This document shows, one piece after another, positions 1 through 64,000 of a DNA stretch of 64,000 nucleotides. Source of the DNA: Rhodanobacter sp. C06. GTDB lineage: Bacteria; Pseudomonadota; Gammaproteobacteria; Xanthomonadales; Rhodanobacteraceae. The position numbers and the translations under genes are program-made. The stretch is taken from the NCBI RefSeq assembly GCF_002001105.1, contig NZ_MUNP01000037.1, forward strand, positions 1 to 64,000, read 5' to 3'. Every line of letters begins with the position of its first letter. The first letter of the stretch is position 1. The notes under the pieces are model-generated. The model was given only the letters and a program-made list of their open reading frames with translations, did not search any database and had not been told where the DNA came from.

Positions 1-69
1 CATGAGCAACGGTGGGAGACGTGCGTCCGCAGGGCGGGAAAACGCGCCATGCGCCCACCATCACGACCG

Positions 70-159
70 TCATGCATAGATCGCGGCTATCGAGAGTGGC
101 GCGAGACGGTGCTTCTCAACAGCCTGCAAGGTCAGAAACATAATCACTTGGTATTTCAT
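70..159 (-). CDS. Possible 29-residue small protein
   Basis: A short frame that begins with ATG at 159 and ends with TGA at 70-72. It is preceded by a strong GGAGG Shine-Dalgarno with about six bases of spacing. The peptide starts MKYQVIMFLTLQAV, which is hydrophobic at the N-terminus, and ends with a second hydrophobic stretch (PLSIAAIYA), so it could be a small membrane peptide. I recognise no family. The good ribosome binding site is the main argument for it; the length is the argument against. It lies just downstream of the DUF58 gene on the same strand and could be the last cistron of that operon. Confidence 0.3.
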   Translation of the reverse strand: MKYQVIMFLTLQAVEKHRLAPLSIAAIYA

Positions 160-188
160 ATCGACCCTCCGTAGACGCTTCCGTCTTT

Positions 189-1505
189 TCACAACCGATT
201 CCCCCGCTTGATCGCCAGATACCGCTCGATCAACGCCCCCGACAACTCCGCGCAACGCACATCCAGCACATTCACCCCTTCCCTTCGCAGCGTCTCGTGT
301 ACCCGCTCGCGCTCGGCAAGGTAATGCATCGCCGACGCGCTGCGGATGCTGGTTTCCAGCGTGGCGCCGGGGTCGTGGGCGGCTTCGTCCAGTGCCTGTT
401 CACGCAGGCTGGCCAGCACCACCAGATGCTGGCGGGAGAGCAGGCTGAGCGCGGTGCGCAGTTCCTTGTCGTCCTCGTCGCGCACGTTGGTGACGAGGAT
501 CACCAGCGCGCGCCGGCGCTGCTGCACCTGCAGGGCGTTCGCGGCGGCGAGGTAGTCGGTGGCCAGCGGCTGGGCGTGCAGGTCGTAGCCGGCGCCGAGC
601 AGCAGGTCCATGCCGCCGCTGCCCTGCTGCGGCGGCAGCCAGCGCTGCTGCTGGCCGAGGCAGGCCAGCAGGCCCACCGCGTCGCCTTCGCGCAGCGCGA
701 TGCTGGCCAGCGCCAGCGAGGCGTTGAGCACGTGGTCGAAGTGCGCCAGCGGGCCGTCCTGCGCCAGCATGCGGCGGCCGCAGTCCAGCATCAGGATCAC
801 CTGCTGGTTGCGCTCCTCGCGGTATTCGCGCGAGATCAGCCGATGGCTGCGTGCGGTGGCCTTCCAGTCGATCTTGCGCAGGCTGTCGCCGACGCGGTAG
901 TCGCGCAGCTCCTGGAATTCGGTGCCCTCGCCGCGGCGCCGCTGCAGGCGCGCGCCCACGCTGCGCGAGGCCAGCTCCACGCTGAGCCCGGCCAGCTCGG
1001 CCAGCACCGCAAAGTTCGGATACACCCGCGTGGCGGACGGCTCGCCCAGCACGCGCCGGCCGTGCCACAAGCGCCACGGCGACGGCAGCAGCGCGTGGCA
1101 GCCGCCGAAATGGAACAGGCCGCGCGCGTCGGGCGTGGTGGCGTAGTCCAGCCGCAGCGCGCCGCCGGGCGGCAAGCTCACGCGGCGCGGCATGCCGCGC
1201 ACCGCCCAGCCGCCGGGATGCAGGTCGTGCAAGCGCAGCGACTGGCGGCGCTTGGTGGGATTGCGCAGGTGCAGCGCCACGTTCGCCTCCGGCCCCAGCG
1301 GCAGCACCGGCGCCAGCTCGCGCTGCAGTTCGGGCGAGGCGAGGCGGCGCAGACGCCAGGCATCGAGCAAGGCCAGTGCGGCGAGCGCGGCGCCGAAGGC
1401 CAGCCATGCCGACAGCGGCAAGCGGCCCAGGCTGGCTGCCGCGCCCAGCGCGGCCCAGGCCAGCAGCAGCCACAGCAGCAGCGGTGCGGGCCTCAAGTGC
1501 CGCAC
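189..1505 (-). CDS. DUF58 domain protein (MoxR-associated, vWA-like)
   Basis: A 438-residue protein if it starts at the GTG at 1505. Two hydrophobic segments lie near residues 7-25 and 30-50, so it is probably anchored in the inner membrane. The DUF58 signature is clear: GEGTEFQELRDYRVGD near 192-207 followed by RKIDWKATAR, then a vWA-like strand ending in MLDCGRRM near 239-246. Proteins of this family are encoded with MoxR ATPases and are thought to act with them in folding or activating metal-binding or envelope proteins; the substrate here is unknown. The frame is open upstream to 1922, but that part is an out-of-frame shadow of moxR plus a hairpin repeat. No Shine-Dalgarno precedes the GTG, so the start is uncertain. 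Confidence 0.85.
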   Translation of the reverse strand: MRHLRPAPLLLWLLLAWAALGAAASLGRLPLSAWLAFGAALAALALLDAWRLRRLASPELQRELAPVLPLGPEANVALHLRNPTKRRQSLRLHDLHPGGWAVRGMPRRVSLPPGGALRLDYATTPDARGLFHFGGCHALLPSPWRLWHGRRVLGEPSATRVYPNFAVLAELAGLSVELASRSVGARLQRRRGEGTEFQELRDYRVGDSLRKIDWKATARSHRLISREYREERNQQVILMLDCGRRMLAQDGPLAHFDHVLNASLALASIALREGDAVGLLACLGQQQRWLPPQQGSGGMDLLLGAGYDLHAQPLATDYLAAANALQVQQRRRALVILVTNVRDEDDKELRTALSLLSRQHLVVLASLREQALDEAAHDPGATLETSIRSASAMHYLAERERVHETLRREGVNVLDVRCAELSGALIERYLAIKRGNRL

Positions 1506-1533
1506 CTTGGTCGATGGACCATGCCGCGATTTT

Positions 1534-1640
1534 GCTCCTCCCCCTGCGTGCAGGGGGAGGTTGGGAGGGGGTGTTTTCGGGAGCGCCGCGCAAGCAAAAG
1601 CACCCCACCCCGGCCCTCCCCTGCAGGCAGGGGAGGGAGT
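1534..1640. repeat. Paired C-rich hairpin repeat between moxR and DUF58
   Basis: Two perfect 11-bp stems with 2-nt loops stand about 50 bases apart. The first is CCTCCCCCTGC with its complement (1537-1560) and the second is CCCTCCCCTGC with its complement (1614-1637). The two stems are near-copies of each other, and the bases between them are C-rich. This looks like a dispersed intergenic palindromic repeat that has landed inside an otherwise tightly overlapped operon. A related C-rich structure lies at 20692-20824. Transcribed, it could form strong hairpins that lower expression of the downstream DUF58 gene or stabilise the moxR message; that role is inference. Confidence 0.75.
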
Positions 1641-1704
1641 ACCGGGACTCGGCGCCAACCGGGCGCAGGAATGACAGGCAAAACGGCGGCGACTCGGGAG
1701 TTCT

Positions 1705-2726
1705 TCATTGCCGCGGCGCGACCACCTTGTGCAGCAGCGCGCCCAGCACGTCGTCGGGGCGCTGGCGCTCCAGCAGCGCCTCGGGCGCCAGCAGCAGGCG
1801 GTGGCGCAGGGCCGGCAGCACCACCGAGCGCACGTCGTCGGGCACCACGAAGTCGCGGCCGTCGAGCGCGGCGCGCGCCCGCGCCAGCCGCGCCAGCGCG
1901 AGGCCGCCGCGCGGGCCGGCACCGCCGATCACGCCGGGCCACTCGCGGGTGGCGCGCACGATGCGCACGGCGTAGTCGGTGACCGCGGCATCCATGCGGA
2001 TCGCGGCCACACCGCGCTGCATCGCCAGCAGGCCGGCCTGGTCGACCACGGGCTGCACCTGCGACACGTCGAGATCGGCGGCCAGCTTGCCGTCGACCAC
2101 TTCCGCCACCATGCGGCGCTCGTCTTCAAGGCTCGGGTAGCCGATCAACACCTTGACCAGGAAGCGGTCGAGCTGGGCCTCGGGCAGTGCGTAGGTGCCT
2201 TCCTGCTCGATCGGGTTCTGCGTGGCCACCACCATGAACGGCGCGGGCAGCGGCAGGCGGCGGCCCTCGATGGTCGCCTGCCCTTCCTGCATCGCCTCCA
2301 GCAGCGCGGCCTGGGTCTTGGCCGGCGCACGGTTGATCTCGTCGGCCAGCAACAGGTTCGCGAACACCGGGCCGCGGCGGATGCGGAACGACTCGGTCTT
2401 GGGGTCGTACACCGCGTGGCCGGTGACGTCGGCCGGCATCAGGTCGGGGGTGAACTGGATGCGCCCGAAGCTGCAGCCCACCGCGGCGGCCAGCGCGCGC
2501 ACCAGCAGGGTCTTGCCCAGCCCCGGTACGCCTTCGACCAGCACGTGGCCGGCGGCGAGCAGCGCCAGCAGCGCCTGCTCGAACACTTCGGGCTGGCCGA
2601 TGAAGGCACGGCCGACTTGCTCGCGCAGCGCGCGGGCGCGTTCGCCCAGCTCGGCGATCGACATCGGCATCGCGGCAGCCGGCGCGGCGGCCGGGGCGGC
2701 GGCCAGGGCAATCGGGGTTTCGGTGG

Positions 2727-2730
<4 letters not shown>
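1705..2730 (-). CDS. MoxR-family AAA+ ATPase
   Basis: A 341-residue AAA+ ATPase of the MoxR family. Walker A is GVPGLGKT at 67-74 and Walker B is LLLADEIN at 126-133, followed by the family motif ATQNPIEQEGTYALPEAQLDRF near 168-190. The first 20 residues are Ala/Pro-rich and probably disordered. MoxR ATPases act as chaperones that insert cofactors or mature protein complexes, with DUF58 and vWA partners. The ATG at 2730 has AGGAG upstream and overlaps the TGA of the DUF4350 gene (ATGA), so the two are translationally coupled. The DUF58 gene follows after about 200 bases holding the hairpin repeat. Confidence 0.93.
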
Positions 2731-3820
<1,090 letters not shown>

Positions 3821-3824
<4 letters not shown>

Positions 3825-5350
3825 GCCGCGCCTCCCGATGCCGCAGCTCCCGGCTGCAGCGGCCAGCCGTCGAGCAGTTGCTCGAACGCGGCCTGGTCGG
3901 GATAGCGGCCGGCGTAGGCGGCGAACTGCCAGGTGCGCACGATCGTGGCGACGCGCTGCGAGCGCGCCGGATCGCCCAGCGCGGCGGCATGGCGCAGCCA
4001 GTCCGACTCGGTGGCGTCGACCGCGAACGGCATCTGCAGCTGCTGCGCGACGCGCTCCGCACAGCCGCGGTAGAGCAGCGCCAGCGCCTCGCGCCGCCGG
4101 CGCGCCTGCCACAACTCACGCGCAGTACCGGCCAAGTCTTGCGGGAGGGTTTCGGGCGTCTCGTCCACCGTCGTCGACAGGTTCGCCTCGAACGACGACG
4201 GCAGCGCCTCGTCGCGCAGCCCGCTGCTCCAGCGCCACGCGAACCAGGCCAGCGCCGCCACGACCGCGCCCAACGCCAGCCACAGCACGGCGTTGAACAG
4301 GCCGGAGAGCATGCGCAACGGCCCGAAGCCCATGTTCACGTTCTGCTGCGCGGGCGGACGGCTGTACTTCAATTCCCAGCGCCGCACGTGATGTTCGCCG
4401 CCGAAACGCGGATCGCGGTACACCTGCGCCGCGGCCGCCGCGAAACGCCGGTCGTCTTCGTCCAGCGGCTGGCGGAAGACCTCCTGCGGCGTGCTCACCG
4501 CCGCGCTCTTCGCGACCGGCGGCGTCGGCGACGCGGCATGGCCGGCCAACGGCAAGCCCAGGCACAGCAGCAGGCCGAGCAGCTTGCTCGCGTCCTGCAG
4601 GCGCGCGCGCAGGCGGCGGAACGCGAGGTCGATGTCCCAGGCTTCCAGCTGGGTGCGCCGGTTGAGGTAGAGCGCGAAGCCGCAGGCCACGTACAACGGC
4701 TCGATCGCGCTGATCGCGAGGTAGGCCACGGCGGACGCCGCGAGCGTCCACGCGGTGCCGGCACTGTGCACGTCGTGGCGGAAGAAATCGGCGAACGAGG
4801 CCGGCCGCCATTCGTTCGGCAGCAGCCACAGCGCCAACAGCCAGACGCTGAGGAACAGCACCAGCTCGAACTGCAGGCAGCCCCAGGTGAGCAGGCTGGC
4901 TTCGCCCACCAGCTTGCGGCGCAGCACCTTCCAGCGTGCGGCGCGCTGCCGGCGCGGCGCGCCTTCCAGCAATTCCAGCGGCAGGCGCAGCGCGCGATGA
5001 CTGTCCAGGCGCAACCAGCTCAAGCCGGCGAGGGTCGGCCGCCACGGCAGGCCGCGCTGGCCGCGCAGGGTTTCGCGCCAGCGTGGTGCGCGGTCGAACA
5101 CCGCGCGCGAGAGCACGTACAACGGCACGCGGTCGAACAGCGGCAGCAGCCACCAGGTCAGCGCGAGGCCCAGCCACGGCAGCTGCAGCAGCAGGCCCAG
5201 CGCGTTGACCAGCACGAACAGCGGCAAAGTGAAGGCGAACCACGCCGACCACACGGTGCCGGCGTTCGCGCGCAGCATCGTCGCGCCGAGATCGAGGGCT
5301 TCGCGCGATTCGCGCGGGCGCAGCACCACGCCGATCCGTTCAAGCTCCAT
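3821..5350 (-). CDS. DUF4129 domain membrane protein
   Basis: A 509-residue multi-pass membrane protein. Hydrophobic segments lie near residues 30-55, 155-180, 195-215, 270-285 and 350-375. A periplasmic or cytosolic stretch around 290-345 carries a PPAQQNVNMGFGP motif. The C-terminal 120 residues (LAGTARELWQARRRREALALLYRG, then ATESDWLRHA and the VRTWQFAAYAGRYPDQAAFEQLLDGW end) are typical of DUF4129. The function is unknown; the domain co-occurs with transglutaminase-like and MoxR systems. It overlaps the SpoIIM-like gene by 11 bases and the DUF4350 gene by 4. Confidence 0.82.
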
Positions 5351-6317
5351 GCCGCCCCGCCCTGCCGCCGAAACCCAGCCAGCCCAGCACCAGCAGCCAG
5401 GCCAGCGCGGCCACGCTGAAGCGCAGCGGATCGGGCAACCATGCCTGCGACGACCAGTACGCCTCGATGCACGCCGCCACCACCAGCATCGCGAACGCGC
5501 CCAGCGCCAGCTTCGCGCCGATCCAGCCGGCCTCCACCAGCGCCGGCCCGCGCCGGCGCCGGCCGGGTGCGAGCAGGGTCAGCCCCAATTGCAGGCCGGC
5601 GCCGCCGGCGATCACCAGCGCGCTCAGCTCGAACGCCGAATGAGTCACCACGAAGCGCCAGAACGGGCCGCCGTAGCCGATCGCGGTGAGGTGGCCGGCC
5701 ACGCCGCCGACGATGATGCCGTTCGCGGCCAGCACGTAGATTGCGCCCACGCCGAACAGCAGGCCCGAGGCGAAAGTGCGGAAGGCGATGCTGACGTTGT
5801 TGAACACGTAGAAGCCGAACATCTGCAGGTTGGTGCCGCTGCTGCGGCCCAGGTGCGGATTGGCGGGGTCGTACATGCGCTCGAACTCGGCCAGCCGCGC
5901 GCTGCTGAACAAGGTGTGCGCGAACTCCGGATGCACCTGCAGCCACGCCAGCAGTGCCAGCGCCGGCACGTAGAACAATGCCGCCGCCAGCGCCATGCAG
6001 CGCCACTGCGCGCGCACCAGGCGCGGAAAGTCGGCGACCAGGAAGGCGGCCGCGCGATGCCAGCGCGGCGGTGGCGGACGGTACAGCACGCGGTGCCCGC
6101 GCTGCACCAGCTGCTGCAGCCGTTCGGTGACCTCGTGGCTGTAGCCGCGCCCGCGCGCCAGTGCGAGGTGGTGGCAGACGCGCCGGTAGGCTGCCGGGAA
6201 TTCCAGCGCCTGCTCGCGGCGCATGCCGCGTTTCGGCTGGCGGTCGAGCTCGCCCAGCCAGGCCTGCAAGCCGTCCCACTCCTGCGCGTGCAAGGCCACG
6301 AAGCGTTCCTGTTTCAT
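5340..6317 (-). CDS. SpoIIM-family (stage II sporulation M-like) membrane protein
   Basis: A 325-residue protein with a cytoplasmic N-terminal region of about 95 residues (a helical domain with HHLALARGRGYS near 50) and then about five hydrophobic segments. The fingerprint FGFYVFNNVSIAFRTFASG followed by GAIYVLAANGIIVGGVAGHL matches the SpoIIM / DUF95 membrane family. The organism does not sporulate as far as this window shows; in proteobacteria these proteins occur beside RDD and MoxR genes with unknown function. The start ATG at 6317 overlaps the stop of the RDD gene (ATGA). Confidence 0.85.
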   Translation of the reverse strand: MKQERFVALHAQEWDGLQAWLGELDRQPKRGMRREQALEFPAAYRRVCHHLALARGRGYSHEVTERLQQLVQRGHRVLYRPPPPRWHRAAAFLVADFPRLVRAQWRCMALAAALFYVPALALLAWLQVHPEFAHTLFSSARLAEFERMYDPANPHLGRSSGTNLQMFGFYVFNNVSIAFRTFASGLLFGVGAIYVLAANGIIVGGVAGHLTAIGYGGPFWRFVVTHSAFELSALVIAGGAGLQLGLTLLAPGRRRRGPALVEAGWIGAKLALGAFAMLVVAACIEAYWSSQAWLPDPLRFSVAALAWLLVLGWLGFGGRAGRHGA

Positions 6318-6994
6318 GGGCGCCCCAGCAGGCCGTTCGCGTAGCCGAGCAGGCGCGCCACCGCGGCGGTGTCGCGGCAGCCGGTCAGCGGTTCCAGCAG
6401 GTTCGCCAGTTCCTCCTGGCGCTGCACGGTGAGCTGGTCGGCGCGCTCGGCGAAATCCACCAGCGCGGCCTGCTCCTCGGGTGCCAGCGGCACGGGCAAC
6501 ATTTGTGCCGGCGACGCCGGCACCTGGTGGCCGAACGACGACTCCTTCGCGTGCACCACCATCGTGCCGGCCACGATGTCGCCGAGCCGGCGCGCGCCGG
6601 GATCGACCAGGGTGCTGGCCAGACCTACGCCGTACACGCCGGGCAGCGCGTCGACCACGCGCAGCAGGTTGCGCGTCACCGACGGCAGCCAGGTCACCGG
6701 CGTGCCATCGGCATTGACCACGCGCAGGCCCAGCGCGCGCTTGCCCAGGCTCTGCCCGTCCAGCCACAGCTCGCAGACCACCCAGTACGCCCACAGCAGG
6801 GCGAACATCGCCAGCATCGCCAGTCCGCGGCCGCCGGTGCCGAGGAATGCCAGCGGGATCATTGCCAGCATCAGCAGCACGAGGCGGATGATCGTGTCGA
6901 TCATCCACGCCTGCGCGCGCGGCAGCGGGCCGGCCGCACGCAGGCGCAGCGAGATGCCTTCGGGCGTCTCGATCTCGCGGACGGAGTCCAGCAT
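6314..6994 (-). CDS. RDD family membrane protein (first of two)
   Basis: About 226 residues. The RDD domain occupies the first 160 residues: RAQAWMIDTIIR near 28, a transmembrane pair, then DGQSLGKRALGLRVVNADG, and the closing LVDPGARRLGDIVAGTMVV. The remaining 65 residues are a charged helical tail. RDD proteins are small multi-pass proteins implicated in transport or envelope functions. I chose the ATG at 6994, which overlaps the upstream TGA as TGATG; a TTG one codon earlier is the alternative. It belongs to the MoxR operon. Confidence 0.85.
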   Translation of the reverse strand: MLDSVREIETPEGISLRLRAAGPLPRAQAWMIDTIIRLVLLMLAMIPLAFLGTGGRGLAMLAMFALLWAYWVVCELWLDGQSLGKRALGLRVVNADGTPVTWLPSVTRNLLRVVDALPGVYGVGLASTLVDPGARRLGDIVAGTMVVHAKESSFGHQVPASPAQMLPVPLAPEEQAALVDFAERADQLTVQRQEELANLLEPLTGCRDTAAVARLLGYANGLLGRP

Positions 6995-7515
6995 CAAACG
7001 TCGACGACGATGGTGTCGGCGATCAGGTCATGCAGGCAACGCCGTTCCTTGCCGAAGATCAGCAGCGGATCGATCAGGCCGACGAAGCGCCCCACCAGCG
7101 GGATCATGCCGAGCAGCACGACCGGCACCACGCGCAGGAAGATGTAGCGGAGCAGCGTGATCGGACTGCCGTCGGTGCGCACCATCGCGATCTCCAGCAT
7201 CCGCTTGCCGATGGTCTGGCCGCTCTGGTGCACCATCACGCAGTTGACCACGAACACGCCGAGCATCAGCAAGAAGCCGAGGAAGATCAGCATGCCGGCG
7301 GTATGCGGCGCCGGAAATCCCTGCCGAGTCGCGCTGTAATACATCACGCCCGCCCAAACGAACAAACCGAGCCAGGGCAGATTGATCAAGCCATCGATGA
7401 TCGCCGCGCCGAGGCGCTTGCCGCGACCGGCCTTGCGGCTTTCCAGATCGGCGGCGTCGCTGCCGCCCACGTCCCCCACCACCGCGGCAGGCGCCGCGTA
7501 CGGATTGCTTTCCAT
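6994..7515 (-). CDS. RDD family membrane protein (second), operon head
   Basis: A 173-residue protein. It opens with MESNPYAAPAA, an N-terminal motif common on xanthomonad membrane proteins. The RDD domain follows: GKRLGAAIIDGLINLPW near 32-48, SGQTIGKRMLEIAMVRTDG near 98-116, and the end GKERRCLHDLIADTIVVDV. Three hydrophobic segments are visible. It is the first gene of the minus-strand operon that runs through to DUF58. Together with the next gene it gives two diverged RDD paralogues side by side. Confidence 0.85.
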   Translation of the reverse strand: MESNPYAAPAAVVGDVGGSDAADLESRKAGRGKRLGAAIIDGLINLPWLGLFVWAGVMYYSATRQGFPAPHTAGMLIFLGFLLMLGVFVVNCVMVHQSGQTIGKRMLEIAMVRTDGSPITLLRYIFLRVVPVVLLGMIPLVGRFVGLIDPLLIFGKERRCLHDLIADTIVVDV

Positions 7516-7675
7516 ACTTTCCCCCGGTTGCTGTCCATGGCCGCCCGTCCCCCCGACGTGCGTGTCTGCGGAGTATAGGAGCGCTTTTCGCCGGCTGGCT
7601 AGGCACCGAAACCGCAGGAATTTTCGACGCAGGCAGCGCCGGCGCCGGTACGAAAACCGGCGCCCGCCGGGTGGC

Positions 7676-8143
7676 TCAGCGCTTGGGCTTGAGCAGCGTG
7701 CCGCTGCAGTTCGGCGCGCCGCACAGGCACTGCCACAGCTTCTTCAGGCGCGCGGTGTGCGGCACGTCGAGAATGATGCCGTAGTCGTAGGTGAGTTCCT
7801 CGCCGGGCTTGATGGCGCGGATCGTCTCGATCAGCACCTTGTCGTGGCGCGGGTTGCCGTCGGCGGCTTCCTCCACCACCGCGCGGCAGTTCGGCGCGCA
7901 GCTGTGGTTGATCCAGCGCGCGCTGTTGCCGTGGCGGTTGGCGTCGACGATGTAGTCGTCGTTGAGCGTGAACAGGAAGGTGTGGCCGGTCTCGCCGCCG
8001 TCGCCGTACATCTCGTCGGCCTCGGCATGGGTCATCAGCGTGCCCTTGTACTGGATGACTTCCTCGCCCTTCTTGATCGGGGCGACGGCGAACACGCCAT
8101 TGCCGTGGATGGGGGAACGGCGGGCGACGATGCGACGGGTCAT
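7676..8143 (-). CDS. SET domain protein (putative lysine methyltransferase)
   Basis: A 155-residue single-domain SET protein. Motifs seen are SPIHGNGVFA near 10-19, the ARWINHSCAPNC core near 75-86, the GEELTYDYG motif near 114-122, and a post-SET cysteine cluster CLCGAPNCSGTL near the C-terminus. SET proteins transfer a methyl group from S-adenosylmethionine to lysine; bacterial substrates are mostly unknown. The start MTRRIVARRSPIHG at 8143 fits the family N-terminus; an upstream ATG at 8173 would add ten residues. It stands alone, divergent from the lipoprotein gene. Confidence 0.88.
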   Translation of the reverse strand: MTRRIVARRSPIHGNGVFAVAPIKKGEEVIQYKGTLMTHAEADEMYGDGGETGHTFLFTLNDDYIVDANRHGNSARWINHSCAPNCRAVVEEAADGNPRHDKVLIETIRAIKPGEELTYDYGIILDVPHTARLKKLWQCLCGAPNCSGTLLKPKR

Positions 8144-8265
8144 GGCAATCGATATCGGTGGGGAACGCGCCATGATGCCTGCAGTCCATTGCGCTGGAAA
8201 CCTCCCGGCATTGACGCGCGCGCCGACCCCGGGTCAAGATTCAAACAATCGTTTGAGGTACATCC

Positions 8266-8763
8266 ATGAAGCGACTGCTGCGCTGCCTCGTCCTCGTCGC
8301 CCTCGTTGCCGCCCTGGTGGCCTGCGGTCCGCCGCGCAAGAGCGTGTTCCCGCCCACGCTCAGCGTGCAGCAGTTGCAGGTGCTGCCGAACGGCGCGTGG
8401 CGCCTCACCGTGCGCATCCAGAACAACAGCTACGGCGGCATGGATTTCAAGGCCATCGACGGCACGCTGCAGGTGGCCGACGGCATCCCGGTACGCCTGC
8501 ATGCCGCGTTCGATCTCGACATCCCCGCCTTCGCCGGCGACGTGACCACGCTCGACGTGCTGCCCACGCCCGCGATGGGCAGCGCGCTCGCGACCGTCGC
8601 GGCCAAGGGCAGCGCCGGTTCACTGGCTTACGCGGTCGGCGGCACGGTGCACTGCCTGCCGGATCTGGCCGACCATCCGGACGACAAGAACCCGCGCGAC
8701 TTCAGCTTCCAGCACCGCGACTTCCTCTCGCCGGTGCCTGGCATCGCCCACACCTTCCGCTAG
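8266..8763 (+). CDS. Lipoprotein with LEA14-like fold (predicted)
   Basis: A 165-residue protein with a lipoprotein signal peptide: a Leu/Val-rich core and the lipobox LVAC with the lipidated Cys at 20. The mature part has the pattern of a late-embryogenesis-abundant type 2 domain, a single beta sandwich (WRLTVRIQNNSYGGMDFKAIDGTLQV). The family role in bacteria is unknown; a periplasmic or outer-membrane position is likely. A GAGG Shine-Dalgarno precedes the ATG. The gene is followed by a short hairpin and then the acyl-CoA dehydrogenase gene. Confidence 0.75.
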   Translation: MKRLLRCLVLVALVAALVACGPPRKSVFPPTLSVQQLQVLPNGAWRLTVRIQNNSYGGMDFKAIDGTLQVADGIPVRLHAAFDLDIPAFAGDVTTLDVLPTPAMGSALATVAAKGSAGSLAYAVGGTVHCLPDLADHPDDKNPRDFSFQHRDFLSPVPGIAHTFR

Positions 8764-8769
8764 GCACGT

Positions 8770-8785
8770 CGCGGCTGAAGCCGCG
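8770..8785. repeat. REP-like core hairpin
   Basis: CGCGGCTGAAGCCGCG forms a 7-bp stem with a GA loop, seven bases after the lipoprotein stop codon. The same core makes up the arms of the larger element at 10607-10676, so both belong to one REP family. Confidence 0.6.
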
Positions 8786-8818
8786 AACCAACACAACCCG
8801 CAGCCCAGAGGCAACGCC

Positions 8819-10594
8819 ATGACGATCTACAAGGCCCCGCTAGCCGACCAGCGCTTCGCTCTTTTCGACCTGCTCGGCGCCGAGACCGTGCTCACGCAAC
8901 TGCAGGGCGGCGCCGAACACGGCCGCGATCTGCTCGATGCGGTGCTGGAGGAAGCCGGCAAGCTCGCCGAGCAGGTACTGGCGCCCACCAACGCGCCGGG
9001 CGACGCCGAGGGCTGCCGCTACGACAAGGCCACCCACACGGTGACTACGCCCAAGGGTTTCAAGGAGGCGTTCAAGGCCTTCGCCGAGGGCGGCTGGGCC
9101 GGCCTCACCGCGAAGGAGGCGTTCGGCGGCCAGGCGTTGCCGGGCGTGCTGGGCATCGCCACCACCGAGCTGTTCCAGTCGGGCAACCTGGCGTGGAGCC
9201 TGTATCCGCTGCTCAGCGAGGGCGCCTGCCACGCGATGGAGCTGCACGGCACCGAAGCGCAACAGCACACCTACCTGAAGCCCATCGTGGAAGGCCGCTG
9301 GACCGGCACGATGTGCCTCACCGAGCCGCAGGCCGGCTCCGACCTGGGCCTCTTGAAGACCCGCGCCGAGCCGAACGCCGACGGCAGCTACGCGATTAGC
9401 GGCACCAAGATCTTCATCAGCGCGGGCGAGCACGACCTCGCCGAGAACATCGTGCATCTGGTGCTGGCGCGCCTGCCCGATGCGCCGGCCGGCAGCCGCG
9501 GCATCTCGATGTTCATCGTGCCGAAGTTCAAGGTGAATGCGGACGGTTCGCCGGGTGCACGCAACGCCGCGTTCGCCGGCGCCATCGAGCACAAGATGGG
9601 CATCAAGGGTTCGGCCACCTGCGTGATGAACTTCGACGGCGCGGAAGGTTTCCTGATCGGCCAGCCGCACAAGGGCCTGGCCGCGATGTTCACCATGATG
9701 AATGCCGCGCGCCTGTCGGTGGGCGTGCAAGGTCTCGCGCTGGCCGAGCGCGCGTACCAGAACTCGCTCAACTACGCGCGCGAGCGCCTGCAGGGCCGCG
9801 CGCTGTCCGGCGCGAAGTTCCTCGACAAGGTGGCCGACAACCTGCTGGTGCAGCCCGATGTGCGCCGCATGCTGCTGACCCAGCGCGCCTTCGTGGAAGG
9901 CTCGCGCGCGTTGCTGTACTACACCGCGCTGCAGACCGACATCGAGGCGCGCGGCGTGGACGAAGCCACGCGCAAGGCGGCCGGCGAGCTGGTCGCCTTC
10001 CTGATCCCGATCGCCAAGGGCGTGGTGACGGAACTCGCGCAGGAGTGCACCAAGGAGGCGCTGCAGGTGTATGGCGGCCACGGCTACATCGGCGAGAACG
10101 GCATGGAGCAGTTCGTGCGCGACGCGCGCATCATCACGCTGTACGAGGGCACCACCGGCATCCAGGCCGCCGACCTGCTGGGCCGGAAAATCCTGCAATT
10201 GCAGGGCGTGGGCTTCAAGCATTTCGCCGGCGAGATCGGTGCGTTCTGCAAGACGCACGCGGGCGATGCGAGGCTCGCGCCGTTCATCGCGCCGCTCGGC
10301 GCCGCGATGAAGCAGTGGGGCGAACTCACGCTCGCGCTGGCGCAGCGCGTGCAGGCGAATCCGGAGGAACTGGGCGCCGCCGCGACGGACTACCTGTGGT
10401 ATTCGGGCTACGTCACGCTCGCCTACTTCCAGGCACGCAGTGTGGCCGCCGCGGAAGCGAGCACGCAGGGCGCGGCGTTCAAGCAGGCCAAGCGCGACAC
10501 CGCCGCGTTCTACTTCGCGCGCATCCTGCCGCGCACGCTGATGCACAAGGCGGCGATCGAAGCCGGCGTGGCGACGCTGCCCGACATCGCCTGA
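8819..10594 (+). CDS. Acyl-CoA dehydrogenase with extended C-terminal domain
   Basis: A 591-residue flavoprotein of the acyl-CoA dehydrogenase superfamily, in the class that carries an extra C-terminal domain. It catalyses the first FAD-dependent oxidation of beta-oxidation; chain-length preference cannot be read from sequence. Visible are the FAD/substrate motif MCLTEPQAGSDLG near 163-175, SGTKIFISAGEHD near 194-206, and the catalytic-region YGGHGYIGENGMEQFVRDARI near 419-440 followed by LYEGTTGIQAADLLGRKI. An AGAGG Shine-Dalgarno precedes the ATG. It is not beside other fatty-acid genes here. Confidence 0.93.
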   Translation: MTIYKAPLADQRFALFDLLGAETVLTQLQGGAEHGRDLLDAVLEEAGKLAEQVLAPTNAPGDAEGCRYDKATHTVTTPKGFKEAFKAFAEGGWAGLTAKEAFGGQALPGVLGIATTELFQSGNLAWSLYPLLSEGACHAMELHGTEAQQHTYLKPIVEGRWTGTMCLTEPQAGSDLGLLKTRAEPNADGSYAISGTKIFISAGEHDLAENIVHLVLARLPDAPAGSRGISMFIVPKFKVNADGSPGARNAAFAGAIEHKMGIKGSATCVMNFDGAEGFLIGQPHKGLAAMFTMMNAARLSVGVQGLALAERAYQNSLNYARERLQGRALSGAKFLDKVADNLLVQPDVRRMLLTQRAFVEGSRALLYYTALQTDIEARGVDEATRKAAGELVAFLIPIAKGVVTELAQECTKEALQVYGGHGYIGENGMEQFVRDARIITLYEGTTGIQAADLLGRKILQLQGVGFKHFAGEIGAFCKTHAGDARLAPFIAPLGAAMKQWGELTLALAQRVQANPEELGAAATDYLWYSGYVTLAYFQARSVAAAEASTQGAAFKQAKRDTAAFYFARILPRTLMHKAAIEAGVATLPDIA

Positions 10595-10606
10595 CCGCAC
10601 GCCCGC

Positions 10607-10676
10607 AGGAGTGGCTTCAGCCGCGATGCTCTTCGTTGCGTTACCGCGAAGGCGAATCGCGGCTGAAGCCGCTCCT
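10607..10676. repeat. REP hairpin between convergent genes
   Basis: Two 21-base arms (10607-10627 and 10656-10676) are complementary with one G-T mismatch, around a 28-base loop. The arm core GGCTTCAGCCGCGAT matches the well-known Pseudomonas/Xanthomonas REP sequence family. It fills the space between the acyl-CoA dehydrogenase (+) and the hydrolase (-), and its right arm includes the first bases of the hydrolase stop codon. A bidirectional mRNA-end stabiliser or terminator is the likely effect. Confidence 0.8.
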
Positions 10677-12552
10677 ACGGTTTTTCGCGCGCCAGATGCA
10701 GCCGCATGATGCGGCGCAGTTCGAGAATCGCCGCGGGCGTCTCCTGCACGCTGTGCCAGGACGGGATCACCACCTCGGAAGCCGCGCCCGCGAGATGCGC
10801 GCTGGTATAGGGCACCACGCCGTCGCTGCTCTGCGCCAGCTCGCCGTGCGGCTTGTACAAGCCGATGATCGAGTGGTAGCGCACGCCCGGCGAGATCGGC
10901 AGATTCTCGGTGGCGACGATGAAGGGGTCGGTGTCGCTGAGGTTGTCCACACTGTTGGAGACGTGCAGCGGCGCGCCCTTGCCGCTGTCGTCCTTGAGCA
11001 GGTCGGAGATGCTGGTCATTTCCTTGAGCACGCTGAACGGCAGGCGGATCAGCTCGGCCACCCAGCGGGCGAGACGATGCCGCGCCGTCGGCGTGCCGCG
11101 GTGCGGCGCGGCGAGGAACACCGCCTCATCCACCTGCGGCATCGGCGAGAACTGCAGGTAGGGCTCGAGCGCCTTGTGCAACCGCGCGCGCTTGGCGGCG
11201 GAGAGTCGGCTGCCCTCCGGCACCAGGCTCCACAGCCGGTCACCGCTGGACGACACCAGCAGGCGCGCGATCACCCCGCCCATGCTGTGCCCCACCAGCA
11301 TCATGTGCTGCGTGGCCCGCGTGGTTCCGCCGGGATCGAAGTGGCGGATGGTGGCATCCAGCGCGCGGCGGATCTGCATCAGGTTCACCGCGATCGGCGC
11401 GTTGGTGGGGTAGTAGACCTGCCACACCTGGTAGTGGCGACGCAGTTGCTCGTCGCCCAGCACCTCGTTCGCCACGTTGACCCAGGCCTCGGGGCTGCTG
11501 GCCAGGCCGTGCAGCATCACCACCGTCAGGCGATCCGGATCCCACGGCTGCATGAGGATCACGCGCGGCTCCTTGATGCCGCCCTCGCGCCCCAGCAGCG
11601 AGCGGATCGACTGCATCGCGAAGCCGGAACGGGCCAGCCACAGGCCGTAGGGCGCGGTGAAGTTCGCGCCCAGCGGCACGCTGCGGCCGGCGATGGCGAC
11701 GTCCGCGTCGCGGTAGGGATCGCGCACCAGCAACTGCGCCTGCCGCGTGTCCAGCACTTCGTCCAACGTGTGGCCACCGAACACCAGCACGCCGGTCATC
11801 GCCGCGTAACGCGGCTCGCGCCACGGTTCAGCCGGCGCATCCGTTGCGGACGGCGGCGCCACCGCCACGAAGTCCGAGCCGAAACCGTCGCGCCGATAGA
11901 CGTTGCGCAAACCCTTGAAGCGCAGCGCCGAGGCGGGGATCAGCTCCGTCGGCGCGGTGCGCAGGTGCAGGTCGGTATCCGGCCGCAGCACGGTCCAGCC
12001 CGCCAGCTCGGTCTGCGTCCAGCCGGTGCTGAGCCTGGGCAGCTCCTCGAACCAGCGTCCGACCACGCGCTCCACCGCGTAGTCGTAGAACGCGATCACC
12101 TTGGCCTGGCGCTGGTCGAACACGCGCTCGGCGGGCGTGCGCTTCGTGTAGAACAGGTAGGCGTAGGCGTAGCGCGCGCTCTGCAGGTAGGCGTCCAGCG
12201 TGGCGTCGTCGATCGCGGGCTCCTTGTCGCCGCGCAGCGCGCGGCCCAGCCACAGCTCGGACAGCGCGGACAGCCGGCGCTCCTCGTCCAGCCCGCTGGC
12301 GTGCTCGACGATTTCGGTGCAGCTGTCGAAGGATTGCGTGCACTGCTTCGCGTTCAACGCCACCACGTTCAGCGCCTGCACGGTGCCATCGCTGAACTGC
12401 CGGCTGCCGATCACGTCGGCGCGCCGCTCGCTCACCACGTCGCTAGGCTTGAGCCGGCTTACGCCCACCATCGCGCAGGCATTGAGGCATGGCAGCAGCG
12501 TCGCCATGGCAAGCCGCGGCAACCAAGCCCAGCTGATCGAATGACCCCGCAT
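10675..12552 (-). CDS. Alpha/beta-hydrolase (lipase-like), exported
   Basis: A 625-residue protein with an N-terminal hydrophobic segment ending in LPCLNAC, which may be a lipobox (Cys 26). The alpha/beta-hydrolase part lies in the C-terminal half: VVMLHGLASSPEAW as the oxyanion region, then the nucleophile elbow GHSMGG near 420-425, and a likely catalytic His in VVIPSWHSVQE close to the end. The N-terminal 300 residues are a family-specific region of unknown role. It probably acts as an esterase or lipase in the envelope. The start MRGHSISW at 12552 gives a complete signal peptide; the frame open upstream is antisense to the next gene. Confidence 0.85.
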   Translation of the reverse strand: MRGHSISWAWLPRLAMATLLPCLNACAMVGVSRLKPSDVVSERRADVIGSRQFSDGTVQALNVVALNAKQCTQSFDSCTEIVEHASGLDEERRLSALSELWLGRALRGDKEPAIDDATLDAYLQSARYAYAYLFYTKRTPAERVFDQRQAKVIAFYDYAVERVVGRWFEELPRLSTGWTQTELAGWTVLRPDTDLHLRTAPTELIPASALRFKGLRNVYRRDGFGSDFVAVAPPSATDAPAEPWREPRYAAMTGVLVFGGHTLDEVLDTRQAQLLVRDPYRDADVAIAGRSVPLGANFTAPYGLWLARSGFAMQSIRSLLGREGGIKEPRVILMQPWDPDRLTVVMLHGLASSPEAWVNVANEVLGDEQLRRHYQVWQVYYPTNAPIAVNLMQIRRALDATIRHFDPGGTTRATQHMMLVGHSMGGVIARLLVSSSGDRLWSLVPEGSRLSAAKRARLHKALEPYLQFSPMPQVDEAVFLAAPHRGTPTARHRLARWVAELIRLPFSVLKEMTSISDLLKDDSGKGAPLHVSNSVDNLSDTDPFIVATENLPISPGVRYHSIIGLYKPHGELAQSSDGVVPYTSAHLAGAASEVVIPSWHSVQETPAAILELRRIMRLHLAREKP

Positions 12553-12669
12553 TCCCTGCCCCGCTTCCGCCCTGGCAACTGGCGCGATTGTAGTCGCGGC
12601 CGCCGACGCCCCGTTGCCTTCCCCTGCGCATCGCGGCAGGCTGGCGACATCCGGCAAGGCATCGACAGC

Positions 12670-13674
12670 ATGACGAACCTCCTGCGCGCGATGGGACGCG
12701 GCCTGGCGCTGCTGCTGGGCGCGCTGGTCGCGCTCGTCTCCGGCGCCTGGGGCGCGCTGGCGCTGTGGTACCAGCTGCCCGGCGGCGTCGCGCTGCGTAC
12801 GCTGGGCGCCGTGCTGTGGTCGGTACTGGTGCTGGCGCTGTTCGCGCTGGCGATCCTGCGCCGCGCATGGTGGCCGCTGGGCGGCTACGCGCTGCTGTAT
12901 GCGCTGCTGCTGGTCTGGTGGTCGGGCATCACACCCGGCAACGACCACGCCTGGGCCGACGACGTGACGCGCCTGCTCGCCGGCGAGGTGCACGGCAACG
13001 TGGTCGTCCTGCACAACGTGCGCGACTTCCACTGGCGCAGCGACAGCGACTACGACGCGCGCTGGGAAACGCAAAGCTACGACCTCGACCATCTGGCTTC
13101 CGCCGATGCCGTGCTCTCGCACTGGGGCAGCAAGGCGATCGCCCACGCGATGATCTCGTTCGGCTTCGACGATGGCCGCCACCTGGTGTTCTCGGTGGAG
13201 ATCCGCAAGCGGCGCGGCCAGCAGTTCTCCTCGATCGGCGGCTTCTTCAAGGACTTCGAGGCGATCCTGATCGCCGCGCCGGAAAGCGACCTGATCCGCG
13301 TCCGCACCAACGTGCGCGGCGAGGACGACTATCTCTATCCGCTGGCGATCGAACGACCGACGATGCGCGCGCTGTTCCTGTCCTACGTGGACAAGGCGAA
13401 CCGGCTGGCGACCACGCCGGTGTTCTACAACACCGTCACCTCGAACTGCGCCTCGATGGTGTATCGCATGGCGCGCCAGCTCGATCCCGGCCTGCCGCTG
13501 GACCCGCGCCTGCTGCTTACCGGCTACCTGCCCGGCTATCTCTACAAGATCGGCGTGCTGGACCACCGCCTCACGCTGCAGCAGTGGAACGCGCGCGCAC
13601 GCATCACCGAGCGTGCGCGCGCGAGCCGGCCGGGCGAGGATTTTTCCGCGGCGATCCGCGCGCCGCAACGCTGA
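12670..13674 (+). CDS. DUF4105 domain membrane protein
   Basis: A 334-residue protein with three hydrophobic segments in the first 95 residues, then a soluble DUF4105 domain (also called Lnb N-terminal periplasmic domain). Conserved pieces are VHGNVVVLHNVRDFHWRSD, LSHWGSKAIAHAMISFGFDDG, VFSVEIRKRRGQQFSSIGGFF and YNTVTSNCASMVYRM. The Cys near 265 together with the conserved His fits a thiol-hydrolase-type active site, but that is inference. It is divergent from the lipase-like gene. Confidence 0.87.
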   Translation: MTNLLRAMGRGLALLLGALVALVSGAWGALALWYQLPGGVALRTLGAVLWSVLVLALFALAILRRAWWPLGGYALLYALLLVWWSGITPGNDHAWADDVTRLLAGEVHGNVVVLHNVRDFHWRSDSDYDARWETQSYDLDHLASADAVLSHWGSKAIAHAMISFGFDDGRHLVFSVEIRKRRGQQFSSIGGFFKDFEAILIAAPESDLIRVRTNVRGEDDYLYPLAIERPTMRALFLSYVDKANRLATTPVFYNTVTSNCASMVYRMARQLDPGLPLDPRLLLTGYLPGYLYKIGVLDHRLTLQQWNARARITERARASRPGEDFSAAIRAPQR

Positions 13675-13882
13675 AGTGCGTGCCGCATCGTGCACGCGAT
13701 GCCGCAATGAAATCTTCACTACCTGCACAGGAACCTGAACCTTGGCGCAGCAGCGATGCCGCGAAACGTGCATGTGCGCGCGGCATTGGGGTAGGGTCGA
13801 AACGGCAGCACCCCCACGCTTCCTCGAACGACCTGCAGACCGCTGTCAATCACGTCGCAGGCACGCACCCAGGAGACACGCG

Positions 13883-14488
13883 ATGAACCTCCCCTCCCCC
13901 CGAATCGCCGTGCTGGCGGCGAGCATGCTGGCCGTTGGCCTGGCCGGCTGTTCGCAATACGTGAAGAAGGATGACTTCAGCGCCGCCATCCAGCAGTTGC
14001 AGCAGAAGCAGCAGGACCAGCAGCAGCAGATCGATTCGATCAAGCAACAGATGCAGGAGCAGTTCTCCAAGTACGACACGCAGATCACCGCGATGCAGGG
14101 CCGCGTCAGCGTGGACACCGTGGCGCACTTCGCCTTCAACAGCGCCACCCTGAACGAGCAGGACAAGCCGGCGCTGCAGAACTTCGCGCAGACGATCAGC
14201 AAGTACCACCCGAACGTGCTGATCACGGTGGAAGGCTTCGCCGACCCGGCCGGCTCGCGCGCCTACAACCATCGCCTGGGCATGCAGCGCGCCGACGCGG
14301 TGCGCGACTTCCTGGTGCAGAACGGCATCGGCGCCGACCAGGTGCGCGCGGTGAGCTACGGCAAGGATGCGAACCGCCAGGTGGTGAAGGGCGCCAGCCG
14401 CGACCACGGCGCCGACAACCGCCGCGTCTCGCTGACGGTGGATTCCACCGGCGCCGGCGCGGTGGCCTCGGCGCCGGCAACTTCCTGA
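13883..14488 (+). CDS. OmpA-family lipoprotein with Gln-rich coiled coil
   Basis: A 201-residue protein. The signal peptide ends in the lipobox LAGC (Cys near 23). A Gln-rich coiled-coil segment follows at about 32-62, and the C-terminal OmpA-like peptidoglycan-binding domain occupies roughly 80-190, with VDTVAHFAFNSATLN, GFADPAGSRAYN, the helix LGMQRADAVRDFLVQNGI and RDHGADNRRVSL. It probably tethers the outer membrane to peptidoglycan. AGGAG lies eight bases before the ATG. It is followed by a strong terminator. Confidence 0.92.
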   Translation: MNLPSPRIAVLAASMLAVGLAGCSQYVKKDDFSAAIQQLQQKQQDQQQQIDSIKQQMQEQFSKYDTQITAMQGRVSVDTVAHFAFNSATLNEQDKPALQNFAQTISKYHPNVLITVEGFADPAGSRAYNHRLGMQRADAVRDFLVQNGIGADQVRAVSYGKDANRQVVKGASRDHGADNRRVSLTVDSTGAGAVASAPATS

Positions 14489-14510
14489 AACCGGTTTCCG
14501 CGCAACACGA

Positions 14511-14537
14511 AAACGCCCGGCCTGCCCGGGCGTTTTT
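14511..14537 (+). terminator. Rho-independent terminator after the OmpA-like gene
   Basis: The stem AAACGCCCGG with its complement CCGGGCGTTT (10 bp) and a CCTGC loop is followed by a T run. It lies 22 bases after the OmpA-like stop and also faces the end of the GGDEF/EAL gene on the other strand. Confidence 0.9.
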
Positions 14538-14569
14538 CGTTGGCGGCGCGTGCGCTCGCCGTCGTGCGT

Positions 14570-17500
14570 TCACACCGAGGCGAGACGCTGCTCCAGCATC
14601 GCCTCGAACTGCGCCGGCGGCATCGGCCGGGAGATCAGGTAACCTTGGAAACCGTGGCAGCCTTCGCGCATCAGGAAGTCGTGCTGCGCCGCCGTCTCCA
14701 CGCCTTCGGCCACCACCTCCAGGCCCAGCCCGCGGCCCATGCCGATGATGGTCTGCGCGACCATCGCGTCGTTCGCATCCTCCGGCAGGCGGGCCACGAA
14801 GGCCTGGTCGATCTTCAGCTGGTCCAGCGGCAGGCGCGAGAGATAGGCGAGCGAGGAATAGCCGGTGCCGAAGTCGTCCAGCGAGATGCGGATGCCTTGC
14901 GCACGCAGGCGCGCCAGCTTGACGGCGGCCTCGGCGAGATCGCCCAGGATCGCGGTCTCGGTGATCTCCAGCATCAGCTGCGCAGGGTCGGCACCGCTCG
15001 CGGCGAGCACCCGGCACACGTCGTCCACGAAGCCCGGCTGGGCGAACTGCCGCGCGCTCACGTTGATCGCGAGCACGAGTCTGCATCTGGATGGCCGCGC
15101 CGACCAGGCGACCAACTGCGCACAGGCGCGCCGCAATACCCAGTCGCCCAGCGGCAGGATCAGGCCGCTCTCCTCGGCGACGGGGATGAACCGCTCCGGC
15201 GACACCGATTCGCCGTCGGGGCGGGTCCAGCGCAGCAGCATCTCGGCGCCGACCACGCGCCCATGCCGGTCGACCTGCGCCTGCAAGTGCAGCTCCAGCG
15301 TCTCCTCGGCGATCGCGCGGCGCAGGTCGCCGACCATTGCCTCGCGCTGCACCAGTTCGTCCTGCATGGCCGGCTCGTAGCGGCACAGCTGGTCGCGCCC
15401 GCCGGCCTTGGCGGCGTACATCGCCAGCTCCGCCTGCTTGAGCACCGATTCCGGCGAGTCGCGTCCCGGCACCAGCTCGGTCCAGCCGATGCTGACCGTC
15501 ATCCCCACCGGCACGTCGTCGTCCAGCTGGAACGGCATCCGCAAGGCCTCGCGCACTTGCTCGGCGCAGTCGCGCACCTGGACGACGCGCGCCAGCGGTT
15601 CCGGCGCACGGCACCGCAGCAGCAGCGCGAACGTGCCGCCACTGAAACGACTCAGCACGCAGTCCTCGTCCAGCAGCTTGCGCAGACGCTGCGCGATCAG
15701 CACCAGCAGGCGGTCGCCGGCGGCGTGGCCGCGCAGGTCGTTGACCCGCTTGAAGTGATCGAGATCGATCAGCAGCAGGGCGACGCCGCGCGTGGCGTCC
15801 TTGCCCAGCAGGTGCTGCAGGCGGCCGTGCAGGAAATGCCGGTTCGGCAGCTCGGTCAACGGATCGAAGAAGGTCATGCGATCGACGCTCGCATGGGCCT
15901 CGCGCTCGCCGGTCAGATCGATCATCGAGCAGACGAAGTGACCCGGCTGGCCACCGGCGCCAGGCACGGCTGAAATCGCGACGCGCGCCACCCTGGGCTG
16001 GCCCCGCTTGACGTGGATCCACAGCTCGCCCTGCCCATGGCCGACGCGACGCGTCGTTTCCCAGAGGCTGTCGTAGGCATCCGGCGCGCGCTGCGGCGAG
16101 CGCAGCATCGACGACGGCTGCCCGACCGCTTCGTCGGCCCGGAATCCGGTGAACCGGGTGAAGGCATGGTTGACGCGCTGGATGACCTGGTCGGCATCCA
16201 GCACCATCGAGGCCTCCTGCGTCTCGAATGCGACGGCGGCCAGGCGCAGTTCGTTCTCCGCCTGCTTGCGCTCGGTGATGTCCTGCGCATGGATGAGCAC
16301 GTACTGCGCAAGCCCGTCGGCATCGTGGAACACCGAGCAGTCCAAGCGCACCGGGAAGCGCCGGCCATCCTTCGCCACCTGCTCGGTTTCCCACACGTAG
16401 TGGTCAAGCCGATCCGAGGTCGCCCGCAAGGCCGCGCGCTCGGCCACCAGGTCTGGCGGATACAGCGCATCCACCGGCATGCCCACCATCTCCTCCGGCG
16501 TGTAGCCGTGCGCGCCGGCGAAGGTGGGGTTGGCGGAGATCAGGGTCTTGTTGCGCGCATCGCAGATGTACACGCCGAACGCGGCGTTCTCGAACGCATG
16601 CCCCCACAGCTGCAGTTGCGTTTCGGTCCGCTGTCGCTCGGTGACGTCGCGCGCCGCGCTCACCACGCTGTACAGCTCGCCCTGCGGCGTGAACAGGGGC
16701 GCGCTGATGACCTCGAACTGCCGGTTCTGGCCGTCTCCGGCGGCCAGCGACAGCAAGGCGCCGGCATTGCGCCCCAGCCGTGCCGCCTCGCCATCCAGCT
16801 CGCGCATCCCGGCCGCGAACGCCGCGTCGAACAGCTCGTCGCAGCGCCGTCCGGCCGGCGACTCGCAAGCGGAGCGGAACAAGGCCTCCGCACGGTCGTT
16901 GCCATCGCGGTAGATGCCCTGGAGATCCTTCACCCACATCGCGTCAGGGCTGGCGTCGAAGATCGCGCGCAGCTTGCCCTCTTCCGCCCGCAGCGCGGCC
17001 GTGCGCGCCGCCACGGTGCGGCGCAGCGTCCCCACCCACAGCAGCATCAGCGCGATCAGCGCCAGCACCGCCGCCAGCGCGACGCCGGCGACGCGCCCGT
17101 AGGGCGTCGGGATGAGCGGATGCTCCAGCCAGCGCTTGTCGAGCACAGCAAGCTCGGCCGGCGCGATGCCCGCCATGCCGCGTTCCACCGTCTGCAGCAT
17201 CGCCGTGTTGCCCTTGCGCACGGCCCAATGGAACTGGCTGGTGTCGAGCACGAACGCCCGCTCGAAACGGCCCAGTGCGGCAGATTCGGACAGGTAGCGA
17301 TATGCCCGGTTCTCGTCCATGCAGAAGACCCGCGGGTTGCCGCGAATCGCCGCGCGGACGACCTGGCGCGCATCGCCGAACTCCCGCAGTCCGGTAAAGC
17401 CCAGCGACTGCAGCTTCGGCCCGCAGGCATCGCCGCGATCCACGCCCACCTGCAAACCTTGCAAGGAGGGCAGATCGTGCACGCCTTCGACGCTCCGGTC

Positions 17501-17872
17501 GACGTAGACGCCGGTAGGCAGCGTGGCGTAAGGCAGGGAGAAGTCGTATTGCGCATCCCGTGCCGACGTGTGGTAGATCATGTCGATCACGTCGGCCTGT
17601 CCCGACAGCAGCGCCTGCGTGGCGGCCCGCCAGTCCATGGTCACCAACTCCACGCGGATGCCGGTGTGCGCCTGGAACAGCTTCCATCGGTCCACCTCGT
17701 AGCCCTGCGGCTTGCCGTCCGCATCGAGCGACAGGAAGGGTGGATAGTCGTCGGGCGCGACCACGCGGATCTGCGTGGGCGTGGCGGGAACGGATGCCGC
17801 GGCAGTGGCGAGCGCGGCCGGACTGCACGACAGCCATGCCACGCATGCAAGACCCCAGCCGCTCATGCGCAT
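14570..17872 (-). CDS. Sensor SBP3-PAS-GGDEF-EAL protein, probable c-di-GMP phosphodiesterase
   Basis: About 1100 residues. A signal peptide precedes a periplasmic solute-binding type 3 domain (about 35-245; APDDYPPFLSLDADGKPQGYEVD). A transmembrane helix lies near 262-282. Three PAS domains follow (about 295-410, 420-540, 545-660), then GGDEF (about 665-830) and EAL (about 850-1090). The GGDEF motif is degenerate, SGGTF near 744-748. The EAL domain reads EML at 877-879 and keeps the metal and catalytic residues: LAINVS, LEITETA, DDFGTGYSSL, LKID and AEGVE. It is probably a c-di-GMP hydrolase driven by a small periplasmic ligand such as an amino acid. The ATG at 17872 gives a clean signal peptide; an upstream GTG at 17917 is possible. 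Confidence 0.92.
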   Translation of the reverse strand: MRMSGWGLACVAWLSCSPAALATAAASVPATPTQIRVVAPDDYPPFLSLDADGKPQGYEVDRWKLFQAHTGIRVELVTMDWRAATQALLSGQADVIDMIYHTSARDAQYDFSLPYATLPTGVYVDRSVEGVHDLPSLQGLQVGVDRGDACGPKLQSLGFTGLREFGDARQVVRAAIRGNPRVFCMDENRAYRYLSESAALGRFERAFVLDTSQFHWAVRKGNTAMLQTVERGMAGIAPAELAVLDKRWLEHPLIPTPYGRVAGVALAAVLALIALMLLWVGTLRRTVAARTAALRAEEGKLRAIFDASPDAMWVKDLQGIYRDGNDRAEALFRSACESPAGRRCDELFDAAFAAGMRELDGEAARLGRNAGALLSLAAGDGQNRQFEVISAPLFTPQGELYSVVSAARDVTERQRTETQLQLWGHAFENAAFGVYICDARNKTLISANPTFAGAHGYTPEEMVGMPVDALYPPDLVAERAALRATSDRLDHYVWETEQVAKDGRRFPVRLDCSVFHDADGLAQYVLIHAQDITERKQAENELRLAAVAFETQEASMVLDADQVIQRVNHAFTRFTGFRADEAVGQPSSMLRSPQRAPDAYDSLWETTRRVGHGQGELWIHVKRGQPRVARVAISAVPGAGGQPGHFVCSMIDLTGEREAHASVDRMTFFDPLTELPNRHFLHGRLQHLLGKDATRGVALLLIDLDHFKRVNDLRGHAAGDRLLVLIAQRLRKLLDEDCVLSRFSGGTFALLLRCRAPEPLARVVQVRDCAEQVREALRMPFQLDDDVPVGMTVSIGWTELVPGRDSPESVLKQAELAMYAAKAGGRDQLCRYEPAMQDELVQREAMVGDLRRAIAEETLELHLQAQVDRHGRVVGAEMLLRWTRPDGESVSPERFIPVAEESGLILPLGDWVLRRACAQLVAWSARPSRCRLVLAINVSARQFAQPGFVDDVCRVLAASGADPAQLMLEITETAILGDLAEAAVKLARLRAQGIRISLDDFGTGYSSLAYLSRLPLDQLKIDQAFVARLPEDANDAMVAQTIIGMGRGLGLEVVAEGVETAAQHDFLMREGCHGFQGYLISRPMPPAQFEAMLEQRLASV

Positions 17873-17987
17873 GCCACTACCGCCCGAAGCCTCCCCGATG
17901 ACGGCTAGCATCGGCACTCACGTGCAACCACGCAAGTAGTGCGCCATCAACTTCCGGCACTGGCGGGCGCCGGGCGGCACGCGGCGC

Positions 17988-19454
17988 TCAGACCGCCAGC
18001 TCGAAGCGCACCAGCCGCTGCATCGGATCGGCCGCGGCCAGCCGCACCGTCACCTCCTGCCCCAGCGGCAGCGGCGTCGCGGAAGCGACGCGGGCCTCGA
18101 TCGCGGGATCGCGCAGCATCACCACGCCGCCGTGCGCGAGGGCGCCGTTGCCGTCGCCGCGAGCACGCTCCGCGCCGTTCGCCTCGACGATCGCGCCTCG
18201 GAAGGTCTCGCCCACGCGCGGCGCCAGCAGCACCGCCTCGACCAGATCGATCACCTGGCGTTCGTACTGGTGCGCGCGGCGATCGGCCTCGGCCATCGTT
18301 TCGGGCAGGGCCGGCAGCGCGGCGCGCGCCCAGTCCGGTACCGGCTGGTTCGCGCACAAGGCCACGCAGACCTCGCCCACGTAGCGGTCCACCAGCCGGC
18401 GCAGCGGCGCGGTGGCATGCGCGTATTCCGCCGCCAGCGCGGACTGCAGCGGTTGCGCGGGCAGCGCGCCGTCGAAAGCCACGTAGCCGGCGCCGCGCAA
18501 CACCGTGGTGCACGCGGTGAGCATCGCCACATGCGCGTCTTTCGACGGATCGAGCGCGCGAATGAAGTCGGGGTAAGACTGCGTCGCGGCCCACGCGATG
18601 CCGAGCACCTGCGCGGTGAGCTTGAGCCGTGCGATCGCGGCCGGATCGGGCGGCGGCAGCGTGCGCAACAGGCCGACCTTGCCCTTGACCATCAGCTGCG
18701 CCGCGGCCATGCCGGTGAGCAGCGAGATCTGCGCGTTCCAGTCCTCGATCGGCTGGTTGACGCGGTACTCCAGCTGCCACTGGCCGTCCGCCACGCTGAT
18801 CTCCTGCTCCGGCAGCGCGAGACTGATGCCGCCGCGCGCCTGTTCGCGCCGCTGGCGCAACTCGCCCACCTCGCGCAGCAGCGACCACAGCGGATCGGCG
18901 GTGCCGGCGTCGAGCTGCTGCTGCACGCCGGCGTAGTCGAGCCGGGCACGACTCTGCACCCGCGCGCGACGCACGTCGATCGCGGCGATCTCGCCGCCCG
19001 CGTCGAGATCGATCATCCACAGCAGCGCGGGCCGCAGCTGGTCCGGCAGCAGCGAGGCGGCGCCTTCGGAGAGCGACTGCGGATGCAGCAGGATGCGCGA
19101 GTCGGCGCCGTACAGCGTCTCGCCGCGGCGGTGTGCTTCCGCATCCACCGCATCGCCCGCACTCACGAACGCAGCCACGTCGGCGATCGCGTAGTACACG
19201 CGGTAGCCGCCGTCGCGGCGCTCCAGGTGCATGGCCTGGTCCAGGTCCATCGAGCCGGGCGGATCGATTGTGACCAGCGGGATGTCGGTGCGATCCAGCG
19301 CCGGCAGCCGGGGCTGTGCCGCCGCCTGCGCCGCCGCGGCCTCGACCTCGGGCGGGAACGCACCCGGCAGTTTCATTTCGCGCTGGATCGCGGCGATGCC
19401 TTGCGCGAGCGTGGCGTCGGCGCCGGTCTGCAGGCGGATGCGGGTGGCGGGCAT
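17988..19454 (-). CDS. RNB-domain ribonuclease (RNase II/R family, short form)
   Basis: A 488-residue protein, shorter than RNase II (about 640) because it lacks the two N-terminal cold-shock domains. The RNB domain starts near 50. The metal-binding motif reads VTIDPPGSMDLDQA, giving Asp 64, 70 and 72, while the fourth position, Asp in RNase II, is Gln 73. The segments VYYAIADVAAFV, RRGETLYGADSRILLHP and YAHATAPLRRLVDRY are typical. The last 80 residues could be an S1-like domain (GETFRGAIVEANG). It is expected to be a 3'-to-5' exoribonuclease. Confidence 0.88.
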   Translation of the reverse strand: MPATRIRLQTGADATLAQGIAAIQREMKLPGAFPPEVEAAAAQAAAQPRLPALDRTDIPLVTIDPPGSMDLDQAMHLERRDGGYRVYYAIADVAAFVSAGDAVDAEAHRRGETLYGADSRILLHPQSLSEGAASLLPDQLRPALLWMIDLDAGGEIAAIDVRRARVQSRARLDYAGVQQQLDAGTADPLWSLLREVGELRQRREQARGGISLALPEQEISVADGQWQLEYRVNQPIEDWNAQISLLTGMAAAQLMVKGKVGLLRTLPPPDPAAIARLKLTAQVLGIAWAATQSYPDFIRALDPSKDAHVAMLTACTTVLRGAGYVAFDGALPAQPLQSALAAEYAHATAPLRRLVDRYVGEVCVALCANQPVPDWARAALPALPETMAEADRRAHQYERQVIDLVEAVLLAPRVGETFRGAIVEANGAERARGDGNGALAHGGVVMLRDPAIEARVASATPLPLGQEVTVRLAAADPMQRLVRFELAV

Positions 19455-19584
19455 GGGACGTCCCTGGCATGGGCGCGGCGGCGCGCGAAGGCCGCACTAT
19501 AGCCGTGGCCGGCTGGCGCGGCGCACTTCCGTCGCACGCCGCGACGGTGTAGAACCGGCGGAAGTCCCCGTACCTCCGACGACC

Positions 19585-20058
19585 ATGAGCGAACCGTCCC
19601 TGCTGATCCGTCTGGCCGAAGACGACGACGATTTCATCCTGGCCTTGGTGCCGCGTTTCGTGGATTTCCCGCTGCCGTCCTGGCGGCGCCGCCACGAATG
19701 CATCGAGGGCATCCGCGACGAGCTGCTGCGCCACCTGGAGGAGCAACCCGCGAACAGCCACCTGTTCGTGGCCGAGGACGCCGACGGCACGCGAGTGGGT
19801 TTCATGCACTTGCAGCGCACCGAGGACTTCTTCACCGGACGCAGCAACTGCCACATCTCGGATCTCGCGGTGGTGCCGGCGCACGAGGGCCGCGGCGTGG
19901 GCAAGGCATTGCTGGCGCATGCGGAACGGTGGGCGCGCGAGCACCAGTGCCAGCTGGTGACGCTGGCGGTGTTCCCCGGCAACGAGCGCGCACGCAAGGT
20001 GTACGAGGCGGCGGGTTTCGGCGCGGACCTGTTGCGGCTGGCGAAGCCGCTGCGCTGA
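19585..20058 (+). CDS. GNAT-family N-acetyltransferase
   Basis: A 157-residue protein. The GNAT acetyl-CoA site is visible as SDLAVVPAHEGRGVGKALLAHAERWA near 95-120, with the typical Q/R-x-x-G-x-G/A pattern as EGRGVG, and the C-terminal VFPGNERARKVYEAAGF. The N-terminal half carries acidic residues (LAEDDDDFILALV). The substrate is unknown. It is divergent from the RNB gene, and a short perfect hairpin follows it. Confidence 0.9.
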   Translation: MSEPSLLIRLAEDDDDFILALVPRFVDFPLPSWRRRHECIEGIRDELLRHLEEQPANSHLFVAEDADGTRVGFMHLQRTEDFFTGRSNCHISDLAVVPAHEGRGVGKALLAHAERWAREHQCQLVTLAVFPGNERARKVYEAAGFGADLLRLAKPLR

Positions 20059-20143
20059 AAGGAACCTCGAAAACCTCTCAACTTGCGTCATTCCGGCGAA
20101 CAAGTAGCGGTTATTCGAGGCACCCAGAACGGCAGAGACGAAC

Positions 20144-20168
20144 CCGGTGCCGCGCGACGCGGCACCGG
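20144..20168. terminator. GC-rich hairpin between GNAT and PepSY genes
   Basis: CCGGTGCCGCG pairs with CGCGGCACCGG around a CGA loop (11 bp). It lies between the convergent GNAT (+) and PepSY (-) genes. There is no T run on either strand, so it may be an mRNA-end stabiliser or a weak terminator. Confidence 0.5.
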
Positions 20169-20175
20169 AGGGCGG

Positions 20176-20478
20176 TCAATCGGCGTCGTTGTTGTCCAGC
20201 GAGTTTTCCAGCAGCTTGCCCGTCTTCGCGTCCACGCCCACTTCGCGGGTGTCCTTGCCGGACTTGATGTCGAACGAGTAGCGCAGGCCGCTGCCGCCGG
20301 CCTCCTTTTCCAGTTCCTGCTTGACCACTTGGCCGGGCACCGCCTGCAGGGCGATCTTGCGCGCCTGGGTCATGCTGATCTTCGCCTGGGCGGCGAGCTG
20401 GGCCGGGGTTTCGGCCTGCGCGGCGAACACGAGGCCGCACAGGGCGAACGGCAGGGTGAGGACGATGGACTTGCGCAT
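20176..20478 (-). CDS. PepSY domain periplasmic protein
   Basis: A 100-residue protein with a signal peptide ending at AAQAE (about residue 23) and one PepSY domain: MTQARKIALQAVPGQVVKQELEK, then LRYSFDIKSGKDTREVGVDAKTGKLLE. PepSY proteins are small periplasmic modules, often linked to protease inhibition or metal homeostasis. The ATG at 20478 is preceded by AGGAG with six-base spacing. A 24-bp perfect palindrome lies just upstream. Confidence 0.9.
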   Translation of the reverse strand: MRKSIVLTLPFALCGLVFAAQAETPAQLAAQAKISMTQARKIALQAVPGQVVKQELEKEAGGSGLRYSFDIKSGKDTREVGVDAKTGKLLENSLDNNDAD

Positions 20479-20502
20479 GGGCTGCTCCTTGGGGGTTGAG
20501 AG

Positions 20503-20526
20503 GTGTCGCCGGCGCGCCGGCGACAC
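20503..20526. repeat. Perfect 24-bp palindrome upstream of the PepSY gene
   Basis: The half GTGTCGCCGGCG is followed directly by its exact reverse complement. It lies 25-48 bases upstream of the PepSY ATG, so it falls in the promoter or 5' leader. An operator or a leader hairpin are both possible. Confidence 0.7.
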
Positions 20527-20691
20527 GACAACGCTACGCTGCGGTACTTAGGGGAGGCTTGCGGGGAGAGCAAGCAAATCCGAAGGCATTGGTCGCTGGA
20601 GGCGGTGTTTGAAGAACGCGATCGGTGCGGTTGCGCTTCGCGCGACATCCTCGATGGAAGCCGTGCAAGTGCTGCCCTCTCCCCAACCCTC

Positions 20692-20751
20692 TTCCTCGCT
20701 CCTCCACGCGGAGAGAGCACAGGGATGTGCTCGGCTCCGGGGAGCGAGGAA
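20692..20751. repeat. Nested hairpin element
   Basis: TTCCTCGCTCC (20692-20702) pairs with GGAGCGAGGAA (20741-20751), 11 bp. Inside the loop GAGCACA (20715-20721) pairs with TGTGCTC (20726-20732) around GGGA. The preceding bases CCCTCTCCCCAACCCTC resemble the C-rich repeats common in high-GC proteobacteria. Confidence 0.65.
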
Positions 20752-20790
20752 AGCAGGGCCATCCATGACCCTTCCCCGCGTCCGCAAGCG

Positions 20791-20824
20791 GGAGAGGGAG
20801 AGGGAGAGGGAGAGGGAGAGGGAG
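20791..20824. repeat. GGAGAG hexamer tandem array
   Basis: Five exact tandem copies of GGAGAG plus a partial GGAG run from 20791 to 20824, about 27 bases before the end of the RND permease gene. The array is intergenic and could vary in copy number between strains. Confidence 0.85.
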
Positions 20825-20850
20825 TGATCGTGCCAGCGGGTTCGTGATCT

Positions 20851-23800
20851 TCAACGATTGGCTATGCGGAGCGATTCAGCTTCGTTGTGCGGCGGGTTCT
20901 TTTGTGATTTACGCAGCAATGCGTAAATCACGGGCATCACCAGCAGCACCAGCGGCACCTGCACCAGCATGCCGGCGATGATCGCCACCGCCAGCGGCTG
21001 CTGCATCTGCGAGCCCTGGCCGATCGCCAGCGCCAGCGGCAGCAGGGTGAGGATGGCGGCGATGGTGGACATCAGGATCGGCCGCATGCGGTGGTGACCG
21101 GCGTAGCGCAGGGCCTCGTGCAGCGGCATGCGCTGCTCGGCGTCGGCCGCCTCGGTGAAGTAGAAGATCGCCAGCTCCGTGACGATGCCCACGATCATCG
21201 TCATGCCCATCATTGCCGAGATGTTGAGCTCGATGCCGGTGACCCACAGGCCCACGAACACCGCCGCCATCGCCAGCAGCGGCGCCACCATGATCGCCAG
21301 CGCCACGCGGAAGCTCTCGTAGAGGAACAAGAGCAGCGTGAACACCAGCGCGATCGCCGCCAGCATCACGATGCTGAGGTCGTGGAACGCGATCTGCTGC
21401 TGCGCGTACAGGCCGCCCAGCTCGTGGTACATGCCCGGCGGCAGCAGGCCCGGCTTGGCCAGCACCTGCTTCACGTCGGCCACGGTGGAGCCGAGGTCGC
21501 GGCCCACGATGCGCGCGGTCACTGCCACCATGCGCTTCAAGTTGTCGCGGTTGATTTCCGGCTGGCCCTGCACCGCGCGGATCGTGGCGATCTCGGACAG
21601 CGGCAGCACGTGGCCGTCGGGCGCGCGGATCGGCAGCGCCTGCAACTGCTCCAGCTGCGCGCGCGAGTCCGGCGGCAACCACACGCGCACGCCTATCATC
21701 TTCGGCCCCTGCGGCAGCTGCGCGGCCACGTTGCCGGCCACCGCGTCGGACACCTGCTGCGCCACCGCCACCGGATCGAGCCCGTACAGGCCGGCCTTGA
21801 CCGGATCGACCTGCACGTCCAGCGCGTCGCCCGCGGGGTTGATGCCGTTGCGCACCTCGGCCACGCCGTTGACCTTGGCGATCGCCGCGGCCACCTTCTT
21901 CGCGGTGGCGTCGAGCTGCGTCTCGTCGTCGCCGTAGAGCTTGATCTCGATCGGCTGCGGCACTTCGGTGAGGTCGCCGATCAGGTCTTCCATCAGCTGC
22001 GCGACATCGACATCCAGTCCCGGCACCTGGGCTGCGACCTGTTCGCGGACCTGCTCCATCACCGTGCTGGTCGACGGCCGCGAGCCGCTCTTCAGGCGCA
22101 CGAAGAAGTCGCCGGTGTTCGCCTCGGTGAGGCCGCCACCGAGCTGCAAGCCGGTACGCCGCGAGTAGGTGTCCACATAGGGATTCGCATGGACGATCGC
22201 CTCGACCTGGCGCAGCAGGCGGTCGGTCTCGTCCAGCGAGGTGCCGGGCGGCGAGAGGTAGTCGAGCACGAAGCCGCCCTCGTCCATCTTCGGCATGAAG
22301 CCGCTGCCCACCTGGCGGTAGGCCAGCACGCCGACCAGCAGCAACGGGATCACCCCGAGCAACACCAGCACCGGCCGCTGCAGCAGGCGACCCAGCGTGC
22401 GTTCGTAACCTGCCAGCATGCGCTGCGAGAAGCGGCCCGGCGGATGCTCCACGGCGTGGCGCTCGTCGATCAGCCACTCGGCCAGCAGCGGCACCGCCAC
22501 CCAGGTCAGCAGGTAGGAAATCACCAGCGCGCTGGCCATGGTCAGCGACAACGCCCGGAAGAACGCGCCGGTGACGCCGGTGAGGAAGGCCAATGGCAGG
22601 AAGATCACGACGGTGGCCGCGCTGGAGCCGGTGAGCGGGCGGGTGAATTCCCACGCCGCGCCGGCGATGCGCTCGCGCACGGGCCCCGTGCCGTCGCGCA
22701 ACCGGCGCATGATGTGCTCCAGCATCACGATCACGTCGTCGATCAGCAGGCCCACCGCGGCCGCCATGCCGCCCAGCGTCATCATGTTGAAGCTCATGTG
22801 CAGCAGGTCGAGCAACAGCACGGTGGTCGCCAGCGTGGCCGGTACCACGATCAGCGCCACCAGGATCACCCGTGCGTTGCGCAGGAACACGAACAGCACC
22901 AGGCCCGCCAGCACGATGCCGATCAGGATCGCGTCGCGCACGCTGCCGGCCGCGCCCAGCACCAGCTGGGTCTGGTCGTACCAGTTGGCGATGTGCAGGC
23001 CCTTCGGCGCCTGTTGCTGGTAATCGGCCAGGCGCTGCTTCACGTCGCGGGCGATCTGCACGCTGTTGCCGCTGGGCTGCTGGAACACCTGCATCAGCAC
23101 CGCGTCGTGGCCGTCCGCGGTGGTGCGCACCCATTGCGGTTCGTGGCTCATGGCCACCGTGGCCACGTCCCTGAGGTGCAGCACGCCGTGCGCGTCGGCG
23201 CGCAGCACGATGTCGCCCAGCGCCGCCGCCGTCGCCGGCTGGTTGTTCGCCAGCAGCAGGTAGAGCTTGTAGTGATCCTGCAGCCGGCCCATCGCCTGGA
23301 TGGTGGCGGCGCTCGCCACCGCGTGGTCGAGGTCGGCGAGGGTGAGGCCTTGCGCGCGCAGCTTCGCCGCATCCACGTCCACGTGGAACTCGGCCACGTC
23401 GCCGCCCTGCACGTCCACCTGGGCCACGCCGGTGACGCCGGACAGCAGCGGGCGCAGCTGGAACTCGGCGATGTCGCGCAGCTGGGTGGGCGTGAGCGTG
23501 TCGGAGCGCAGGCTGTAGGCGAGGATCGGGAACACCGTGGGATCGAGCCGGATCGCCCCCACGTTCACGCCGGGCGGCAGGCGCGGCAGCACCTCGCCGA
23601 TCGCGGCATCGACGTCGAGCAAGGCGCGGCCCATGTCCGCGCCCCAGTCGAAGCCGATGTTGATCTCGGCGCTGCCGCGGCTGGTGGTGGAACGCACCTC
23701 GCGCACGCCGCGCACGCGACGGATCGCCTCCTCCACCGGCCGGGTCACGCTCACCACCATCTGGTCGGCGGGCTGGTCGCCGGCATCCAGCGTCACGCGC

Positions 23801-23949
23801 ACGCGCGGGAACGACACGTTGGGGAACAGCGAGACCGGCAAGTTGAACGCGCCGGCGATGCCGCCAATGGCGAGGATCAAGGCGAGGAACAGCAGCGAAC
23901 GCCGGTGGCGATGCATCCACTGGGTGATCGTCATCGGTACGGCCGTCAC
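20851..23949 (-). CDS. RND efflux transporter, inner-membrane permease
   Basis: A 1032-residue RND permease. The first TM is near 15-33 and is followed by NLPVSLFPNVSFPRVRV. Two large periplasmic loops and the duplicated TM blocks are present. TM4 reads GGMAAAVGLLIDDVIVMLEH, close to the heavy-metal (CzcA-like) or general AcrB-like proton relay. GSGFMPKMDEGGFVLDYLSPPGTSLDET is typical of the metal-type branch, but no methionine ladder is visible, so the substrate is uncertain. The GTG at 23949 overlaps the adaptor's TGA; an ATG at 23934 is the alternative. It forms a tripartite pump with the two upstream genes. Confidence 0.92.
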   Translation of the reverse strand: MTAVPMTITQWMHRHRRSLLFLALILAIGGIAGAFNLPVSLFPNVSFPRVRVTLDAGDQPADQMVVSVTRPVEEAIRRVRGVREVRSTTSRGSAEINIGFDWGADMGRALLDVDAAIGEVLPRLPPGVNVGAIRLDPTVFPILAYSLRSDTLTPTQLRDIAEFQLRPLLSGVTGVAQVDVQGGDVAEFHVDVDAAKLRAQGLTLADLDHAVASAATIQAMGRLQDHYKLYLLLANNQPATAAALGDIVLRADAHGVLHLRDVATVAMSHEPQWVRTTADGHDAVLMQVFQQPSGNSVQIARDVKQRLADYQQQAPKGLHIANWYDQTQLVLGAAGSVRDAILIGIVLAGLVLFVFLRNARVILVALIVVPATLATTVLLLDLLHMSFNMMTLGGMAAAVGLLIDDVIVMLEHIMRRLRDGTGPVRERIAGAAWEFTRPLTGSSAATVVIFLPLAFLTGVTGAFFRALSLTMASALVISYLLTWVAVPLLAEWLIDERHAVEHPPGRFSQRMLAGYERTLGRLLQRPVLVLLGVIPLLLVGVLAYRQVGSGFMPKMDEGGFVLDYLSPPGTSLDETDRLLRQVEAIVHANPYVDTYSRRTGLQLGGGLTEANTGDFFVRLKSGSRPSTSTVMEQVREQVAAQVPGLDVDVAQLMEDLIGDLTEVPQPIEIKLYGDDETQLDATAKKVAAAIAKVNGVAEVRNGINPAGDALDVQVDPVKAGLYGLDPVAVAQQVSDAVAGNVAAQLPQGPKMIGVRVWLPPDSRAQLEQLQALPIRAPDGHVLPLSEIATIRAVQGQPEINRDNLKRMVAVTARIVGRDLGSTVADVKQVLAKPGLLPPGMYHELGGLYAQQQIAFHDLSIVMLAAIALVFTLLLFLYESFRVALAIMVAPLLAMAAVFVGLWVTGIELNISAMMGMTMIVGIVTELAIFYFTEAADAEQRMPLHEALRYAGHHRMRPILMSTIAAILTLLPLALAIGQGSQMQQPLAVAIIAGMLVQVPLVLLVMPVIYALLRKSQKNPPHNEAESLRIANR

Positions 23950-25037
23950 GGCTTGGGCTCGCTCTTGGCCTGGCTGTCCCCTTGGCGCACTGACGCGCCG
24001 TCGTCCACCTCGTAGGCGCCCTGCACGATCACCGGCAGCTTCGCGTCCAGCTTGCCGAGTACGCCCACGTTGTCGCCGGCCGACTGGCGCAGTTGCACGT
24101 CCACGCGATGCGCCTTGCCGTGATCGAGCTGGAACAGGTAGTCGCCTTGCTCATCGTGCAGCACGGCGGCGCGCGGCACCGCCCAGGCGGTGTAGCTGTC
24201 GCTCTGGATGCTGGCCTGCAGCGCGGCGCCAGCCACCAGCGCGGCATCGGCAGCCGCAGGAATCTCGGCCTGCACCGGCAGCAGATGGGTTTGCGGATCG
24301 ATCGCGCGTCCCACCATGACGAGCTTGCCGGTGAATGCTTTAGCGTCGCCATACACGCCCTGCACGGACACCGGCATGCCCGCACGCAGCGCCGTGCCCG
24401 CATCGGGTTGCACGCCCAGTGTGGCGATCAGCGCGTGCGCGGGCATGAAGACCAGCAGCGGCGCATTCGCGGCGAAGCGGTCGCCCAGCGTCACCGACAC
24501 CGTGGTGACCACGCCGTCGTCCGGCGCCGCCACGGTTTCCTGCGCCGCGCCGCCGCCCAGCGCCTGTTGCGCCGCGAGCGCGGATTGCGCATCGGCCAGC
24601 GTCTTGCGCGCGGTGGCGACTTGCGAAGCGGTGGCCAGATGCTGCGCCGCCATTTGCTCGGTGCGCTGCAACTCGCCCTGCGCCAGCGCCGCCGCGCTCT
24701 GCGCCTGCTGGTACGCGCTGCGCGCCGCCGGATCGGGCGCCACCGTCAGCAGCGGCTGGCCGCGCTTCACCGTCTGCCCCGCGCTCACCTTGAGCGCGAC
24801 CACCTGGCCGCCGTGCGCGAGGCTGACCGAGCGCGCGGCATGCGGATCGGCCACCGCGCTGCCCCACGCCGCCACGCTGTCGTGGAAGCTCTGCTGCACC
24901 GGCATCGCCGTGGTGACCAGCGCCACGCCCTTGACATCGTCGGCGGCGTTGTCATCGCCGCCGCCCTTGCCGCAGGCGGCCAGCAGCAAGGTCGTGACGG
25001 CCAGCGCGGCACAGCGCGCGAGGAAAACCTGTTTCAT
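23946..25037 (-). CDS. RND efflux membrane-fusion (adaptor) lipoprotein
   Basis: A 363-residue periplasmic adaptor. The signal peptide ends in the lipobox LAAC (Cys about 22). The biotinyl-lipoyl-like halves are VSLAHGGQVVALKVSAGQTVKRGQPLLTV and AAPDDGVVTTVSVTLGDRF, separated by an alpha hairpin of about 65 residues. A beta-barrel domain follows (VQAEIPAAADAALVAGAAL). It bridges the permease and the outer-membrane factor. Its ATG overlaps the TGA of the outer-membrane factor gene (ATGA). Confidence 0.9.
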   Translation of the reverse strand: MKQVFLARCAALAVTTLLLAACGKGGGDDNAADDVKGVALVTTAMPVQQSFHDSVAAWGSAVADPHAARSVSLAHGGQVVALKVSAGQTVKRGQPLLTVAPDPAARSAYQQAQSAAALAQGELQRTEQMAAQHLATASQVATARKTLADAQSALAAQQALGGGAAQETVAAPDDGVVTTVSVTLGDRFAANAPLLVFMPAHALIATLGVQPDAGTALRAGMPVSVQGVYGDAKAFTGKLVMVGRAIDPQTHLLPVQAEIPAAADAALVAGAALQASIQSDSYTAWAVPRAAVLHDEQGDYLFQLDHGKAHRVDVQLRQSAGDNVGVLGKLDAKLPVIVQGAYEVDDGASVRQGDSQAKSEPKP

Positions 25038-26419
25038 CGTTTGGACGTCCGTTGCATGACGAAATCCGTGCGGCCCAGCAAGGCCTCCAGCGCGATCGCG
25101 GCGGTGGAGCGGGCCTGCCGCAACGCGACCAGGTCCGTGTCGGCGGCCAGCGCGTTGCCACGGATGGCGAGATAGGTGGGCCAGTCGAGCAGGCCGTTCT
25201 TCCATGCCTGCTCGGCGGCGTCGCGCGCCGCATCGAGGTGTTGCGCATGCTCGGCCTGTGCCGTCTGCTGCCGGTCCAGCGTGGCGAGATCGGCCACGAG
25301 CCGCTGCATGTCGCTGCGCGTGGCCAGCAGGCGCGCGTCGTAGTCGTCCTTCAGCTGCTGGCGGGTGGCGGTCTCGATCGCGATGTTGCCGCGGTTGCGG
25401 TCGAACAGCGGCAGCGTGATGCCAATGCTGAAGCCGTTGGTGGTGATGTTGCTGGTGTCACGCGCACGGGTGAGGCCCACGGTGATCGCGGGGAACTGGG
25501 CGAGGATGGCGCCGCGCAGCCGCGCCTCCTGCGCGCGATAGCCCGCCTGCAGCGCCAGCAGGTCGGGGCGCCGTTTCGGCAGGTCGGCCAGCGCGGCCGC
25601 AAGCTGCGCGGTGTCGGGATCGACCTCGTACGGCGCGCCCACCAGATCCAGCGGAGCGCTTGGCGCGAGGCCCAGCAGCTGGCGCAGGTCGCTTTCGGCC
25701 TGGTGCAGCGCCACCGCGTTGTCGCCCGCGCGCTTGCGCGCGTCGGCCATCGCGTTGAGCCCCGCACTGGCGCTGTCGTAGTTGAGATTGCCGGCGGCGA
25801 GCGCCGCCTGCACTGCCTGGTCCACCGGCGCCAAGGCGTGCTGCTCGGCGTCCAGCGCGACCTGCTGCGCGCGCAGGCTCCGCACCTGGTCGAACAGCAG
25901 GCGCGCCTGCGCGATGGTCTGCCATTCCGCCCACAGCAGGTCGAGGTTCACCTGCTCGGCCTGCGCGTTCGCCGCGTGCTTGCGCGAGGAGCGCAGCAGC
26001 AGCGCGCTCACGTCCTCGCTGAGGCCGAGGTTGTAGGCCTTGGTCAGGCCACCGCCGGAGTTGTGCGGAAAGTCCGCGCCGAAACTCAGCTGCGGATCGG
26101 GCAGCAAGCCCGCGGCGAAGGCCTGTGCGCGGGCGATGCCCAGCGCATCGCGCTGCAGCTTCAGGTCGGGACTGTTCGCCACCGCCAGCATCGCCACCTC
26201 GGTGACGTCGAGGCCATCGGCAGGATCGAAGCGGTGCGTGGCCAGTGCCGGCACCGGCATCGCGCTGGCCGGCACGCTGAGCTGCGTGGCGCTGGCGGCG
26301 CCTTCGCCCTGGCCCAGCGGCAGCGGATGGTAGGTGGCGCAGGCGCACAACAGCGTGGCCACGGCTGTCGTCAACAGCCCGGCGCGAGCGAATGGCGGTA
26401 GCCGAGCGTCGAGGATCAT
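25034..26419 (-). CDS. TolC-family outer-membrane efflux protein
   Basis: A 461-residue outer-membrane factor, first gene of the efflux operon. The signal peptide ends near LLCACATYHPLP, which suggests a lipidated Cys. Two TolC repeats with long alpha-helical segments are visible (LDVTEVAMLAVANSPDLKLQRDALGIARAQAFAAG and the second from LPKRRPDLLALQAGYRAQEARLRGAILAQFPAITVG). The start MILDARLPPFARAG at 26419 is chosen because it gives a normal signal peptide; the frame is open farther upstream. Confidence 0.9.
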   Translation of the reverse strand: MILDARLPPFARAGLLTTAVATLLCACATYHPLPLGQGEGAASATQLSVPASAMPVPALATHRFDPADGLDVTEVAMLAVANSPDLKLQRDALGIARAQAFAAGLLPDPQLSFGADFPHNSGGGLTKAYNLGLSEDVSALLLRSSRKHAANAQAEQVNLDLLWAEWQTIAQARLLFDQVRSLRAQQVALDAEQHALAPVDQAVQAALAAGNLNYDSASAGLNAMADARKRAGDNAVALHQAESDLRQLLGLAPSAPLDLVGAPYEVDPDTAQLAAALADLPKRRPDLLALQAGYRAQEARLRGAILAQFPAITVGLTRARDTSNITTNGFSIGITLPLFDRNRGNIAIETATRQQLKDDYDARLLATRSDMQRLVADLATLDRQQTAQAEHAQHLDAARDAAEQAWKNGLLDWPTYLAIRGNALAADTDLVALRQARSTAAIALEALLGRTDFVMQRTSKR

Positions 26420-26527
26420 GAACACAGCTTGCCGGGGCGCGCTTAGCGCTTTCTTATCGTGGTCGCGCGGAACCACTCGCAGTAAGCAGTAAGCTGGGCC
26501 GGCCGTCCTCCAGGGGAGTCGATCGCC

Positions 26528-28492
26528 ATGACATCACACCGTATCACTGCGGGGCTGCGGACTGCGCTGCTCGCCTTGCTGATCGCCGCCAGCGGCGCGC
26601 TGCCCGCGCAGGATGCGCCGCAGGCCAAGTACCCCGACTACCCCAGCGAGACGCCGGCCAGCTTCAAGCCGGCCACCGGCAGCTTCGACTACGTCGAGCG
26701 CGACGTGATGATCACCATGCGCGACGGCGTGAAGCTCAACACCGTGATCCTGGTCCCGAAGGGCGCGCAGCACGCCGGCATCGTGCTCACCCGCACGCCC
26801 TACGACGCCCACCAGCTCACCCACAACTTCATGAGCGGCCACCTCGAACCGCTGCTGCAGGGCTACGACAACGCGGCCGACGTGATCGTCGAGGACGGCT
26901 ACATCCGCGTGATCCAGGACATCCGCGGCAAGTACGGCTCCGAGGGCGACTACGTGATGAACCGGCCGGTGCACGGCCCGCTCAACCCCACCCCGGTGGA
27001 CGACGCCACCGACACGTACGACACGATCGACTGGCTGGTGAAGAACATTCCCGAGTCGAACGGGCGCGTCGCCACCATCGGCATCTCCTACGACGGCTTC
27101 GAACCACTGATGTCGCTGGTGCATCCGCATCCCGCGCTGAAGGCCGCGGTGCCGATGAACCCGATGGTCGACGGCTGGATGGGCGACGACTGGTTCCACC
27201 ACGGCGCCTTCCGCGAGCAGAACCTCAGCTACATCTACGAGCAGGAGGCCACCCGCGACAACACCGCGAAGTGGTGGACGAATTACCACGACGAGTACGA
27301 CCTATTCATGCACTACGGCTCCGCCGGCGCGATGGGCAACGCCTACGGCATGCAGCAATTGGGCTTCTGGAACAAGATCCTCGCCCATCCTGCCTACGAC
27401 GCGTTCTGGCAGCAGCAGGCGGTGGACAAGGTGCTGGCCGCGCAACCGCTCACCGTGCCGGTGATGCTGGTGCACAGCCTGTGGGACCAGGAGGACATCT
27501 ACGGCGCGCTGGCCGTCTATCGCGCGATCAAGCCGAAGGACACGAGCGGCGACATGGTGAAGCTGGTGATGGGCCCGTGGCACCACGGCCAGGAGATCGA
27601 GGAAGGCAGCTCGCTGGGCGCGATCCGCTTCGGCAGCGACACCGCGAAGTATTTCCGCGAACACATCCTGCGCTCGTTCCTGGCGCAGTACCTCAAGGAT
27701 GGCGCGCCGAAGGCCGGCCTCGCCCCGGTCACCGCGTTCCAGACCGGCACCGACCGCTGGCAGCGGTTGGACCGCTGGCCGCTGTCATGTGATGGCGGCT
27801 GTCCCGACAAGAGCCGTGCGCTGTACCTGGAGCCCGGCATGCAGCTCGGCTTCGACGCATCCGCAGGCGGCAACACTTACGACGAATACGTCTCCGATCC
27901 CGCGCATCCGGTGCCGTTCCGCGCGCGGCCGATCCAGCCGATCGGCTACGACCACGGCCTCACCTGGTCCGAGTGGCTGGTGGACGACCAGCGCGAGGCT
28001 TCCGGCCGCACCGACGTGCTCAGCTACGAAACCGCGCCGCTGACCGCGCCGCTGGCCATCGCCGGCGTGCCGGTGGTGCACCTGGTCGCCTCCACCAGCG
28101 GCAGCGACAGCGACTGGGTGGTGAAACTGATCGACGTCTATCCCGACCAGGTGGCCGAGCAGCCGGAGATGGGTGGCTACCAGCTCGCGGTGGCGATGGA
28201 CATCTTCCGCGGCCGCTACCGCAACGGCTGGGACAAGCCCGAGGCGCTGACGCCCAACCAGCCGCTGGCCTACCGCTTCGACCTGCCCGCTGCCAACCAT
28301 GTGTTCCTGCCCGGCCACCGCATCATGGTGCAGGTGCAATCGAGCTGGTTCCCGCTGTACGACCGCAATCCGCAGACCTTCGTGCCGAACATCTTCCTGG
28401 CCAAGCCGGCGGACTACGTGAAGGCCACCCAGCGCGTCTACCACGCACCCGGCGAAGCCAGCTACATCGCGTTGCCGGTAGCGGGGCGCTGA
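26528..28492 (+). CDS. Alpha-amino-acid ester hydrolase (CocE/NonD family)
   Basis: A 654-residue secreted serine hydrolase with a signal peptide (cleavage after ASGALPA, near 27). The nucleophile motif GISYDG places Ser at 187, with the oxyanion Tyr at 188. Asp 320 lies in SLWDQED and His 353 in WHHGQE. These sit exactly 13 residues beyond Ser174, Asp307 and His340 of the Xanthomonas citri enzyme. The acidic cluster that binds the substrate amine (Asp208, Glu309, Asp310) maps to Asp 221, Glu 322 and Asp 323. This enzyme class hydrolyses and transfers alpha-amino acyl esters, including beta-lactam side chains. A C-terminal jelly-roll domain follows from about 470. The gene is divergent from the efflux operon. 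Confidence 0.93.
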   Translation: MTSHRITAGLRTALLALLIAASGALPAQDAPQAKYPDYPSETPASFKPATGSFDYVERDVMITMRDGVKLNTVILVPKGAQHAGIVLTRTPYDAHQLTHNFMSGHLEPLLQGYDNAADVIVEDGYIRVIQDIRGKYGSEGDYVMNRPVHGPLNPTPVDDATDTYDTIDWLVKNIPESNGRVATIGISYDGFEPLMSLVHPHPALKAAVPMNPMVDGWMGDDWFHHGAFREQNLSYIYEQEATRDNTAKWWTNYHDEYDLFMHYGSAGAMGNAYGMQQLGFWNKILAHPAYDAFWQQQAVDKVLAAQPLTVPVMLVHSLWDQEDIYGALAVYRAIKPKDTSGDMVKLVMGPWHHGQEIEEGSSLGAIRFGSDTAKYFREHILRSFLAQYLKDGAPKAGLAPVTAFQTGTDRWQRLDRWPLSCDGGCPDKSRALYLEPGMQLGFDASAGGNTYDEYVSDPAHPVPFRARPIQPIGYDHGLTWSEWLVDDQREASGRTDVLSYETAPLTAPLAIAGVPVVHLVASTSGSDSDWVVKLIDVYPDQVAEQPEMGGYQLAVAMDIFRGRYRNGWDKPEALTPNQPLAYRFDLPAANHVFLPGHRIMVQVQSSWFPLYDRNPQTFVPNIFLAKPADYVKATQRVYHAPGEASYIALPVAGR

Positions 28493-28611
28493 GACTCCCC
28501 CAGTAGGTGCCTGCGCGAATTCAAGTCACCCGACTTCGTTGCTCAAGCGAGCGCCGGTGATGCTCGCGGCAGCTCGATGCCGTGGAAACGCACCGGGCGG
28601 CCTCAAAAGAG

Positions 28612-28641
28612 AACGCCGCGACGGTTCCCCGTCGCGGCGTT
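28612..28641. terminator. Bidirectional terminator between the ester hydrolase and SapC genes
   Basis: AACGCCGCGACGG pairs with CCGTCGCGGCGTT around TTCC (13 bp). TT follows on the plus strand, and CAAAAGAG precedes on the other side, which gives a T-rich tail on the minus strand. It serves the two convergent genes. Confidence 0.85.
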
Positions 28642-28666
28642 TTCCGATCACGAAACGCTGCTTGCC

Positions 28667-29440
28667 TCAGTTGCGGGGAGCGCCCGCCTCGGCCTGCTCG
28701 CGCTCGCCCAGGCGCTGGCCCAGGCGGTCGATGTTGTTGAGCGACAGCAGGTGCGCGTAGATCCAGCCGAGCACGCCCTCGCGCAGGAACTCCTGGGCGG
28801 TCTTCTCGTCGAGCTGGCGCAGCTTCTCCTCGTTCACCACGAACAGGCCGTTGAGGTTGATCACGTGGCCGTCCGCGCTGTCCGGCGCGCCCTTGCGCAG
28901 GCTCATGTTGCGGGCTTCGAGCAGGTTGTGCTTGCGCAGCTGGTCCATGAACCAGCGGGTGCGCGCCACGTGCTGCTGGAACTCGCCAAGGAAACCCACG
29001 GCACGGCTCAGCAGCTCGGTGTCGCTGCCGTCCTCGTTGAACAGGCGGTCGCCCTCGGCGCCGAAGCCTTCGTAGCCCTCGTCGAGGAACACGGCGAAGT
29101 CGTCGCCTTCCTGGCCGGCCGGCTTCTCGGCCAGCACGAACGGATAGCGGCGCACGAAGGCGGGGATGTAGACGTTCGGCGCCCACTGGCCCTCGGCGTC
29201 GACGAACAGGTTCTCGTTCTGGCGCAGGCCCAGCAGCGCCACCGGGCCGGCATCGGCGAGCTCGTTGCCGGCGAACACGATCGGCAGGTCGCGCGCGGCC
29301 AGGCCGAACTCCACGCCGGTCAGCGGCACGGAATGCGCGCCCAGCGCGAACTTCATGTTCGGGATCGGCTTCAGGCGCAGATCCTTGTGGTCGTTGCGGT
29401 TGAGCGGCACCGGGCGCTCGTAGAAAAGAACTTCAGCCAC
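28667..29440 (-). CDS. SapC family protein
   Basis: A 257-residue protein of the SapC family, opening AEVLFYERPVPLNRNDHKDLRLKP and containing FALGAHSVPLTGVEFGLAARDLPIVF and ENLFVDAEGQWAPNVYIPAFVRRYPFVLAE. The name derives from an S-layer-associated Campylobacter gene, but in xanthomonads and caulobacters the members are cytoplasmic, of unknown function, and are often found near TonB-dependent receptors or tryptophan halogenases; neither is nearby. The start is GTG at 29440 with AGAGG eight bases before. The C-terminal 110 residues are helical. Confidence 0.85.
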   Translation of the reverse strand: MAEVLFYERPVPLNRNDHKDLRLKPIPNMKFALGAHSVPLTGVEFGLAARDLPIVFAGNELADAGPVALLGLRQNENLFVDAEGQWAPNVYIPAFVRRYPFVLAEKPAGQEGDDFAVFLDEGYEGFGAEGDRLFNEDGSDTELLSRAVGFLGEFQQHVARTRWFMDQLRKHNLLEARNMSLRKGAPDSADGHVINLNGLFVVNEEKLRQLDEKTAQEFLREGVLGWIYAHLLSLNNIDRLGQRLGEREQAEAGAPRN

Positions 29441-29856
29441 GTGATTTACCTCTGCCCCGCCGTGCCGGGGTTGCCACCATCGGCTTCCCCTCCCAAACCC
29501 GGCGTCGGGTCTACAGATGAACAACCACTATATCAGCGCCCGTGCCCGTCCGCGAATCCCCGGCACGGGATCTATCTGATTGACCGCAAAGAGTTTCGCC
29601 TGCGCACCATCCACAAATGTGTTCTATGCTGCAGCGCATAAGGGAGCGTGGGCGGCAAAAGCCGCTCGGGCTGCAAAGCTCGCTGGGCGGTCCATATTTC
29701 CGCCGTTTCTTGGCCCACAGAACCACTATGGGCCGGCGAATCGGCGAAAATCTGTCCTCGCGCAGCAAGCTTTTCGCCTCGATCGTTTCTGCCGCACACA
29801 CTCCTGGCACCGTTGCATGGCCGCAGCGCTCTTTCTGGTGAGGAAGGACGAACCGC
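29441..29856. other. Intergenic stretch between SapC and HNH genes
   Basis: The 416 bases have no gene. They hold a short 8-bp stem (CCCGTGCC with GGCACGGG) at about 29540-29570, and the 162-bp inverted-repeat element at 29643-29804. Both flanking genes read away from the stretch, so it also contains their promoters, which I cannot place. Confidence 0.6.
29643..29804 (+). mobile_element. 162-bp MITE-like element, copy A
   Basis: A non-coding element bounded by imperfect 20-bp terminal inverted repeats: left GGAGCGTGGGCGGCAAAAGC, and right, read inward, GGAGTGTGTGCGGCAGAAAC (16 of 20 identical). A central near-palindrome GGCCCACAG...CTATGGGCC lies at 29712-29734, 69 and 70 bases from the two ends. 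A second copy of exactly the same length lies reversed at 44228-44389. Outside the ends and the centre, blocks such as AAATCTG and TTTCGCCTCG are shared. It carries no frame of its own. It lies 52 bases upstream of the HNH gene. No obvious target-site duplication was seen. Confidence 0.8.
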
Positions 29857-30456
29857 ATGCTGATGGAAGTCACGAACCGGGCCGACCTGTATTCGACCCG
29901 CGTGCTGTCGCTGGACGCCGCCGGCCGCATCCTGGACTGGATCAGCTGGCAGGACGCCGTGTGCCTCTACGTGCGCGGCGCAGTGGCCTGGACGCTGGGC
30001 GATCCCTGCCTCACCGTGCACGGTGGCCACAACCGCATGCTGGGCGCGCAGAGCCGGCTTGACCTGCATCCCATCGTGGCCAGCACCGGCCACTGCCACG
30101 AGCACGCGATCGACCCCGCCCCCGCGCTCACCAACACCGCGCTGTTTGCCCGCGATCGCCACCTGTGCCTGTATTGCGGCGAGCACTTCAACCGCGGCGA
30201 GCTGACCCGCGACCACGTGCAGCCGGTATCGAAGGGCGGCCGCGACGAATGGGAGAACGTGGTCAGCGCCTGCCTTGCCTGCAATCTCAGGAAGGGCAGC
30301 CGCACCCCGCAGCAGGCGCACATGCCGCTGCTGGCCGTACCCTACCGGCCGAGCTGGGTGGAGCACCTGATCCTGTCCAACCGCAACATCCTGGCCGACC
30401 AGATGGAATTCCTGGTCAGCCACCTGCCGCGCGACCGGCGTCCGCAAGCCGCTTGA
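29857..30456 (+). CDS. HNH endonuclease family protein
   Basis: A 199-residue protein. The HNH domain spans about 96-146: a zinc ribbon CLYCG (Cys 104, 107), the catalytic DH at 119-120 in TRDHVQPVSKGG, Asn 134 in EWENVVSAC, and the second pair Cys 139 and 142 followed by NLRKG. This form resembles the orphan HNH proteins widely conserved in proteobacteria rather than a restriction, phage or CRISPR nuclease. The N-terminal 90 residues are a family-specific domain. The start ATG at 29857 has GAGGAAGG upstream; an ATG two codons later is possible. Confidence 0.88.
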   Translation: MLMEVTNRADLYSTRVLSLDAAGRILDWISWQDAVCLYVRGAVAWTLGDPCLTVHGGHNRMLGAQSRLDLHPIVASTGHCHEHAIDPAPALTNTALFARDRHLCLYCGEHFNRGELTRDHVQPVSKGGRDEWENVVSACLACNLRKGSRTPQQAHMPLLAVPYRPSWVEHLILSNRNILADQMEFLVSHLPRDRRPQAA

Positions 30457-30537
30457 CGGGGCGATGGCGCCCACGCGCCCGGGTTGCGCCCGGCCCCCGC
30501 CCTTGCCGCGCCCCGCCGCTGGCTCAACAATACGCGG

Positions 30538-32430
30538 ATGAAAGATCCTGCACGTTATCCCCATCTGGCGGCCATCGAGGCGCCGGCCGACCTGCGCCGT
30601 GTCCCCGACGAGGAATTGCCCGCTGTCGCCGACGAGCTGCGGCAGTACCTGATCGAGGCCGTGGCCAGCTCCGGCGGTCACTTCGGCGCGGGGCTGGGCG
30701 TGGTGGAACTCACCGTGGCGTTGCACCACGTGTTCGATACGCCCACCGACCGCCTGGTGTGGGACGTGGGCCACCAGTGCTACCCGCACAAGATCCTCAC
30801 CGGCCGGCGCGAGCGCATCACCACGATCAAGAAGAAGGACGGCCTCGCACCGTTCCCGCGCCGCGAGGAGAGCGAGTACGACACGTTCGGCGTCGGCCAC
30901 TCCTCCACCTCGATCTCCGCCGCGCTGGGCATGGCGATCGCCGCGCAGCGCAAGGGCGACCCGCGCAAGGTCGTGGCGGTGATCGGCGACGGCGCGATGA
31001 CCGCCGGCATGGCGTTCGAGGCACTGAACCACGGCGGCGATGTCGAGCCGAACATGCTGGTGGTGTTCAACGACAACGGCATGTCGATCAGCGAGAACGT
31101 AGGCGCGATGACCAAGATGATGTCGCGTGCGCTGGCCAGCCGCCGGCTCAATGCGGTGCGCGAGCGCGCCAAGCGGGCGATCCCGAAGCAGTCCTTCGTG
31201 GGCCGTTTCGTCAAACGCTGGGAGGAACACGCCAAGGGCATGTTCGTGCCGAGCACGCTGTTCGAAGAGCTGGGCTTCCACTACACCGGCCCCATCGACG
31301 GCCACAACATCCCGCAGCTGCTGGCCGCGCTGCGCACGGTGAAGAACCTGCCCGGCCCGCAGCTGCTGCACGTGATCACCACCAAGGGCAAGGGCTACGC
31401 CCCGGCCGAAGAGGCGCAGATCGAGTACCACGCGGTGGGCCCGTTCGATCCGCAGGCCGGCCTGGTCAAGAAAAACGCGCCGGCCAGGCCGACCTACACC
31501 GACATCTTCAGCGACTGGCTGTGCGACCAGGCCGCCGCCGACGAGCGCCTGCTCGGCATCACCCCGGCGATGCGCGAAGGCTCGGGCCTGGTGCGCTTCT
31601 CGAAGGAATACCCCGAGCGCTACTTCGACGTGGCGATCGCCGAGCAGCACGCGGTGACGCTGGCCGCGGGCATGGCCTGCGAAGGTGCCAAGCCGGTGGT
31701 GGCGATCTACTCCACCTTCCTGCAGCGCGCCTACGACCAGGCGATCCACGACGTGGCGCTGCAGAATCTCGACGTCACCTTCGCGATCGACCGCGCCGGC
31801 GTGGTCGGCCCCGATGGCGCCACCCACGCGGGCAGCTTCGACCTGAGCTTCCTGCGCTGCCTGCCGAACTTCGTGATCATGGCGCCGGCCGACGAGAACG
31901 AATGCCGGCAGATGCTCTCGACCGGCTTCCAGCATGCCGGCCCCGCCGCGATCCGCTATCCGCGCGGCACCGGCCCCGGCATCGCGATCCGCCCGCAACT
32001 CGATACCTTGCCGATCGGCAAGGCCGAGCTGCGCCGCCGCGGCCACGGCCTGGCCCTGCTCAGTTTCGGCGCGATGCTGGCGCCCGCCGCGGTGATCGCC
32101 GGCGAGTTGGACGCCACCCTGGTCAACATGCGTTTCGTGAAGCCGCTGGACGAGGCGCTGATCGTGGAACTGGCGAAGAGCCACGACGCCTTCGTGACGC
32201 TGGAAGACAACGCCATCGCCGGCGGCGCCGGCAGCGCGGTGGCCGAATGCCTCGCCGCGCACGGCATCGTCAAGCCGATCCTGCACTTGGGCCTGCCGGA
32301 CGTTTATCTGGAACATGGCAGCCGCGAGGAAGTCCTCAGCATGGCCGGCCTCGACCTGCCCGGCATCCGCCACGCGATCCACGTGCGCTTCCCGCAACTC
32401 GCCGGCAGCAACCTCGCCAGCGCGGGTTAG
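30538..32430 (+). CDS. dxs: 1-deoxy-D-xylulose-5-phosphate synthase
   Basis: A 630-residue enzyme, the usual length. It condenses pyruvate and glyceraldehyde-3-phosphate, using thiamine diphosphate, as the first step of the MEP isoprenoid pathway. Visible are [37 protein letters not shown], the thiamine-diphosphate motif [15 protein letters not shown] followed by FNDNGMSIS, and [19 protein letters not shown] with the catalytic Glu. [15 protein letters not shown] and YPRGTGPG are typical of the C-terminal part. The start [10 protein letters not shown] at 30538 fits the family; no good Shine-Dalgarno is visible. It stands apart from other isoprenoid genes. Confidence 0.97.
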
Positions 32431-32913
32431 CGGCACGGCACCCGCGGCTGCGTCCTCCGCGGACACACGACCTGGCAACGACAATGACGACGGCACATAT
32501 CACGCGCCGCCGCATGCCGATGCGCGCCCTGCACCAAGCTCGACGACAACGGACGCAAGCCCGGGGACAGCATGACTCATCCGCTGGATGACGCCGCACG
32601 ACGCGAGCCAGCCTCAGCAGGTCCGCGGGGCGACCGCGCTCATGAGTCCGATTCGGCCACGAAGCATTCACGTGGATTAACGCGGGCGGACCGCGGCTTT
32701 AATCCAAGCTGACCGAAATCGCGGCCGTTCACGGTCACCTCACCGGTCCCCGCCTATCACTGTATCCGCCTTCGCTCGCCGCGCACGCATGCCGGATCGA
32801 CGCGAAGGCGCCAGCAATCTGCCGGCCCTCGTCATCGACTCGAAATCGACTCGCGGCATCGAACCGATGCCCGCAACGAGGGGCCGCCCCCTTCCCAATT
32901 GCCGGAGGCACTG
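32431..32913. other. Intergenic stretch between dxs and the BON gene
   Basis: About 480 bases with no supported gene. I see no tRNA, riboswitch or terminator in it. It must contain the promoter of the BON gene, but no confident -35/-10 pair stands out. Confidence 0.5.
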
Positions 32914-33252
32914 ATGAAAACCATGACCAGCCTGACCACACTCGCCCTTGCCGCGGCCCTTGGCCTTGGCAGCCTCGCCTCCCCGGCGCAAGCCCAGACA
33001 GCCTCGAGCAGCGAGCACTCGTCGAGCATGGGGCAAGCCGGCAGTGATGCTTGGATCACCACCAAGGTGAAGACGGAACTGGCCACTACCAAGGGCGTGT
33101 CGAGCACCGACATTTCCGTCCAGACCGTCGATGGCGTGGTGACCCTGACCGGCGTGCTTCCCACCAAGGTTGCGGTGAAGAAGGCAGTCGCCGCGGCCCA
33201 GAGCATCAAGGGCGTCAAGAGCGTGGATGACTCCGGCCTCAAGGTGAAGTGA
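32914..33252 (+). CDS. Periplasmic BON-domain protein (OsmY-like)
   Basis: A 112-residue protein. A signal peptide ends at PAQAQ (about 28). The Ser-rich linker TASSSEHSSS follows, and one BON domain occupies about 45-112: DAWITTKVKTELATTKGVSSTDISVQTVDGVVTLTGVLPTKVAVKKAV, then IKGVKSVDDSGLKVK. BON domains bind phospholipid or envelope surfaces and the family is osmotic- or stress-induced. The ATG at 32914 has GGAGG five bases upstream. It leads three small stress-type genes. Confidence 0.92.
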   Translation: MKTMTSLTTLALAAALGLGSLASPAQAQTASSSEHSSSMGQAGSDAWITTKVKTELATTKGVSSTDISVQTVDGVVTLTGVLPTKVAVKKAVAAAQSIKGVKSVDDSGLKVK

Positions 33253-33320
33253 CCCACCACGCCGCGGCACCGTTTGCTGGCAGTCCGCCAGTTTCCCCCT
33301 CCCCACCGAGAGAGACCGAC

Positions 33321-33518
33321 ATGAATGAAGATCGCATCAAGGGACAGTGGAAGCAGCTCCACGGCAAGCTCAAGGCGCGCTGGGGCAAATTGACCGACGA
33401 CGACCTGAAAATCGCCGATGGCACCACCGAATATCTCGCCGGCAAACTGCAGGAACGCTACGGCATCGCCAGGGACGAGGCGCAGAAGCAGATCAAGGAA
33501 TTCGACCGCAACCTGTAA
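33321..33518 (+). CDS. CsbD-family stress protein
   Basis: A 65-residue, highly charged cytoplasmic protein, MNEDRIKGQWKQLHGKLKARWGKLTDDDL at the start and a helical second half (AGKLQERYGIARDEAQKQIKEF). The family is named for a Bacillus sigma-B-controlled gene and is a general stress marker of unknown mechanism. The gene lies 68 bases after the BON gene and is followed by a strong hairpin. Confidence 0.95.
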   Translation: MNEDRIKGQWKQLHGKLKARWGKLTDDDLKIADGTTEYLAGKLQERYGIARDEAQKQIKEFDRNL

Positions 33519-33528
33519 GTACATCCTG

Positions 33529-33562
33529 GCCGCCGGGAGCGGAGGGACCCGCTCCTGGCGGC
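33529..33562 (+). terminator. Strong hairpin after the CsbD gene
   Basis: A 14-bp stem with one G-T pair runs from GCCGCCGGGAGCGG (33529-33542) to CCGCTCCTGGCGGC (33549-33562) around AGGGAC. No T run follows, so it may end or stabilise the BON/CsbD message rather than act as a classic terminator. Confidence 0.6.
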
Positions 33563-33686
33563 AGCGTGCAAATGCAGGACCGCCTCCGCGACAGCATCAG
33601 GCATGCCCAAGGATGCATCGGCTCGCCGCTGCCGCATCACCGAGCGCAACTGGATACCGGTTTGCGCCCCAACATGGGAGAAACCC

Positions 33687-33851
33687 ATGCTCTACTACGC
33701 CATTGTCTTTCTGATCATCGCACTGGTTGCCGGTTTCTTCGGGTTTTTCGGCATCGCCGGCCTCGCCGCGAGCATCGCCAAGATCCTGTTCGTCGTCTTC
33801 ATCATCCTGTTCATCGTGTCGCTGATCTTCGGGCGCCGCCGGCCACTCTGA
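33687..33851 (+). CDS. DUF1328 small membrane protein (YtjA-like)
   Basis: A 54-residue protein made almost wholly of two hydrophobic helices: [20 protein letters not shown] and an [27 protein letters not shown] part, ending RRRPL. This matches DUF1328, the small two-TM family of E. coli YtjA. The function is unknown; it is commonly encoded with CsbD and BON genes in stress clusters, as here. GGGAGAAACCC precedes the ATG. Confidence 0.93.
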
Positions 33852-34217
33852 CGGGAGCGGTTCAGTCCTTGCGATTCGCCGCCCCGACGAATCGCGGAAA
33901 GCCGCCGTGTCCGGCATGCAACCGGAGCGGCGGCTTTCGCATGCCGCAATCTTTCCGCTGAAAATGCCAGGAGGTGGCGGCGATCCGCCGGCGCAATCCG
34001 CCGGCATTCCAGCTGTAGTGCGCGCTTTGACTGTAGCCACGCCGGCATCACGACCCTGCCTGCGCGCTACCCATCCCGGTCGCCGCATCCGGGCGCAAGA
34101 CCAAGGCGTGCACGATCACGGAAAGCGCATCATCGACGCATGATCCATCGCCGTCGCACGGGCAACGATCGCCGGCCCGGCCAGACCCCGCGCGGCCAAA
34201 GGTGCACTCGTCCGGGA
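33852..34217. other. Intergenic stretch after the stress cluster
   Basis: About 366 bases without a gene. The stretch begins with two hairpins (33872-33894 and 33898-33937). The rest, to the end of prmC, shows nothing I can name. Confidence 0.5.
33898..33937 (+). terminator. Probable terminator after the DUF1328 gene
   Basis: AAAGCCGCCG pairs with CGGCGGCTTT around a 20-base loop that itself can pair CCGG with CCGG. The TTT end gives a short U tail. A smaller stem, CGATTCG with CGAATCG, precedes it at 33872-33894. Confidence 0.7.
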
Positions 34218-35045
34218 TCATTCGCCGGTTTTTCCGCCGCTCACCCGATCGCGCGCTTCCAGGTCCTGCGCGGTGAACACCTGCGCATAACCTGCCTCGC
34301 GCAACAGCGCGCGAGCGGCATCGCCCTGGTTCCAGCCGTGCTCGAACAGCAGCCAGCCGCCGGCTTCGAGGTGTGCCGGGGCGTCGGCGATGATGCGGCG
34401 GATGTCATCGAGACCGTCGGCACCGGAGGCCAGCGCCGCGGCCGGTTCGTAACGCAAGTCGCCCCGTGCGAGATGCGGATCGGCCGCCTCGATGTAAGGC
34501 GGGTTGGACACGATCAGCGCGAAGCGCTCGCCCGCCAGCGGCGCCAGCCAGTCGCCTTGGACGAAACGCACGTTGCCGAAGCCCTGCCGTTGCGCGTTGC
34601 GACGCGCCACCGCGAGCGCATCCGCGCTCGCATCCGTGGCGACGACCTGCGCCTGCGGACGCTCGCTGGCGATCGCCAGCGCGATCGCGCCGCTGCCGGT
34701 ACCCAGGTCTGCCACGCGACAAGCCATGTCGCGTGGCAGACGTTCCAGCGCCAGTTCCACCAGCAGTTCGGTCTCCGGGCGCGGGATCAGCGTGGCCGGT
34801 GTCACTTCCAGCTCCAGCGTCCAGAAGCCGCGCCGCCCGGTGAGATAGGCCACCGGCTCGCCGGCTGCACGGCGCGCGACCAGCGCCTCGAAGGTCGCCT
34901 GGACGTCCGTATCCAGCGCATCGTCGGCATGCGCGAACAGCCAGCTGCGCAGCTGTCCGAGCACGTGCAGCAGCAGCGCTTCGGCATCGGCGCGTTCGCC
35001 AAGTCGCGCCGTGGCGGCGACCAGCAGGGTGCGCACGTCAGCCAC
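34218..35045 (-). CDS. prmC: Peptide chain release factor N5-glutamine methyltransferase
   Basis: A 275-residue enzyme that methylates the Gln of the GGQ motif in release factors RF1 and RF2, using S-adenosylmethionine. The N-terminal helical domain (1-85) ends with the [19 protein letters not shown] motif. The Rossmann domain has [16 protein letters not shown] near 110 and the substrate-binding NPPY motif (VSNPPYIEA) near 180. The C-terminal [15 protein letters not shown] is typical. Its start overlaps the end of the giant envelope gene by eight bases. In many proteobacteria prmC is next to prfA or hemK partners, which are absent here. Confidence 0.95.
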
Positions 35046-38000
35046 GTGGCGCCTCCCCCGGCGAGGGCGGCAGCGGCGGCGGTGGCGGTGGCGTCACCGA
35101 TTTCGGCTCGCTTCGATGCCAGTAACCGCCGTGCGTCCATGCGCCGAAGGCCCACTGCAGCCAGCCGATCAGCGCGAACGCCAGCCACAGCGCCCATGCC
35201 AGCATCGCGAGCTTGTACCACCACAGTGACACGCTGAGCACGCCGCTCACGGGCAGCGCGCCGCCGCTCTGGTCGGCGAACCAGCGCAGCCGCCAGGCGT
35301 CGGAGCCGTTGCCGGCCACGTGCATGTCCGGCACGCCGAGCAGGCCCTTGGGCACCGCGGCCACCAGCACGAGCAGCGCCAGCACGGTAAGCAGTGCCAG
35401 CCCGAGCTGCGCGAGGTTGAAGCCTTTCGCTCGCAGCCGCTCCGGTGGCGTCCAGCGCGCGCGCAGGCCGAGCAGGATCAGCCACGCCGCCACCAGCGCA
35501 TACGCACCCCACGCGAACGCGGAGAAGCCCAGGCCCAGCAGCAGCCAGTGGCGGTAGCGCAGCGGCGTGGGCGCGTAACGCGCCAGCAGCCAGGCGACCA
35601 GTAGCAACACCACGAGCTGCGACCAGTACAGCACCGCCGGACCGGTGGTCGGTCCCCAGGTCCACAGCACCCAGCGGTCCTGCGGCAGATCCAGCTCGGT
35701 GGCGATGTTCGCCACCGGCGCCTCCAGCGCGAACGCTGGCGTGCGCGTGCGCGCAGCGATGCCGTGCGGCTCGCGCAGGCGCACGCGGTAGTCGTGTTCA
35801 CTGGGCAGCAGCGGCAGGCCGAGCTTGCCGTTGCGCACGGCGAGGTTCAGCGGCTCGCCGTCGCGGCCGGCCTCCAGCAGTTCGGCGCCGGCCGGCAGCG
35901 TGATCGCGTGCTCGCCGCCGCGCGTGCTGCGCGCCGTGAGCGCGAGCGTGGTTTCGGTGCTGCGCTCACCCACTTTGCTTTGCACGACCACGTTGTCGAA
36001 GGCGAGGCTGCCGCCGCCGACCGCGACCGGCTGGCTGAAACCGAGTTGCAGGGTTTCGCCGGGCAGCGGCTGGAAGCGCAGGCCCGCGTCGCTGGCGCTG
36101 GTCGGCACGCCTTGCGCATCGACGTGCCACATCGGCGCGGCGACGATTTCCCAGACTTCGACGCGCTCGCCCAGCGCGGGCGCCCTGAGCGCGAGCTTCG
36201 CCGCGTGATCCAGCCGGCTCGTCCAGCGCACGGTGTCGCTGCCTGCGTTGAAGGTGACGTCGATGCGGCCGCTCTTCACCAGCGCGCCATCGCCCTGCGG
36301 ATGTTCGCCGGGCAGCAGCGGCAGGCTGAGGCTGAAGCCGCCATTCGCGGGGGCGATGCGTTCGACCGTGTTTTCCACTCGCCAGTCCACGCCCAGCAGC
36401 AGGCGGCGGGTAAGCCGCACGTAGGGCGGGAAGTCCTGCGCGGCCACCGCCGGGCCGCCGTTGTCGGCGACGCGCACGCGTTGCAGCGCGAGGCTGTCGC
36501 CCAGCATGCGTCCGCCGTCCACGCCATCGAGCGACCAGCCCTGCCCGTTGAAGGCCACCCGCTGCGGGCGCAACGCGAAGCGCAGGCTGGCGCTGTCCAC
36601 CGTGCCGATGCGGTAGCGCAGGCCGATGCGATGCACGCCGCGGTCGAGGCGCAGCAGCGCATCGTCGTCGCGGACCAGCGCGGCGGGATGCCCGTCCACG
36701 CTGGCATCGAGCAGTTGCAGCGCGGCGTCGGGCTGCGGCAGCGGCAACGCCACGGTGGCACCCGCGGCCACCTCCAGCGCCACGTCCAGCGTGTCGCCGC
36801 TGGCCTGCAGTTGCGCCTGCGCCACGCTGGCGCAGTCTGGCGCGCACTTTGGCGCTTCGGTGAGGCGGGCCTTCAACTGATCCAGCAGTTGTTGATTCGG
36901 CAAGCTCTGCGCGTGCGAAATCGAAGGCAGCAGCGCGACGGCGAGCAGCAGCGCACCGGCCACACCGGCGCCGCGTGCAGCGGTCCAAGGCAGGCGCCAC
37001 GGGCGCAGGCTGGCGAGCAGTTTCGCCAGCAACGCCGCCAGCAAGGCGACCATCGCCACGCGCAACAGCCGCACCAGCCAGCGCGGCGCGATCAGCAAGC
37101 GCGTGGTTTGCTCCGCAGTCACCGGGCCGGACCAGCCGAGTTGGTAGTCGTTGCCTTGATCCCAGCCCGGCGTGCCCGCGCCGGCCTGGATCGTGCTGCG
37201 GCTGTCGAAGTCGTCGAGGCCGGGACTTTGCAACGCCGTCGCAGTCACGACAACGGAAGAAAGATATTGCTCATTGGTGCGTACGCGTGGCGCCGGCTGC
37301 GCCGGAGCCGCAGGCTCAGCCAGCACCACCGAAGGCGGCGCGGGTGGCGCAGGTGGTGGTGGCGGCACGGCGTTGCTGGAAGCCAACTCCGCCTGTGGTC
37401 GCACTTCCTGCTTGAGTCCCGGGTTATGCATCGCATCCGCAAATTGCACGTATATGGATGCCCCGCCCTCCAACTGCGGATGCAGGGCGTACTGCAATTG
37501 CCGCGCAGCGAACGGCAGGCTCCACAGCACGGCGAGCGCGAACACCGCGATGGCAGCGCCGCGCGCCGCGACACGCAGGCGCCCATCCGGCAAGGCGCGC
37601 AGCAGCAGCGCCAGCAGCAACACCACGGCCAGCGTCCACAGTGGCGCGCCGCTTTCATGGCGGCCCAGCGCGAGATAAAGCGCCGCCAGCAAGGCCCAGC
37701 GCCAACCGAGCAGACGGCCGGCCAGCAAAGCGACCAGCGCGAGCACGAACAGGTCGAGCAGGCTCCATTGCGCCACCCAGGTATCCGGCGCGCGATCCGC
37801 GCCGGGCGCCGCGATCAGGCGATAGCCGAACGGCAGGTGCAGGCTGGCGCTGATGCCTTCCAGCGGCAGTCGCCAGCCGGAACTGGGGATCGCGCCACCG
37901 TGTACGGGCAAGCGCAGGCCAGCGTCGAGATCGAGTTTGCGCGTGCGCAGTTCGACACCGCTGCGGCCGTCGCTGCCCTTGCTGACCAGCAGCGGCGTGC

Positions 38001-39165
38001 CGCCTTCGCTGGCGCGTTGCAGTTGCCACGGCGCGGTCACGTCCAGCCGCTGGTGGTGGCGCAGTTCGCCGCTGAGATGATCGGCCGTGCGCAAGCCGCC
38101 GCCGTCGAAGTCCAGCCACATCTCGCGTTGCAGATGGATCTGGTCGCCCTTGCCGCCTTCGTCGCCGCGTGCGCCGGCGGTGATGGTCAGGCCCGAGCCG
38201 TCGTTCAGCGCGAACGCGGGCAGGTCGCTCCAGTCGCCGGGCACGCCGGCCTGCGCGGCGTCGATGCCCTGCCCTTCCGCGCGGCTGCCGCGCAGCGCGG
38301 GGTCGTCGCGGTAGCTCCAGATTTCCTGCCGCGGCCAAGGCGCGGCGGGCAGTTTCAGCGCCACCTTTTCCAGCGGCGCAATGGCGCGCGCCGTCAACGT
38401 CAGCAGCCAGTGTCCCGGCCGCAGCTGCACGCGCAGGCGGCCGTCGCTTTCAAGCTTGGCCGGCAGGTCGCCGGACAGCGCGGCGGCGACGAAGCCCGCG
38501 GGCAAGGCCGGGCCCAGCACCACTTCGCGCGCGCTGCCGGCCACGTCGAGTTGCAGCTGCGTCAGCAGCATCGCAGGCAGGCCGTCGCCAAGCTCGCGAT
38601 AGACGCGCAGCGACAAGGCATCGGCGACGCGCTGCGCGGCGGCGGCTTCGCCCAGGGTGAGTTCGTCGCCGTTGCGCTCGACGCGCGCCACCGCCGCGCC
38701 GTCCAGGCTGAGCGCGACGAGGCCGATTTCCGTGGGCACGCGCAGGCGTGCGGGCCGCTCCGACCACGGCAGCGTGCCGCGCAACTGGTAGTCACCGGGC
38801 GCCAGCCACAGCATCGGCTGGTCGTCGTGCTGCAGCACCACGGCAGGCTGGTTGTTCGAGGTCACCGCCTGCGGCCAGGCGTGTTCGTCGCCCGGCAGCG
38901 CCACCCAGCCGGGCGCGTCCACGTGTACGTCCAGGCTGAAGGTCGCGCCGTCCTTGCCGGCATCCAGCGCCAGCCGGCCGGGCCAGGCGCACTGGTAGCT
39001 GTCCGCGCCCGGCGACTGGTTGGCGAGGAACGGGCAAGCATGCTGCGGCACGTCGTGCAGCACCCAGCCCTGCCAGTCGCGCAAGGGCGGCGGTACGTCC
39101 TGCGCCGGCAATGGCGCGGCCAGCAGCAGGCACAGACCCAGCAGTGCTATCTGTCGAGCAAGCAT
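35038..39165 (-). CDS. Giant envelope protein of unknown function, 1375 residues
   Basis: A 1375-residue protein I do not recognise. A signal peptide ([22 protein letters not shown]) is followed by a large beta-rich exported part to about 460, with His/Cys near [14 protein letters not shown] cluster of hydrophobic segments lies at about 467-560. A Pro-rich linker with seven prolines follows near 610, then [10 protein letters not shown] near 635. Another TM lies at about 695-715. Near 730-750 a second signal-peptide-like segment ends in SISHAQ and is followed by ECAPDC-type cysteines (KCAPDC) and another beta-rich part. About five C-terminal TMs lie from 1175 on, and a poly-Pro tail ends the protein. 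The repeated order signal, Cys, beta domain suggests two fused ancestral proteins. It overlaps prmC. Confidence 0.8.
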
Positions 39166-39249
39166 GCGTTTCTCCCTGGATGCCGCGCGGCCGGCAACAA
39201 CAAGTAGAACATGCCACCCGCATACCGCGGAACGGCCCGGTCGCTCGGC

Positions 39250-40212
39250 TCAGTCCGACACCGCCAGCACGCACTCGTCGGCGCCGAAGCTGCGGCAGCA
39301 GACCGGGAGGACCGACAGGCTGCGCCGCGCCAGGGCCGGCACTAGCAGGCCTTCGAGGAAGCCACCATAGAAGCCGCAACCGGAATGGCCGTCCCCGGCG
39401 CACAACGCGCTGTGCCGGATATGCAGCTGGCCATCCTGCAGCTCCGCCTCGGCGAAGGCATGCAGCGCCGGCACGGCGAGGGCGGAAAGTGCGGCGGCTA
39501 GCGCGAGTCCGGTGTCCAGCGAATATTCGCGCGCGAACACCCACGCGCCCACGCGCTGGCCGGCCAGTTGCAGCGTGGCGGCGCGCGCCCCCGGCTGCAC
39601 GCCACGATCCAGCGCCAGCAGGCGCGGCAGGATGCGCGGGTATTCCTGCTCCAGCGCTGCCAGCGCTTGTTCGACTGCTGCCTCGTCGGCCGCCAGCTCC
39701 GGCAGTTCGACGTAGGGTTCGGGCTCCGGCTCGGTCGGTGCGGGCGGCGGCGCGGGACGGCGGATCACCAGTTCCTCGAAGGTCTCCGTTTCCGGTGCGG
39801 GCTGCGGAGCCGCCGCGATGGCGACTCCGGCCTCCGCGCTCACGGCCGGCGCGGGCGCGGCATCCTGCTCCGGAACGGGTGCCGGAACGGGTGGCGGCTC
39901 GGGTGGCGGCGCCGGCGGCGGCACGTAGCCGCTGGTGACCTTGCTGGTGGCGGCGAAATGCGTGCGCACCTCGCCCTCGACGGCGGGCGCCAGTTCGAAG
40001 CTGATGAGCCGGTCGCAACCTTCCAGCGCCTGGCGCAACGCGCGCTTTTTGAACCACGAGCCACGCACCACCATGCTCAGCAGCGTGCCATGGGGGTCTT
40101 GCGCCAGGCGCTGCCGCAGCAGGGTGAAGCCATTCGCGGCCGCCAGGCGGCCAACCTCGATGAGCAGGCCCTCGCGTTGCAGCGCGAGCGCCTGGATTTC
40201 CAGCTCGATCAT
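39250..40212 (-). CDS. ACT-like / Pro-rich linker / V4R-like protein
   Basis: A 320-residue protein with no signal peptide. Residues 1-76 look like an ACT-type alpha/beta domain (LLIEVGRLAAANGFTLLRQRL, TLLSMVVRGSW). Residues 95-175 are a low-complexity Pro/Ala/Glu linker. The C-terminal 140 residues end with LCAGDGHSGCGFYGGFLEG and LPVCCRSFGADECVLAV; this spacing of Cys, aromatic and Gly matches the V4R (4-vinyl-reductase-like) small-molecule-binding domain. The linked ligand is unknown, and a regulatory or sensing role is inference. It stands between the giant envelope gene and pepN. Confidence 0.65.
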   Translation of the reverse strand: MIELEIQALALQREGLLIEVGRLAAANGFTLLRQRLAQDPHGTLLSMVVRGSWFKKRALRQALEGCDRLISFELAPAVEGEVRTHFAATSKVTSGYVPPPAPPPEPPPVPAPVPEQDAAPAPAVSAEAGVAIAAAPQPAPETETFEELVIRRPAPPPAPTEPEPEPYVELPELAADEAAVEQALAALEQEYPRILPRLLALDRGVQPGARAATLQLAGQRVGAWVFAREYSLDTGLALAAALSALAVPALHAFAEAELQDGQLHIRHSALCAGDGHSGCGFYGGFLEGLLVPALARRSLSVLPVCCRSFGADECVLAVSD

Positions 40213-40287
40213 CCGTCCCCCTGTAGACGATGTCGGTGCGTTGAATTTCCGCCCATGCTACGACTTGCGTCGGCGGGCCACCACAAA

Positions 40288-40317
40288 CGACAAGCCCCGC
40301 CGCAGCGGGGCTTGTCG
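40288..40317 (-). terminator. Terminator after the M1 aminopeptidase gene
   Basis: CGACAAGCCCCGC pairs perfectly (13 bp) with GCGGGGCTTGTCG around CGCA. On the minus strand the stem is followed by TTTG. It lies 20 bases beyond the aminopeptidase stop. Confidence 0.85.
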
Positions 40318-40336
40318 CATCCATGACTCAAACCGA

Positions 40337-43018
40337 TCAGCGCAGGATCGAAGCCGGCTCCTGCTTGGCCTGCAGCGCCGCGCACAGCTCGATAGCCTCG
40401 GTGGTTTGCGCCAGGCCGCGCGAGATGCCGGCGGCATCGTTCATGCGCGGCTTGAAGAACGCCTGCACGCGCTGCGCCTCGGCGCTGGAGCAGCCGCCGC
40501 CCGCGGCCAGCATCGGCAGGTAGCCGCCGGCGAAGCTGCCGGTGCGCTTGAGGATCTGCGGGTAGTGGCCGGCGAACCAGCTCCACATCGCGTCGCGCTG
40601 GGCCTCGGTGTCGCGACCCGAGCGCAGCAGCGAGGCCATCTCGCCCACCTTGACCGGCTTGCTGATCGCGAAGTCGCGTACCTGCTCGGCGAGCGCGGGG
40701 TCCTCGACGCTGGCCAGGCCGCCGAGAATGCCGTTGCGCAGTGCCGGATCGCTGGTCTGCGGCAGTTCGGCGATCAGCGCATCGACCGCACTCTTGCCCT
40801 GGGTCTGCACCGCCACGCCCAGCGCGTCGCCGAGCAGGTCGGGGTTCGCGGCCGCGAGGTCGAGGCGACCGTCGGCCTTCTTTTTCAGCGCCGCCTCACC
40901 CTGCTGGAGCAGGGCCGCACGCACCGCGGGCAGTTTGTAGTCGAAGGCCAGCGTGGCGGCGAGCGTGCTGCGCAGGAGCGCATCGTCCTCCGACTCGCCA
41001 GCCTTGCGCTGGTAGCCCAGCGCTTCGAGCTTCGGCAGGTAGGCGGCCTTCACCCAGTCCGCGACGCGGGCGCGCTGGACATCGGTCTTCGCCACGTGAT
41101 GGTAGATCCAGCTCACGCGTCCCAGCGGTGCGGTGAACACCTGGCTCGTCTTCGACTGGGTGAGCGGCTTCAGCGCGGCGAGCACTTGGCCGGCATCGAG
41201 ATCGCCATGCTGGAAGCTGGCGCCGATCGCGTCGGCATAGGCCAGCTGCTCGGCATCGCTGAGCTTGGCGACCTCTTTCACCAGCGCGGCCAGCTCGCCC
41301 TTGTCGAGGCTGAAGCGGTAGTAGCCGGCGGCGTTCGCGTTCGGCATCACCCAGGTCGGGTTGCTGGCGCCGGCCAGCACGATGGAGCCGGTCGCCTTGT
41401 CGAGCATGTCGCAGGCCACCTTGCTTCCGTCAGCAGTGCCATAGCGCACGCACACCGGCACGCCCCAGATGCGCGAGGCATCGCCATGGCTGCCCAGCGG
41501 CAGGTAGCGGCTCTGCTTCAGTTCCAGCACGGTCTGGCCGTTCCTGTGCTCCAGCTTCGTCTGCACGTAGGGCACGCCGGACTGGTCGAGGAAGCTCTTG
41601 AACGCGTGCTTGAACGCGTCGCCCTTACCCGCCGCGGTGGCGATCGCGTTGACGAGATCATCCGCGGTGGCGTTGCCGAACTTGTGCGCCTGGATGTAGG
41701 CGCGCATGCCCTTCTGGAACGTCTTGTCGCCCACGTAGTTCTCGAACATGCCGATGACGGCGGCGCCCTTTTGGTAGGTGATGCCGTCGAACGCGGTCTC
41801 GATGTCGCCGTTGCCGGTGATCGGCTGGCGGATCTTGCGCGCGCTGACCAGGCTGTCGTTGCCCATCGCGCCCTGCGCGCCGCGCACGCGGTCGAGGTCG
41901 GCGCGGTATTCGGGATGCACTTCCTCGGTGACTTTCTGCTGCATCCAGGTGGCGAAGGCCTCGTTGAGCCAGATGTCGTTCCACCAGGCCAGCGTCACGG
42001 TGTCGCCGGTCCACTGGTGGGCCAGCTCGTGCGCGGTGACGTTGAAGGAGCCACGCACGTTGCGCGCCGGCGAATCCTTGTCGAGCAGCAGCAGCCAGTC
42101 GCGGAACGTGACCAGGCCCGCGTTCTCCATCGCGCCGGCGGCGAAGTCCGGCGCCGCGAGCACGTCCAGCTTGTCCCACGGATAGCCGAAGCCGTAGTAG
42201 TTCTCCAGCGCGTGGATGATGCTCGGCGTCTCGGAGATCACGTGGCTCATGCGATGCGCCTCGCCGGCGGCGGCGATGCCGCGCAGCGGCAGCGGCTTGC
42301 TGCGGTAGGCGTCGGGCGAGATTTCCGCGGTCGGCGTGATGTCCCACGGGCCCACGGCGAACGCCACCAGATAGGTCGGCAGCGGCAAGGTCGGCGCGAA
42401 GTTCACCGTCTTCCAGCCCTTGCCCGCCGGCTTCTCGCTTACCAGTTGCGTGTTCGCCACCGCGGTGTCGCCTTCCGGCAAGGTGATCGAGATGTCGAAC
42501 GGCGTCTTGAAGCCGGGCTCATCGAAGCTCGGGAAGGCGTAGCGCGCGCTGATCGGTTCCATCTGCGTCATCGCGTAGGGCTGGCCCTTGGCGGTGACCT
42601 TGTACAGGCCCTGCAACTGCGCGTTGAGCGGCGCGGTGTACTCGAACTTCAGCGTGATCTCGCCGGCCGGCAGCGTGCTGCCGAAATCCACGCGCACCAC
42701 GCCCGCCTTCGAATCGGCTTCCACGTACTTCGCGTCATGCGTCTTGCCCGCGGCGTCGGTCACCGTCACCTTCGACACCGTAAGCGAAGCGCCGTCCAGC
42801 CACACGTGGTCGGAGGCCTTGGCCAGCTTCACCTTGATCGTGGTGGTGCCGGAGAAGTCGGTTTGCGCCGGATCCACCTTGAACGCGATCTGGTAGGACT
42901 GCGGCACCGCCCAGGACGGCAGGCGGCCCGTGGGTGCCTGGTCGGCACCGGCGGCGAACGCCAGGCCGCAGCCGGTGGCCAGCGCGGTGAACAGGAGAGG
43001 ACGGACAAGACGACGCAT
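40337..43018 (-). CDS. Exported M1-family zinc aminopeptidase (PepN-like)
   Basis: An 893-residue metallopeptidase with a signal peptide (cleaved near AFAAG, about 23). The exopeptidase motif GAMEN is at about 295-299. The zinc motif HELAHQW is at about 330-336, with the third ligand in WLNEAFA about 18 residues on. The tail beyond 570 is the helical ERAP1-C-like domain (WIYHHVAKTDVQRARVADWV). It removes N-terminal residues from peptides and probably acts in the periplasm, unlike cytosolic E. coli PepN. The gene stands alone, divergent from oxyR. Confidence 0.95.
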   Translation of the reverse strand: MRRLVRPLLFTALATGCGLAFAAGADQAPTGRLPSWAVPQSYQIAFKVDPAQTDFSGTTTIKVKLAKASDHVWLDGASLTVSKVTVTDAAGKTHDAKYVEADSKAGVVRVDFGSTLPAGEITLKFEYTAPLNAQLQGLYKVTAKGQPYAMTQMEPISARYAFPSFDEPGFKTPFDISITLPEGDTAVANTQLVSEKPAGKGWKTVNFAPTLPLPTYLVAFAVGPWDITPTAEISPDAYRSKPLPLRGIAAAGEAHRMSHVISETPSIIHALENYYGFGYPWDKLDVLAAPDFAAGAMENAGLVTFRDWLLLLDKDSPARNVRGSFNVTAHELAHQWTGDTVTLAWWNDIWLNEAFATWMQQKVTEEVHPEYRADLDRVRGAQGAMGNDSLVSARKIRQPITGNGDIETAFDGITYQKGAAVIGMFENYVGDKTFQKGMRAYIQAHKFGNATADDLVNAIATAAGKGDAFKHAFKSFLDQSGVPYVQTKLEHRNGQTVLELKQSRYLPLGSHGDASRIWGVPVCVRYGTADGSKVACDMLDKATGSIVLAGASNPTWVMPNANAAGYYRFSLDKGELAALVKEVAKLSDAEQLAYADAIGASFQHGDLDAGQVLAALKPLTQSKTSQVFTAPLGRVSWIYHHVAKTDVQRARVADWVKAAYLPKLEALGYQRKAGESEDDALLRSTLAATLAFDYKLPAVRAALLQQGEAALKKKADGRLDLAAANPDLLGDALGVAVQTQGKSAVDALIAELPQTSDPALRNGILGGLASVEDPALAEQVRDFAISKPVKVGEMASLLRSGRDTEAQRDAMWSWFAGHYPQILKRTGSFAGGYLPMLAAGGGCSSAEAQRVQAFFKPRMNDAAGISRGLAQTTEAIELCAALQAKQEPASILR

Positions 43019-43155
43019 GAGGGGTTCCCCGGGTGTGTACAGGAACCCGTCACGCTAGGCGGCACATGACTTTCCACACAGTGCCATAAGGCATGTCGAC
43101 GCCGGCGCGGCGCGCGCGCTTGCGTCAAGCGGCTCAATCACTACTATGGGCTTTC

Positions 43156-43170
43156 ATAGTTCACGTCTAT
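43156..43170 (+). promoter_or_regulatory. OxyR-type binding site upstream of oxyR
   Basis: ATAGTTCACGTCTAT matches the OxyR half-element ATAGNTNNNANCTAT at nine of ten defined positions. A further CTAT at 43144-43147 stands eight bases before it, close to the spacing of the full four-contact operator. It ends 13 bases before the oxyR ATG, between oxyR and pepN, so it could mediate autoregulation. Confidence 0.6.
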
Positions 43171-43183
43171 GATGGGGCTCGTC

Positions 43184-44164
43184 ATGAACCTGCGCGACCT
43201 GCACTACCTGGTGGCCCTCGCCGAGCAGCGCCATTTCGGCCGCGCGGCGGAGGCCTGCTTCGTCAGCCAGCCCACCCTGTCCACCCAGATCAAGAAGCTG
43301 GAGGAGGAACTGGGCGTGGCGCTGGTGGAGCGCACGCCGCGCAAGGTGCTGCTCACCGACGTGGGCCGCGAGATCGTGGCGCGCGCGCGCGACGTGCTGA
43401 ACGAGGTGGAGCAGATCAAGGGCATCGCGCGGCGCACGCTGGATCCCGAATCCGGCACGGTGCGGCTGGGCATCTTCCCCACGCTGGGCCCCTACCTGCT
43501 GCCGCACGTGGTGCCGCGGGTGCGCGAGCGCTTCCCGCGGCTGGAACTGCTGCTGGTGGAGGAGAAGACCGAGGAAGTGCTGCGCCGCCTGCGCGAAGGC
43601 CGGCTGGACGCCGGCATTCTCGCCCTGCCGGTGCACGAGGACAGCCTGCATGCGGAATTCCTGTTCGAGGAGCCGTTCGTGCTCGCGGTGCCGCAATCGC
43701 ATCCGCTGGCGCGGCGTCCCTCGCTGAAGCTGGCCGACCTTGGCGACCAGAGCCTGCTGCTGCTGGAGGACGGCCACTGCCTGCGCGACCAGGCGCTGGA
43801 GGTCTGCCACCTCGCCGGCGCGGGCGAGAGGAGCGGCTTCCGCGCCACCAGCCTGGAGACGCTGCGCCAGATGGTGGCCGCCGACGTGGGCATCACCTTG
43901 CTGCCCACGCTGGCGGTGAAGCCGCCGGTGGCGCAGGCGCCGAACGTGCAGCTGATCGAGTTTCGCGGCAGCCATCCACCGAGCCGGCGCATCGCGATGC
44001 TGTGGCGCAAGAGCTCGGCGATGGGCGGCTTCCTCAAGCAGCTTGCCGGCGTGTTCCGCGAACTGCCCAAAGGCCTGCTCGATCCGCACGACGCAGCCAC
44101 GCCGGCGGCCGCGACGGCCACGCCCACGAAGCCGCGTCGCGATAGTCCGAAACGATCGTCCTGA
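43184..44164 (+). CDS. oxyR: Hydrogen-peroxide sensor OxyR (LysR family)
   Basis: A 326-residue LysR regulator. The N-terminal winged helix-turn-helix reads MNLRDLHYLVALAEQRHFGRAA and VSQPTLSTQIKKLEEELGV, matching E. coli OxyR closely. Counting from this ATG, the redox cysteines fall at 199 (EDGHC) and 208 (EVC), the exact E. coli positions, so it is a peroxide-sensing OxyR. Start choice: the ATG at 43184, since upstream ATGs give a non-family extension. The C-terminal tail is Ala/Pro-rich. It precedes the rubrerythrin block, separated by the 162-bp element. Confidence 0.96.
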   Translation: MNLRDLHYLVALAEQRHFGRAAEACFVSQPTLSTQIKKLEEELGVALVERTPRKVLLTDVGREIVARARDVLNEVEQIKGIARRTLDPESGTVRLGIFPTLGPYLLPHVVPRVRERFPRLELLLVEEKTEEVLRRLREGRLDAGILALPVHEDSLHAEFLFEEPFVLAVPQSHPLARRPSLKLADLGDQSLLLLEDGHCLRDQALEVCHLAGAGERSGFRATSLETLRQMVAADVGITLLPTLAVKPPVAQAPNVQLIEFRGSHPPSRRIAMLWRKSSAMGGFLKQLAGVFRELPKGLLDPHDAATPAAATATPTKPRRDSPKRSS

Positions 44165-44227
44165 TAAGCACAATCAATTTCAACGAATCCTCCCGCAGCG
44201 CTAGGCTCGGAACGTAGCGACCGCTCT

Positions 44228-44389
44228 GGAGCGTGGGCGGTAGAAACCAAGCGGGCGAGGCAAAGTCGTTTTGAGGCAGATTTCGTGACGGCTTGCAGGC
44301 CCATAGTGGTTCTATGGGCCAAAAGCCGGCGCGGAAGATGCCCAAAACGGCGCAGCCGCAGCCGCTTGTGTTTCTGCCGCCCATGCTCC
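44228..44389 (-). mobile_element. 162-bp MITE-like element, copy B (inverted)
   Basis: The second copy, exactly 162 bp. Left end GGAGCGTGGGCGGTAGAAAC; right end read inward GGAGCATGGGCGGCAGAAAC (18 of 20 identical). The central near-palindrome at 44298-44320 reads GGCCCATAG...CTATGGGCC and lies 70 and 69 bases from the two ends, the mirror of copy A. It has no coding capacity. It lies 49 bases before the rubrerythrin ATG, inside the oxyR-rubrerythrin gap, and could carry or disrupt that promoter. Confidence 0.8.
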
Positions 44390-44438
44390 TTGGGCCGCTC
44401 CGCATTGCCCTCCCAGCCCGACGCCACGAGGTGATGTC

Positions 44439-44858
44439 ATGAGCAAGCTGAAAGGCTCGAAAACCGAGCAGAGTCTGAAAGACGCGTTTGCCGGCGAATC
44501 CATGGCCAACCGCCGTTACCTCTACTTCGCCGCCAAGGCGGACGTGGAGGGCTACAACGACGTTTCCGCCGTGTTCCGTTCCACCGCCGAAGGCGAGACC
44601 GGCCACGCCCATGGCCACCTCGAATACCTGGAACAGTGCGGCGACCCCGCCACCGGCCTGCCGTTCGGCGAGACCCACGCCAACCTCAAGAGCGCGATCG
44701 CCGGCGAGACCCACGAGTACACCGACATGTACCCGGGCATGGCCAAGACCGCGCGCGACGAAGGTTTCGATGAGGTGGCCGACTGGTTCGAGACCCTGGC
44801 CAAGGCCGAGCGCTCGCATGCGAACCGCTTCACCAAGGCGCTGGGCGAAATGGGCTGA
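44439..44858 (+). CDS. Rubrerythrin-family ferritin-like protein
   Basis: A 139-residue ferritin-like diiron protein. The four-helix iron ligands are seen as [43 protein letters not shown] and [11 protein letters not shown]. The C-terminal rubredoxin domain of classical rubrerythrin is missing, so it needs an outside electron donor. Rubrerythrins reduce hydrogen peroxide to water. A strong GAGGTGAT Shine-Dalgarno precedes the ATG. The adjacent Fe-S oxidoreductase is a plausible partner, and OxyR lies just upstream. Confidence 0.93.
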
Positions 44859-44935
44859 GCCGCCTGCCGGCAGCCATAGGCTGCCGGCATCGCCATCGCA
44901 GGGTCATGGGCGCCGCGGCGCCCGCGGAGACGCCC

Positions 44936-46279
44936 ATGTCGGAACCGGTCGACAGCAGCCGCGAAGGCAACCTCGAAGCGCCCACCCGGCATCCGCTGGG
45001 CCAGGACGCCCCCGCGTTCTGGGATCAGGCCGCGCTAGCCGCGGAACTGGAGCGCGTGTTCAACATCTGCCACGGCTGCCGCCGCTGCGTGAGCCTGTGC
45101 CACGCCTTTCCCACCTTGTTCGACCTGATCGACGAGTCGAAGACGATGGAGATCGACGGCGTGGCCAAGGCGGACTACCCGAAGGTGGTCGAGCAGTGTT
45201 ATCTCTGCGACCTCTGCTACCAGACCAAGTGCCCGTACACGCCGCCGCATCCCTGGAACGTGGATTTCCCGCACCTGATGCTGCGCGCCAAGGCGGTCGA
45301 GTTCCGCGAGCACGGCGTGCCGCTGTCGGCGAAGATCCTTTCCAACACCCGCGCGGTGGGCAAGCTCGCCTCGATCCCGGTGGTGGTCGAGGTGGTCAAC
45401 GCCGCGAACCGCAACAAGGGTGCGCGCAAGCTGCTGGAGAAGACGCTGGGCGTGGATGCGCAGGCCCGCGTGCCCGCGTACCACACACCTACCGCGCGCA
45501 AGCGACTGAAGCCACTCGACGGTCACGGCGATGCGGTCCCCGCCGGACGCACGCGCGGCAAGCTGGCGATCTTCGCCACTTGCTACTGCGACCATTCCGA
45601 GCCCGGCGTGGTGGAAGCGCTCGCCGCGGTGCTGGCGCACAACGCCATCCCCAGCAAGCTGGTCGAGCAGGAAAGCTGCTGCGGCATGCCCAAGCTGGAG
45701 CTGGGCGACCTCGACACCGTGCGCAAGTACAAGGAGCGCAATATCCCCGTGCTGGCTCGGATGGCGCGCGAAGGCTGGGATTTCACCGCAGCGATTCCCT
45801 CCTGCGTGCTGATGTTCAAGCAGGAGCTGCCGCTGATGTTCCCCGACGACGCCGACGTGGCGCTGGTGCGCGAGCGCTTCTTCGACCCATTCGAATACCT
45901 CGCCGAGCGCCACAAGGCCGGCCTGCTGCAAACCGACTTCAAGACCTCGCTTGGAAAAGTCGCCTGGCAGGTGCCCTGCCACCAGCGCGTGCAGAAGATC
46001 GGCCCGAAGACGCGCGAGATCCTGCAACTGGTGCCGGGCACCGAAGTCATCACCATCGAGCGCTGCTCCGGCCACGACGGCACCTACGGCGTGAAGCACA
46101 AGACCTACGCGCTGTCGCGCAAGCTGGCCAAACCGGTGGAGAATCGCGTGGCGCAGGCCGAGCCCACCCACTTCACCAGCGACTGCCCGATGGCCGGCGG
46201 GCATATCGCACACGGGCTCGATGACAAACCGTCGGCCGAACATCCGCTCAGCCTGCTGCGCAAGGCTTACGGCATTTGA
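44936..46279 (+). CDS. Fe-S oxidoreductase with GlpC/HdrB-like CCG domains
   Basis: A 447-residue soluble protein. The N-terminal part has two 4Fe-4S cluster motifs, [16 protein letters not shown] near 44-59 and [18 protein letters not shown] near 88-105. The C-terminal half holds two cysteine-rich CCG-type domains ([11 protein letters not shown] with [15 protein letters not shown], and [10 protein letters not shown] with [11 protein letters not shown] and [13 protein letters not shown]). This resembles GlpC and heterodisulfide-reductase subunit B, and the family is annotated as heterodisulfide-reductase-related. The ATG at 44936 has GGAG six bases before; an ATG at 44906 is an alternative. 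It probably donates electrons to the rubrerythrin. Confidence 0.88.
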
Positions 46280-46394
46280 GGAGTGCGTTGAGAAGAGCAA
46301 GGAGCGAGAGAAAGCCTCGCAACTCGCCGGGCCGCTCCTGCTTTTGCCCTCTCTCACCACCGCACTTCTCTTCCCTCACTTCCGATCAAAGATC

Positions 46395-46976
46395 ATGGAC
46401 ATCCTCGAACGCGGCGACCTGCTCAGCCTGGAGAACTACGCGCTGGAACGCGCGGAGTTCCGCGCCCGCGTGATGGCGCACAAGAAGCAGCGCACCGTGC
46501 ACCTGGGCGGGCATCTCACGCTGATCTTCGAGGATCGCCTGAGCATCCAGTACCAGGTGCAGGAGATGCTGCGCATCGAGCGCATCTTCGAGCCCGCCGG
46601 TATCCAGGACGAGCTGGATGCCTACAACCCGCTGATCCCCGACGGCGACAACCTCAAAGCCACCTTGCTGATCGAGTATGACGACGTGGAGCAGCGCAAG
46701 CGCGAGCTGGTGCGCCTGCGCGGTATCGAGCACGTGATCACGCTGACCGTGCAGGGCCACGCACCGGCCATCGCGGTGGCCGACGAGGACATGGAGCGCA
46801 GCAACGAGGAAAAGACCGCCGCGGTGCACTTCCTGTGCTTCCCGCTGGACGCGGCGCGCATCGCCGCATGGAGGGCGGGCGCGCCGGTGACGCTGGCCTG
46901 CACGCTGCCGGCGATGCCGGTCGAGGCGGTACTGACGCCCGAGCAGCGCGACACGCTGGCCGCGGATTTCGACTGA
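46395..46976 (+). CDS. DUF3501 family protein
   Basis: A 193-residue protein of the DUF3501 family: MDILERGDLLSLENYALERAEFRARVMAHKKQRTVHLG, then FEDRLSIQYQVQEMLRIERIFE and LLIEYDDVEQRKRELVRLRGIE. No function is established. DUF3501 genes are repeatedly found next to rubrerythrin and CCG Fe-S genes. The start was placed at the ATG at 46395 because the upstream part of the frame is a shadow. It follows the Fe-S gene after about 115 bases and abuts the next gene without a gap. Confidence 0.85.
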   Translation: MDILERGDLLSLENYALERAEFRARVMAHKKQRTVHLGGHLTLIFEDRLSIQYQVQEMLRIERIFEPAGIQDELDAYNPLIPDGDNLKATLLIEYDDVEQRKRELVRLRGIEHVITLTVQGHAPAIAVADEDMERSNEEKTAAVHFLCFPLDAARIAAWRAGAPVTLACTLPAMPVEAVLTPEQRDTLAADFD

Positions 46977-47600
46977 ATGCGCCGCCCCTGGCTGGTCGCG
47001 GCCGCCCTGCTGGCGCTGTGGGGCGGCTGGTCATGGTGGCACATGCGGCCGCTGCATCCGCCACCGGGCGTGCTGGCGCCGGACGATCCCGTGCAGACAC
47101 CGCTGGCCGCTCCGATGGCGACTATCCGCATGGGGGACTTCACGCTCACCCCGCGCGCGCAGTTCGATCTCACCGCACGCGTGCTGTCCACCGAGCGCTA
47201 CCGTTTCGACGCCGGTGCCGCGCTGGTGCCCGAGGATTTCGCGCTGGGCTGGGGGCGCATGTCCGACAGCGCCGTGCTGCAGCAGATCGACATCACGCAG
47301 TCGGCGCGCTTCTACTACTGGAGCGTGCGACAGTTCCCGATCCCGCGCCGCGAGATCGAAACGCACAGCGCGAACATGCACCTGATCCCCGCCGATGCGG
47401 GCGTGCGCCGTGCACTGGGGCGCGTGCGCGTGGGCCAGTTGGTGGCGCTGGACGGCTACCTGGTGGACGCCGACCGCGCCGGCGGCTGGCACTGGCGCAC
47501 CTCGCTGACCCGCGACGATACCGGCGACGGCGCCTGCGAGTTGTTCTACGTGACGTCGGTCGATGTACCCGCCGGGCAGGTATCGTCCGGGGTGCAATAG
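46977..47600 (+). CDS. Unknown membrane-anchored protein after DUF3501
   Basis: A 207-residue protein with one N-terminal anchor (LVAAALLALWGGWSWW, residues 6-21). The exported domain contains WGRMSDSAVLQQIDITQSARFYYWSVRQFPIPRREIETHSANMHLIPAD and LVALDGYLVDADRAGGWHWRTSLTRDDTGDGACELFYV. I do not recognise a named family; it looks like a conserved hypothetical domain seen in several gammaproteobacteria. The ATG follows the DUF3501 stop codon directly, which suggests a joint role. Confidence 0.8.
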   Translation: MRRPWLVAAALLALWGGWSWWHMRPLHPPPGVLAPDDPVQTPLAAPMATIRMGDFTLTPRAQFDLTARVLSTERYRFDAGAALVPEDFALGWGRMSDSAVLQQIDITQSARFYYWSVRQFPIPRREIETHSANMHLIPADAGVRRALGRVRVGQLVALDGYLVDADRAGGWHWRTSLTRDDTGDGACELFYVTSVDVPAGQVSSGVQ

Positions 47601-47654
47601 CCGCCCGGATGCCTGGACGGCCCGTCGCCGGCATGCTCGCCGGCGGCATGGCGA

Positions 47655-48173
47655 TCAGTAGCGCAACAGCGCGTGCAGCGGCTGGCCGCCGTTCCAGCGC
47701 CCCCGCCCATGCAGCGCCTCCAGTTCGATGACCACCGACGCGCCCGCAAGCTCGGCGCCGAAGCGCTCGACCAGCGTCTGCGCCGCGGCCAGGGTGCCTC
47801 CAGTGGCCAGCACGTCGTCCACCAGCAGCACGCGTTCACCGCGTTGCAGCGCATCGCTGCGTGCCTCCAGCCGGTCGCTGCCGTATTCCAACTGGTAGTC
47901 CACCGCCAGCACCGGTGGTGGCAGCTTGCCCGGCTTGCGCAGTGGCACGAAGCCCGCGTGCAGCACCTGCGCCAACGCAGCCCCGAAGATGAAGCCGCGC
48001 GCCTCGATGCCGCACACTGTCTGCACTCCGGCATCCCGCCATGGTGCAGCCAACGCGGCGATGCATTCCGCAAAACCGTGCACATCGGCCAGCAGCGGGG
48101 TGATGTCGCGGAACAGCACGCCTGGCTTGGGGAAGTCCGGCACGGCGCGTATCAATCCGGCAAAAGCAGGCAT
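47655..48173 (-). CDS. apt: Adenine phosphoribosyltransferase
   Basis: A 172-residue enzyme that converts adenine and PRPP to AMP in purine salvage. It opens MPAFAGLIRAVPDFPKPGVLFRDITPLL, aligning with the E. coli enzyme. The core VCGIEARGFIFGAALA and the PRPP-binding loop VLLVDDVLATGGTL are intact. I chose the ATG at 48173, which has GGAG upstream; ATGs at 48185 and 48236 would lengthen the N-terminus without matching the family. Confidence 0.95.
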   Translation of the reverse strand: MPAFAGLIRAVPDFPKPGVLFRDITPLLADVHGFAECIAALAAPWRDAGVQTVCGIEARGFIFGAALAQVLHAGFVPLRKPGKLPPPVLAVDYQLEYGSDRLEARSDALQRGERVLLVDDVLATGGTLAAAQTLVERFGAELAGASVVIELEALHGRGRWNGGQPLHALLRY

Positions 48174-48244
48174 CGGGTTCTCCATGGTGATCGGGTGCGG
48201 CGTGCCGGCACGGGCATTCGACGCCGAAGCGGACACCGCGCGGC

Positions 48245-48523
48245 TCAGCAGGGCACGGCCAGCGGATCGCCGGGATCGTCGCCCAGCTCGCGCATGGCCT
48301 CGCGCGCCTCGGCCAGCTGCGCCTCGACCTCGCGCACGATACCCTCGGCGACACCCAGGCTGGAATCGGGCACCATCACCGCGAGATAGTCCAGCGCCGG
48401 CAGCTGACCCACTCCGCCGGTGAGGTACTCGCCGGCGATGAAAGCGGGAATCTGCGCATGCTCCAGCGCATCCTTCACCAGGTGCGCATCGAACAGGTTT
48501 TCGGCGCGGTAGACGGTATGCAT
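48245..48523 (-). CDS. DUF2007 family protein
   Basis: A 92-residue protein: MHTVYRAENLFDAHLVKDALEHAQIPAFIAGEYLTGGVGQLPALDYLAVMVPDSSLGVAEGIVREVEAQL. This is the DUF2007 (putative signal-transducing) fold, related to ACT-like or PII-like small proteins. No ligand or partner is known. The ATG at 48523 lies near an upstream divergent diguanylate cyclase gene; apt follows on the same strand after about 70 bases. Confidence 0.88.
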   Translation of the reverse strand: MHTVYRAENLFDAHLVKDALEHAQIPAFIAGEYLTGGVGQLPALDYLAVMVPDSSLGVAEGIVREVEAQLAEAREAMRELGDDPGDPLAVPC

Positions 48524-48658
48524 GAGCCGCACGCTAGCCCCGCCGCACGCCGACGGCAAGCCCCGCGGCGCCCCAGTAGCGGCGCGGCGGCCATCTGCTC
48601 TATCGTCGCGCCAGCGGCGCCGGTAGCGACGCAAGGCGACACGGGGGATGGCCAGCCT

Positions 48659-49714
48659 ATGGGCAAGCGCGACGAAGGCTTGAGGTTCGTGAGCCTGGCG
48701 CATCGTCTGCGCACGTTGGGGCTGGGGCTGGGCATGCTGCCGGTGGCGGCCGTGCTGTACCAGCAGCAGGCGCCGGCTTGGCTGTGGTCGCTGCTGCTCG
48801 CCAACGGCTTGCTGTGGCCGCACCTGGCGTGGCTGCACGCCGTGCGCGCCACGCGGCCGGTGCAGCACGAACAGTTCAACCTGATGGCCGACTCGGCCAT
48901 GCTGGGGACGTGGATCGCGGTGATGCGGTTCAACCTGCTGCCCTGCGTGATGCTGGCCTCGATGATGGCAATGGATCGCATCAGCGCCGGCGGCGGGCGG
49001 GTGCTGCTGCGCGCGCTGCTGCTGCAGGTCGCGGCCTGCGCGCTGGTCGCGTGGCTGGGCGGCTTCGCCTGGCAGCCGACCAGCGACATGTTCGACATCG
49101 TCGCCTGCATCCCGATGATGGCGATCTATCCGGTCTGGCTGAGTACGGTGAACTTCAAGTTCGGCCGCCGCATCCGCCAGCAGAACCGCCTGCTGGAACA
49201 GCTCAACCGTACCGACACGCTCACCGGCCTCGCCAACCGCGCGCACTGGCTGGAAACGGCCGCGCACGAGATGCACCGCTACCTGCGCAACCAGCGGCCG
49301 GCCACGCTGATCCTGCTCGACATCGACGGTTTCAAGCAGGTCAACGACCGCCACGGCCACGCCACCGGCGATGCCCTGCTGCAGGAGATCGCCGCAGTGC
49401 TGCGCGAGAGCCTGCGCAGCGTGGATACGCCCGGCCGCCTCGGCGGCGACGAATTCGGCGTGGTGCTGCCGGAGACCAGCCTCGAACGCGCCCGCGAGGT
49501 GGCCGAGCGGATCCGCCAGCGGGTCGAGCGGATCGGTCGTGGCGACGGCTCGTCCGTGCACCCGTGCACGCTCAGCCTGGGCGTGGCGGAGGTCGGGCCG
49601 CGGCACGCCAACGTGGAAGCCTGGATCAAGCAGGCTGATGTCACGCTGTACCTGGCCAAGGCGCAGGGCCGCAACCAGGTCTGCGCGAACCCGGCCGAAG
49701 TCGCGGCGCACTGA
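48659..49714 (+). CDS. MASE2-GGDEF diguanylate cyclase
   Basis: A 351-residue membrane diguanylate cyclase. The first 170 residues are a MASE2-type multi-pass sensory region (LRTLGLGLGMLPVAAVLYQQQAPAWLW; TSDMFDIVACIPMMAIYPVW). The GGDEF domain follows: RTDTLTGLANRAHWLE, LILLDIDGFKQVNDRHGHATGD, and an intact GGDEF motif LGGDEFGVVLP. The inhibitory I-site RxxD (RSVD) stands five residues before GGDEF, so the enzyme is probably active and feedback-inhibited by c-di-GMP. The start ATG at 48659 gives a reasonable first TM. The longer open frame upstream is a shadow. Confidence 0.9.
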   Translation: MGKRDEGLRFVSLAHRLRTLGLGLGMLPVAAVLYQQQAPAWLWSLLLANGLLWPHLAWLHAVRATRPVQHEQFNLMADSAMLGTWIAVMRFNLLPCVMLASMMAMDRISAGGGRVLLRALLLQVAACALVAWLGGFAWQPTSDMFDIVACIPMMAIYPVWLSTVNFKFGRRIRQQNRLLEQLNRTDTLTGLANRAHWLETAAHEMHRYLRNQRPATLILLDIDGFKQVNDRHGHATGDALLQEIAAVLRESLRSVDTPGRLGGDEFGVVLPETSLERAREVAERIRQRVERIGRGDGSSVHPCTLSLGVAEVGPRHANVEAWIKQADVTLYLAKAQGRNQVCANPAEVAAH

Positions 49715-49796
49715 GTCGTCCAGCCCCCGTAACTTCGGTCGCCAGCGGGGACAAGGTAAACTTCGCGGATTCTTTCGCCAGCCCGCGAGTCGCTTC

Positions 49797-51557
<1,761 letters not shown>

Positions 51558-51562
51558 GCGCG

Positions 51563-52123
51563 ATGTTCCTGCCGCGCCAGATCCACCTCACCCTGCCGCC
51601 GTGGGTCGACGAGTTCGTCGACGACACGCGCCACTACGTCACCGACGAGGAGCGCGTGGGCCTGGCCATCGCGCTCTCCCGCCGCAACATCGAGCACGGT
51701 CCCGGCGGCCCGTTCGGCGCCGCGGTGTTCAATGCCGAGGGTCGCGTGGTGTCGGTGGGCGTGAACCGCGTGGTGCCGCAGACCTGCTCGGTGGCGCACG
51801 CGGAAATGCTGGCCTACATGAGCGCGCAGCAACGCCTCGCCAGCTTTCGCCTCAACGCCGACGGCGGCCGCTACACGCTGGCCACCAGTGCCCAGCCCTG
51901 CTGCCAGTGCTACGGCGCCACGGTGTGGGCCGGCGTCGACGAGCTGCTGATCGGCGCGCGCGCCGAGGATGTCGAGGAACTCACCGAGTTCGACGAAGGC
52001 CCGCTGCCCGCCGACTGGATCGGCGAGCTCGCGCGCCGCGGCATCGCGGTGCGCCGCGACATCCTGCGCAACGAGGCGCGCGACGTGCTCGCCAGCTACG
52101 GCGCCCGCGGCGCAGCGTATTGA
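51563..52123 (+). CDS. Nucleoside/nucleobase deaminase (CDA superfamily)
   Basis: A 186-residue zinc deaminase. The catalytic HAE is in VAHAEMLAYM near 90, and the zinc Cys pair is in AQPCCQCYGATVWAGVDELLIGA near 115 (PCCQC). GPGGPFGAAVFNAEGRVVSVG precedes as the base-binding strand. The position-specific pattern is that of guanine/nucleoside deaminases, but the substrate cannot be read from sequence. It begins six bases after the glnS stop and overlaps the following TVP38-like gene. Confidence 0.85.
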   Translation: MFLPRQIHLTLPPWVDEFVDDTRHYVTDEERVGLAIALSRRNIEHGPGGPFGAAVFNAEGRVVSVGVNRVVPQTCSVAHAEMLAYMSAQQRLASFRLNADGGRYTLATSAQPCCQCYGATVWAGVDELLIGARAEDVEELTEFDEGPLPADWIGELARRGIAVRRDILRNEARDVLASYGARGAAY

Positions 52124-52842
52124 AACGCCTGCGCGCCGCCTTGCCGCTGGTCCTGCTGCTGGTCGCCGGGATCGTGCTGTACGCCTCGGGCGCGCTGGAC
52201 CGGCTGAGCCCGCAGCACCTGGTCGCCCATCAGCACGAGCTGCACGCGCACATCGCCGCACATCCGTGGCTGAGCCGGCTGGCCTACGTCGGCCTGCTCG
52301 CGCTGGCGATGTCCACCGGCATCCCCGGCACCATCGTGATCATCCTTGCCGGCGGCTTCGCGTTCGGTGTCGTCGACGGCACGCTGTGTTCCTCGGCGGG
52401 CCTGACCCTCGGTTCGCTGATCCTGTACCTTGCCAGCCGCTACGCCTTCGGCGCGGGCACGCGCCCGCCGCCGCCGTTCGCCGCCCGGCTGCACCACGGC
52501 TTCGAACGCCATCCGGTGAGCTACACCCTGTTTCTGCGCTTCGTGCCGGTGATGCCGTTCGGCGCGGTCACCGTGGGGTTGGCCTGGCTGCGCTGCCCGC
52601 TGTGGCTGTTCCTGGGCGCCAGCTGGCTGGGCGGCACGGTGTCGCTGGTGTTCGAATGCTCGATCGGCGCAGGGCTGGGCGAGGCGCTGGGCCGCGACGG
52701 CGCGCTCGACGTCGGACTCTTCCTGCATCCCTCGGTGCTGTTGCCGATGGGCGCACTGGCCCTGCTGGCGCTGTTGCCGCTGGCAGTCGAGCGCCTTACC
52801 CGGCGCTGGCGGCAGGCCCAGCCGCCGGACCCGCGAGACTGA
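52120..52842 (+). CDS. TVP38/TMEM64-family (DedA-like) membrane protein
   Basis: A 240-residue multi-pass membrane protein. A TTG start at 52120 overlaps the deaminase stop (TTGA). Visible are the first TM LPLVLLLVAGIVLYASG, then YVGLLALAMSTGIPGTIVIILAGGFAFGVVDG, the ETRxP-like glycine-rich SSAGLTLGSLILYLASRYAFG, and FLRFVPVMPFGAVTVGLAWL. This is the SNARE-associated/TVP38 architecture with re-entrant loops, implicated in lipid or ion homeostasis. The TTG start is inferred because no ATG lies in frame near it. Confidence 0.83.
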   Translation: MKRLRAALPLVLLLVAGIVLYASGALDRLSPQHLVAHQHELHAHIAAHPWLSRLAYVGLLALAMSTGIPGTIVIILAGGFAFGVVDGTLCSSAGLTLGSLILYLASRYAFGAGTRPPPPFAARLHHGFERHPVSYTLFLRFVPVMPFGAVTVGLAWLRCPLWLFLGASWLGGTVSLVFECSIGAGLGEALGRDGALDVGLFLHPSVLLPMGALALLALLPLAVERLTRRWRQAQPPDPRD

Positions 52843-52917
52843 GCGCCCACAGCGTTTGCTAATCATCCGGCGCGCATGCTTGGCGGAACTGTGTCGTCCA
52901 TCCCGCCGGAGCCCGTC

Positions 52918-53913
52918 ATGAAGTCCATCGCCTCGCTGCTGTTCCTCGCCGTCGGCAGTGCCGCCGCCGCATCGGCCTTCGCCGCCACGCCGGATTACGC
53001 CGTACTGCAGCGCCACCCGCTGGGCGGCAGCGGCGGTTGGGACTACCTCACCATCGACGCGGCCACGCACCACCTGCTGATCGCCCGCAACGACCGCGTG
53101 ATGGTGGTGGACACGGAGAATGGCAAGCTCACCGGCGAGATCCCCGGCATGCAGCACATCCACGGCATCGCGCTGGTGCCGAAGCTGCGCCACGGCTACG
53201 TCAGCGACGGCGCCGCCAACAGCGTCCACGTGATCGACCTGGATACGCTGAAAGACCTGCGCGACATCCCGATCGCGGGCAAGGGCCCCGACGCCATCGT
53301 GTTCGATCCGGCCAGCGGCCACGTGCTGACCATGAACGGCCACAGCGGCGACGCCAGCGTGATCGATCCGGCCAGCGACAAGGCCATCGCCGAGATCGCC
53401 CTGCCCGGCCGCCCGGAGTTCGCGGTCAGCGATGGCCAAGGCCACGTGTTCGCGAACCTCGAGGACAAGAACGAGCTGGCGCGCATCGACACGAAGACGG
53501 ACAAGGTCGACGCCGTGTGGAAGCTCGCGCCCTGCGACTCGCCCAGCGGGCTGGCCATCGACACGCAGTCGCACCGCCTGTTCTCGGTCTGCGACAACCA
53601 GTTGATGGTGGTTACCGATGCCAATGACGGCCACCAGGTCACCACCGTGGCGATCGGCAAGGGTCCGGACGCCGCCCGCTTCGATCCCGCCACCCGGCTG
53701 GTCTACAGCTCCAACCACGACGGCACGCTGACCGTCGTGCACGAGGACGATGCCGACCATTACCGCGTGCTGGCGAACGTGCCCACCCAGGTCGGCGCGC
53801 GCACCATGGCGCTGGACAAGGCCACCCATCGCGTCTGGCTGGTCGCCGCCGCCCCCGCGCCGCGTGGCGCGCCGGTGAAGGACTTCACCGCGCTGGTAGT
53901 GGGTACGCGGTGA
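52918..53913 (+). CDS. Exported YncE-like beta-propeller protein
   Basis: A 331-residue periplasmic protein with a signal peptide ending at SAFAA (about 23). It is built of about seven WD/NHL/YVTN-type blades, e.g. GGWDYLTIDAATHHLLIARND, KLRHGYVSDGAANSVHVIDLDTLKDL and GKGPDAIVFDPASGHVLTMNGH. This is the YncE-like (surface-layer, YVTN) propeller fold; ligands are unknown, DNA or metal complexes having been proposed for relatives. GGAG stands 11 bases before the ATG. It is convergent with tRNA-Lys. Confidence 0.88.
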   Translation: MKSIASLLFLAVGSAAAASAFAATPDYAVLQRHPLGGSGGWDYLTIDAATHHLLIARNDRVMVVDTENGKLTGEIPGMQHIHGIALVPKLRHGYVSDGAANSVHVIDLDTLKDLRDIPIAGKGPDAIVFDPASGHVLTMNGHSGDASVIDPASDKAIAEIALPGRPEFAVSDGQGHVFANLEDKNELARIDTKTDKVDAVWKLAPCDSPSGLAIDTQSHRLFSVCDNQLMVVTDANDGHQVTTVAIGKGPDAARFDPATRLVYSSNHDGTLTVVHEDDADHYRVLANVPTQVGARTMALDKATHRVWLVAAAPAPRGAPVKDFTALVVGTR

Positions 53914-53962
53914 GGCGCTGCAACGCACGAGCCGGGCAAGCGGCCATCCAAGCCGCCATTCC

Positions 53963-53992
53963 AAAAAAAAGGAGCGCCCTTGCGAGCGCTCC
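53963..53992 (-). terminator. Terminator after tRNA-Lys
   Basis: On the minus strand GGAGCGC pairs with GCGCTCC around TCGCAAGG and is followed by eight T residues. It ends the tRNA-Lys transcript nine bases beyond the CCA. Confidence 0.9.
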
Positions 53993-54000
53993 GGAAATCT

Positions 54001-54076
54001 TGGTGGGTCGTCCGGGACTCGAACCCGGGACCAATGGATTAAAAGTCCAGTGCTCTACCAGCTGAGCTAACGACCC
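54001..54076 (-). tRNA. tRNA-Lys (anticodon TTT)
   Basis: A 76-base tRNA on the minus strand. The acceptor stem GGGTCGT pairs with ACGACCC and CCA is encoded. The D arm is AGCTCAGCTGGTAGAGCA, the anticodon loop is CTTTTAA with TTT, and the T arm carries GGTTCGAGTCC. All parts pair normally. It lies 59 bases after queC and has its own strong terminator. This tRNA, after queC, is a known integration site for genomic islands in Pseudomonas. Confidence 0.97.
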
Positions 54077-54135
54077 GTCATCAAGCGGACTGGCGATTTT
54101 AGGGATTGCGCCGCAAGCACACAAGCAAAGATGGC

Positions 54136-54840
54136 TCAGACATAACGCGTGGGATCGGACAGGCCTGCCTCGCGGAAACCTTGCGCACGCAGGCGGCAGG
54201 CGTCGCAGTGGCCGCAGGCGCGACCCTCGGCGTCGGCCTGGTAACAGCTCACCGTGGCGGAAAAATCCACGCCCAGCCGCGCGCCCTCGCGCGCGATGTC
54301 GGCCTTGCTCATCGCCATCAGCGGCGCGTGGATGCGGATGCCCGCGCCCTCCACGCCGGCCTTGGTGGCGACGTTGGCCAGTCGCTCGAAGGCCTCGACG
54401 AAGGCGGGGCGGCAGTCGGGATAGCCCGAGTAGTCCACCGCGTTGACGCCGCACCAGATGTCGCAAGAGCCCAGCACCTCGGCCCAGCCCAGTGCGATCG
54501 ACAGCATGATGGTGTTGCGCGCCGGCACGTAGGTCACCGGGATGTGGCCGTCGCCGTCGTGGGCGTCGTCATCCAGCGGCACAGCGATGTCGGCGGTGAG
54601 CGCCGAACCACCGATGCTGCGCAGATCGACGTGCACGGTCTTGTGCTCGACCGCGCCGAGCATTTTCGACACCCGCCCCGAAGCTTCCAGCTCCGAACTG
54701 TGGCGCTGGCCATAGGCCACGCTGAGCGCATGCACCTGGTAGCCCCGTTCGCGCACGATGGCAATGGTGACGGCCGAGTCCATGCCACCGGAAACGAGCA
54801 CGACGGCCTTGCGGGGAAGTGTTTCAGACATGGGATTCAT
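54136..54840 (-). CDS. queC: 7-cyano-7-deazaguanine synthase
   Basis: A 234-residue ATP-dependent enzyme that converts 7-carboxy-7-deazaguanine to preQ0 in queuosine synthesis. The PP-loop is [11 protein letters not shown] near 16-25. The C-terminal zinc cluster is [28 protein letters not shown]-type and [20 protein letters not shown] regions are typical of QueC. The ATG at 54840 or that at 54831 could be used. It follows queE on the same strand after a palindrome-bearing 167-base gap. Confidence 0.96.
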
Positions 54841-54954
54841 CCACTGGGCTACGACCGGTCACCGGTCGGAAAACGCTTACGGCGACACAGGCCGCAGCGC
54901 GGGATTCGCTTGTCGTCCGTGGCGGCACGGCCAGCGCGAATTTTCCTGGGAAGT

Positions 54955-54972
54955 GCGGCCATCGATGGCCGC
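54955..54972. repeat. Perfect 18-bp palindrome between queE and queC
   Basis: GCGGCCATCGATGGCCGC is its own reverse complement. It sits about 115 bases upstream of the queC ATG, flanked by CCTTTTGACTCTCGCGCCC. An operator, attenuator or dispersed repeat are possible. Confidence 0.6.
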
Positions 54973-55007
54973 CTTTTGACTCTCGCGCCCAAGGACGAAC
55001 GCACTCA

Positions 55008-55703
55008 TTACCTTCCCGGTGCGTCATTCCACAGCAGCTTGTGCAGCTGCAGCTGGAAGCGCACGGGCAGCTTGTCGGCGATGATCCATTCGGCCAGTTC
55101 GCGCGGCGCGACCTGGCCCCAGACCGGCGAGAACAGCACCATGCAGCGCCGGTCGATCGCGTGTTCGGCCACCACGCCGCGCGCCCACTCGTAGTCGGCG
55201 CGGCTGGCGATCACGACCTTCACCTGGTCGTGCGGCAGCAGGTGGTCGAGGTTGGACCACAGGTTGCGCGCGCTTTCGCCGGAGTCCGGCGCCTTCAGGT
55301 CCATCACCTTGCGCACGCGCGGGTCGACTGCGGCCACGTCCAGCGCGCCGGAGGTCTCCAGCGAGACTTCGTGGCCGGCGTCGCACAGGCGCTGCAGCAG
55401 GGTCAGGCAACGCTTCTGCGCCAGCGGTTCGCCACCGGTGACGCAGACATGCCGCGCACCATGGCGCGCGACCTCGGCGAGGATGTCGTCGATCGTGCGC
55501 CACTCGCCGCCATGGAACGAGTACGTGGTGTCACACCACACGCAGCGCAGCGGGCAGCCGGTGAGGCGCACGAACACGGTGGGCCAGCCGATCGCATCGG
55601 CCTCGCCCTGGATCGAATGGAAGATCTCGGTGATGCGCAGCCGCTCGGCGGCGACCGCGGGCGCGGCCGTGGCCGCGCTGGTGCTGGCATCACTCACGGC
55701 CAT
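55008..55703 (-). CDS. queE: 7-carboxy-7-deazaguanine synthase
   Basis: A 231-residue radical-SAM enzyme that makes 7-carboxy-7-deazaguanine from 6-carboxytetrahydropterin for queuosine synthesis. After a disordered 20-residue start, the radical-SAM Cys cluster is in RLTGCPLRCVWCDT near 48-60, as the QueE-type C-x3-C-x2-C. VTGGEPLAQK gives the SAM-binding GGE motif. The gene starts four bases after the cpoB stop, so it is part of the tol-pal transcript. Confidence 0.94.
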   Translation of the reverse strand: MAVSDASTSAATAAPAVAAERLRITEIFHSIQGEADAIGWPTVFVRLTGCPLRCVWCDTTYSFHGGEWRTIDDILAEVARHGARHVCVTGGEPLAQKRCLTLLQRLCDAGHEVSLETSGALDVAAVDPRVRKVMDLKAPDSGESARNLWSNLDHLLPHDQVKVVIASRADYEWARGVVAEHAIDRRCMVLFSPVWGQVAPRELAEWIIADKLPVRFQLQLHKLLWNDAPGR

Positions 55704-55707
55704 GCCC

Positions 55708-56583
55708 TCAACCGGCCTGGATGCGGCGCAGCCGCTCCTTCGCGAGGCTGGCGGCCTTGGAGCTGGGGTATTTGCTGACCACGGACTCGAGCGTGGCCTT
55801 CGCGGCCGGCGCCTGCTTCAGTTCGAGCTGGCAGTAGCCAACCTTGAGCAGGGCGTCGGGCGCCTTCTCGCTCTGCGGGAACTGGTTCAGCAGATGCTGG
55901 AACGCCTCCAGCGCCACCTTGTAGTTGGTAGTGACGTAGTACGACTCACCCAGCCAGTAGAACGCATTCGGGGTGAGCGAATGATCCGGGTACTGCTCGA
56001 TGAACTTGCGGAACTCGCGCGAGGCGCCGACGTAGTCGCCACCGCGAAGCGTTTTGAAGGCGGCGTCGTAGGCGGCCTGCGCCGCGGCGTTGTCCGCTGC
56101 CGAAAGCGGCTTGTTGCCGCCCTTGGCAGGCGGTGCCTGGGTGGTCGGAGTTGACGTGGCGTTGGCCGCCGGATTGCCCGCAGCGGCGGCCGTGCCCGTG
56201 GCGGCGGCTCCCGCGGCGGCCGGTGCGCTGCTGCCGGAAGCCGGCGCCGCGCCCGTCTTGCTGGCGGCCTCGAGACGTCCCAGACGGGAGTCGAGGTCGA
56301 TGTATTGGTCTTTGCTCTTGTCCTGGAGCTGCTGCAGCTGGTGCTGCAGTTCCTCGATCTGGCCCTGCATGTCACGCAGCTGCGACTGCACCTGCTGCAG
56401 CTGGTTGACCAGCGTGGCGCTGCTCTGGTCCTTGTTCTGCGCCCGCTGCTCCAGCAGGGAGACGCGGTCGGCAAGGCTCAGGCGCGAGTCCTGCGCGAAT
56501 ACCGGCAGCACGAAAAGCATGGCGGACGCTAATGCGCCCGCCATGCCGATCCTGGCTGCAAGTTTGCTGGCCAGAGGCTTCAT
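55708..56583 (-). CDS. cpoB: Tol-Pal associated coordinator CpoB (YbgF)
   Basis: A 291-residue periplasmic protein. A signal peptide ends at PVFAQ (about 31). A coiled coil follows (RVSLLEQRAQNKDQSSATLVNQLQQVQSQLRDMQGQIEELQHQLQQ, 40-85), then an Ala/Pro/Gly linker (about 110-160). The C-terminal TPR domain (AQAAYDAAFKTLRGGDYVGASREFRKFIEQYPDHSL and repeats) runs to the end. It links Tol-Pal to cell-wall synthesis by PBP1B. It starts three bases after the pal stop. Confidence 0.95.
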   Translation of the reverse strand: MKPLASKLAARIGMAGALASAMLFVLPVFAQDSRLSLADRVSLLEQRAQNKDQSSATLVNQLQQVQSQLRDMQGQIEELQHQLQQLQDKSKDQYIDLDSRLGRLEAASKTGAAPASGSSAPAAAGAAATGTAAAAGNPAANATSTPTTQAPPAKGGNKPLSAADNAAAQAAYDAAFKTLRGGDYVGASREFRKFIEQYPDHSLTPNAFYWLGESYYVTTNYKVALEAFQHLLNQFPQSEKAPDALLKVGYCQLELKQAPAAKATLESVVSKYPSSKAASLAKERLRRIQAG

Positions 56584-56586
56584 CGC

Positions 56587-57096
56587 TTACTCGGCCGTGT
56601 AGACGATCTCGACGCGACGGTTCTTGCTCCAGCAATCCTCGTTGTGCTCGCGGCACACCGGCTTCTCCTTGCCGTAGCTGATCACGCTGATCTGGCTGGC
56701 GGAACCGCCGTTGGCCTGCAGCGCGCTGGACACGGCGTTCGCACGACGCTCGCCCAGGCCCAGGTTGTATTCCTTGGAGCCGCGCTCGTCGGTGTTGCCT
56801 TCCAGACGCATCTGCGCCATCGGGCGGTCCTGCAGGTACTTGGCGTGGCAAGCCATGATCTGCTGGAACTCCGGCTTGATCTCGGACTTGTCGAAGTCGA
56901 AGTACACGACGCGCTGGCGCAGGCAGGCATCGGTGTTGAGGTCGGCCGGCGTGTACTTGCCGCTGGTCTCGGCCGGCTGGGTCTGGGCGACGGGCTCGCT
57001 GGCCGGAGCCTGCGGCTTGACTTCCTGCTTCTTGGAACAGGCGGCCGCGCCAACGCAAAGCAGGGCGACCAGGGCGACGCGAACGGTCTTATTCAT
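56587..57096 (-). CDS. pal: Peptidoglycan-associated lipoprotein Pal
   Basis: A 169-residue lipoprotein. The lipobox AAAC puts the lipidated Cys at 20. A linker of about 40 residues precedes the OmpA-like domain, which has VVYFDFDKSEIKPEF, LRLEGNTDERGSKEYNLGLGERRANAVSSAL (the conserved TDERG motif), ISVISYGKEKPVC and WSKNRRVEIVY. Pal holds the outer membrane to peptidoglycan and binds TolB. The gene follows tolB after a 240-base gap that may hold its own promoter. Confidence 0.97.
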   Translation of the reverse strand: MNKTVRVALVALLCVGAAACSKKQEVKPQAPASEPVAQTQPAETSGKYTPADLNTDACLRQRVVYFDFDKSEIKPEFQQIMACHAKYLQDRPMAQMRLEGNTDERGSKEYNLGLGERRANAVSSALQANGGSASQISVISYGKEKPVCREHNEDCWSKNRRVEIVYTAE

Positions 57097-57305
57097 GGTG
57101 ACGTTCCTTCAAACGTGTTGAGTTCCGGCATACAGTGACGGACTGGTTACGGGACGAAATCGCCGGTGGACCGGCTGTTGTTTATTTTGGTCTTGCAAGA
57201 TCAACGGCGTGTGATGCGCGCCTTCAATGGCTGACCCTGGCGCGCGAAGGCGTTGCGGCCGGCAAAACACGCCGGGCGCGACCCTCGCGGACCGTCCCCG
57301 GCATC

Positions 57306-57331
57306 GACCGCCGCACGCGAATGCGGCGGTC
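57306..57331 (-). terminator. Hairpin just after tolB
   Basis: GACCGCCGCA pairs perfectly with TGCGGCGGTC around CGCGAA. It starts five bases after the tolB stop on the minus strand, without a T run. It may partly uncouple pal from tolB. Confidence 0.6.
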
Positions 57332-57336
57332 AAAAT

Positions 57337-58671
57337 TCATTGCTGTCGATACGGACCCCAAGCAGGATCGCTCACGCTGCCATTGGCGAGCGCAAGACGC
57401 TGGCGCACCATGCCGTCAGCCGAAGTGGCATACAGCACGCCGCGCGGACCTTCAGTGGCACCGTACAGCAGCATGCTGGCGTTCGGCGCCCAGCTGGGAC
57501 CGAAATCCAGCGGTCCCGGCGAGAGGAAATGCACCTGCCCACCCAAGCCGAGATCCATCACTGCGATACGATACACGTTCCCGTTGCCCTGCACCATGGC
57601 AAGTTCCTTGCCGTCGTAGCTGATGCTGCAATTGGAGTTGTAGGTGCCCTGGAAGCTGATCCGCTGGGCGGTGCCGCCGCTGGCCGGGATCTGGTAGATC
57701 TGCGGCCGGCCGGAACGGTCGGAGGTGAAATAGATGGACTGGCCGTCCGGTGCCCATACCGGCTCGGTGTCGATCGCGAGGTTGTGGGTCAGCCGGGTTT
57801 CCTGGCGGGAGGCCACGTCGAGCACGAACAGTTCGAGGTTACCCACGTAGGACAACGCCACCGCCAGCTTCCGGCCGTCGGGGGACCACGCCGGCGCACC
57901 GTTGATGCCCTTGGCATGCGATTCCACCAGCTGGCGGGCGCCGGTGGTGAGGTCTTGCACGTAGATCTGCGAATTGCCGCTCTCGAAGGAGACGTAGGCG
58001 ATCTTCTTGCCGTCCGGCGACCACGCCGGCGACATCAGCGACTCGTGCGAGCGCGCCACCACCTGCGGGTTGTAGCCATCCGAATCGGCCACCACCAGCG
58101 AATACATGGTGTTGTTGCCCAGGCCGACCTGGGTGATGTAGGCGATGCGGGTCCAGAACGCCCCGCGCACGCCGGTGATCTTCTGGTAGATCGCGTCGGC
58201 AATCTGGTGCGCCACGCCACGCAGGTCGCCCGCCGGTGCGGTGTAGGACGCCGCCAGCAGGTTCTGCTGCTTGTTCACGTCCCACAGCTCGTAGTTGATC
58301 TTGAGCATGCCGCCGCCGGCGTCGCTGACGCTGCCCACCGTGATGAAGTCCTGCTTGAGCAGGCGCCAGGTGGCGAACTTGATGTCCGCGCCCTTGGCAG
58401 GAAACTCCACGATGTCGCTCTTGGCCAGCGAGCGGAACTTGCCGCTGCGGTTGAGATCGTTGCGGATCACGTCGGCCACGTCGGTCGGCAGCGGCGCCAC
58501 GCCGGGCTGGGCGAACGGCACCACCGCGATCGGGGTGGCGGTCTTCACACCGTTGGCGATCTGGATGTCGAGGCCGCCGGTCTGCGCGGCCGCCTGCCCG
58601 GCAAACAGCGCCGTGACGAGCAGCAGGACGAGGGCGTACAGCGGATTCGGTTTGCGCATGAGGCTCATCAT
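57337..58671 (-). CDS. tolB: Tol-Pal system periplasmic beta-propeller TolB
   Basis: A 444-residue protein. A signal peptide ends at GQAAAQ (about 28). The N-terminal alpha/beta domain (IAVVPFAQPGVAPLPTDVADVIRNDLNRSGKFRSL) binds TolA. Six WD-like blades follow, each with WSPDGKKIAYVS, WSPDGRKLAVA or similar. TolB passes force between the inner-membrane Tol complex and Pal. ATGs at 58671, 58668 and 58659 are all possible; the first overlaps the tolA TGA. Confidence 0.96.
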   Translation of the reverse strand: MMSLMRKPNPLYALVLLLVTALFAGQAAAQTGGLDIQIANGVKTATPIAVVPFAQPGVAPLPTDVADVIRNDLNRSGKFRSLAKSDIVEFPAKGADIKFATWRLLKQDFITVGSVSDAGGGMLKINYELWDVNKQQNLLAASYTAPAGDLRGVAHQIADAIYQKITGVRGAFWTRIAYITQVGLGNNTMYSLVVADSDGYNPQVVARSHESLMSPAWSPDGKKIAYVSFESGNSQIYVQDLTTGARQLVESHAKGINGAPAWSPDGRKLAVALSYVGNLELFVLDVASRQETRLTHNLAIDTEPVWAPDGQSIYFTSDRSGRPQIYQIPASGGTAQRISFQGTYNSNCSISYDGKELAMVQGNGNVYRIAVMDLGLGGQVHFLSPGPLDFGPSWAPNASMLLYGATEGPRGVLYATSADGMVRQRLALANGSVSDPAWGPYRQQ

Positions 58672-59595
58672 TGCGGCGAGAAGGTGAAGGTCAGATCGCG
58701 TTGGAACACGCTCTCGAAACCCTTGTACGGCAGGGTCTTGGTGCGCAGGATGGCGTTTTCCACCGAACGCCGCCCCGCCTCGTCGTACGGGCAACTGGAA
58801 TCGACCGTGGCACTCAGCACGTCGCCGCCCGGCAACTGCACAACGTGTACCTTGCACGGAACATTCGGCATGTTATCCGGCCTTAACCAATTCGGCGTGA
58901 CCGCATTCTGAATGGCCGCGGCATATTCGTCGGAGAGATTGCTGTTCTGGGCGTTGTTGCCGGTCTGCCGCTGCGCGGCGTTGGGCAGGTCGGCCTGACC
59001 GTTCTCCTGGGCGTTCTTGAGATCCGCAAGTTGCTGCTTGGCCTGCCTGGCCTTGCTGTCCGCCTTCTTGGTCTGCGCCGAGGCGGCGTCCATCTTCGCG
59101 AACAGCTCGTCGATCTTCTTCAGTTCTTCCTTTTTCTTCTGCGCTGCCTGCGCGTCCAGCTCGGCCTGGCGCTGGCGCTGTTTCTCTTCCTGCAGCTTCT
59201 TCTCCTCGGCCTGCTGCAAGCCCTGCTCGACCACGCGCTCCTGGTCCTTGAGGTCGGGATGCTCGGGTGGTGGCGGCAGCGGCGCGACCTTGGGCTGCAC
59301 CACCGGTGGTGGCACCGGCGGCGGCACGGCCGGCGGGGGCGGCACGGTATCCGGAATCGGCTTGGTCTTCACCGCCTTCGGCGGCGGGCTGCCGGTGGGG
59401 CCGATCAGGGTGGCCTCGATCACCGGCCCCTTCAGCTCCAGCGGGCGCGAGCAGGTGATCGGGTTCATCCACGCCGGCAGGTGCAAGGCGTTGAAGAACG
59501 CCTCGTAGCTGGCGCACGGCAGCACCGCGAGGAACAGGAACGCCACGATGCCGAGGTGCAGCAGGGCGGACAACACCACTGCCCGCGGGGTCGCC

Positions 59596-59609
<14 letters not shown>
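58668..59609 (-). CDS. tolA: Tol-Pal system TolA
   Basis: A 313-residue inner-membrane protein. One TM helix (about 12-31) is followed by a Pro-rich linker (about 85-115) and a long Lys/Ala/Glu/Gln helical domain (about 120-205). The C-terminal TonB-like domain (residues about 225-313; VPCKVHVVQLPGGDVLSATVDSSCPYDEAGRRSVENAILR) contacts TolB and Pal. It spans the periplasm using proton energy from TolQR. Its ATG lies within the last 14 bases of tolR. Confidence 0.95.
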
Positions 59610-60057
<448 letters not shown>

Positions 60058-60071
60058 GTCGGACGCTCCGC

Positions 60072-60755
60072 TCAGGCCGCGTCGTCGGACTGGATCTGCC
60101 GCTGCAGCACGGAGGAGAACTCCTCCTGGAACACGTCGTAGCGCGAGGCGATGCGCTCCACCTTGGTGGCGTAGCGGTTGTAGGCCCACTGCGCGGGGAT
60201 CGCCGCGAACAGGCCCATCGCGGTGGCGATCAGCGCCTCGGAGATGTGCGGCGCGACCACCGCGATGGTGACGTCCTTCATGTCGCCCAGGCCCTGGAAC
60301 GCGCCCATGATGCCCCACACCGTGCCGAACAGGCCCACATAGGGGCTGATCGAGCCGACGTTGGCGAGGAACTCCAGGTTGCGCTCCAGCGCGCCGATCT
60401 CGCGGGTACCGGCCACCTGCATCGCGCGCTCGGAACCCTCGATCACGCTGCGCTGGTCGTTGGTCTTGCGCTGGCGCTGGCGGGCGAATTCGCGGAAGCC
60501 CGACTCGAAGATGTTCTCCATGCCGTCGCTGGCGCCGCGGTGGCTCACTTCGCGGAACAGCTGGGCCAGGTCGCCGCCGGACCAGAAACGCTCCTCGAAG
60601 GTCTCCGCGTTCTCCAGCGCCGCCTTGGTCTGGCCGTACTTGCGGATGATGATGACCCAGGACATGAAGGAGAACACCAGCAGGATCAGCAGCACGCCCT
60701 TCACGGGCAGGCTGGAGCCCGCGATCAGCTCGAAAATGTTCAATCCGCCGTTCAT
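60072..60755 (-). CDS. tolQ: Tol-Pal system motor subunit TolQ
   Basis: A 227-residue inner-membrane protein of the MotA/TolQ/ExbB family with three TM helices: VKGVLLILLVFSFMSWVIIIRKY near 18-40, and the conserved pair VGSISPYVGLFGTVWGIMGAF and ISEALIATAMGLFAAIPAQWAYN. Together with TolR it uses the proton gradient to drive TolA. It starts the tolQRAB block, 31 bases after ybgC. Confidence 0.97.
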   Translation of the reverse strand: MNGGLNIFELIAGSSLPVKGVLLILLVFSFMSWVIIIRKYGQTKAALENAETFEERFWSGGDLAQLFREVSHRGASDGMENIFESGFREFARQRQRKTNDQRSVIEGSERAMQVAGTREIGALERNLEFLANVGSISPYVGLFGTVWGIMGAFQGLGDMKDVTIAVVAPHISEALIATAMGLFAAIPAQWAYNRYATKVERIASRYDVFQEEFSSVLQRQIQSDDAA

Positions 60756-60786
60756 TGCCTTGGGGTACTCCGCTTCGGCTGGGTGG

Positions 60787-61189
60787 TCAGGGGGCAGGTT
60801 CCAGGATCAGGTCCGCAGGGATCGCCACGGCGCGCATGCGCCGGGTGTCCACACAGGCCACGCGCACGCTGGCGCGGACCAGGCAGGCACCGTCGGCACG
60901 CTCGATCGTCTGGCCGAACAGGATACTGGCTGCGCGCCGTTCCTTGACAGCCACCGTCACCGACAGTTCATCGTCTAGCAGGGCGGCGCGCAGGAAATCC
61001 AGCTGCATCTCGCGCACCAGGAAGGCCAGTCCGGTGCTTTCCTTGAACGCCATCTGGCCGATGCCCAGCGCGCGCAGCCACTCGCTGCGGGCCCGCTCCA
61101 GGAAACGCAGGTAGCTGGCGTGGTAGACCACGCCGCCGGCGTCGGTGTCCTCCCAGTACACCCGCACCGGCCAGCGGAAGGGTTCGCGC

Positions 61190-61197
<8 letters not shown>
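60787..61197 (-). CDS. ybgC: Tol-Pal associated acyl-CoA thioesterase YbgC
   Basis: A 136-residue hotdog-fold thioesterase. The catalytic region is [31 protein letters not shown] near 11-41, with Asp 18 in DTDAGG, and the usual RMQL-like [18 protein letters not shown] follows. It cleaves short acyl-CoA or acyl-ACP thioesters. It heads the Tol-Pal block in most proteobacteria. Its start overlaps the ruvB end by eight bases. Confidence 0.96.
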
Positions 61198-62239
<1,042 letters not shown>

Positions 62240-62293
62240 GCGCGCATTATGCCGCAAGGCCTTGCCCCGCGAGCGGCAGTGCCGCTCGCAGGA

Positions 62294-64000
62294 TCAAATC
62301 TCGACCTGCGCGCCGAGTTCGATGAGGCGGTTGCCCGGGATCTGGAAATACGCGGTCGCCGGCAGCGCGTTCCGCGCCATGAAGACGAACAGCTTGTCGC
62401 GCCACAACGCCATGCCGGGACGACGCTTGTCGGCCACGATGTTCTCGCGCGACAGGAAGAACGTGGTGTCCATCATGTCGAAGCCGAGGCCGGCGCGTGC
62501 GCATTGCGACAATGCCAGCGGCACGTTCGGGTCCTCGGCGAAGCCGAAGCGCAGCGCGATGCCGTGGAACTCGTCGCCCAGCGCGTCGATATGGATGCGT
62601 TCCTCGGCGTCGGCCACCGGCGTCTCCAGCATCTCCACCGTCAGCAGCACGTTGCGCTCATGCAGCACCTTGTTGTGCTTGAGGTTGTGCAGCAGCGCAT
62701 GCGGCACCGCATTCTGGTTCGCGGTGAGGAACACCGCCGTGCCCGGCACGCGCAGCGGCGGGTGCTCGCGCATCGCCGCGATGAACGGCGCCAGCGCCAG
62801 GCCGCCCTGCTTGATCTCGCGCACCACCAGCTCGCGGCCACGGCGCCAGGTGGTCATCCAGGTGAACACCGCCAGCCCCAGTACCAGCGGGAACCAGCCG
62901 CCGTACTCGACCTTGATCAGGTTCGCGCCGAAGAACGACAGGTCGATCACCAGGAACAGCACGCCCGCCGCGATCACCGCCGGCAGTTTCCAGTGCCACT
63001 GCCGGCGCGCCACGACCAGCGCCAGCACCGTGGTGATGCTCATGGTACCGGTCACGGCGATGCCATAGGCCGCGCTCAGCTTTTCGGAGCTGCCGAAATG
63101 CAGCACCGCGAACAGCACCATCAGCAGCAGGAAGTTGTTGACCCAGGGCACGAAGATCTGCCCGGACATCTCGCGCGAGGTATGCACGATCGGCATGCGC
63201 ATCGAATAGCCCAGCGACATCGCCTCGCGGGTCATCGAGAACGCGCCTGAGATCACCGCCTGCGAGGCGATCACTGCCGCAGCGGTGGCCAGCGCGATCA
63301 TCGGGTACAGCAGGATCGAAGGCACCAGCTTGAAGAACGGGCTGTCGATCGCCTCCGGGTGCATCAACAGCAGCGCGCCCTGCCCAAAATAATTCAGCAG
63401 CAACGCCGGAAGCACGAAGCCAAACCACGCCGCACGGATCGGCTTCTTGCCGAAATGCCCCATGTCGGCGTACAGCGCTTCGGCGCCAGTCAGCGCCAGC
63501 ACCACGCCGCCCAGCGCGATGAAAGCCTGAATGCCGTGGCTGAAGAAGAACTTCACCGCATAACCCGGGTACACCGCGTACAGCACCTGTGGATGGCGCG
63601 CAATCATGTTCGCGCCAAGCAGCGCGATCACCACGAACCAGACCATCATCACCGGCCCGAACAGCTTTCCCACGCGCTCGGTGCCGTGCCGCTGCAACAG
63701 GAACAGCAGGATCAGCACCACCACGGTGAGCGGCACGACCCACTCGCTCAGGCCGGGCGAGACGACCTTCACGCCCTCCACCGCGCCCAACACCGAGATC
63801 GCCGGCGTGATCACGCCGTCGCCGTAGAACAGCGACGCGCCGAAGATGCCGAGGATCACCAGCACCCAGCGCAGCCTGGGTTGCTCGCGCACGCAGCGCT
63901 GGGCCAGCGCCATCAGCGCCATGATGCCGCCCTCGCCCTTGTTGTCGGCACGCATGATGAACACCACGTACTTCAGCGACACCACCAGGATCTGCGCCCA
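62294..64000 (-). CDS. kup: Kup-family potassium transporter (5' end outside the window)
   Basis: Visible are 568 residues of a potassium uptake transporter of the KUP/HAK/KT family; about 55-70 N-terminal residues are cut by the window end. Motifs seen include FIMRADNKGEGGIMALMALAQR near the visible start, GDGVITPAISVLGAVEG, YFGQGALLL, and a C-terminal cytoplasmic domain from about 440 (PGTAVFLTANQNAVPHALLHNLKHNKVLHERNVLLTV). About eleven TM segments are visible. It moves K+ with protons across the inner membrane. It lies directly upstream of ruvB on the same strand. Confidence 0.94.
   Translation of the reverse strand, partial: WAQILVVSLKYVVFIMRADNKGEGGIMALMALAQRCVREQPRLRWVLVILGIFGASLFYGDGVITPAISVLGAVEGVKVVSPGLSEWVVPLTVVVLILLFLLQRHGTERVGKLFGPVMMVWFVVIALLGANMIARHPQVLYAVYPGYAVKFFFSHGIQAFIALGGVVLALTGAEALYADMGHFGKKPIRAAWFGFVLPALLLNYFGQGALLLMHPEAIDSPFFKLVPSILLYPMIALATAAAVIASQAVISGAFSMTREAMSLGYSMRMPIVHTSREMSGQIFVPWVNNFLLLMVLFAVLHFGSSEKLSAAYGIAVTGTMSITTVLALVVARRQWHWKLPAVIAAGVLFLVIDLSFFGANLIKVEYGGWFPLVLGLAVFTWMTTWRRGRELVVREIKQGGLALAPFIAAMREHPPLRVPGTAVFLTANQNAVPHALLHNLKHNKVLHERNVLLTVEMLETPVADAEERIHIDALGDEFHGIALRFGFAEDPNVPLALSQCARAGLGFDMMDTTFFLSRENIVADKRRPGMALWRDKLFVFMARNALPATAYFQIPGNRLIELGAQVEI

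What the first reader, a model, noticed from the sequence alone, without database searches (positions are those of the whole stretch)
29643..44389. A pair of 162-bp MITE-like elements in opposite orientation
The sequence at 29643-29804 and the reverse complement of 44228-44389 are both exactly 162 bp. Both are bounded by 20-bp imperfect terminal inverted repeats of the form GGAGCGTGGGCGGYAGAAAC (16/20 and 18/20 matches within each copy). Both carry a central near-palindrome GGCCCAYAG...CTATGGGCC whose distances to the two ends are 69/70 and 70/69, as expected for the same element inverted. Internal blocks AAATCTG, TTTTGGCCC and CGCCTCG are shared. Neither copy codes for protein, and each lies about 50 bases before a gene start (HNH, rubrerythrin). 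This is the pattern of a MITE or a mobile regulatory repeat. I know no named family with these ends.
Basis: partly seen in the sequence, partly recalled or inferred. Interest (0 to 1): 0.78.

Follow-up and report, generated by a model that had tools for sequence, protein, structure and literature searches.

The report
Order-wide palindromic mobile repeat (MITE)
The two matching DNA stretches are copies of a small, gene-free jumping element about 162 letters long that folds into one long hairpin, occurs in many bacteria of the same order, and in most copies ends in the same sequence as a known class of transposons that probably moves it.

Summary
In detail: both copies exist, both are 162 bp, and they are 58% identical (94/162). 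They belong to a large family. This genome has 7 copies; a profile matches 59 of 299 genomes sampled from the order (27 of 85 genera), mostly near 162 bp. Each copy is one imperfect hairpin: 39 of 53 pairs show compensatory changes, and again 39 of 53 in 18 distant copies. Copies move: site 1 is empty in 13 of 13 other same-genus genomes holding the locus, and near relative G207 lacks 6 of 7 sites. Empty sites show CTAG-like 4-mers, but the two flanking 4-mers often differ. The commonest end type matches the ends of IS1182-family insertion sequences: 6 of 9 loci examined carry it at both ends. So this is a non-autonomous palindromic MITE, most likely moved by an IS1182-family transposase. That step is inferred: the window copies carry a variant end for which no transposase was found. 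Effects on the HNH and rubrerythrin genes are untested. Nine literature searches listed no description of it.

The parts
29643..29804 (+). Element copy 1 (162 bp, end type A), in the divergent gap between the SapC-domain gene (28667-29440, -) and the HNH gene (29857-30456, +); empty in the 13 other same-genus genomes that hold the locus
29643..29662 (+). Left terminal inverted repeat of copy 1
29785..29804 (-). Right terminal inverted repeat of copy 1
29712..29734 (+). Central stem-loop of copy 1 (GGCCCACAG-AACCA-CTATGGGCC)
44228..44389 (-). Element copy 2 (162 bp, type A ends, variant arms here called type C), between the LysR-type regulator gene (43169-44164, +) and the rubrerythrin gene (44439-44858, +); also present at the same place in G197, empty in 5 other same-genus genomes
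44370..44389 (-). Left terminal inverted repeat of copy 2 (in element orientation)
44228..44247 (+). Right terminal inverted repeat of copy 2 (in element orientation)
44298..44320 (-). Central stem-loop of copy 2 (GGCCCATAG-AACCA-CTATGGGCC)

Best explanation
A non-autonomous palindromic transposable element (a MITE) of about 162 bp. The whole element is one imperfect inverted repeat with a short loop (mostly AACCA in the genus) and ends of the form CTAGGAGC...GCTCCTAG. Shown: many copies, species-specific presence and absence at clean sites, CTAG-like 4-mers at empty sites, and, for the commonest end type, ends shared with IS1182-family insertion sequences. Inferred: an IS1182-family transposase acting in trans cuts at the ends and inserts the element at CTAG-like 4-mers, mostly between genes. 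Also inferred: the two arms stay complementary because the transposase, or copying across the hairpin, works on both arms as a pair.
For: Seven copies in the genome. 31 of 233 family genomes hold the exact core. 59 of 299 order genomes match the model (40 of 244 among the better assemblies). Of 87 copies whose two ends could be located among 113 distinct ones, 63 are exactly 162 bp and 84 lie within 161-164. Hairpin: 94.2% of cells paired, 278 double-changed cells against a shuffled mean of 92.0, and sliding by one column gives 43.5-43.6% paired; repeated in 18 copies from other families, 91.0% and 189 against 65.0 (that alignment was fitted to the model). Empty sites: site 1 in 13 of 13 genomes, site 2 in 5 of 6; C55, C11, C9 and C29 empty in each of the 3, 4, 4 and 4 relatives aligned. 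Targets seen: CTAG at C11 in 4 of 4 relatives, CTGG at C55 in 3 of 3. IS1182 link: a 1538-bp element in L370/L383 with CTAGCAGCCTGTCGGACT at both ends and a 454-aa protein scoring 363 bits against the IS1182 equivalog cut-off of 270. Ends CTAGSAGYCTGTCGGRC also bound elements of Mesorhizobium, Aromatoleum (ISAzo2), Polaromonas, Methylobacter and Marinobacter; their proteins are 56-67% identical to the L370 protein, two of the five are annotated as IS1182, and the Polaromonas reading that I gave held a stop. A published IS1182 element has a 4-bp repeat (table row seen in passages of PMC3281130), and ISPsy36 (IS1182) targets GGCC repeats (passage of PMC8027508).
Against: The window copies have type A ends (GGAGCGTGGGCGGYAGAAA), and two scans of viral contigs with type A patterns found nothing. 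Exact left-right identity is no better than shuffles in type A (4 of 37, p 0.86) or type B (24 of 51, p 0.16) and weakly so over all 101 (32 against 26.6, p 0.044); by matched letters the p values are 0.056, 0.20 and 0.0095. A typical MITE does not hold its length and arm pairing this tightly (recalled).
Confidence: 0.8

Rival explanations
1. A structured RNA or regulatory hairpin kept by the host: the element is transcribed in the leader or tail of neighbouring genes and selection on RNA folding maintains the pairs and the length.
For: Compensatory changes throughout the stem; strong folds, z = -5.8 (as RNA, copy 1) and -7.8 (as DNA, copy 2); a length near 162 bp across the order. Site 1 lies just downstream of a conserved TCTATGCT (10 of 10 relatives printed, recounted), so it could be in the HNH leader (inference).
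Against: Sites are not conserved between near relatives, so no particular gene depends on it. Gene contexts are mixed: 59 co-directional, 31 divergent, 18 convergent. No Rfam family at the gathering threshold. No sigma-70-like promoter near either copy, and the one terminator-like site (29811-29828) lies outside the element and is within chance.
Confidence: 0.1
2. A REPIN-like element moved by a REP-associated tyrosine transposase (RAYT).
For: Hairpin-forming inverted doublet, intergenic; ends read TAGGAGC, like the GTAGGAGC heads of Xanthomonas REPs (table seen in passages of PMC2817692).
Against: Type B ends match IS1182 elements over 17-18 bp. Single 30-nt ends fold little better than shuffled ones (mean -7.36 against -6.09 for type A, -7.90 against -7.58 for type B), so each end is not a clear palindrome of its own. 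The element is far longer than a 20-40 bp REP (size from the abstract of PMC3733652).
Confidence: 0.05
3. A site-specific recombination cassette: integration joins a 4-bp overlap carried by the element to a CTAG-like target, so one flank is the target's and the other the donor's (as with coupling sequences of conjugative transposons; that comparison is recalled).
For: At C55 the empty site is CTGG in 3 of 3 relatives; the filled site has CTGG on the right but TCGG on the left, although the other bases printed beside the junction match G207. C9 behaves alike: CTGG in 2 of 4 relatives and on the right, GAAG on the left.
Against: At C11 and at two G207 sites (L174, L176) neither flank equals the target seen in the relative. 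The matching insertion sequences encode DDE-type transposases.
Confidence: 0.05

Closest known systems
IS1182-family insertion sequences, ISAzo2-like
   Same: Terminal repeats CTAGSAGYCTGTCGGRC at both ends in 6 of 9 loci examined, as in type B copies of the element; a 4-bp target is reported for the family (passages).
   Different: 1.5-1.6 kb with a transposase gene. By eye, similarity to the 162-bp element stops after the terminal repeat. The window copies have a variant of this end.
ERIC sequences (enterobacterial intergenic palindromes)
   Same: Spread over related families, mostly intergenic, treated as a MITE (section of the review PMC10969869); a palindrome of 127 bp (recalled).
   Different: Different length and host order. 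Not compared by alignment here.
REPINs / RAYT elements
   Same: Hairpin-forming inverted doublets proposed to be moved in trans (passages of PMC3116915).
   Different: Type B ends belong to IS1182 elements, and the element is longer.

Membership tests
MITE (non-autonomous inverted-repeat element) | Under 500 bp, terminal inverted repeats, no coding capacity | tested here: met
MITE (non-autonomous inverted-repeat element) | Multiple copies and empty sites in relatives | tested here: met
MITE (non-autonomous inverted-repeat element) | Target-site duplication | tested here: inconclusive
   CTAG-like 4-mers at empty sites, but flanks differ at 19 of 40 positions in 10 copies; shuffle tests weak or negative
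MITE (non-autonomous inverted-repeat element) | Ends shared with an autonomous element | tested here: met
   Met for type B copies; not found for the type A ends of the window copies
IS1182 family (as a derivative) | IS1182-type terminal repeats | tested here: met
   Type B copies only, not the window copies
IS1182 family (as a derivative) | Mobilised by the transposase | not testable with these tools
REPIN/RAYT | Each end a short palindrome of its own (REP) | tested here: not met
   Single 30-nt ends fold little better than shuffled ones
REPIN/RAYT | Linked RAYT gene | not tested
   No search for RAYT genes was made
Rfam RNA family | Reaches the gathering score of a curated family | tested here: not met
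   In the window only a tRNA at 54004-54076 matched

The most novel reading that the evidence does not exclude
An ancient order-wide MITE whose arms are kept complementary by copying across its own hairpin, and which has changed its terminal repeats as a matched pair, so that one conserved body has been served by different transposases. Hints: a 26-bp insert sits in one arm or, at mirror positions, in both arms, and the left-arm insert carries one neighbouring base that is the right arm's. The body of copy 1 (type A) is nearest to a type B body (94% alike), and L006 (A) and L007 (B) in this genome are 94% alike. Against it: 92 of 100 copies have a nearest body of their own end type, and a single type A group is not rejected.
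Probability: 0.25. Interest if true: 0.65.

Novelty: new member of a known kind. Interest (0 to 1): 0.42.

Why it matters
It defines a repeat family spread through a bacterial order, with a covariance model and a candidate mobilising transposase. It offers a natural case in which to ask why a mobile hairpin keeps both its length and its pairing over long times, and it should help to annotate unexplained intergenic repeats and some assembly breaks in these genomes.

Tried and rejected
Plasmid and phage records: no similar DNA with a type B copy; with copy 1 only a chance-like 28-bp match in plasmids. A scan for terminal repeats in 10 genomes gave no insertion-sequence-sized pair among the listed places, judged by eye; the listing was cut. 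In all loci held, pairs 300-6000 bp apart were six rows: four show one place with two neighbouring copies, one is a poor match (L090), one is the IS1182 element (L370). Repeated swapping of end types: 7 changes on the body tree, but one clade for type A is not rejected (p-AU 0.199; 100 copies; 6 type C copies left out; 22 of 128 distinct copies had been dropped as untyped, recounted). Type A patterns in viral contigs: none. Core-motif hits L068 and L128 lack the element's arms and were left out of the alignments. Literature searches (listings only unless said); ISfinder could not be searched. Passages were seen of PMC3733652, PMC2817692, PMC8027508, PMC3281130, PMC6053426 and PMC3116915; the outline and sections 4 and 7 were read of PMC10969869.

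Full report
Observation. Both stretches are present and are 162 bp each. They match at 94 of 162 positions without gaps, against 71 for the best place outside the two copies. End and centre motifs exceed shuffles, though the patterns were written from the copies.

Family. The centre with up to 3 mismatches found five places in this genome. A covariance model from 34 copies, both window copies among them (alignment, model), found seven: C5:29641, C5:44226, C55, C3, C9, C29 and C11, each hit on both strands (14 matches). In the same genus 9 of 15 genomes match; one (G196) has 63 strand-wise matches. Its contig lengths agree with Rhodanobacter glycinis MO64 (compare). The exact 19-base core occurs in 31 of 233 family genomes and in 108 stretches of the species-wide collection, 80 of them listed: Rhodanobacter, Dyella, Dokdonella, Frateuria, Pseudoxanthomonas spadix, several loosely named MAGs and one Alcaligenaceae record. 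Over the order, 59 of 299 sampled genomes and 27 of 85 genera match; only 9 candidates per genome were scored, so copy counts are lower bounds, and the model's E-values are rough. The 20 copies fetched from other families are 163-167 bases long and all match again.

Anatomy. The element is one long imperfect hairpin. RNAalifold gave 53 pairs, 39 with compensatory changes. On the same alignment 94.2% of cells pair, against 78.5% in shuffles and 34-44% when the partner is slid by 1-3 columns. In 18 of the 20 copies from other families, not used for the model but aligned to it, the figures are 91.0% against 71.1%. Single-strand folds of the two window copies are far more stable than shuffles. Palindromy applies to DNA as well as RNA, so this does not by itself show an RNA function. 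Among 87 copies whose ends could be located (of 113 distinct), 63 measure exactly 162 bp.

End types. Type A, GGAGCGTGGGCGGYAGAAA, is that of both window copies. Type B is CTAGGAGCCTGTCGGACTT. Type C has A ends with different arms (window copy 2). Of 128 distinct copies 106 could be typed, 56 B, 44 A and 6 C, and 22 could not. Intermediate ends occur in other families (L355, L361-L363). Bodies of A and B copies can be very alike, but 92 of 100 copies have a nearest body of their own type and a tree does not reject a single A group, so repeated end swapping is not established.

Movement. Site 1 is filled only here and empty in 13 of 13 other same-genus genomes that hold the locus; site 2 is filled here and in G197 and empty in five others. 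C3 is shared with G207. C55, C11, C9 and C29 are empty in the 3, 4, 4 and 4 relatives aligned, G207 among them each time. Three G207 copies tested are empty in this genome, the third (L175) on a poorer alignment. Thus G207 shares 1 of the 7 sites. Relatives show CTAG (C11, 4 of 4), CTGG (C55, 3 of 3; C9, 2 of 4) or less clear 4-mers at the target. The two flanking 4-mers of filled sites differ at 19 of 40 positions over ten copies. Left-right identity over 101 copies is weakly above shuffles (p 0.044 by exact match, 0.0095 by letters) and not significant within type A or type B. Decay, error during insertion or a donor-carried overlap could explain this; I could not decide.

Transposase. Scanning viral contigs for type B ends gave 18 stretches. 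One, L370, has two inverted ends 1.5 kb apart around a 454-residue protein that passes the IS1182 equivalog cut-off, 363 against 270 bits, and carries DDE transposase domains. Nine loci with this kind of transposase were inspected: the one above, a partial viral one, and seven plasmid ones. Six have CTAGSAGYCTGTCGGRC at both ends, two have the end once within 2 mismatches, and one shows none. By eye, similarity to the 162-bp element ends with the terminal repeat, which suits a MITE that shares only its ends. A published IS1182 element has a 4-bp repeat and ISPsy36 targets GGCC, in keeping with a 4-bp palindromic target.

Context. With a home-made gene finder trained on the window, 108 of 111 copies lie between gene models, 1 inside one and 2 could not be placed. 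The median distance is 88 bases to a gene start (121 cases) and 18 to a gene end (95 cases). Copy 1 lies in the divergent gap SapC/HNH; copy 2 lies between a LysR-type regulator and rubrerythrin. An effect on these genes is possible but untested.

Verdict. A new family of palindromic MITEs, spread through the order, with IS1182-type ends in its commonest type. The kind is known (MITE, ERIC-like); the family was not described in what the nine literature searches listed. The fixed length, the arm pairing and the mismatched flanks are the parts worth study.

Noticed in passing
L320, L321, L322, L323 (G196) and L079 (Pseudoxanthomonas spadix): A 26-bp insert (GACCAGCTTCGCTGTTRTGAAGCKCT) sits in the left arm (L320), the right arm (L321, L322, and elsewhere in L079) or both arms at mirror positions (L323). 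G196 has 8 places within 2 mismatches, 5 of them in these four copies.
   Followed up: partly
L339, L041, L062: Copies placed next to another element end, with CTAG-like letters at the joint.
   Followed up: no
L337 and L338 (G168): Short forms with the same type B ends, about 57 and 101 bp.
   Followed up: no
L150: A copy interrupted at the central stem by an inverted pair of repeats containing CGTCATCC-like heads.
   Followed up: no
L076 (record titled Alcaligenaceae bacterium CAII-56): A full type A copy in a record named as a betaproteobacterium; transfer, contamination or misnaming not examined.
   Followed up: no
L128 and L068: The 19-base core occurs in other gammaproteobacterial MAGs without the element's arms, twice within about 140 bp in L128.
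   Followed up: no
L178 and L179, upstream of the HNH gene: Two relatives carry another insert of about 50 bp in the same gap that holds copy 1 here.
   Followed up: no
viral contigs L365-L381: Of 11 stretches that are whole contigs, 10 have the element end within about 105 bases of a contig end, as if high copy number broke the assembly.
   Followed up: no
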